Of a stretch of DNA of 23,641 nt, positions 1 through 23,641 are shown one piece after another (within the stretch, counting starts at the first letter, position 1; every line of letters starts with the position of its first letter). The DNA comes from a virus: the IMG/VR virus record IMGVR_UViG_3300030331_000835, positions 1 through 23,641 of that record; one strand, 5' to 3'. The notes beneath the pieces were generated by a model that did not search any database, was not told the origin of the DNA, and was given only the letters and a program-made list of their open reading frames with translations. Both the position numbers and the translations under genes were made by a program.

Positions 1-533
1 TCAGCACCTCTACCCGCTAAAGCACCACCAGTACCAGCAGCATAGTATTCACCGCCTTTATTTGTTAACCATTTACCAGCACTTCTACTATCTGCTTTTA
101 GTTCTGTTTCAGGAAAAAGCTGATTATATTCTTCGCTATCGATTAAATCTCTAACTTTTCTACCAAAATTAATTGCAAGGTCGGCAGTGTGGGTAGCTTC
201 TATAATTTTTAGTTTAGGGTTTTTACCTAACAGATATGCAGGAAATAAATGTGAAGCAAATTCTGATTTAGTATGTCTAGGTGGCATATTAATAATTAAA
301 CGTTTTAATTTACCACTAGCAATATCATCAAAGGCTTTAGCCATTTTTGCATGATGTTCGCCAGATATAAATTCTGACCAAATAGCTGTAACGAAATCTA
401 AAAAACTACTTGTTGATTTTATTTGGTGTTCACGTTTTTCTAATTCTTCTAAAAGAATAGTAAACTCTTTAGCTTCAGCAGTTGTTAAATGACTGAGGTC
501 TACGTTTTTTAAAGATTTTAATTTATCAGACAA
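1..533 (-). CDS. terL: Large terminase subunit (TerL), N-terminal part, cut by window edge
   Basis: TerL is the ATPase motor and nuclease that packages DNA into the prohead. The 177 visible residues hold the ATPase N-terminus: RLIINMPPRHTKSE at about residues 78-91 is the Walker A-like loop of many phage terminases (MPPRHxKSE), followed by a beta strand (LKIIEATHT) and GGEYYAAGTGGALAGRGA near the visible end. The Walker B motif and nuclease domain lie off the window. No ATG fits; the first possible start after an in-frame stop at 543-545 is TTG at 531-533, three bases after the stop of the preceding gene. The family call is firm, the start less so. TerS lies 3.3 kb upstream instead of adjacent. 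Confidence 0.92.
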   Translation of the reverse strand, partial: MSDKLKSLKNVDLSHLTTAEAKEFTILLEELEKREHQIKSTSSFLDFVTAIWSEFISGEHHAKMAKAFDDIASGKLKRLIINMPPRHTKSEFASHLFPAYLLGKNPKLKIIEATHTADLAINFGRKVRDLIDSEEYNQLFPETELKADSRSAGKWLTNKGGEYYAAGTGGALAGRGA

Positions 534-535
534 GA

Positions 536-1126
536 TTAATCTTTAGGTTTTTTACCAAAGAAAAAGTCATCAACAAAATCATCACCCTCTCGTTTACGCA
601 TAATTTTGTTTTGTTTTTCTACTGCATTAATTAATTGATTCAAAGTCGCTGGAGGTAACTGGCTTGTTATACCTGTGCCTTTACTACCTAATATTTCATC
701 AGTCATTTCTCCATAACGTTTTGCAGTTTCTTTATCGGTAGCGATTTGTTTATTAACGTCATCTAATTGTTTTTGTAACGTTTTACCTGCGTCAGGATTC
801 ATTTTTAATATAGGGTCAGTATCTAAATCTTTGAGAGCTTTTTCTAACATCTTTTTTCTTTCGATTAAAAATATAGAACCCATTTTTACACCAGTGCCGC
901 TACCACCTAAAACATCTAACAAACTTAATGCTTGACCTAAATCATCTCCTCTACGTCTAGCTAGTTCTGTAGATATTCCAGGAACAAACTCGGTTATACC
1001 TGATAATAAATTTTTTAAAGGGTCTTCAGTTCTTAACGGTTGGTTTAGGTAATCGAAAAATCTATCAAGTACAGGACTACTTGATGGAGGTATTGGTGCT
1101 ATTATAGATTCTGGTCTTTCTGCCAT
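536..1126 (-). CDS. Unknown phage protein, 196 aa, just upstream of TerL
   Basis: I do not recognise this family. The protein is soluble, with no signal peptide or membrane segment. It has a proline-rich N-terminus (IIAPIPPSSSP), a central charged helical region (about residues 88-145, many K/E/D, possible coiled coil) and an acidic-basic tail (KREGDDFVDDFFFGKKPKD). It ends two bases before the TTG start of TerL, so the two are probably translated from one message. No Shine-Dalgarno sequence is evident before its ATG. Its position between the holin and TerL suggests a packaging, lysis or virion role, which is inference only. Confidence 0.7.
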   Translation of the reverse strand: MAERPESIIAPIPPSSSPVLDRFFDYLNQPLRTEDPLKNLLSGITEFVPGISTELARRRGDDLGQALSLLDVLGGSGTGVKMGSIFLIERKKMLEKALKDLDTDPILKMNPDAGKTLQKQLDDVNKQIATDKETAKRYGEMTDEILGSKGTGITSQLPPATLNQLINAVEKQNKIMRKREGDDFVDDFFFGKKPKD

Positions 1127-1173
1127 AATAAGTAAAGTAGTTTAAACAATGAATGAGTTTCTTTGTCGGCGGA

Positions 1174-1641
1174 CTATTTTTCTGTATTAGACGCACCGAA
1201 GTAAAAACTTATCACTGCACTAGCTAATCCTCCTAAATATCCAAGCACTAAATTAATCAATGCTTCACTGTTTTGTTCTGGTGGTTGTAATGTTACTAGA
1301 AAAATGTAACCAAGAAAACCCATAACCATAGCTATACCAATAATACGTGCTGTCCAATCTTTGCTAAACTTGGTTCGTGCGTCTTGTTTATCTTGTGTTT
1401 CAAGTTCGAAAACTTTGACACCTAACTCTTTCATTTTAACTTCGAAATCTTTTTCTGCTTTTTTAATCTCTAACAACTGTTCAGGGGTTGCGTTAGAAAG
1501 AGCTTGTTCTATTGCTTGTTGGTTATTATCAACACCTAAAACTTTAGAAATGACGTTTGACGCCATACCGCCAAGTGGACCGCCTAATGCCGAACCTAAT
1601 GTTGGTGCGACTGCTCCTACTATATTTAATATCTTTTTCAT
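1174..1641 (-). CDS. Holin, GTA 3TM-like family
   Basis: Holins form inner-membrane lesions that let the lysin out or trigger lysis. This 155-residue protein has a glycine-rich hydrophobic N-terminus (residues 5-36, with GSALGGPLGGMAS), a charged helix (about 50-92) and two clear membrane segments (about 98-118 and 128-149). This layout and the N-terminal sequence fit the 'holin of 3TMs, for gene-transfer release' family known from alphaproteobacterial gene transfer agents and phages. Its ATG follows GGAG, which lies inside the last codons of the upstream gene (stop at 1644). No endolysin is recognisable beside it; the HExxH protein upstream is a candidate partner only by position. Confidence 0.72.
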   Translation of the reverse strand: MKKILNIVGAVAPTLGSALGGPLGGMASNVISKVLGVDNNQQAIEQALSNATPEQLLEIKKAEKDFEVKMKELGVKVFELETQDKQDARTKFSKDWTARIIGIAMVMGFLGYIFLVTLQPPEQNSEALINLVLGYLGGLASAVISFYFGASNTEK

Positions 1642-1643
1642 AC

Positions 1644-2462
1644 TTACTCCATTTCTACTACTAATTCATCTGTGCGTGAAGGTCTTAGTTGTCTTACATT
1701 TTCTGCAGGTATTTTTCTTACAGAACTTGTAGCTCTTACTTCATCAGGATTAGATATTGATTTTAAATACTTTTCGAAATCTTGTTTTAAAACATCAACG
1801 TTTTCAATCATTTCATCTGCAACTATCTTTTTCATATCATCTTTTATATTAAACATACTTACTCTAAACCTTATTCTATTTTCTAAACCATCATTATCTT
1901 CATAAGATTCAGCAAGAACTTCATTAATTAAAGGTTTTAAATATTTAGCTAAATTACCTTTTAGATATTTTGTAGTTGCGTTTTCTTTTAAAAATTCACT
2001 GGTTGGTAAAAAGTCTAGATATCCGCTTTTTTGTGCTGCTCTATGTATTAATTCATGTTGTTGTATGTCTCTTGCTGTTTTGGTATCACCTGGCGTATAT
2101 TCCATACCCATAGTTTTTAAAAAATCTTCAGTTATAGCTTTATCAGGGTCTTTAAATAAAACAACATCTGTACGTGGATTATAAAACCCACCGATTGTAG
2201 GTTGTAACATTGAATCATCCCCACTCATACCTAAATCTGCAGTTGAAGGTTGATACCCACTACCTTTTGCTGCTAGTGGAAATAAACCAAACTTTTCTAT
2301 TAAAGGATTATCAAAACCAACAGTAAATCTTGGGTCTTTATATCCTTCACCACTTAATGAACTCATCTGTGCTTCTTTAGAAACTAAACGATTATCAGTG
2401 ATAAGATTTTCTAGTTCAGCTAATCTTCTGTTGTATTCTCTTGTTCTAGGGTCAGTTGACAT
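1644..2462 (-). CDS. Putative zinc metalloprotease-like protein with HELIH motif
   Basis: Residues 136-140 read HELIH, the HExxH signature of zincin peptidases, in a helix (RDIQQHELIHRAAQ). A possible third, glutamate ligand lies downstream in NEVLAES (E181 or E185), as in gluzincins. The rest is not recognisable: a charged N-terminal helix, a loop-rich middle with GFYNPRTDVVLF, and a C-terminal charged region. It has no signal peptide. It sits directly upstream of the holin, so a virion-associated or lysis peptidase is possible; a prohead protease or structural protein cannot be excluded. The start lacks a Shine-Dalgarno sequence, and a TATACT box ends six bases before the ATG, suggesting a leaderless message. 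Confidence 0.6.
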   Translation of the reverse strand: MSTDPRTREYNRRLAELENLITDNRLVSKEAQMSSLSGEGYKDPRFTVGFDNPLIEKFGLFPLAAKGSGYQPSTADLGMSGDDSMLQPTIGGFYNPRTDVVLFKDPDKAITEDFLKTMGMEYTPGDTKTARDIQQHELIHRAAQKSGYLDFLPTSEFLKENATTKYLKGNLAKYLKPLINEVLAESYEDNDGLENRIRFRVSMFNIKDDMKKIVADEMIENVDVLKQDFEKYLKSISNPDEVRATSSVRKIPAENVRQLRPSRTDELVVEME

Positions 2463-2468
2463 AACAAA

Positions 2469-2496
2469 AGTATAAACGTAAAAATTTTTTTCGCAA
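2469..2496 (-). promoter_or_regulatory. Candidate promoter for a leaderless transcript of the HELIH gene
   Basis: On the minus strand TTGCGA is followed by 16 bp and TATACT (2469-2474). The ATG of the next gene starts six bases after the -10 box, so a start site about seven bases downstream would coincide with the ATG. The -35 match is moderate and it does not belong to the conserved TTTACT set. Confidence 0.4.
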
Positions 2497-2520
2497 AATT
2501 TTTTTACTAGGGACTTATTT

Positions 2521-2644
2521 GTAAAGTAGAAAGGATTTTGAGGCTGACACTAAGGTGCGGCGGAGGGTGAGGACGCTAGCGTAGGTCTAGGGGGTATAGG
2601 GGTAGCGTATAAGCGTTAGTAAATATAAGTAATAGAGTAGATAT
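2521..2644. repeat. GC-richer intergenic patch with palindrome and ATAGAGTAGA copy
   Basis: This stretch is richer in G and C than its surroundings on the + strand. It contains a perfect 10-bp palindrome ACGCTAGCGT (2573-2582), partial echoes of it (GTAGCGTATAAGCG at about 2602-2615), G runs (GGGGGTATAGGGG) and one AATAGAGTAGATA (2631-2643) that matches the unit of the array at 3293-3340. It lies beyond a terminator, so it is probably outside the main transcripts. I see no gene in it. Confidence 0.55.
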
Positions 2645-2668
2645 AAAAAAGGGGCTAGAACGCCCCTT
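2645..2668 (-). terminator. Rho-independent terminator after the 137-aa gene
   Basis: The arms 2649-2655 and 2662-2668 pair over 7 bp (GGGGC core) around a 6-base loop, followed on the minus strand by six Ts (2645-2650). It sits 19 bases past the stop at 2687. Confidence 0.85.
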
Positions 2669-2686
2669 AGGTTATTAGGTTATGTT

Positions 2687-3100
2687 TTAAGATGTTTTAA
2701 CTAAAGGTAGTTTACCCTTCTTATTACCCCATTCTTTACTACCTAACATTTGTGACATATAAGCAGTCATAACTGGGTATATGTCTTGAACATAAGATAC
2801 GCCGTTAGGTCTAACCCAAAAATTATCATTAGTATCATTCATGAAACCAATGATTAAGTCATTAAGTTGACCAACAGTAGCAGTACCGCCTAAGTCATGT
2901 AAGAGCTTACACACTAACATAACTTGTCTTGGTGGTCTTGCTCTTCTAATATCATCAGGACTTACATCTAATAATATTAACTTAGTATTACTACTAGCAC
3001 CACCACCAGTTTGTGCTAATTGGTCAGCAAACACATTCTGTTTCTTGGTTGTGTCAACCTCAACGCTTTTAGGTGCGTTAACCTTATTATTATTTTTCAT
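2687..3100 (-). CDS. Small winged-helix-like protein, family member D, 137 aa
   Basis: The N-terminus (about residues 1-45) is polar and probably disordered. The C-terminal part is a small helical domain with RQVMLVCKLLHDL, TATVGQLNDLI and VQDIYPVMTAYMSQML. The order 'hydrophobic helix, TVG[QE]L helix, D-I-[YW] helix with a tyrosine' recalls the products at 3388-3684, 11055-11426 and 11809-12027, and suggests a diverged member of one family. A DNA-binding role is inferred from the pattern, not shown. The gene is a single-gene unit with its own promoter and terminator. TATAAT ends six bases before the ATG and there is no Shine-Dalgarno sequence, which suggests leaderless translation. Confidence 0.7.
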   Translation of the reverse strand: MKNNNKVNAPKSVEVDTTKKQNVFADQLAQTGGGASSNTKLILLDVSPDDIRRARPPRQVMLVCKLLHDLGGTATVGQLNDLIIGFMNDTNDNFWVRPNGVSYVQDIYPVMTAYMSQMLGSKEWGNKKGKLPLVKTS

Positions 3101-3106
3101 ACGCTA

Positions 3107-3136
3107 ATTATAACGCTATTTAAGATAATAAGTAAA
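3107..3136 (-). promoter_or_regulatory. Promoter TTTACT-N18-TATAAT for the 137-aa gene (leaderless)
   Basis: On the minus strand TTTACT (3131-3136) and a perfect TATAAT (3107-3112) are separated by 18 bp. The ATG begins six bases beyond the -10 box, so transcription would start at or next to the initiation codon. Confidence 0.7.
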
Positions 3137-3226
3137 GAATTAATTTAATTAATTTAATTAATATATTTAGGTTATATAAGTTAGAAGATCTAATTAAGTT
3201 AGTTAAGTTATTTAAGATTTACGAAA
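3137..3226. repeat. AT-rich simple-sequence tract (TTAATTTAATTAA, GTTA repeats)
   Basis: Short repeats of TTAATTTAATTAA are followed by TTAGTTAAGTTATTTAAG-like units. Such an easily melted tract beside G-rich iterated units is a common layout in replication origins, but no initiator gene is known here, so this is only a suggestion. Confidence 0.45.
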
Positions 3227-3340
3227 GACGCACGGACGCACGGACGGAAGGAGGGGAAGGATAGAGTGGGACAGGGATAGATAGAGGCGACGGATAGAGT
3301 AGAGCGATAGAGTAGAGTGATAGAGTAGACTAGAGTAGAG
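3227..3340. repeat. Iterated direct repeats: GACGCACG x2 and GATAGAGTAGAG units with 13-bp period
   Basis: GACGCACG occurs twice in tandem (3227-3234, 3235-3242), followed by a third partial GACG. Then GATAGAGT occurs at 3260-3267, 3293-3300, 3306-3313 and 3319-3326; the last three lie exactly 13 bp apart within GATAGAGTAGAGY units, followed by a partial copy (AGAGTAGAGC). The + strand is almost all purine here. The array lies between a terminator and the promoter of the 137-aa gene, so it is outside the predicted transcripts and suits a protein-binding array such as an origin, packaging or operator region. Confidence 0.75.
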
Positions 3341-3343
3341 CAC

Positions 3344-3370
3344 AAAAAAGGCGACCGAAGTCGCCCTTTT
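3344..3370 (-). terminator. Rho-independent terminator with TTCG tetraloop
   Basis: On the minus strand GGCGAC and GTCGCC (3350-3355 and 3360-3365 on +) pair perfectly around TTCG, the very stable C(UUCG)G tetraloop, followed by six Ts. It is flanked by Ts on the other side too and may act in both directions. It lies 18 bases past the stop at 3388. Confidence 0.92.
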
Positions 3371-3387
3371 GGAACCAGTCAGTAAGT

Positions 3388-3684
3388 CTAACTAACTGTT
3401 ATGAATCCAGCATTTACTAGCTTTTTTCTGTAGTGTGTCCAGATATCCGCAGGTGTTTGTTTTGTTACACCTCCTGCTTTCTCCCAAGCACTTTCAGTCG
3501 AGCCGTCAGTTCCGATTAACTCACCAACTGTAAGACTGTAGTCTTTCGCAGCAAGTAAAGCCTTGATAATGTATCCAGCCTGTGATGCAATCTTTCCTTT
3601 CGGCGTAGCCACTAAAGTGATTACTTGGTTATAGTTTGAAGACCCTCTTTGAGTCTCAGGTTTGTAGTTTTTATCTATTGTCAT
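3388..3684 (-). CDS. Small winged-helix-like protein, family member A, 98 aa
   Basis: The N-terminus is polar. The rest is a compact helical domain: ASQAGYIIKALLAAKDYSL, then TVGELIGTDG, an insert, then TPADIWTHYRKKLVNAGFI. The final motif, [DT]P-x-x-I-[FW]-x-[FH]-[YW]-[KR]-x-x-L followed by a hydrophobic ending, recurs in the products at 11055-11426 and 11809-12027, so these look like paralogues. The pattern resembles the last helix and wing of winged-helix DNA-binding domains; this is inference. It is a single-gene unit with a strong promoter, an AGAAAGGAG ribosome site and a UUCG terminator, which suggests high expression. It lies beside the repeat array at 3227-3340, a possible binding target. 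Confidence 0.78.
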   Translation of the reverse strand: MTIDKNYKPETQRGSSNYNQVITLVATPKGKIASQAGYIIKALLAAKDYSLTVGELIGTDGSTESAWEKAGGVTKQTPADIWTHYRKKLVNAGFITVS

Positions 3685-3731
3685 AATATTCTCCTTTCTA
3701 ATAGTGGGAACTACCCCGTTAATATAGTTAT

Positions 3732-3760
3732 ATCATATGCCAGATTGGTACCAAAGTAAA
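3732..3760 (-). promoter_or_regulatory. Promoter TTTACT-N17-TATGAT for the 98-aa gene
   Basis: TTTACT (3755-3760) and TATGAT (3732-3737) are spaced by exactly 17 bp on the minus strand, followed by a leader of about 40 bases with AGAAAGGAG. It has the same TTTACTTTGG beginning as other members of the promoter set. Confidence 0.8.
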
Positions 3761-3803
3761 GGAGTAAAAAGAACAGAACAAAGTCCGTCCATCGCTCCGT
3801 CGG

Positions 3804-4331
3804 TCAGTGGTTCTTGGTGAAGTCGCCTTCGATAATGTTATCAGTCTTTTTTGCAATCAATTCTTTGAGGCGAGTGAGTATGTCATCCTTGGACATCATA
3901 TCAATTTTAGCGGTGAGTATCTCACGTCTATCGATGTAGAGTCCTCCTGCCTTGCCTCGATGAACCTCTGCAGTGATAGCAGCGGATATTTGACCTTGGT
4001 CCTTGGCTTCTTCTCGCAGGTCGTGTAGAGTGGACAGGTGGTTCTCTAGAGAAACTGCTTCCTTCTCTGAGGCTTGGATTTCCAAGTCAATGAGATAGTT
4101 TCGTACAACTGGGTTATGATTGAGTAATACACTGCCCTGTGTCTTAGCACCCTTCCTATCTTTGGTATACCCTGCTTTTATAGCCGATTCAGTAGCTGTT
4201 TGTCCTTTGATATACTCTTTACAAAATCTTTTTTGTTTTGAGTTGAGTGGTTGCCACGTCTTACCCTGTTGGTCAACAAATGCTTTTCCGTCTTCGGTTG
4301 GAACTAAATGAGTGTAAGTTAGCTTTTTCAT
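3804..4331 (-). CDS. terS: Small terminase subunit (TerS), Terminase_2-like
   Basis: TerS recognises the packaging site on phage DNA and loads TerL. Residues 30-80 carry the family's N-terminal HTH signature: LNSKQKRFCKEYIKGQTATESAIKAGY, then KTQGSVLLNHNPVVRNYL, matching 'L-x-x-K-Q-x-x-F-x-x-E-Y-x-x-G-x-x-A-T-x-A-A-x-x-A-G-Y'. A charged helical segment (about 84-115) is the likely oligomerisation part, and the tail is acidic/basic. I chose the ATG at 4329-4331 because GAGG lies eight bases before it; an in-frame TTG at 4352 would add seven residues. TerL lies 3.3 kb downstream. The AT-rich palindromic region upstream could hold operators or a packaging site. Confidence 0.85.
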   Translation of the reverse strand: MKKLTYTHLVPTEDGKAFVDQQGKTWQPLNSKQKRFCKEYIKGQTATESAIKAGYTKDRKGAKTQGSVLLNHNPVVRNYLIDLEIQASEKEAVSLENHLSTLHDLREEAKDQGQISAAITAEVHRGKAGGLYIDRREILTAKIDMMSKDDILTRLKELIAKKTDNIIEGDFTKNH

Positions 4332-4611
4332 TGTAATACCTCGATGTAGCAAATGATATTACAAATATATTAAAAAAGATAATTTTCAAATTACTTTTCT
4401 CGTGCCCTCTAGTAATCTTACCATAGTTTCTAATAACTAATAGAAAATCTATTAGATTTGAACAATCAAAGAATAGAGTAACAAAGAGAGTTACAGACTG
4501 ATTCTATTAGAATATTAGAAATATTAGTAGTTTTAAACATTTTTTACAAAAAACTTTTTTATTTTTAAAAACACTAATACGATATATCTAATATCAGATT
4601 ATTACGAGCAT
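4332..4611. other. AT-rich intergenic region with clustered TCTATTAGA palindromes
   Basis: No gene is visible in this stretch. It holds an 8-bp inverted repeat CTAATAGA/TCTATTAG (4437-4444, 4448-4455), a 5-bp repeat GTAAC/GTTAC (4478-4482, 4490-4494) and a perfect 13-bp palindrome ATTCTATTAGAAT (4501-4513), so TCTATTAGA recurs at least twice. A single ATAGAGTA (4473-4480) echoes the array near 3300. The position upstream of TerS suits operators for the packaging genes or a TerS-binding site. I found no convincing promoter. Confidence 0.5.
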
Positions 4612-4637
4612 AAAAAACCCCCGCACTAGGCGAGGGT
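4612..4637 (-). terminator. Rho-independent terminator after the 85-aa gene
   Basis: On the minus strand ACCCTCGC (4630-4637) pairs with GCGGGGGT (4617-4624), 8 bp with one G-U, around a 5-base loop, then six Ts (4612-4617). It lies 19 bases past the stop at 4656 and probably ends the small-gene region before the packaging genes. Confidence 0.9.
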
Positions 4638-4655
4638 CTTTCGAATGTTAGTTAT

Positions 4656-4913
4656 CTAAGCAATCATTATCCCGCTTTCACGCTGAAGTGTGTCGTAAGT
4701 CCACAGGACTCCTTCAAACTCAGGGCTAACATATCCTTGTGCTCCATCGTCGAATGTTACTAGCTCAGCTGGTACGTTGAATGTAAAATCATCGTCCATA
4801 CATCTAGTCCCACGTTTTACTAATTCTATCTTAGTAACCTTCCTAAACTCATCATCTCCACAGCTCCATTCTTGTCCTATGTAGACGTGTCGTCCTCTAG
4901 TATATTCTTTCAT
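4656..4913 (-). CDS. Unknown small phage protein, 85 aa
   Basis: I do not recognise the family. It is a compact, mixed-charge protein rich in beta-type segments (HVYIGQEWSC, FTFNVPAELVTF, GYVSPEFEGVLWTY). It has two cysteines and no membrane segment. It has its own promoter (4956-4984), the standard AGAAAGGAG site and a strong terminator, so it is a self-contained expression unit at the end of the small-gene bank. Such units in phages are usually early host-takeover genes, which is inference. Confidence 0.75.
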   Translation of the reverse strand: MKEYTRGRHVYIGQEWSCGDDEFRKVTKIELVKRGTRCMDDDFTFNVPAELVTFDDGAQGYVSPEFEGVLWTYDTLQRESGIMIA

Positions 4914-4955
4914 ATCTTTCTCCTTTCTATGAATTAATTATTTTTTTACTATATA

Positions 4956-4984
4956 AGTATAGCTACCAGCAAACCGAAAATAAA
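4956..4984 (-). promoter_or_regulatory. Promoter TTTATT-N17-TATACT for the 85-aa gene
   Basis: TTTATT (4979-4984) and TATACT (4956-4961) are spaced by 17 bp. The spacer ends in TGGTAGC, the conserved pre-10 motif of this promoter set. Confidence 0.82.
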
Positions 4985-5027
4985 GCAGTATTCGAACAGT
5001 ATTAATTCTAAGACTCTTACCATAATG

Positions 5028-5396
5028 TTATCCGCAAGTGTAACTGTTCTCCCATTCTTCTCTGGTCACTTCATGTTTTACTTTATTAAATCGAGTAATC
5101 GAAGCCATGAATCCATGCCCGTCGCCTACTTTAAATATATGGTAGATATAATCTTTAGATTGTATTATAGCTGTTCCGATAACATCAGCTTCAGTAAAAC
5201 CTTTGCGTTCTTCGTTGACTATTAAGACATAATCTGCTGGGTCAGGGTAATTGTGTATCTCCTTTTTTGGTATAGCACAATCGACCATATCGTCAGCCAT
5301 TTCCCCTCCATCTTCTGATAGTGGTATCATACAATGCCAATCGTCAACTCGATTCCCATCGAGTTGTTTGTTTATGTAATCAAATGCGTAATTCAT
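5028..5396 (-). CDS. Unknown small phage protein, 122 aa
   Basis: I do not recognise this protein. It starts MNYAFDYINKQLDGN; a longer frame exists but the ATG at 5394-5396 follows AGAAAGGAG directly after the stop of the upstream gene, so the shorter start is right. It is acidic, with an alpha/beta pattern: EIHNYPDPADYVLIVNEERKG, TEADVIGTAIIQSKDYIYHIFKVGDGHGFMA. The last residues are EEWENSYTCG. It is the second gene of a two-gene unit with 5410-5685. Confidence 0.75.
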   Translation of the reverse strand: MNYAFDYINKQLDGNRVDDWHCMIPLSEDGGEMADDMVDCAIPKKEIHNYPDPADYVLIVNEERKGFTEADVIGTAIIQSKDYIYHIFKVGDGHGFMASITRFNKVKHEVTREEWENSYTCG

Positions 5397-5409
5397 ATTT
5401 TCTCCTTTC

Positions 5410-5685
5410 TTAATATGTTGGTTCATAACCGTAAAGCCTGATTGTTTCTGCTCTTTCGGTACATTTTTCACTATAATCAGTTTGGTTTATCTTAGTGTTT
5501 GGTGACAATGCAAGCAGTAAACTAACCTCTTCATCGGTTAAAAGGTGCATGCTTGTGTCATCCGTCAAGTCTTTTCTCCAAACCTCACAGTCATTCTCAA
5601 TTATCAATACGGAATAGCTGTTTCCATACGCATAGTGTTTGTATTTATTCAATAAATACTTTTGTTGCTCTTTAGTTAAGTTCAT
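5410..5685 (-). CDS. Unknown small phage protein, 91 aa
   Basis: The start at 5685 (MNLTKEQQKYLLNKY) is chosen because it follows AGAAAGGAG by six bases; the longer frame would run back through the promoter. The protein has a basic N-terminal helix, a beta segment (SYSVLIIENDCEVWRKD), a helix (LLTDEEVSLLLAL) and a polar end. I do not recognise the family. It is the first gene after the promoter at 5728-5756. Confidence 0.75.
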   Translation of the reverse strand: MNLTKEQQKYLLNKYKHYAYGNSYSVLIIENDCEVWRKDLTDDTSMHLLTDEEVSLLLALSPNTKINQTDYSEKCTERAETIRLYGYEPTY

Positions 5686-5727
5686 ATCTTTCTCCTTTCT
5701 ATCATAGTAATAATTTACTACTTTATA

Positions 5728-5756
5728 AGTATAACTAGCAAAACGCCCAAAATAAA
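5728..5756 (-). promoter_or_regulatory. Promoter TTTATT-N17-TATACT for 5410-5685 and 5028-5396
   Basis: TTTATT (5751-5756) and TATACT (5728-5733) are spaced by 17 bp on the minus strand, within the same extended consensus as its neighbours (TTTATTTTGG start). Confidence 0.82.
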
Positions 5757-5772
5757 GCAAAGGGCAAAGAGG

Positions 5773-6117
5773 TTATGAGCCTCTAACACTGTCCGCATAC
5801 TCGTTATCTGTCCATACTAAATTATAAAACACTTCTTCGCATTCTATCGTTGTTAGTATGTCTGGGCAATAAAACCACTGTAGATAATCGTGGTTTGTAT
5901 CATGGTTTTCAATAGAGTAATAAGTTCCTTCGTATGCATAGAATCTAACAGTCGGACAATCGGCTAATGTTACTTTATCTAGTCCAAATAACTTTTTAGT
6001 CAAAAACTTCGGATAGCTTTTATCTAGTCCTTTATAATGTGTCATTATAGCGATATCTTCTAGAGTCGGTGACTCACATTCTCTAAACCTATCTAGTATA
6101 GTTTCTTTTTCAATCAT
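5773..6117 (-). CDS. Unknown phage protein, 114 aa
   Basis: I do not recognise the family. The N-terminal half is helical (ETILDRFRECESPTLEDIAIMTHYKG), with a basic stretch (YPKFLTKKLFGLDKV). The second half looks like an aromatic-rich beta sheet (TVRFYAYEGTYYSIENHD, YLQWFYCPD) and ends in an acidic helix. It is a single-gene unit with its own promoter and AGAAAGGAG site. A small hairpin (AGAGG/CCTCT, 5771-5787) overlaps its stop codon but lacks a good T-tract. Confidence 0.75.
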   Translation of the reverse strand: MIEKETILDRFRECESPTLEDIAIMTHYKGLDKSYPKFLTKKLFGLDKVTLADCPTVRFYAYEGTYYSIENHDTNHDYLQWFYCPDILTTIECEEVFYNLVWTDNEYADSVRGS

Positions 6118-6148
6118 ATCGTTCTCCTTTCTTTTTTAACCTATATAT

Positions 6149-6177
6149 AGTATAGCTACCATTATAGCCAAAATAAA
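6149..6177 (-). promoter_or_regulatory. Promoter TTTATT-N17-TATACT for the 114-aa gene
   Basis: TTTATT (6172-6177) and TATACT (6149-6154) are spaced by 17 bp; the spacer ends in TGGTAGC and the -10 continues as TATACTATATATAGG, identical to the promoter at 7396-7424. Confidence 0.85.
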
Positions 6178-6185
6178 ACAGCAAT

Positions 6186-6263
6186 TTAGTAGTAGATATA
6201 AATCCATAATCCGATTAAAAACCAACATAATATAGCTGTAAGTATTTCTTCTTTATCAGGCAT
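6186..6263 (-). CDS. Tiny single-span membrane protein, 25 aa
   Basis: The frame reads MPDKEEILTAILCWF then LIGLWIYIYY: a short acidic head followed by one hydrophobic segment of about 18 residues ending in tyrosines. Its ATG lies inside the last codons of the upstream 57-aa gene (8-base overlap), which suggests translational coupling at the end of a six-gene operon. Phage micro-proteins of this kind often act on host membrane proteins or lysis; nothing more can be said. The small size keeps confidence moderate. Confidence 0.55.
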   Translation of the reverse strand: MPDKEEILTAILCWFLIGLWIYIYY

Positions 6264-6429
6264 TCGACTTCTTGACCTTATAATATTTATGGCTTTCTGG
6301 GTATTTATCAGTAAATAATTCTACTTCTCTTTTACCACAATCTTCGCATTCTAGAACGCTTTGTAAAACACCATCTTTAGTAATCTTAAAACTATTACTT
6401 ATGTTATTATGTGGGCAATCGTTACTCAT
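6256..6429 (-). CDS. Small putative zinc-binding protein, 57 aa
   Basis: The frame begins MSNDCPHNNISNSFKI and contains ECEDCGKREVELF; the C-P-H near the start and the C-x-x-C in the middle would make a four-ligand zinc knuckle. The C-terminus is lysine-rich (YPESHKYYKVKKSNA). The ATG overlaps the stop of the upstream gene as ATGA, the hallmark of coupling in this operon. Function unknown; a small nucleic-acid or protein-binding zinc protein is plausible. Confidence 0.75.
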   Translation of the reverse strand: MSNDCPHNNISNSFKITKDGVLQSVLECEDCGKREVELFTDKYPESHKYYKVKKSNA

Positions 6430-6764
6430 ACTGTTTCACCTCTTGATAATACTCCATTACCTAAATAATAAAACTTGTTGTTTGTATCAGTTGCTAATGC
6501 ATATATATCTGAACCTTCCCAATTCAACATAATTTTATCTTCGGTTAGCTGTTTTATTGGATAACCACTATCTTTGTTATAGTCAATATGTTCTAATTGT
6601 TTATCTATCACATTAAACCACAACTTCCCGTATAGTTCTTCTATATGAGTAAAGTCGGATAATGCACCTTTAAAAATATGAATATCATCATGTTCTGAAG
6701 TACCCTCTTTATTGTAGCCTTCTTTAGGCACTTCTAAATAAAAATCATATAGTCTTTTACTCAT
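6426..6764 (-). CDS. Unknown phage protein, 112 aa
   Basis: I do not recognise this protein. It has no membrane segment. The pattern is mixed alpha/beta, with an N-terminal strand (RLYDFYLEVPKEGY), acidic middle and C-terminal strands (DKIMLNWEGSDIYALATD, KFYYLGNGVLSRG). It overlaps both neighbours by a few bases, in the middle of the operon that starts at 7362. Confidence 0.75.
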   Translation of the reverse strand: MSKRLYDFYLEVPKEGYNKEGTSEHDDIHIFKGALSDFTHIEELYGKLWFNVIDKQLEHIDYNKDSGYPIKQLTEDKIMLNWEGSDIYALATDTNNKFYYLGNGVLSRGETV

Positions 6765-6933
6765 CGCTAACCACCTTTTGTTTCATCCAAGCTACAGCAA
6801 TATCCGTAGCTTGTTTTTTATTTAAATCATCATCTAATTCACGTAACATTTGTGCTGCACCATACATATTCATTCGTCCTGATTCTTGCATAGTATCTAA
6901 CAACTCAAAATAAGATTTATATTCACTTTCCAT
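6757..6933 (-). CDS. Unknown small helical protein, 58 aa
   Basis: The ATG at 6931-6933 is preceded by GGAGG with good spacing; an in-frame TTG four codons earlier is less likely because it overlaps that site. The protein (MESEYKSYFELLDTMQESG...) is almost entirely helical and acidic in its first half, ending KKQATDIAVAWMKQKVVSDE. It overlaps the upstream gene by 11 bases. Function unknown. Confidence 0.7.
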   Translation of the reverse strand: MESEYKSYFELLDTMQESGRMNMYGAAQMLRELDDDLNKKQATDIAVAWMKQKVVSDE

Positions 6934-7168
6934 CTTTACCTCCAAAGCTATGTTTTAATAAAGTTTTTTCATCGTTACCAAAAAAGAAATTTATATCGTC
7001 TACCATGTCTTGGTCGAGCTGACAAAAACCATAGTGATAGCCTTCTTTGTTTCTTACTACAACTTTAGTCCCCCCACCATAATTAGTCAACGCCCAGTTT
7101 CCTTTACCTAGTCTGGTGTCATAAACATCTTTACAGATTCTAATATTCGATTTTAGATTATCACTCAT
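6923..7168 (-). CDS. Unknown small phage protein, 81 aa
   Basis: I do not recognise the family. The predicted layout is helix-strand-strand-helix: SNIRICKDVYDTRLGKG, NWALTNYGGGTKVVVRNKEG, YHYGFCQLDQDMVDDINFFFG, with a basic end (LKHSFGGKDGK). It is soluble. It starts just after the stop of the zinc-ribbon gene at 7171, second in a six-gene operon. Confidence 0.72.
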   Translation of the reverse strand: MSDNLKSNIRICKDVYDTRLGKGNWALTNYGGGTKVVVRNKEGYHYGFCQLDQDMVDDINFFFGNDEKTLLKHSFGGKDGK

Positions 7169-7170
7169 AA

Positions 7171-7362
7171 CTACCTCCCAATAGTTTTAGTATCGTCTAA
7201 TGTAATATACTGATACGCACCTTTATTATAAGCAGGTGCAATCTGTTTCTTACGCTGTTCAGCTAGTCGCTGTGCAGCTTCCTCGCCACACGATGTACAA
7301 GTCGAATAACCTAGTTTCGCTCGTGCGGTCGGTATTTTGTCTCGGCATAATGAACATATCAT
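7171..7362 (-). CDS. Small zinc-ribbon protein, 63 aa
   Basis: Two CxxC pairs, MICSLC at residues 3-6 and CTSC at 22-25, form a four-cysteine zinc site. A basic helix follows (EEAAQRLAEQRKKQ). Proteins like this are common in phage early regions and resemble DksA/TraR-type zinc fingers in layout, though the second pair here is unusually close and the family is not certain. It is the first gene after the promoter at 7396-7424 and has the AGAAAGGAG site. Confidence 0.75.
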   Translation of the reverse strand: MICSLCRDKIPTARAKLGYSTCTSCGEEAAQRLAEQRKKQIAPAYNKGAYQYITLDDTKTIGR

Positions 7363-7395
7363 AATCTTTCTCCTTTCTTAATTAAGCCTATATAT

Positions 7396-7424
7396 AGTAT
7401 ATTTACGAAAAAAGCCAAAGTAAA
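7396..7424 (-). promoter_or_regulatory. Promoter TTTACT-N17-TATACT for the six-gene operon 7362-6186
   Basis: TTTACT (7419-7424) and TATACT (7396-7401) are spaced by 17 bp, with TATATATAGG following as in the promoter at 6149-6177. It is one of the best matches to sigma-70 boxes in the window. Confidence 0.88.
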
Positions 7425-7427
7425 GCA

Positions 7428-7919
7428 CTACCACCATACGTGCATTATCGCACCACGTTTACCAGCAACACCAAGTAAAGTCGCTAGGTCTTTAACTTCG
7501 CCGTATGTATATTCATAACCATGTGCTGAATTATAAACGATATTATCATCGTCCATATCTAACCAAGTAGATTCATCTTCAGGGTTATCGGTATTTGCAA
7601 AAACACCATTTTCATCTCTGACAGTATGTAAAAATTCTTCTAATACTTTAGCCTGTGCTTTTAGCTCATCGCTTGTAACATATGGTGGGTCATCGTCATC
7701 TGATTTATGCCATATACCACACCCATGAAAGTCTTCATCGGACATACTCATAAGGTCATCAATTAAAGGCTCGTATGCTTTACCTCTAAATGAGCCACTA
7801 CTACCAGTTCCGCTCAACATACCCCCACAAAGATTGATATCTTTTAGGCGTTCATCATCTTCGTGCGTAAACGCTTTATCATGGTCGTTACCATGTACAA
7901 TATAACAATCTAATCCCAT
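7428..7919 (-). CDS. Unknown phage protein starting MGLD, 163 aa
   Basis: I recognise no named family. The N-terminus MGLDCYIVHG resembles the 'MGLD' start of several phage proteins of unknown function. A glycine/serine motif GGMLSGTGSSGSFRGKAY lies at about residues 32-49, and the middle is very acidic (DEDFHGCGIWHKSDDDDPPY; DNPEDESTWLDMDDDN). The C-terminus is hydrophobic and aromatic (GAIMHVWW). It follows a tiny membrane protein gene, with its ATG overlapping that stop (TAATG), and shares its promoter. Confidence 0.75.
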   Translation of the reverse strand: MGLDCYIVHGNDHDKAFTHEDDERLKDINLCGGMLSGTGSSGSFRGKAYEPLIDDLMSMSDEDFHGCGIWHKSDDDDPPYVTSDELKAQAKVLEEFLHTVRDENGVFANTDNPEDESTWLDMDDDNIVYNSAHGYEYTYGEVKDLATLLGVAGKRGAIMHVWW

Positions 7920-8002
7920 TATAATCTCCTCTCATTAATTATTATCATAGTTATTAATACTATCGATAATATCGTATAACTTATAATTTCTATAATTTCC
8001 AT
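7919..8002 (-). CDS. Tiny single-span membrane protein, 27 aa
   Basis: The frame reads MEIIEIISYTILSIVL then ITMIIINERRL: one hydrophobic segment of about 20 residues with a basic C-terminal end, so a small inner-membrane protein. It has the complete AGAAAGGAG ribosome site and lies directly behind the promoter at 8034-8062. Its stop overlaps the ATG of the next gene (TAATG), with that gene's AGGAG inside it. These signals support translation despite the size. Function unknown. Confidence 0.65.
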   Translation of the reverse strand: MEIIEIISYTILSIVLITMIIINERRL

Positions 8003-8033
8003 AATTTCTCCTTTCTTATTTTTAACTATATAT

Positions 8034-8062
8034 AGTTTAGTTACCAGCAAAACGAATGTAAA
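8034..8062 (-). promoter_or_regulatory. Promoter TTTACA-N17-TAAACT for 7919-8002 and 7428-7919
   Basis: TTTACA (8057-8062) and TAAACT (8034-8039) are spaced by 17 bp; the spacer ends in TGGTAAC, and TATATATAG follows the -10 box. Confidence 0.82.
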
Positions 8063-8069
8063 GCAAGGC

Positions 8070-8125
8070 GGAGAGCGAGTTATGAACAGGGCAAATAATA
8101 AGACCCCTTTGGAGACTCGCTCTCC
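8070..8125. repeat. 11-bp inverted repeat with alternative hairpin
   Basis: GGAGAGCGAGT (8070-8080) and ACTCGCTCTCC (8115-8125) are perfect complements around 34 bases. The segment 8111-8115 (GGAGA) can instead pair with 8121-8125 (TCTCC), so two exclusive foldings are possible, as in attenuators. It lies just upstream of the promoter at 8034-8062 on the minus strand. Confidence 0.7.
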
Positions 8126-8127
8126 TA

Positions 8128-8168
8128 TCAGGTGTGAGTAATAGCTATGCTAAACATAGTACACCTGA
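8128..8168. repeat. Hairpin with 8-bp outer and 5-bp inner stems
   Basis: TCAGGTGT (8128-8135) pairs with ACACCTGA (8161-8168); inside, CTATG (8145-8149) pairs with CATAG (8155-8159) around CTAAA. It is the second of four consecutive inverted repeats and has no gene inside. Confidence 0.68.
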
Positions 8169-8174
8169 ATAAAG

Positions 8175-8245
8175 TTGGTGACGAAACGTGCAGTTGGCTT
8201 TTCAGGGACTGCTTGTCGTATACTACCATTCCTGTTCGTCACCTA
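8175..8245. repeat. Hairpin with 9-bp outer stem and 5-bp inner stem
   Basis: GGTGACGAA (8177-8185) pairs with TTCGTCACC (8235-8243) and GCAGT (8190-8194) with ACTGC (8208-8212). The element could fold as a branched RNA of about 70 bases on either strand. It is the third of four adjacent inverted repeats. It does not fit a tRNA. Confidence 0.7.
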
Positions 8246-8255
8246 CTAAACAGGT

Positions 8256-8299
8256 GAGCGATAAATGCAATTAATAATAAACGGAGACATCTATCGCTC
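8256..8299. repeat. 8-bp inverted repeat overlapping the end of the 69-aa gene
   Basis: GAGCGATA (8256-8263) pairs with TATCGCTC (8292-8299), spanning the stop codon at 8271-8273. It may act as a 3' end stem for the operon above it, though no T-tract follows. Confidence 0.55.
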
Positions 8300-8480
8300 G
8301 GTCGGTGGTCACGGGAGTAAGGTCGCTAGTTTGCATACTCTTTGACATGTCTACCCAACAATAACCACCTATCTTATATGCCATCAAGTCTCGCCACGCA
8401 TCGTATTTTAACTTGTATCTTAGCCTACCCTTATTTGTGGAGCTTATCCCACTGCTTTGTAGGTAGCATATAATGTTCAA
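8271..8480 (-). CDS. Small unknown protein, 69 aa, TTG start
   Basis: The frame opens with TTG overlapping the stop of the MazG-like gene (TTGA), with only a weak AAGAAAGA ribosome site. An internal ATG 33 codons in is a possible alternative start. The protein has a basic N-terminal half (NKGRLRYKLKYDAWRDLMAY) and a polar end. The region is somewhat richer in GC than the neighbouring genes and runs into the inverted-repeat cluster at 8256-8299. I do not recognise it, and it may not be coding. Confidence 0.4.
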   Translation of the reverse strand: MNIICYLQSSGISSTNKGRLRYKLKYDAWRDLMAYKIGGYCWVDMSKSMQTSDLTPVTTDRAIDVSVYY

Positions 8481-8806
8481 TCTTTCTTAAATAATCCGTC
8501 CTCCAATTTACCTGTTCGGTCTTTTATTTCATCCCACACGTGTTCTAAACACTCTTCTAAGGTCATATTATGTTGTGCTGCTAATACAATCAACACCACT
8601 ACACAATCACCAATACCATCCATAACTCCTTGTGAATCTTTATAGGCTATAGCTTTGACAGTTTCACCTACTTCTTCCATAAGTTTCATCGTTTGTGCTT
8701 GTATATCGTGATACTTATAAGCATAACCTTTATACTCTGGTGAGTCTATAAGCAGACCACGTTCTTCAGCCCACTGTTCTATTTGTATTATTCTACCTTC
8801 TCTCAT
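8477..8806 (-). CDS. MazG-like nucleotide pyrophosphohydrolase
   Basis: MazG-type enzymes hydrolyse (d)NTPs to monophosphates and pyrophosphate. In phages they are thought to adjust nucleotide pools or interfere with ppGpp-like signals. The helical core shows the metal-binding pattern: MKLMEEVGETVKAI (EExxE at 44-48) and VMDGIGDCVVVLIVLA (ExxD-type second site, DGIGD at 63-67), then an amphipathic helix (MTLEECLEHVWDEIKDRTGKL). The length of 109 residues fits a single MazG-like domain. It is the fourth gene of the operon starting at 9582. With the hypermodification genes in this phage, a role in clearing unwanted nucleotides is plausible but unproven. Confidence 0.85.
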   Translation of the reverse strand: MREGRIIQIEQWAEERGLLIDSPEYKGYAYKYHDIQAQTMKLMEEVGETVKAIAYKDSQGVMDGIGDCVVVLIVLAAQHNMTLEECLEHVWDEIKDRTGKLEDGLFKKD

Positions 8807-8851
8807 AACTTACCTCTAAATATATATCTAAGTCCATTAATAGCTTTTTTG

Positions 8852-9094
8852 CTAAGATGTCTTAGATGTTTTGGTATCGGTTGAGGGGTACATTTCTTTT
8901 CCCCACTTTTCGATTTGTTCGATTGCTGCTTCATAAAACACTCCTTCGTCATGTTCTCTTGCAAGTCTTGCCAATACTACTTGTGCTTGCCATTCCGCTA
9001 AATCAGGTAAAATCTTTTTAATATCATCTATAGTAATTCTAACACCTAATTCAAGATGTGATAGCCTTCTATATGTATTAATTACTACCTTCAT
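8852..9094 (-). CDS. Unknown small phage protein, 80 aa
   Basis: The protein has a short N-terminal strand, then helices: ITIDDIKKILPDLAEWQAQVVLARLAREHD and FYEAAIEQIEKWGKEMYP, with a threonine/serine/lysine tail. This helical hairpin pattern resembles small phage regulators, but no family is recognised. Its start overlaps the upstream gene by 17 bases. Confidence 0.68.
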   Translation of the reverse strand: MKVVINTYRRLSHLELGVRITIDDIKKILPDLAEWQAQVVLARLAREHDEGVFYEAAIEQIEKWGKEMYPSTDTKTSKTS

Positions 9095-9290
9095 CTTTTT
9101 GCCTATCTAATCTAGTATCGATATTCATCAACATCATAATAGAGTTTTGCGTATGAGCGTGATGTAAGGCTTGGATAATATTTGTCCAAGCGTGTTGGAC
9201 TTTATCTTTAGCATTTTCATCATCACTTATATCACAATAAAAATTAATTATTCTTTTTATAGTGTTCACATCTTTACTTTCAACTAACAT
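9078..9290 (-). CDS. Unknown small helical phage protein, 70 aa
   Basis: The product is nearly all helical, with a histidine-rich part (IIQALHHAHTQNSIMMLMNID) and acidic spots (CDISDDENAKD). I do not recognise the family. It starts directly after the stop of the 96-aa gene and overlaps the next gene, as expected for a coupled operon. Confidence 0.68.
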   Translation of the reverse strand: MLVESKDVNTIKRIINFYCDISDDENAKDKVQHAWTNIIQALHHAHTQNSIMMLMNIDTRLDRQKDEGSN

Positions 9291-9291
9291 A

Positions 9292-9582
9292 TTAATACCC
9301 CTTACTCATGTGTTCGTAGCAGTTTTTACCATTTAACGATAAAGGTAAACCACATAAACATTTTTCTTCATTACCATAATGAACATCGAACCATATATCA
9401 AAAAAGTGGCTAACATCAGCAACTGTAATTTTCTTATAAGGTTCGTATATCCTATGGTAATCCCATATAGCTGAAGATACGAACTTATGTGCTCGTATTC
9501 TATCTTCATCTGACATATCTAAATAGAATGTTAACCTACTGATATGCCGTAATGTTTCGTCTAATATCTTTTGTAAATTCAT
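9292..9582 (-). CDS. Unknown small protein with C-terminal CxC...C motif, 96 aa
   Basis: Residues 1-75 are helical and aromatic (DETLRHISRLTFYLDMSDEDR, FVSSAIWDYHRIYEPYKK, HFFDIWFDVHY). The end carries CLCGLPLSLNGKNCYEH, whose cysteines and histidine could bind zinc. It is the first gene after a long structured leader (9583-9730) with a promoter at 9734-9762. It has the AGAAAGGAG site. The family is unknown; control by the leader structure is possible. Confidence 0.72.
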   Translation of the reverse strand: MNLQKILDETLRHISRLTFYLDMSDEDRIRAHKFVSSAIWDYHRIYEPYKKITVADVSHFFDIWFDVHYGNEEKCLCGLPLSLNGKNCYEHMSKGY

Positions 9583-9602
9583 ATATTCTCCTTTCTAAAA
9601 TC

Positions 9603-9682
9603 GGGTGTGTGCCAAGTGGGTCTACGTTAACCTTTGTCTTCCTTGGAGTTGCATGCGTAATTTTAAAACCTCTCACACACCC
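9603..9682 (-). promoter_or_regulatory. Structured 5' leader element, riboswitch-like, upstream of the 96-aa gene
   Basis: The outer stem pairs GGGTGTGTG (9603-9611) with CACACACCC (9674-9682), 9 bp. A second stem, CCAAG/CTTGG (9612-9616, 9642-9646), is directly adjacent to it, leaving a GCATGC-containing segment on one side. The element lies between the promoter (9734-9762) and the ribosome site, so it would be in the mRNA. I cannot match it to a named riboswitch class. Confidence 0.55.
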
Positions 9683-9686
9683 TTCG

Positions 9687-9721
9687 TAGCTGTAGTCAAA
9701 AATAATAAAATTCTACAGCTA
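9687..9721 (-). promoter_or_regulatory. Leader hairpin, 9-bp stem
   Basis: TAGCTGTAG (9687-9695) and CTACAGCTA (9713-9721) are perfect complements around 17 AT-rich bases. It would be the first structure in the transcript from the promoter at 9734-9762. Confidence 0.65.
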
Positions 9722-9733
9722 AAACTTACTAAT

Positions 9734-9762
9734 AGTTTACTTACCATAAACGCCAAAGTAAA
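9734..9762 (-). promoter_or_regulatory. Promoter TTTACT-N17-TAAACT for the five-gene operon 9582-8271
   Basis: TTTACT (9757-9762) and TAAACT (9734-9739) are spaced by 17 bp, with TGGTAAG just before the -10 box. TTTACTT/AAGTAAA (9736-9742, 9756-9762) also form a 7-bp inverted repeat across the promoter, a possible operator. Confidence 0.82.
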
Positions 9763-9765
9763 GCA

Positions 9766-10275
9766 CTAATAATAGCCCCCGATTTCCATAGCAGGTTCAT
9801 CAAACCAAGCAGTTATATGAACACCCATATTTTCAGTATATATTTTACGCAATCTATCTATTACTGGTTCAGGTGGCGACCATGCGGTATCAAAAGTGTA
9901 ATATAAAACAGTATCATCATCTATATAAGATAACTCATCACTGTAAGTATTCCACTTTGTTCCCCAATTATTTATTTGCCAAGTGTACCACCTATCGTCG
10001 TTTTTACCAGTACTAGCAAACTTCCAAAATGTACCGAGTGCTTCTGGGAATTCCTCATCTTTTACAGGTAGTTCGCCAACTTTACCAAGTTCTAATTTTT
10101 CTCCTAGAAAACCAGTTTCGTTACCAGTCAATGGTGTTTTCTCAAAATTTGGTTTTGGAACTATATTGTTTAAGTCAAAACAAGTTTCTTTAGAGTGTAA
10201 AAAATTTTTAATTTCTTTAGCTTGTTCTACTGTTTTACAATGTATTTCTATACGATTATGACAATGATTTGGCAT
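9766..10275 (-). CDS. DUF1281/Api92-like ferredoxin-fold phage protein, 169 aa
   Basis: The start MPNHCHNRIEI, the phrase FDLNNIVPKP, the NNWGTKWNTY motif and DTAWSPPEPVIDRLRKIY in this order fit the DUF1281 (YubB/Api92-like) family found in phages and plasmids: 'MPNHxxNRL...FDFNKIIPMP...WGTKWNAYD...F.TAWSPP.PV'. The function of the family is not known to me. It is co-transcribed with the upstream gene; its GGAG overlaps that gene's stop region. Confidence 0.82.
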   Translation of the reverse strand: MPNHCHNRIEIHCKTVEQAKEIKNFLHSKETCFDLNNIVPKPNFEKTPLTGNETGFLGEKLELGKVGELPVKDEEFPEALGTFWKFASTGKNDDRWYTWQINNWGTKWNTYSDELSYIDDDTVLYYTFDTAWSPPEPVIDRLRKIYTENMGVHITAWFDEPAMEIGGYY

Positions 10276-10277
10276 AA

Positions 10278-10628
10278 TTAACTCCTAATAGGAAAAAATT
10301 CCATATAAGGCTCTTCAGTATGACCTTCTGGTAAAAATTGTACTTTTTTATAAACATCATCACTACTAAGTTCAGTGCCTACACTTTCGCCTTCATCATT
10401 ATGTGCAAGTATCAAACCATTACCTGCGATAGTATGTTCACCATATTTAAAATATCGGTTTGGGTTTCTAAGTAAACCCTCATCATCTACATACATATCG
10501 TTAGTATCGTCTAACCTTACACAATCAAACGAACGACAATTTGTTAATTTATAAATTTCTTTATAATCACCGTTGTAATCTACCTCTGACACACATTGGT
10601 CAAAAGGGTCAATCAATATCGCTTTCAT
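10278..10628 (-). CDS. DUF3846-like phage protein, 116 aa
   Basis: The N-terminus MKAILIDPFDQCVSEVDYNG followed by YKEIYKLTNC, then a strand with NDMYVDDEGLL and a later GLILAHNDEGE, resembles DUF3846 proteins of phages and plasmids ('IDPFxxTVxExxYxGDYxEIYxLI...VYVDDEGL'). No function is known to me. It is the first gene after its promoter and has AGAAAGGAG. Confidence 0.65.
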   Translation of the reverse strand: MKAILIDPFDQCVSEVDYNGDYKEIYKLTNCRSFDCVRLDDTNDMYVDDEGLLRNPNRYFKYGEHTIAGNGLILAHNDEGESVGTELSSDDVYKKVQFLPEGHTEEPYMEFFPIRS

Positions 10629-10660
10629 AACTTTCTCCTTTCTTAATTAGTTATATAACT

Positions 10661-10689
10661 ACTTTACTTACCATTAACAGCAAAGTAAA
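10661..10689 (-). promoter_or_regulatory. Promoter TTTACT-N17-TAAAGT for 10278-10628 and 9766-10275
   Basis: TTTACT (10684-10689) and TAAAGT (10661-10666) are spaced by 17 bp and the spacer ends in TGGTAAG. CTTTACTT/AAGTAAAG (10662-10669, 10683-10690) is an 8-bp inverted repeat with a 13-bp centre, the same geometry as at 9736-9762. Confidence 0.8.
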
Positions 10690-10695
10690 GCAACG

Positions 10696-10899
10696 TTATT
10701 TCATTTCTTTTTCAGTAAACATAGTATCGATAGTATCAATCATACAATTAATAAAATCAGCTTGGTCCCAACGGATTTCTGGTTTTCCTAAAACTCCATC
10801 AGCCATTTTATCAACAACAATATTGTTAAGTTTACGGGCGAGTGCTATAGCATTAGTTTCTACAACAGTGCCGTCATGTTTAGTTATTATGATTTCCAT
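10696..10899 (-). CDS. Unknown small phage protein, 67 aa
   Basis: The protein opens with a strand (MEIIITKHDGTVVET), then helices (AIALARKLNNIVVDKMADG; DQADFINCMIDTIDTMFTEKEMK). I do not recognise the family. It lacks a conserved promoter of the TTTACT type directly upstream and instead follows a leader of three hairpins (10920-11030), with AGGAGGAG before the ATG, so it is probably read through from 11055-11426. Confidence 0.72.
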   Translation of the reverse strand: MEIIITKHDGTVVETNAIALARKLNNIVVDKMADGVLGKPEIRWDQADFINCMIDTIDTMFTEKEMK

Positions 10900-10919
10900 A
10901 TTCTCCTCCTATGAAAAGT

Positions 10920-10964
10920 GTAGTGATAGACTGTGACAAATCTAAAAAACCAATCTATCACTAC
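10920..10964 (-). promoter_or_regulatory. Leader hairpin, 11-bp stem, before the 67-aa gene
   Basis: GTAGTGATAGA (10920-10930) pairs perfectly with TCTATCACTAC (10954-10964) around 23 bases. On the minus strand it ends in ACTTTT shortly before AGGAGGAG, so it could act as a weak terminator or attenuator or mask the ribosome site region. Confidence 0.68.
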
Positions 10965-10965
10965 T

Positions 10966-11030
10966 GATTACCTAGTTTTTTATTCGGTGGTAATCGACCT
11001 ACAACTATCTCTTTTATAGTAGGGTAGTTG
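10966..11030 (-). promoter_or_regulatory. Two further leader hairpins
   Basis: GATTACC (10966-10972) pairs with GGTAATC (10989-10995). CAACTA (11002-11007) pairs with TAGTTG (11025-11030), with ACTAT/ATAGT (11004-11008, 11016-11020) as an alternative. Together with the 11-bp hairpin they fill almost the whole gap between two genes. Confidence 0.58.
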
Positions 11031-11054
11031 ACTCAAACACCTACTTTTTCCAAA

Positions 11055-11426
11055 TTATACTTCAGATAGGAAGCCTTCGCCTACTAATCTATCTTTGTAG
11101 AATCTGAAAATTCTTAAAGGGTCTTGACAAGTAGACAAGAATCCTTTCTTTACAGCTAATGCTACTAAATCTTGAGCAGTAAACTTGTTAGGGTCTAGCT
11201 CAGTCTTTTTAGCTTCATTAATAGTCTGTAATAGAGCATACATCTGCGGTGTAAAACCAGTTTGTTCGGGCATAGTGCCACTGAACTTGTAGTTTTTTCT
11301 CGCTGCACCTCTAGTTTTTGCGACAGGCTTTGGCACTTTTGTTACTTGTGCTTTGCTTATAGGCTTGTCTGCAACAACCTTTGGCGGCATACTCTTAGAT
11401 TTAGAAGTTGTAGTTGCTGTTCGCAT
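11055..11426 (-). CDS. Histone H1-like layout: basic tail plus winged-helix-like domain, family member B, 123 aa
   Basis: Residues 1-50 are low-complexity and rich in K, A, P, T and S (SKSKSMPPKVVADKPISKA; VPKPVAKTRGAARKN), like a DNA-binding tail. The rest is a compact domain, FTPQMYALLQTINEAKK, FTAQDLVALAVKKGFLS, then DPLRIFRFYKDRLVGEGFL. The last motif closely matches TPADIWTHYRKKLVNAGFI (3388-3684) and DPAVIFWFWKKYLEDNELI (11809-12027). The layout recalls histone H1 or other nucleoid proteins, but DNA binding is inferred. It has a member of the conserved promoter set and AGAAAGGAG. Confidence 0.75.
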   Translation of the reverse strand: MRTATTTSKSKSMPPKVVADKPISKAQVTKVPKPVAKTRGAARKNYKFSGTMPEQTGFTPQMYALLQTINEAKKTELDPNKFTAQDLVALAVKKGFLSTCQDPLRIFRFYKDRLVGEGFLSEV

Positions 11427-11480
11427 ATCTTTCTCCTTTCTAATGTTAATATTTCCTGCTTTATAGCAGAGCCAACCTTA

Positions 11481-11509
11481 ATAATAGTTATGAACCTCAC
11501 GAATGTAAA
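11481..11509 (-). promoter_or_regulatory. Promoter TTTACA-N17-TATTAT for the 123-aa gene
   Basis: TTTACA (11504-11509) and TATTAT (11481-11486) are spaced by 17 bp on the minus strand; a short hydrophilic leader with AGAAAGGAG follows. Confidence 0.78.
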
Positions 11510-11521
11510 GCAACAATATCA

Positions 11522-11809
11522 TTAAGCGATACGCCAGACTCTTATACCAGATTGTTCACCTAAAGTTCCAGCGACACCTGTATTTTCAAGTCTATAACGC
11601 AATACAAACTTCCATTCGGGTTCATGTTTTTTACAAAAAGTCCGAGTAGATTGTTGTAATCTGTTTTTTGCACGTTGTGCATTATCATCTTCTTTCAACG
11701 GTATAAATACCGAATCACCAACTTCCATTTTATGCCATGGTCGTTGACTAGATTTGCCCCTAATATCTGTAGGGGGTGGTATATTCTTTTCAATATAAAA
11801 TTTTTCCAT
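11522..11809 (-). CDS. Conserved small phage protein, 95 aa
   Basis: The order KFYIEKNIPPPTD, WHKMEVGDSVFIPL, RLQQSTRTFCKKHEPEWKFVLRY and GIRVWRIA matches a small protein type widely seen in phages ('IEKGIPIPP...MxVGDSFFVP...A.AA...G.KF..R...G.RVWR'). It looks like a compact alpha/beta domain of unknown function. Its ATG overlaps the stop of the 72-aa gene. Confidence 0.75.
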   Translation of the reverse strand: MEKFYIEKNIPPPTDIRGKSSQRPWHKMEVGDSVFIPLKEDDNAQRAKNRLQQSTRTFCKKHEPEWKFVLRYRLENTGVAGTLGEQSGIRVWRIA

Positions 11810-12027
11810 TAGTGTATATCCTCTATTTTAATAAGTTCATTATCTTCTAGATATTTTTTCCAAAACCAAAAAATAACTGCAGGGTCTGTCACCCCCTCCA
11901 GTTGTTGGCAGCCTTGTGCAATCATGAGGTCAGCGAGTTCTTGTGCTAACTCATTTTCGTGTGCCTTAGTAAACACAGCTTCCCATAATCTGCTTAGCAG
12001 AAGTGCGGGCACTCTGTATTCGTCCAC
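11809..12027 (-). CDS. Small winged-helix-like protein, family member C, 72 aa, GTG start
   Basis: The GTG start (12025-12027) overlaps the stop TAG of the DUF932 gene. The protein, VPALLLSRLWEAVFTKAHEN, ELAQELADLMIAQGC, then DPAVIFWFWKKYLEDNELIK, is acidic and has no basic tail. Its last motif aligns with those of the products at 3388-3684 and 11055-11426, so it may be the minimal member of that family. A role in DNA binding or as a partner of the other members is inference. Confidence 0.7.
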   Translation of the reverse strand: MDEYRVPALLLSRLWEAVFTKAHENELAQELADLMIAQGCQQLEGVTDPAVIFWFWKKYLEDNELIKIEDIH

Positions 12028-13052
12028 TATGCAGCCCTCGATAGAGCCATATCTAGTGCTTTAGCTTTTCTATTAGCTCCTGCACCAAACCAAGCACTGT
12101 GTAAAGCATTACCTTTTACTTGCGAAGTCCTAAGATGGTCTTCGACATAAGTTACTGCATTAAATGCACCCCACCAAGTATCTTTAGCTGATTTAAGGCT
12201 TGCACCTGGAGAGTTGTAATACCCTTCCATAGCTAATGAAGGAAACTTATTAAGTTTCTCTGCTAGTGGTTCTTGTATACCGACTGCTTTACCTTCTGAA
12301 CGTAGTTTTTCTTCTAGTTTATACTGCATAAGCATATCTGGTTGATATATTTCTGCAACATAATCGATTACGTCAGAATGTTTAGCTTTCGCTTTAGATA
12401 GAGTTGTAGCGTATTGCCTAAACTCTTGCATTTTAGATTCAGATAGACCTAATGCTTCTTCTGCAGTTTGAACAACTTTGTCATTAAAATCTCTTACATG
12501 AGGCACTCTAAAGTGATTACCTGCTTGTTCTAGAGCCAATGTAAGTGTGTTATTACAAACTACTCTTATAGGCGTTAGTTTTATCGTCATCGATTTACCT
12601 GCAACATGTGGTTGATTAATTAAAAGATACCCTTTAATTTCATCACCACCTACAAGTTCAAAGTCATCTGAGATTTTAGCTAAACCCCAAATTTCTTTGC
12701 CGTTTCTTAAACTACCTGCAGTTTCCATGGTCATCTGACCAGCTTCTGTAAAGCGTTTAAAAAACTCAAATACTCTCTCGTTTTGAAAAGGAACATAGTT
12801 CTTCCCACAATGTGAAAGTATTGTATTGTCACTGTCACGAACGATGTGGTAAGTATCTTCAGCTTGAATCAACTCTACATCTTCGGTCCAGTCTGGTGTA
12901 GCGATAGTATAACTTGGACGTTTACTAACTGTCCAATTTAAATCTGCCGCTTCCAGCATTTGCAATGGTGTAAGATTAGACTCTACTTCAACACCTAAAC
13001 CGTGCCAAGGTATATCGTTCGCCCACGCCATTGTTTCTACGTTATGTGCCAT
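12027..13052 (-). CDS. DUF932 (TIGR03299) phage/plasmid-like protein, 341 aa
   Basis: The protein matches DUF932: MAHNVETMAWANDIPWHGLG at the start, then WTVSKRPSYT, RDSDNTILSHCGKNYVPFQNERVFEFF, LRNGKEIWGLAKI, and the conserved TPIRVVCNNTLTLAL at about residues 162-176. This family is common on plasmids and phages. Its role is unproven, though genetic context suggests links with DNA metabolism. The length of 341 residues is normal. It is the first gene after the promoter at 13108-13136, has AGAAAGGAG and a small hairpin in its leader. Confidence 0.92.
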   Translation of the reverse strand: MAHNVETMAWANDIPWHGLGVEVESNLTPLQMLEAADLNWTVSKRPSYTIATPDWTEDVELIQAEDTYHIVRDSDNTILSHCGKNYVPFQNERVFEFFKRFTEAGQMTMETAGSLRNGKEIWGLAKISDDFELVGGDEIKGYLLINQPHVAGKSMTIKLTPIRVVCNNTLTLALEQAGNHFRVPHVRDFNDKVVQTAEEALGLSESKMQEFRQYATTLSKAKAKHSDVIDYVAEIYQPDMLMQYKLEEKLRSEGKAVGIQEPLAEKLNKFPSLAMEGYYNSPGASLKSAKDTWWGAFNAVTYVEDHLRTSQVKGNALHSAWFGAGANRKAKALDMALSRAA

Positions 13053-13083
13053 ATAATTCTCCTTTCTGATAGTTCATATGGTC

Positions 13084-13100
13084 GTAAGCCCCACGCTTAC
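13084..13100 (-). promoter_or_regulatory. Leader hairpin of the DUF932 gene, 6-bp stem
   Basis: GTAAGC (13084-13089) and GCTTAC (13095-13100) pair around five bases, just downstream of the promoter. It may stabilise the 5' end of the message. Confidence 0.5.
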
Positions 13101-13107
13101 CCTATAA

Positions 13108-13136
13108 ATAATATATAGCAGTATTACGAAAGTAAA
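13108..13136 (-). promoter_or_regulatory. Promoter TTTACT-N17-TATTAT for the DUF932 operon
   Basis: TTTACT (13131-13136) and TATTAT (13108-13113) are spaced by 17 bp. The -35 box overlaps the last codons of the nuclease gene upstream, so the unit is internal to a continuous gene row. Confidence 0.8.
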
Positions 13137-13516
13137 GCACGACCTAGAGCACTCCATTCGTATGGAATATCTAATAATAAATCAGGGGGACAACTTAATC
13201 CGTTATCTACGAGCTCGATGATGTCGTCTTTAACTTGTATTCGATAGAGGTAGAGTTTGTTGAGTTTTCTAACTAATACAAAAACTCTGCCACCATGTGC
13301 AACTCTACGAGCTATCCAAGATACTTGCATAACTCTTAAAGGTATTTTGTTAGAGTTTAAACCTACGTCTTTTAATTCAAGCCAAAACTCTACACCTGCA
13401 TAACAACCATTTACATCAGGAACACCAGAACCTGTCATACCTGTTTCGATACGTTGTAGATGAAAATCTTTTAAATTATCTCTTACTAAGAGCCAGAGGT
13501 TCTTTTCTTTAGCCAT
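13124..13516 (-). CDS. VRR-NUC-like (PD-(D/E)xK) nuclease, 130 aa
   Basis: The core is GMTGSGVPDVNGCYAGVEFWLELK: G-x-P-D-V at 31-35 with D34 and E-F-W-L-E-L-K at 43-49 (E47, K49), which is the catalytic D...ExK of the PD-(D/E)xK fold. It continues with RVMQVSWIARRVAHGGRVFVLVRK, where Q64 is the usual motif IV glutamine. Single-domain VRR-NUC proteins in phages are thought to cleave branched DNA during replication or recombination. It overlaps the upstream gene by 31 bases. The position near the polymerase fits a replication or repair role. Confidence 0.85.
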   Translation of the reverse strand: MAKEKNLWLLVRDNLKDFHLQRIETGMTGSGVPDVNGCYAGVEFWLELKDVGLNSNKIPLRVMQVSWIARRVAHGGRVFVLVRKLNKLYLYRIQVKDDIIELVDNGLSCPPDLLLDIPYEWSALGRALLS

Positions 13517-14220
13517 TGTTCTAACATAAATAAATCTGGTTTTCTAACTTTTTCTTCATAGTATTTTTTGTGATACTTTTTAATTTTATCTTTATTTTTG
13601 AGATAGTATTCTCTATGTATTTTTCTGTATTTTTCAGGATTAGCTTTGTATCTAGCTTGTTGTTTTGCACGTATCTTTTCTTTATTTTCTTTTTGGTATC
13701 GTTTATTTTGTTTAGCTCTAGCTATTTTTTGGTCTTCGGTTAGTTTAGCTTCACGTTTTTTAGCTTGTTCTCTTTGATAACTTACGTCGTGGTGTTTATT
13801 GTATTCTTTTATAAAAACCTCTAAACCGTCGATAACTACCTTATTTTCATATTCATTTCTATCAAGAATGTATTGTTCGTGGTTAGCTTCGGCAATAGCA
13901 AATATATCTGGGTCGACACGATAATCATCTACTACAAATCTTCCATTACCTGTTACATGCGTTTCATCGTGTTTAATAGAACTGGGAACTGTAGAGAGAC
14001 CCCTTGGTCCACCTGCCCAACCATCTTGTTTCATATCTTTATAAACACCTTTATATCTATCCATACTTTTTAATGTCATAACTCTCTTTCGACATTTTTC
14101 ACAACAATACTTTTCTTGGTTATCTTTTACTAAGTTCAGACACTCTGGTGCACCGCACACGACAGCATGAAGTTGTTTATCTTCTCCGATATATACTTTT
14201 GTTCCTTTACCTTTACCCAT
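13486..14220 (-). CDS. Zinc-ribbon protein with long basic repeat tail, HNH-leader-like but without HNH, 244 aa
   Basis: The N-terminus holds a four-cysteine site, CGAPEC (C22, C27) with CCEKC (C39-C43), followed by RKRV. Residues about 150-230 are very basic and repeat a Y-x-x-N-x-[ED]-K-[IY]-R unit (YQKENKEKIRAKQ, YKANPEKYRKIH, YLKNKDKIKKYHKKY), the helix array that often precedes HNH nuclease domains in phage homing proteins. No HNH motif follows; the protein ends KKRTSGS. It may be a nuclease that lost its domain, or a DNA-binding protein in its own right. The ATG has no good Shine-Dalgarno sequence and lies six bases after a -10-like box. Confidence 0.72.
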   Translation of the reverse strand: MGKGKGTKVYIGEDKQLHAVVCGAPECLNLVKDNQEKYCCEKCRKRVMTLKSMDRYKGVYKDMKQDGWAGGPRGLSTVPSSIKHDETHVTGNGRFVVDDYRVDPDIFAIAEANHEQYILDRNEYENKVVIDGLEVFIKEYNKHHDVSYQREQAKKREAKLTEDQKIARAKQNKRYQKENKEKIRAKQQARYKANPEKYRKIHREYYLKNKDKIKKYHKKYYEEKVRKPDLFMLEQWLKKRTSGS

Positions 14221-14226
14221 AACTTT

Positions 14227-14255
14227 AGGGTAAAGTAGATTAACGTCAAAGTAAA
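14227..14255 (-). promoter_or_regulatory. Promoter TTTACT-N17-TACCCT for the zinc/basic-repeat gene (possibly leaderless)
   Basis: TTTACT (14250-14255) has the same TGCTTTACTTTG context as the other promoters. At 17 bp lies TACCCT (14227-14232), which keeps only the T1, A2 and T6 of a -10 box. The ATG follows six bases later, the same spacing as at 2462 and 3100. Confidence 0.5.
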
Positions 14256-14350
14256 GCAGTATATGGCTGATTTTAAGGTTTTACTAATTCTAAGACGATA
14301 TAAGCCTTGACACAACCTTCTAACCCGATAGCCTTAACTACCTCGTCAAA

Positions 14351-14366
14351 ACGCCTTAGGTGGCGT
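14351..14366 (-). terminator. Weak hairpin terminator after the HTH gene
   Basis: ACGCC (14351-14355) and GGCGT (14362-14366) pair around six bases, followed on the minus strand by only four Ts. A second small hairpin CCGA/TCGG lies at 14377-14388. It may end the polymerase operon partly. Confidence 0.4.
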
Positions 14367-14401
14367 CTGGTGAGACCGATTTTTCGGATTTAGCTAAAAT
14401 T

Positions 14402-14746
14402 TTAGTATTTCCAGTCCCATCCGCTATGAGGCACTACTGATTGATTATTAACGCTAGTTTTAACACCTATAGTCTTTAACCATGCATTATATTCAGCACT
14501 TATTTCTTCCATATCATTAAAAGTAGAGTTAAGTTCATTCCATTTATTACGTGCAACTTGTGTTCCAAGATAGTAATCGCCATCACCTAATTTACATCTT
14601 GTTATAATTTGCCAAACTCTTTGTTTTGTTAAATCAAAATGAGAACCTATTTCTTGTAGAGTAGATTCATCGTTTAGCCACATAGAGTACATGCGTTCGT
14701 ATTTTTCTTGACTTTCTAATTTCTTCTTTGGTGTTATACCTCTCAT
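14402..14746 (-). CDS. Sigma region 4-like helix-turn-helix protein, 114 aa
   Basis: Residues about 28-58, STLQEIGSHFDLTKQRVWQIITRC, match the HTH of sigma-70 region 4 ('TLxEIGxxFGLSxQRVxQI'). The rest does not resemble a full sigma factor: no region 2 is present. Region 4 of sigma contacts -35 boxes, so a phage-coded regulator acting at the repeated TTTACT promoters is an attractive inference; a simple DNA-binding repressor is equally possible. Its ATG overlaps the polymerase stop as ATGA, so it is translated with the replication genes. Confidence 0.78.
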   Translation of the reverse strand: MRGITPKKKLESQEKYERMYSMWLNDESTLQEIGSHFDLTKQRVWQIITRCKLGDGDYYLGTQVARNKWNELNSTFNDMEEISAEYNAWLKTIGVKTSVNNQSVVPHSGWDWKY

Positions 14747-16605
14747 AGAGTTATCTCCTTAACTTCGCCCCATGATTGACCAAGCTCTGCGTCGACTAAT
14801 AAAGGAACTGCTATATCAACACAGCCCTCCATTATATCTATAACTTTTTTAGCCTGAGCATGATTTTCGATAGATATATCTACCTCATCATGTATTTGCA
14901 AGTGTGGGACTATTCCTTCCTTCCATAGTTCTATCATAGCTAATTTAGTCATGTCTGCCGCAGAGCCCTGTATCAAACGATTGAGTGCTTTATATGTAAA
15001 TGAACGTTTGAGTTCATCGCCGTATTTATTTATTGCGTCATCTTTATTAAGTGGTGTAGTTCTCTCAAATTTACTTTCCCATAAATCAAATCGACATCTA
15101 CGTCCACCGATAGTTTTAATAAATCCTTTCATGTTCGCTATCCGAGTGCATTGGTCTTGTAGAGCTTTAATAAAAGGAACTTTTTCATGGTATTGTTGAA
15201 ATAACTTTTCTGCCTCTACATCATCTAAACCTAGTTCTCTAATTAATTTTTCTTTACCCATACCATAGCTAAGACCAAGGTTTATAACTTTTGCTTGTTT
15301 ACGTGGTATATTTGCCATATCTGCCACCATTTGGTGGAAGTCTACATTTTTCTCTGTATAACCTTGTACTGCTTCTTTAGAGCCTACTAGATTCATTTCG
15401 TTAGCATAATGTACAGTAAGTCTAGGTTCTTGTTGTGAGTAATCGAATGCCCCCCACTCACAACCCTCCTCAGGTATAAATAAAGAACGTATAAGATTAC
15501 CTATCTCTGGGTCACGAGCAGGAACTTGTTGTAGATTTGGATTACTATAACTAAATCTACCACTGACTGTGCCTCCTCTATCATTACGCATAGGGTGAGC
15601 TTCAGCATGTATACGACCATTAAATACATGGTCTCCTATCATCTTATCTATAAAAGTTGTTCTAGCTTTATTTAGTTTTCTTGCTCTAACTATAAGTTTA
15701 GGTAATTCTTGGTCATGGTTCTCTAACCAATCTCTTTGAAAACTTGGCGTACCTTTTTCTGTTCTTGGGTACCATAGATTATTTTTGTCGAATATACTCT
15801 GTAATGATGCGTTAGCCCATAAGTTTACTTCACTACCATACTTCCTCTTTATCTCTACTTGTATTAATTGTTCCTCTTTTGATAATTTATCGCTTATCTC
15901 ATCAGCTTTATTAGTATCTACCCTAACACCTTTCCAACGCATTTCTATTAATAAAGGTATGAGTTTTAGTTCCATCTCTAAAACTTTCTGTAAATCTTGT
16001 TCTTTTATTTCTTGTTGTAATTTATCCCATAGCTTGTAAGTTAGTAGAGCGTCTTGCTCGCCATAAGGACCAACATATTTCGCAGGCAGTTTGTACATCT
16101 CACTTTTAGGATTTACACCAAACGTCAAAGCTGCGTCTTGTAGTAATGTCTCATCTTTAGTTTCATTACAGTAATAAGCACCTAAAGAATCTAAAGAATA
16201 AGAAAATCTGTTTTCGTCTAATAGAGGGGCGGCAATGATAGTATCAAGAACTTGTCCCTGAATATCAATGCCTTCCCTTTTTAACCACCCAACGTCATAT
16301 AGTGAATTGTGGAAAATAACAGAACGTTGAGTAGATAAAACATTTTTAAGCCACCTCATAACAATGGCTTCGTCTAGATTACCTCCACCTACATGTCTTA
16401 TAGGCAGATATCCTGACCAACTTTTAGAAGCAACTCCAACACCGACTATATGACCATTACCTGTTGCCCATCCTGGACCATTAACTAACAAGTTAGGGTC
16501 ATACGTTTCTAAGTCGACAGCTATAGTTTCATCTGGTGCAAACTGTGGTAATACCTCAGGCACCGTCCATGAACTATCTGGTTGGAAGAAAACATCTTGT
16601 CTCAT
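14743..16605 (-). CDS. polA: Family A DNA polymerase with proofreading exonuclease, Leu762 type
   Basis: This replicative polymerase has 620 residues. A DEDDy 3'-5' exonuclease comes first: VDLET (D31, E33), FHNSLYDVGW (D104), YGEQD (Y181, D185). The polymerase domain follows: motif A FDYSQQEPR (D388), motif B RKQAKVINLGLSYG (R435, K439, Y447) and motif C IHDEV (572-574). All catalytic residues are present. The residue equivalent to E. coli Phe762 is Leu443; Leu at this site is known in many marine viral polymerases and is linked to slower, more faithful synthesis. It has no 5'-3' exonuclease domain. It lies in the hypermodification operon, so template and enzyme may be co-adapted. Confidence 0.97.
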   Translation of the reverse strand: MRQDVFFQPDSSWTVPEVLPQFAPDETIAVDLETYDPNLLVNGPGWATGNGHIVGVGVASKSWSGYLPIRHVGGGNLDEAIVMRWLKNVLSTQRSVIFHNSLYDVGWLKREGIDIQGQVLDTIIAAPLLDENRFSYSLDSLGAYYCNETKDETLLQDAALTFGVNPKSEMYKLPAKYVGPYGEQDALLTYKLWDKLQQEIKEQDLQKVLEMELKLIPLLIEMRWKGVRVDTNKADEISDKLSKEEQLIQVEIKRKYGSEVNLWANASLQSIFDKNNLWYPRTEKGTPSFQRDWLENHDQELPKLIVRARKLNKARTTFIDKMIGDHVFNGRIHAEAHPMRNDRGGTVSGRFSYSNPNLQQVPARDPEIGNLIRSLFIPEEGCEWGAFDYSQQEPRLTVHYANEMNLVGSKEAVQGYTEKNVDFHQMVADMANIPRKQAKVINLGLSYGMGKEKLIRELGLDDVEAEKLFQQYHEKVPFIKALQDQCTRIANMKGFIKTIGGRRCRFDLWESKFERTTPLNKDDAINKYGDELKRSFTYKALNRLIQGSAADMTKLAMIELWKEGIVPHLQIHDEVDISIENHAQAKKVIDIMEGCVDIAVPLLVDAELGQSWGEVKEITL

Positions 16606-16892
16606 TTTTTAGTTTTCTTTTTTGGTGCTTTACCTCCAACCCAAGCTTCATTTACATCTGGTGTAGACTTATCGTCGGCAACGTATCTACCTTTTTTAGT
16701 TCTAGCTCTTTTTGGTTTTGTCGGTTTACTTTCTTCGAACTTATCTAAAGTTATCTCAGCACTTTCTACGGCTATATCAACTGCTTCATCGACCACACCT
16801 TTAGCTAACTCCTGTTTATCAATGGTGCTAGTTGGTGTCTGACCAACTGTAGGTAATCCTAAAAAACCTTTTACTTTATTCCAAAAACTCAT
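16602..16892 (-). CDS. Small protein with basic C-terminal tail, 96 aa
   Basis: The product has a short hydrophobic N-terminus (MSFWNKVKGFLGLP), an acidic helix (ELAKGVVDEAVDIAVESAEI) and a lysine-rich tail (KPTKPKRARTKKGRYVADD ... GGKAPKKKTKK). The tail suggests nucleic-acid binding. I do not recognise a named family. It overlaps PolA as ATGA and could be a polymerase accessory protein, which is only positional inference. Confidence 0.72.
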   Translation of the reverse strand: MSFWNKVKGFLGLPTVGQTPTSTIDKQELAKGVVDEAVDIAVESAEITLDKFEESKPTKPKRARTKKGRYVADDKSTPDVNEAWVGGKAPKKKTKK

Positions 16893-17233
16893 AAATCCTC
16901 CTCATCAGATACAGTTTCATGCACCTCTACGTTTTCATCGTAAGCTGCAGTTTGTGTTAATATTTCTTGTTCTACGAGTAAAAGATATCTACGTAAATCA
17001 CGCACGTCGTCTAATAGACCTGCTTCGCCACTGTAGACTTCTCCTGATTTAAAAATATCCCACCCGTGTTTTTCCGACTGATGTTCTATTCTATCGAACT
17101 TACGTGCTAACATCATGAAAGCACCTACGCCTCCACGTCTTTTCCAAGAGTCGCCATAAGATGTTTCCGCTCGTTGAAGAGCTTGTAAATCATTTTGAGC
17201 AATCTCTTTCATAAGATTAAAATCTGCACTCAT
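16889..17233 (-). CDS. Nmad1/DUF1599-like protein, 114 aa
   Basis: The central part, SYGDSWKRRGGVGAFMMLARKFDRIEHQ, then GWDIF and DDVRDLRRYLLLVEQEI, resembles the 'nucleotide modification associated domain 1' (DUF1599) type, whose members occur in phages next to base-modification genes. The protein is helical, with an acidic end (SDEEDL). The biochemical role of the domain is not known to me. Its place directly downstream of the thymidylate synthase homologue supports the call. Confidence in the family is moderate. Confidence 0.6.
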   Translation of the reverse strand: MSADFNLMKEIAQNDLQALQRAETSYGDSWKRRGGVGAFMMLARKFDRIEHQSEKHGWDIFKSGEVYSGEAGLLDDVRDLRRYLLLVEQEILTQTAAYDENVEVHETVSDEEDL

Positions 17234-17234
17234 G

Positions 17235-18269
17235 TTATTCTCCTTTTTCCGCTAGTTCATAATGACGCTGTTCTCGTGTGCGGAGCCAACTAAGACAAGC
17301 GTTTTTCCAATCTACTGGAACAATATTTTCGCATACTTGTAATGCTTCATTGAATTTTCCACTTTTATAAAATGCATAAGCAGTTGCCATAGGCACAGCT
17401 ATATCTCTCATACAAGGGCTTTCCCAATTATTTGAAGTTTCTAAATCTGCAGGATGATAATTAAAGAATCTATTTAACTCCCAATCTAAAACACCATTAT
17501 CTAAAAATAAACTAAAAGGTTGATAATCTTGCAAAGTATCGTAGATGTCAGTAGTAGACCTAATAGAGTAAACATCTAAAGATAAATCTTTTACTTTATC
17601 CCATACATTGTTTAAATATACATGAAAACTATCGCTGACTTGTCTATACACACCAACATCTAGTTCTAATTTATGTGCTAATAATTCTTGTAATACTGAC
17701 ATATGTACAACATTTGCACCGTATGCACCCCACAACATATCGTTCGACCTATTACAAACTGTCATATTTAGTTTACCTTCTCTTATTTTGAAATAAATAT
17801 TCGTATTACAGGGAACATCTTTACCGTTCTTTGCTAAATCCATTATCGGGTCCCACATCTGTAATACAGCTCGTCTATCGTCTGGATTATATTTTAACAT
17901 TTTTACAATAACATCTAACTGGTCTTTTAAAAAATATTCTCTCCATCTTTTACCATACGCACCCCATAGAGTTTCTCCATCATCTGAAAAATCTTTCATA
18001 GTCGATACATAATACGTCAGTGATTTTAAATCATTCCTACCTGCAATCATCCACATGCTCTCTATAAAATGAAAAAACGGATTAGCGTCCCTCTCTTCTA
18101 TTAAACACACTCTCTCTGTAGGTTTTAAATAAACTGTAGTTACTGGTTCTACGCATTCTAATGTTTTACCGTTTCTACTATCTTGTTCTATAAAATTAGT
18201 TTTATCTTTAAATAAATCTACTCCTTTGAGTAAAGCACCATTTACATTTCTAGCTGTAATTACTTTCAT
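17235..18269 (-). CDS. Thymidylate synthase homologue, probable dUMP hydroxymethylase
   Basis: The protein keeps the TS active site: DVPCNTN with nucleophile C154 (E. coli C146), RSNDMLWG (R174, S175, D177) 20 residues later, N186 near E. coli Asn177, and FHVY (H216, Y218) matching H207/Y209. The N-terminal WGAYGKRW (102-109) and DRR (131-133) fit the fold. N186 rather than Asp points to a uracil, not cytosine, substrate. The adjacent kinase gene indicates 5-hydroxymethyl-dUMP as product instead of dTMP. The usual TS C-terminus (YxPHPxIKMPVAV) is absent, as expected for a hydroxymethylase. An ordinary TS cannot be excluded. Confidence 0.88.
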   Translation of the reverse strand: MKVITARNVNGALLKGVDLFKDKTNFIEQDSRNGKTLECVEPVTTVYLKPTERVCLIEERDANPFFHFIESMWMIAGRNDLKSLTYYVSTMKDFSDDGETLWGAYGKRWREYFLKDQLDVIVKMLKYNPDDRRAVLQMWDPIMDLAKNGKDVPCNTNIYFKIREGKLNMTVCNRSNDMLWGAYGANVVHMSVLQELLAHKLELDVGVYRQVSDSFHVYLNNVWDKVKDLSLDVYSIRSTTDIYDTLQDYQPFSLFLDNGVLDWELNRFFNYHPADLETSNNWESPCMRDIAVPMATAYAFYKSGKFNEALQVCENIVPVDWKNACLSWLRTREQRHYELAEKGE

Positions 18270-19165
18270 ATTCCCTCCACTATAGGTAATTCCTCGTTAT
18301 ATTTATACACAGACCTCGTTCTACCCTCACCTTTATAAATACGTGAATACTTATCAAACTCACATAGACCGCCTTCTATCTCTCGCAGTTCATAAGGTAA
18401 GTCATTCCTAAAAGTTATATTCACTGGCAATCTCTTTATTGCTATATCATAGAGAGCTACCATTTCTTTACACCAGTCGTGGCTACGTTGACAAAAATCT
18501 AAAGGTCTTCCTGTTAGCCTGTTTAATCCTCTCATAGCTCCTGGACCTGCGTTAGCCCATGTCAACTTATCACTAGCCGCAGATAACAAATAAGTAAATC
18601 TTAAATCTGTAACAACTTCATAAGCCATAAAAGGTCCCATGTAGGGATAATCTCTTAATAACTTCCAACAATACTCTAAAGAACATCTATCTTCTTCTAT
18701 TGCTTCTTCTAATTTTTCTATCAAATAATCTTTACGTTCCCACATATGACTGATACACTCTGCTACCCCTGTAACTTTATCCATACCGTTTGGTGATTTA
18801 ACAATATATGCACCCGTCACCCATTTATCTTGTTTAGTTATTTCTTCTATAGCTTTTTTCCTATCCCAACGTTCTAATAACCCATTGTTTATTAAAGTTC
18901 TACCAGTAGGAATCCAATTAAACCACCTAAAAATAACCACCGCCATAAGCACATCAGAACTATTACGCATAGGCTCTCTGATATGTTTTTTGAGCCACCT
19001 AGTTGTTCTATCTTCTTCACGAAAAACTTGACAAAATTTATATTGTTGTAAGATAGAGTCATCAGTCCAAGGGGGTGGTAGTTTTGATACTTCTTTTTGT
19101 ATCCTGATATTTTCTCTTTCTACTTGCCAATACAAATATCTGTCAAGTTCCTCACGAATGAACAT
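18266..19165 (-). CDS. 5-hydroxymethyl-dU DNA kinase-like (HMUDK helical domain, aGPT-Pplase family)
   Basis: In phages with hypermodified thymine, this family phosphorylates 5-hydroxymethyluracil in DNA, activating it for attachment of further groups. The 299-residue protein carries the conserved helical domain: VIFRWFNWIPTG (78-88), RDYPYMGPFMAYEVVTDLRF (171-190) and WANAGPGAMRGLNRL (203-217), matching 'F-R-x-F-N', 'YPxxGPFxAYxxxTDL' and 'aGPGaxrGL'. No second domain is seen. It sits between the methyltransferase and the dUMP hydroxymethylase with overlapping stops and starts, so the three are co-translated. The family call is strong; the exact product in this phage is unknown. Confidence 0.87.
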   Translation of the reverse strand: MFIREELDRYLYWQVERENIRIQKEVSKLPPPWTDDSILQQYKFCQVFREEDRTTRWLKKHIREPMRNSSDVLMAVVIFRWFNWIPTGRTLINNGLLERWDRKKAIEEITKQDKWVTGAYIVKSPNGMDKVTGVAECISHMWERKDYLIEKLEEAIEEDRCSLEYCWKLLRDYPYMGPFMAYEVVTDLRFTYLLSAASDKLTWANAGPGAMRGLNRLTGRPLDFCQRSHDWCKEMVALYDIAIKRLPVNITFRNDLPYELREIEGGLCEFDKYSRIYKGEGRTRSVYKYNEELPIVEGI

Positions 19166-20004
19166 TACTTCTTCCTAATTATCCAAGAACAATTATTCGC
19201 TACCTCTGGGTAAAATGTAGCCGCAACAACTCTTAAAAACTGTCTACCGTATCTGTTTTCTAGCATTTCGTATTGTTCTGGTGTCCACCCTAAGTTAGGC
19301 TCTTTCATAGCTTTCTTCAAATTAGGTAGCTGTATAAACGTTCCTGTTACTGCCTCTATAGTAAAGTTTCTCTCTAGTTCTTCTTTTAGTTCTTGATAAC
19401 CCCACTCATAGACATGGTCTTCAGGTAGTTTATCGTTAGAGCCGTCATGATTAGGAGTAGATACAAAACCTAAAGCATTGGGTCTCATAACTCTAGCCAC
19501 ATCGTCTAGCCATGCAGGTACGAAGTGTCTACCCATATGCTCAATAACTTCAGTAGACCAAAACATATCTATACTTTCATCCTCTAAATCAAATCTAGGG
19601 TTGACAGTTAAATCTTGTATTCTTATCTCACCATTGAAATTTTGAAACCACGTAGAGTTTTCTAAAGGATTACCAGCATTAGACCAAAAAGGATTCTCCA
19701 TAGTACATGCAGGGTCAATATCGTAACCATAATAAGACCTAATAATATCAGACTTTTTAACTACGTATGCTTTATACAAAGCACGTAGTGTCCAACACTC
19801 CCCACAGCCCACTTCAAAAGTATCTAAAGGTCTGCCTAGTTTTTTAGCTTCTTCTATACACATAGAAGCAATTTTGTCAAAACGACTCATATGAGCTAAT
19901 TCATCTGGTCGCCAATTAGCTAATACTCCCGCACTAGCTATATCCATTCTTGTATTTTTACTATCGTTTTCATTAACGAGTAGTTTCTTTCTAATCGAAG
20001 ACAT
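19165..20004 (-). CDS. Class I SAM-dependent methyltransferase, 279 aa
   Basis: The Rossmann motifs are clear: motif I FEVGCGE (63-69), an acidic end of strand 2 in YGYDID (92-97), motif IV DMFWSTEVIEHM (146-157) and strand 5 GFVSTPN (179-185). Residues around VARVMRPNA match Methyltransf_11/25 proteins. These act on small molecules or side groups rather than on DNA bases in general; target motifs of DNA methylases (DPPY, PC) are absent. As the first gene of the modification operon it may methylate the group placed on hydroxymethyluracil. That is inference. The ATG follows AAAGGAGGG, an unusually strong ribosome site. Confidence 0.9.
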   Translation of the reverse strand: MSSIRKKLLVNENDSKNTRMDIASAGVLANWRPDELAHMSRFDKIASMCIEEAKKLGRPLDTFEVGCGECWTLRALYKAYVVKKSDIIRSYYGYDIDPACTMENPFWSNAGNPLENSTWFQNFNGEIRIQDLTVNPRFDLEDESIDMFWSTEVIEHMGRHFVPAWLDDVARVMRPNALGFVSTPNHDGSNDKLPEDHVYEWGYQELKEELERNFTIEAVTGTFIQLPNLKKAMKEPNLGWTPEQYEMLENRYGRQFLRVVAATFYPEVANNCSWIIRKK

Positions 20005-20023
20005 AAGTCCCTCCTTTAAAATT

Positions 20024-20054
20024 AATATACTTTACTTTTAAATGCAAAGTAAAG
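20024..20054 (-). promoter_or_regulatory. Promoter of the hypermodification/polymerase operon with palindromic -35
   Basis: TTTACT (20048-20053) is followed by TATATT at 18 bp (20024-20029). The -35 element lies in a 9-bp inverted repeat CTTTACTTT/AAAGTAAAG (20030-20038, 20046-20054), a good operator candidate. It separates UvrD from the methyltransferase, so the modification genes have their own start. Confidence 0.7.
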
Positions 20055-20058
20055 AACT

Positions 20059-21555
20059 TTATATTTGAAAACATCTTGTCGTTTTCGGTTCTATCAAGAA
20101 CAAGTTTTCTTTTGCTCTTGTCATACCAACATAGAACACCCTATTTTCATCATCAGGGTTCTTTTGATAATTCTTATAAACTCTATTAGTAATGTCTGTT
20201 AATAAAACTACGTTAGTTGCTTCTCCGCCTTTTGCTGCATGTATGGTTGATAATCTTATACGTGGTTGTTTTGTAATCTTTTCTCCTCTACGTAACATAG
20301 CTCTTATATAACTTATCTCTGCAGGTCTTAGTAATGTAAACACATCGTACCACTCACCTGAAGGTAAATCTGGAAACTTTTCTTGTAATAGCTCTAAGTT
20401 TGGTTTTGTACTAGCTTCTAATAAATCTATCTTCTTATAATCTTTTACTTTTATATATTTGAAAATATTTGTGCACTCTGCTAAAGATATACTTTCGCCT
20501 TTTCTTAATCTCTCCCAGTTGATAACAGCTCTTACTTTGCTTTCTGGTAGACTTGTTTTTCCCTTAACTTCGAAGAACCAACCCTCGTTTCTGCAATACT
20601 CATCAACTTCTTCTAACAAATAATTTGTTCTAGCTAAGACTAACCAATCACCTTGTTCCATATTAAGTAAGTTTATGTTTGGCTCCCACCTCACTTGACC
20701 CTTATCTTTACGTGGGTGCCATGTTTTATGTATACGTGAACCCACTTGCGATATACATTTTTTTGCGTACTCATGTACACTAGCAGGTATTCTGTATGAT
20801 TGTTTTAACACCATAGCGTTTTTACTATTACTGATAAGATAATCAACATCTGCTCCCGCCCATTTGTAAATAGCTTGGTCATCATCTCCAGCTACATAAA
20901 TACGTTTTGAGTTATCTGCTAACTTACGCACTACAGCCCATTGTATTGGTGATAAGTCTTGTGCTTCATCTACAAACATTACATCTAATTTAGGTATTGT
21001 GCCTTCGTGAATAAATTTATGTAACATATCTGTGTAATCTACCAATAGTTTATCTTCTTTAAATAATTTTAATCCTCTAGAATATCTTTCTAACTCAAAC
21101 CAACCTACTGCATCGTCAACACTATGCCATTGTTCTTCTAATGAAACATATCTCATTCTAGCCAAGTTTTCAATAAAAGCCAATCTATCGTCGTGGGTCA
21201 TAGCAAATAGATGTCCATCCTCTGTTTGTGTTCTACCAGTTAGTTTTAGGTTAAGTTTTTCATTTAGTTCTATAATATCTTCTCTACCCATAACGTTCTC
21301 TCTAGTAAGACCTAGTTGTCTAAACGCTAATGAATGTAGAGTTCTAAAATAAGGCAGTTCATTATTACTTACACCAAATTTAGTCATAGCCCTTTCTTTG
21401 CCCTCGTTTACTGCTTTACGTGTAAATGTGAAGAAACCTATATCTGTAGGCTGTGTGCCTTGTTCCAGTTCTTTTTCTATTAACTCTAATAGTGTGGTAG
21501 TTTTACCTGTTCCTGGTGGTCCAAGAATGACCTGTGTATGACTAGGTAATGTCAT
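20059..21555 (-). CDS. UvrD/PcrA-like superfamily 1A DNA helicase, 498 aa
   Basis: All main SF1A motifs are present: Walker A GPPGTGKTTT (12-21), the motif Ia TFTRKAVNE region, Walker B VDEAQD (195-200), motif III GDDDQAIYKWAGA (223-235), motif IV LKQSYR, motif V STIHAAKGGEA and motif VI VFYVGMTRAKENL. It is a 3'-5' translocase of smaller size than UvrD (about 720), with reduced 1B/2B insertions. No replicative DnaB-type helicase lies in the window, so this may be the main replication helicase, working with PolA and the primase; a repair role is also possible. Its start overlaps the AlkB-like gene's stop. Confidence 0.95.
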   Translation of the reverse strand: MTLPSHTQVILGPPGTGKTTTLLELIEKELEQGTQPTDIGFFTFTRKAVNEGKERAMTKFGVSNNELPYFRTLHSLAFRQLGLTRENVMGREDIIELNEKLNLKLTGRTQTEDGHLFAMTHDDRLAFIENLARMRYVSLEEQWHSVDDAVGWFELERYSRGLKLFKEDKLLVDYTDMLHKFIHEGTIPKLDVMFVDEAQDLSPIQWAVVRKLADNSKRIYVAGDDDQAIYKWAGADVDYLISNSKNAMVLKQSYRIPASVHEYAKKCISQVGSRIHKTWHPRKDKGQVRWEPNINLLNMEQGDWLVLARTNYLLEEVDEYCRNEGWFFEVKGKTSLPESKVRAVINWERLRKGESISLAECTNIFKYIKVKDYKKIDLLEASTKPNLELLQEKFPDLPSGEWYDVFTLLRPAEISYIRAMLRRGEKITKQPRIRLSTIHAAKGGEATNVVLLTDITNRVYKNYQKNPDDENRVFYVGMTRAKENLFLIEPKTTRCFQI

Positions 21556-22133
21556 AACCCACTCCTAAAAGTCAAGTTTATTCTCTCACCTGCATCAGGT
21601 ATATCAGGCACGCAGTGAGTAGAGTACATTTGATTTCTGCCATCGAATATTAAAACATCACCGTCTTGTAATATGTAATAGCTTTCGTCTATAACAAAAT
21701 TTTCTTTTAAGAATATCTCGCTTGTATTAGTATGTTTCTTTATAGGGTTTTGATAAGTTCTTTGAATAAATATTCTTGGTGCTCCTAAAGATATAGATAC
21801 AACTAAATCATCTTCTGTAGGCACTGTATCAGAGTGATGCGGTATACCACGTCCATCTGTGCCATAAAAACCACATAAACAAAAAGTAAATAATTTATCT
21901 ATCTTTAATTTTTTCCATACTAACTTTTCAACATCTTGTTTTATGGTATACATAGTGTCTGTCCATGGACTAGGTTTATACAGCTTTCCTGCATAATTAA
22001 ATGTTGTGCTACCGTAACCTCTTGTTGGTCTGCCTTTTACTATCTTGCCATCAAACATTCTTTCTGATGGTTTATCCCATTCTTGTATATTACTTTTACA
22101 ATGTTGAAAATATTTAGGTATATATTTAATCAT
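21552..22133 (-). CDS. AlkB-like 2-oxoglutarate/Fe(II) dioxygenase (ALKBH2/3-like), 193 aa
   Basis: The iron site is H100-x-D102 (PHHSDT) with H173 (STHCVP), and the 2-oxoglutarate site is R184 and R190 in GERINLTFR, which matches the AlkB signature RxNxTxR. Upstream, GRPTRGYGSTTFNYAGKLY and LYKPSPWTD resemble the nucleotide-recognition lid of ALKBH2/3, and VVSISLGAPRIF is the typical core strand. AlkB enzymes oxidise methyl lesions on DNA or RNA bases. In a phage with predicted thymine modification, a second role in base oxidation is possible but repair is the default. It is coupled to the primase (ATGA) and the helicase. Confidence 0.9.
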   Translation of the reverse strand: MIKYIPKYFQHCKSNIQEWDKPSERMFDGKIVKGRPTRGYGSTTFNYAGKLYKPSPWTDTMYTIKQDVEKLVWKKLKIDKLFTFCLCGFYGTDGRGIPHHSDTVPTEDDLVVSISLGAPRIFIQRTYQNPIKKHTNTSEIFLKENFVIDESYYILQDGDVLIFDGRNQMYSTHCVPDIPDAGERINLTFRSGL

Positions 22134-23641
22134 ATTTTTGTATCGTTAAACTCTGGTAAATCATGTGGTTCTTCTTGTGTTTTAAATTCGTCTATAAACC
22201 AGACGTTCACACCTTTACCTTTTATGTTAAAAAAGTGTGGCTCACCTTGTAGAGATTTTAACTTAGATGTTAATTTATTTCTTTGGTAATCTTTAAAATT
22301 ATTCCTATGTAAGTAATCCATCAAATCTCCTAACCTGAAATAAGTTTTACCTTTATCTGTCCATGGTTTATGTAATAGTAGTTCATCTTTTTCTCTAGCA
22401 GGTCTCTCTGTACAAAAAGATTCTAACAACTCCATAAAATGTCCTTCGGTTGAACTCTCCATAGGAACTTCTACTATTGTTATTACATCTAATAACTGTT
22501 GTATAATCTGTCTCCAGACGTTATCTTTTACTTTAGGTGGTATCTTGTTTAGAGCGTCCATACATTTACGCTGAAATCTATTTTGGTTAAGTAAATCATC
22601 TGTTTCTAACTCTAATCTACCTCCCTCTACATCTAAGAACCATATGGGTGGGTCACTGTCTTGTTTAGTTAAATTACTAAATAAAGGTGTTCCACCATTA
22701 GCACCAATACCGTATTTTCTTGTTCTACATAAAGGACTATTGCAATGGCTAGCTATAGGTTGGTCATTACATTTATAAAAATAATCTTTTCTTTTTAATT
22801 GTTTAGCTACTGTAAGAACTTCTTGTGCTCCTAAAGGTGGTTGCATATATTGTATATTTACGTCCTCTAATCTTTTCTCCCAATCATCTGCAAACTTCTT
22901 TCTTAAAAACACGCCTACATTAAATAAACCTGAGTTTCTTGTACCTTTTGGAAAACCTTGTACTACTAGATGTTGTATACATGGTGGTGCTTGGTCTAAC
23001 CATTCTTGGTTTTCTGTTAAAGGACTAGCTTCTAAAGACTCTAATGTTTTAGCGTTGAGCTGTATCTCCTCTGTGTATTTTATAAATTCTTCTGGTGTTA
23101 GAGCTTGTCCGTCTTTACCGTATGCGTATCTAGTTGAGTTCTCACCACCGAAGTAGGGCATATTTAAAGTGCTTCCTCTATCACCTCTATCTAATAATAG
23201 TTTTGTTTGTTTTGGAAAAATCTCTGCTTGTCCATAACCTATTGCTGCAGCGATTTGTCTTAGTTTTCTTTGTAACATAGAGGCAGGGACAGTTTCTACC
23301 ATGAATATAAATATATGTGCACCACCGCTTTTACTTCTGCACAATACCAATGGGAGTTTTTGTTGTGCTAGTTTGACTGCTAGATGTTTTAAATCTAGTT
23401 GATATTCATCAACGTCAATAGCTCCCCATACACATTCATTATCTTCATTGATAGGAACTATCCCTAAACTTTGCTCACCGTTTAGGTGTTTTTGCCATAA
23501 AGATAAAACCTCATTATCATCTAACTGTTTAGATATAGTGATATTTTTACCACTGGCTTTTCCATCCTCTCTTGTTTCATTCGTAGAAGTAAACGTTCCG
23601 TATGCAGAGCGTAGCCCCGCATAACGTTTTGCGAACGTTTC
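22130..23641 (-). CDS. Archaeo-eukaryotic (TOTE/PrimPol-type) primase, start outside the window
   Basis: The open frame continues without a stop to the window edge, so 503 residues are visible and the true start is upstream (a TTG at 23350 lies inside the gene). Visible residues 3-17, FAKRYAGLRSAYGTF, match the start of the TOTE-type primase domain. Residues 70-78, CVWGAIDVD, hold the catalytic D-x-D (D76, D78). SKSGGAHIF (103-111) has the conserved S-x-x-x-x-H. A cysteine cluster CNDQPIASHCNSPLCRTRKYG (291, 300, 305) is the known metal site of this family. A C-terminal winged-helix-like end follows (about 427-490). It makes primers, possibly also polymerises DNA, for PolA. Confidence 0.9.
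   Translation of the reverse strand, partial: ETFAKRYAGLRSAYGTFTSTNETREDGKASGKNITISKQLDDNEVLSLWQKHLNGEQSLGIVPINEDNECVWGAIDVDEYQLDLKHLAVKLAQQKLPLVLCRSKSGGAHIFIFMVETVPASMLQRKLRQIAAAIGYGQAEIFPKQTKLLLDRGDRGSTLNMPYFGGENSTRYAYGKDGQALTPEEFIKYTEEIQLNAKTLESLEASPLTENQEWLDQAPPCIQHLVVQGFPKGTRNSGLFNVGVFLRKKFADDWEKRLEDVNIQYMQPPLGAQEVLTVAKQLKRKDYFYKCNDQPIASHCNSPLCRTRKYGIGANGGTPLFSNLTKQDSDPPIWFLDVEGGRLELETDDLLNQNRFQRKCMDALNKIPPKVKDNVWRQIIQQLLDVITIVEVPMESSTEGHFMELLESFCTERPAREKDELLLHKPWTDKGKTYFRLGDLMDYLHRNNFKDYQRNKLTSKLKSLQGEPHFFNIKGKGVNVWFIDEFKTQEEPHDLPEFNDTKI

Follow-up and report, generated by a model that had tools for sequence, protein, structure and literature searches.

One operon of this phage appears to begin with a long folded leader, and the question is whether this leader is a structured RNA and, if so, what it does for the genes behind it. 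The window, meaning the whole stretch of DNA that was analysed, comprises 23,641 nucleotides (positions 1 to 23,641 of the IMG/VR record IMGVR_UViG_3300030331_000835). An initial annotation had placed a structured cis-regulatory leader upstream of an operon with a MazG-like gene and had considered a ligand such as a nucleotide. The locus has the following features.

9734 to 9762, minus strand: sigma70-like promoter, TTTACT-17-TAAACT, one of 11 promoters in the window with this layout
9583 to 9596, minus strand: ribosome site AGAAAGGAGAAUAU, by direct reading
9292 to 9582, minus strand: 96-aa first gene, of no known family, with a model that is mostly helical
8477 to 8806, minus strand: MazG-like gene, fourth in the operon (PF03819, E 4.7e-06)

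Direct reading of the minus strand gives a -35 box TTTACT (9762-9757), a 17-nt spacer, and a -10 box TAAACT (9739-9734), and transcription is expected to start near 9727. The SD AGAAAGGAG is found at 9596-9588 and the ATG begins at 9582, so that the leader measures approximately 145 nt from the expected start to the ATG. Small genes of 96, 70, and 80 aa are followed by the MazG-like gene on the same strand. No family could be assigned to the 96-aa product, and a fold search with its predicted structure (mean pLDDT 75.7) found no match at E<=0.001.

The promoter layout occurs in 11 copies in the window, nine of which form one 37-nt repeat family. All 11 sigma70-like promoters lie on the minus strand between 3732 and 14255, each ahead of a small-gene operon, and they mostly read TGCTTTAC, a 17-nt spacer, and a -10 box like TATACT or TAAACT. 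To judge by these letters, they are a compact promoter set for the phage group. According to a script run on the ORF list, the distance from start to gene is 0-49 nt at eight of the 10 other promoters, and the long leader was rightly set apart from the short ones elsewhere. The remaining two distances, 108 and 250 nt, depend on the start codon picked in the ORF list, and SD-ATG stretches were read by eye nearer to these promoters. Therefore, this is taken to be the sole comparably long structured leader among the 11. Another promoter with the -10 box TAAACT, the one that ends at 8034, seems to have a short leader.

Within the leader, three helices can be drawn.

9687 to 9721, minus strand: 5' hairpin H1, 9 bp, UAGCUGUAG/CUACAGCUA with a 17-nt loop (MFE fold and relatives)
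9603 to 9682, minus strand: core closed by P1, 9 bp, GGGUGUGUG/CACACACCC (MFE fold and relatives)
9612 to 9646, minus strand: P2 hairpin, CCAAG/CUUGG, which stacks on the P1 3' strand (relatives)

In the MFE fold, H1 pairs 9721-9713 with 9695-9687 and P1 pairs 9682-9674 with 9611-9603; the 9-bp hairpin and the 9-bp closing stem of the initial annotation are thus both recovered. The adjacent 5-bp stem that it also described, P2 (9646-9642 with 9616-9612), is missing from the MFE fold of the window alone but is backed by the relatives. The first base of H1 lies about 6 nt from the expected transcription start, and the SD is predicted to be mostly unpaired (0.83). Compared with shuffled sequences, the folding energy gave a z of -0.61 for 183 nt including promoter bases, and of -2.39 (140 nt) and -3.30 (126 nt) for the leader proper; over 13 distinct leaders, z ranged from -2.6 to -6.2. 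The P2 loop of the window carries a 16-nt insertion (about 9624-9639, minus strand), which is shared with L004 only and can make a small hairpin of its own with the 3' part of the loop.

The fold was compared among relatives. The 13 distinct leaders, the window included, were sorted by eye into four core types: type 1 (window, L006, L010, and L012), type 2 (L005, L007, L009, and L015), type 3 (L017), and type 4 (L016 and L018-L020). MAFFT alignment of whole leaders or cores was discarded, as it misaligned P1 in types 2 and 3; for this reason, RNAalifold saw only H1 and part of P1, and the strands were instead taken for each sequence by a pairing search. This search chose P2 unaided in nine of 13 leaders; one P2 pair in L006 and L012 and the P2 register of L019 and L020 were set by hand. 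Twenty pairs were counted on composites, namely eight in H1, seven in P1 (those common to all), and five in P2. Excluded were the ninth H1 pair (broken in L006), P1 pairs not found in all types, and the partial leader L013.

Over eight distinct rows, all 160 cells were paired (100%) and all 20 counted pairs were kept. Sliding the registers lowered pairing to 19-49%. Picking the registers for their pairing works in their favour, and the rows are related to one another; the shuffle counts that follow should therefore not be read as probabilities. Eight of the 20 pairs change on both sides (reached by 2/500 shuffles), 19 cells carry such changes (0/500), the covariation score is 0.412 vs 0.205 (0/500), and further pair types are no more numerous than in shuffles (363/500). 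The eight counted pairs of H1 are intact in 8/8 rows, with both sides changing in two and two more maintained via G-U. In P1, U-A is exchanged for C-G, and G-C, G-U, and A-U replace one another among relatives. Four of the five P2 pairs change on both sides across relatives and none is broken. This comparison shows that, in the stretch from promoter to start codon, compensatory changes maintain H1, P1, and P2. Covariation in relatives had been named beforehand as a check that could overturn the proposal; because it was found, with the fold intact in every row, a structured leader acting in cis is strongly supported. On the same evidence, selection keeps the architecture of the leader, not its sequence.

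Two further features involve the P1/P2 junction.

9619 to 9670, minus strand: possible pseudoknot, GGUUU (9670-9666) with AGACC (9623-9619), putative pairing for the window
9651 to 9656, minus strand: palindrome GCAUGC in the P1/P2 junction, a site occupied by another palindrome in each of the other core types

In seven of seven representatives, the window not among them, the best junction-loop duplex falls at the GG/UCG site. It joins a GG-containing junction strand to a CC-containing P2-loop strand, and in L017 UCGU is paired with ACGA instead. Matched junction-loop pairs bind better than swapped ones, and a fraction of 0.030 of permutations was as good. These data give moderate support to a pseudoknot between the P1/P2 junction and the P2 loop. 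The junction palindromes are GCAUGC, GUGCAC, CGCACGUGCG, and GUGUCGACAC by type (up to 14 nt in L020), and they lie 1-6 nt before P2 in each core type. Taken one by one, their lengths are weakly to modestly unusual (p 0.002-0.17; 0.45 for the hairpin of L014), bare 6-mer palindromes recur in the genomes, and the window holds an AU palindrome, UUUUAAAA, longer than GCAUGC. The palindromes of types 3 and 4 can also form small hairpins.

The core varies more than the promoter: in 15 pairs of leaders, identity was 88-100% in the promoter vs 52-100% in the core. The window is 91% identical to G003 overall, and 91-98% in tiles around the operon, yet the two differ in core type, whereas G001 and G006, only 83% identical to the window, share its type 1 letters. 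As read from these genomes, core type does not follow genome relatedness, and the core therefore seems to have been exchanged or diversified apart from the rest while its architecture was kept. A core swap between L006 and L012, which have identical cores and diverged neighbours, was considered and rejected; the whole phages are approximately 95% identical, so the neighbouring genes, and not the leader, are the odd part. G001, the record of L006, is about 95% identical to G006 overall, with a p96 region (L006 downstream of 2100) that belongs to the clade of the window, which by its sequence is a local gene swap beside the leader.

The element has a narrow distribution. The 96-aa gene was found in 17 IMG/VR contigs by protein and in 19 by its alignment; searches of prokaryote genomes (with the protein alignment) and of named phages found no relative. 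The named phages closest in DNA polymerase are 023Pt_psg01, pelagiphage HTVC023P, and phage DSL-LC04 (49-53% identity), so a pelagiphage is among the nearest named relatives of the group. The operon promoter, identical or nearly so among element-bearing relatives, matches as a pattern in 15 contigs and is single-copy in seven of the eight records asked. Among the 19 operon contigs, 15 carry the whole element, one a cut-off part, one a different hairpin, and two a plain short leader. The p96, p80, and MazG genes occur in 17/17 loci examined, with or without the element (L008 and L011, whose leaders equal those of L006 and L012, were excluded).

The exceptional contigs were inspected individually. 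L013 starts inside the element, at the contig end; in its positions 1-110, unrelated letters are fused to a type 2 core (its 3' half) with an L012-like gene adjoining, a junction that would be either a chimeric assembly or a recombination point. In L014 (about 2750-2830), another 9-bp hairpin, GUAGAUUGA/UCAAUCUAC, with CAUAUG in its loop, takes the place of the element. L054 (about 2720-2788) and L055 (about 2930-2997) have element-less leaders of about 30 nt, in which the promoter passes almost directly to the SD, and which on this layout are a natural deletion or the state before insertion. The -10 boxes of L054, L055, and L014 (TATACT/TATTAT, with TATACT in L054 and L055) are nearer the sigma70 consensus than the TAAACT of element-bearing leaders. 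These three leaders weakly suggest that the element makes up for the weaker TAAACT promoter.

MAFFT having misaligned P1 in two core types, the search for further copies used a descriptor in place of a covariance model. It returned one match per genome in six related genomes, each an already-known core of the leader, and 0 matches on one set of shuffled sequences. The copy in the window itself was missed, probably as its loop insertion exceeds the loop limit. Two extra matches, L065 and L079, were taken as chance. All 10 matches of a structure-based pattern fall in contigs of the already-collected phage group; three pattern matches outside the group (L062-L064) had no P1/P2 context by eye and were also taken as chance. 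A covariance-model search with Rfam 15 gave 0 matches in the window at the gathering score, in agreement with the initial failure to fit the glutamine, SAM, or preQ1 riboswitch consensus by eye. Permissive Rfam searches of four leaders yielded only miRNA, snoRNA, lncRNA, and one Mu RNA, all far below the cut-off. No description of the element was found in open-licence papers on phage structured RNAs, phage riboswitches, or the HTVC023P group, nor by a term search of the HTVC023P-type paper (PMC9599517). The element is a well-supported structured leader RNA, narrowly distributed, outside the Rfam families, and apparently new.

As to function, the first choice, a tentative one, is a structured leader that constitutively protects or insulates the operon mRNA. 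The leader RNA would form the first approximately 145 nt of this mRNA, one copy per phage, and once folded would act in cis and constitutively. It could protect the 5' region of the mRNA against decay in the host and keep the ribosome site clear of other pairing, and the operon would then be expressed more, or for longer, than its neighbours. A constitutive structural leader fits, as does a protein operator, because the SD is predicted to be open in types 1-3 (0.64-0.83 unpaired, nine of 13 leaders), no terminator-like site was seen, the letters outside helices are not conserved, and the element is dispensable. The protective reading is further supported by the covariation, by the isolated position of this leader among the 11 promoters, by the location of H1 near the expected start, and by the operon occurring without the element in 2/19 contigs and with another long hairpin in 1/19. 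The leaders of ompA and papA are known 5'-terminal stabilising stem-loops of bacterial mRNAs. They resemble the present leader, by predicted fold, in a hairpin near the 5' end and an open ribosome site, but the element here is larger, with nested P1/P2 and a possible pseudoknot. Several points count against stabilisation. A pseudoknot, an A-rich loop, or a palindrome would be superfluous in a purely protective leader. With roughly 6 unpaired nt ahead of it, H1 may lie too far from the end for the 5'-terminal hairpin effect reported for ompA. In type 4 (four leaders), the first SD-like stretch is predicted to be about half paired, its partners lying downstream (0.42-0.53 unpaired), and the TAAACT promoter at 8034 has a short-looking leader.

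The main rival, a translational or mRNA operator, is rather unlikely. A phage or host RNA-binding protein would recognise the pseudoknotted core and spread to, or block, the ribosome site. The gene 32 leader of T4 and RB69, on which gp32 autogenously represses its own synthesis, has the same layout of a folded 5' part and then an open ribosome site, according to PMC535899 and PMC3014915. Both are phage 5' leaders with a pseudoknotted (here possibly pseudoknotted) 5' part and an unstructured (here A/U-rich and predicted open) ribosome-site part; for this gp32-type arrangement, the permutation fraction and the predicted open SD of types 1-3 are the relevant figures. In contrast, a 9-bp outer stem closes the core here, another hairpin precedes it, and the following gene belongs to no known family. 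The divergence of the core is what a target might show if its protein diverged with it, but no candidate protein emerged, lineages differ in the first gene behind the leader, and few letters outside P1 and the A-rich loop are common to the core types.

It is improbable that the leader is processed to a free small RNA or contacts another RNA via its palindrome. Each core type has its own palindrome just before P2; however, the modest lengths and the alternative small hairpins of types 3 and 4 weaken the case, and antisense targets in the seven genomes or records searched were only stray 12-mers. A further reading is very doubtful: the core would be an allele-specific recognition RNA, two leaders of the same allele would kiss through its self-complementary junction, and the operon would sense transcript dose while the scaffold H1-P1-P2 stays. 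If true, the transcript sensed would be the operon's own or that of a sibling phage in the same cell, and alleles would diversify.

A small-ligand riboswitch, as first suggested, is also improbable and gained no positive support. The known riboswitches preQ1 and SAM-II are pseudoknotted, and the present element, likewise a short leader RNA, shares their stems and possibly their pseudoknot, here with covariation. It differs in having no Rfam match, no conserved binding letters, and no visible expression platform. Junction and loops vary in letters and length between core types while the helices are constant, and conserved letters are found mainly in helices and flanks. In the 13 leaders, the SD had no conserved pairing partner within the leader. 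The element is also limited to one phage group and dispensable for the operon. The MazG-like gene was correctly recognised, and the MazG operon is element-less in 2/19 contigs. Terminator, tRNA, and known-riboswitch readings of the leader were tested and dropped. A DNA-level operator, a repressor-bound palindrome with incidental RNA folds, is the least probable reading and was dropped: palindromes do lie a short way downstream of the promoter, but H1 and P1 pairs are partly kept through G-U, an RNA signature, and 12-mers over the whole palindrome occur elsewhere only as their own other strand (the type 3 genome lay outside this search).

Structured leaders of uncultured phages are little known, and this one is compact and comes with natural variants, element-less operons among them. 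Should it prove to serve as an operator for a protein or in RNA-RNA recognition, it would join the few pseudoknot leaders reported from phages. Elsewhere in the window, short degenerate repeats, GATAGAGTAGAG / ACGGACGGA, lie between two genes at 3231-3329.
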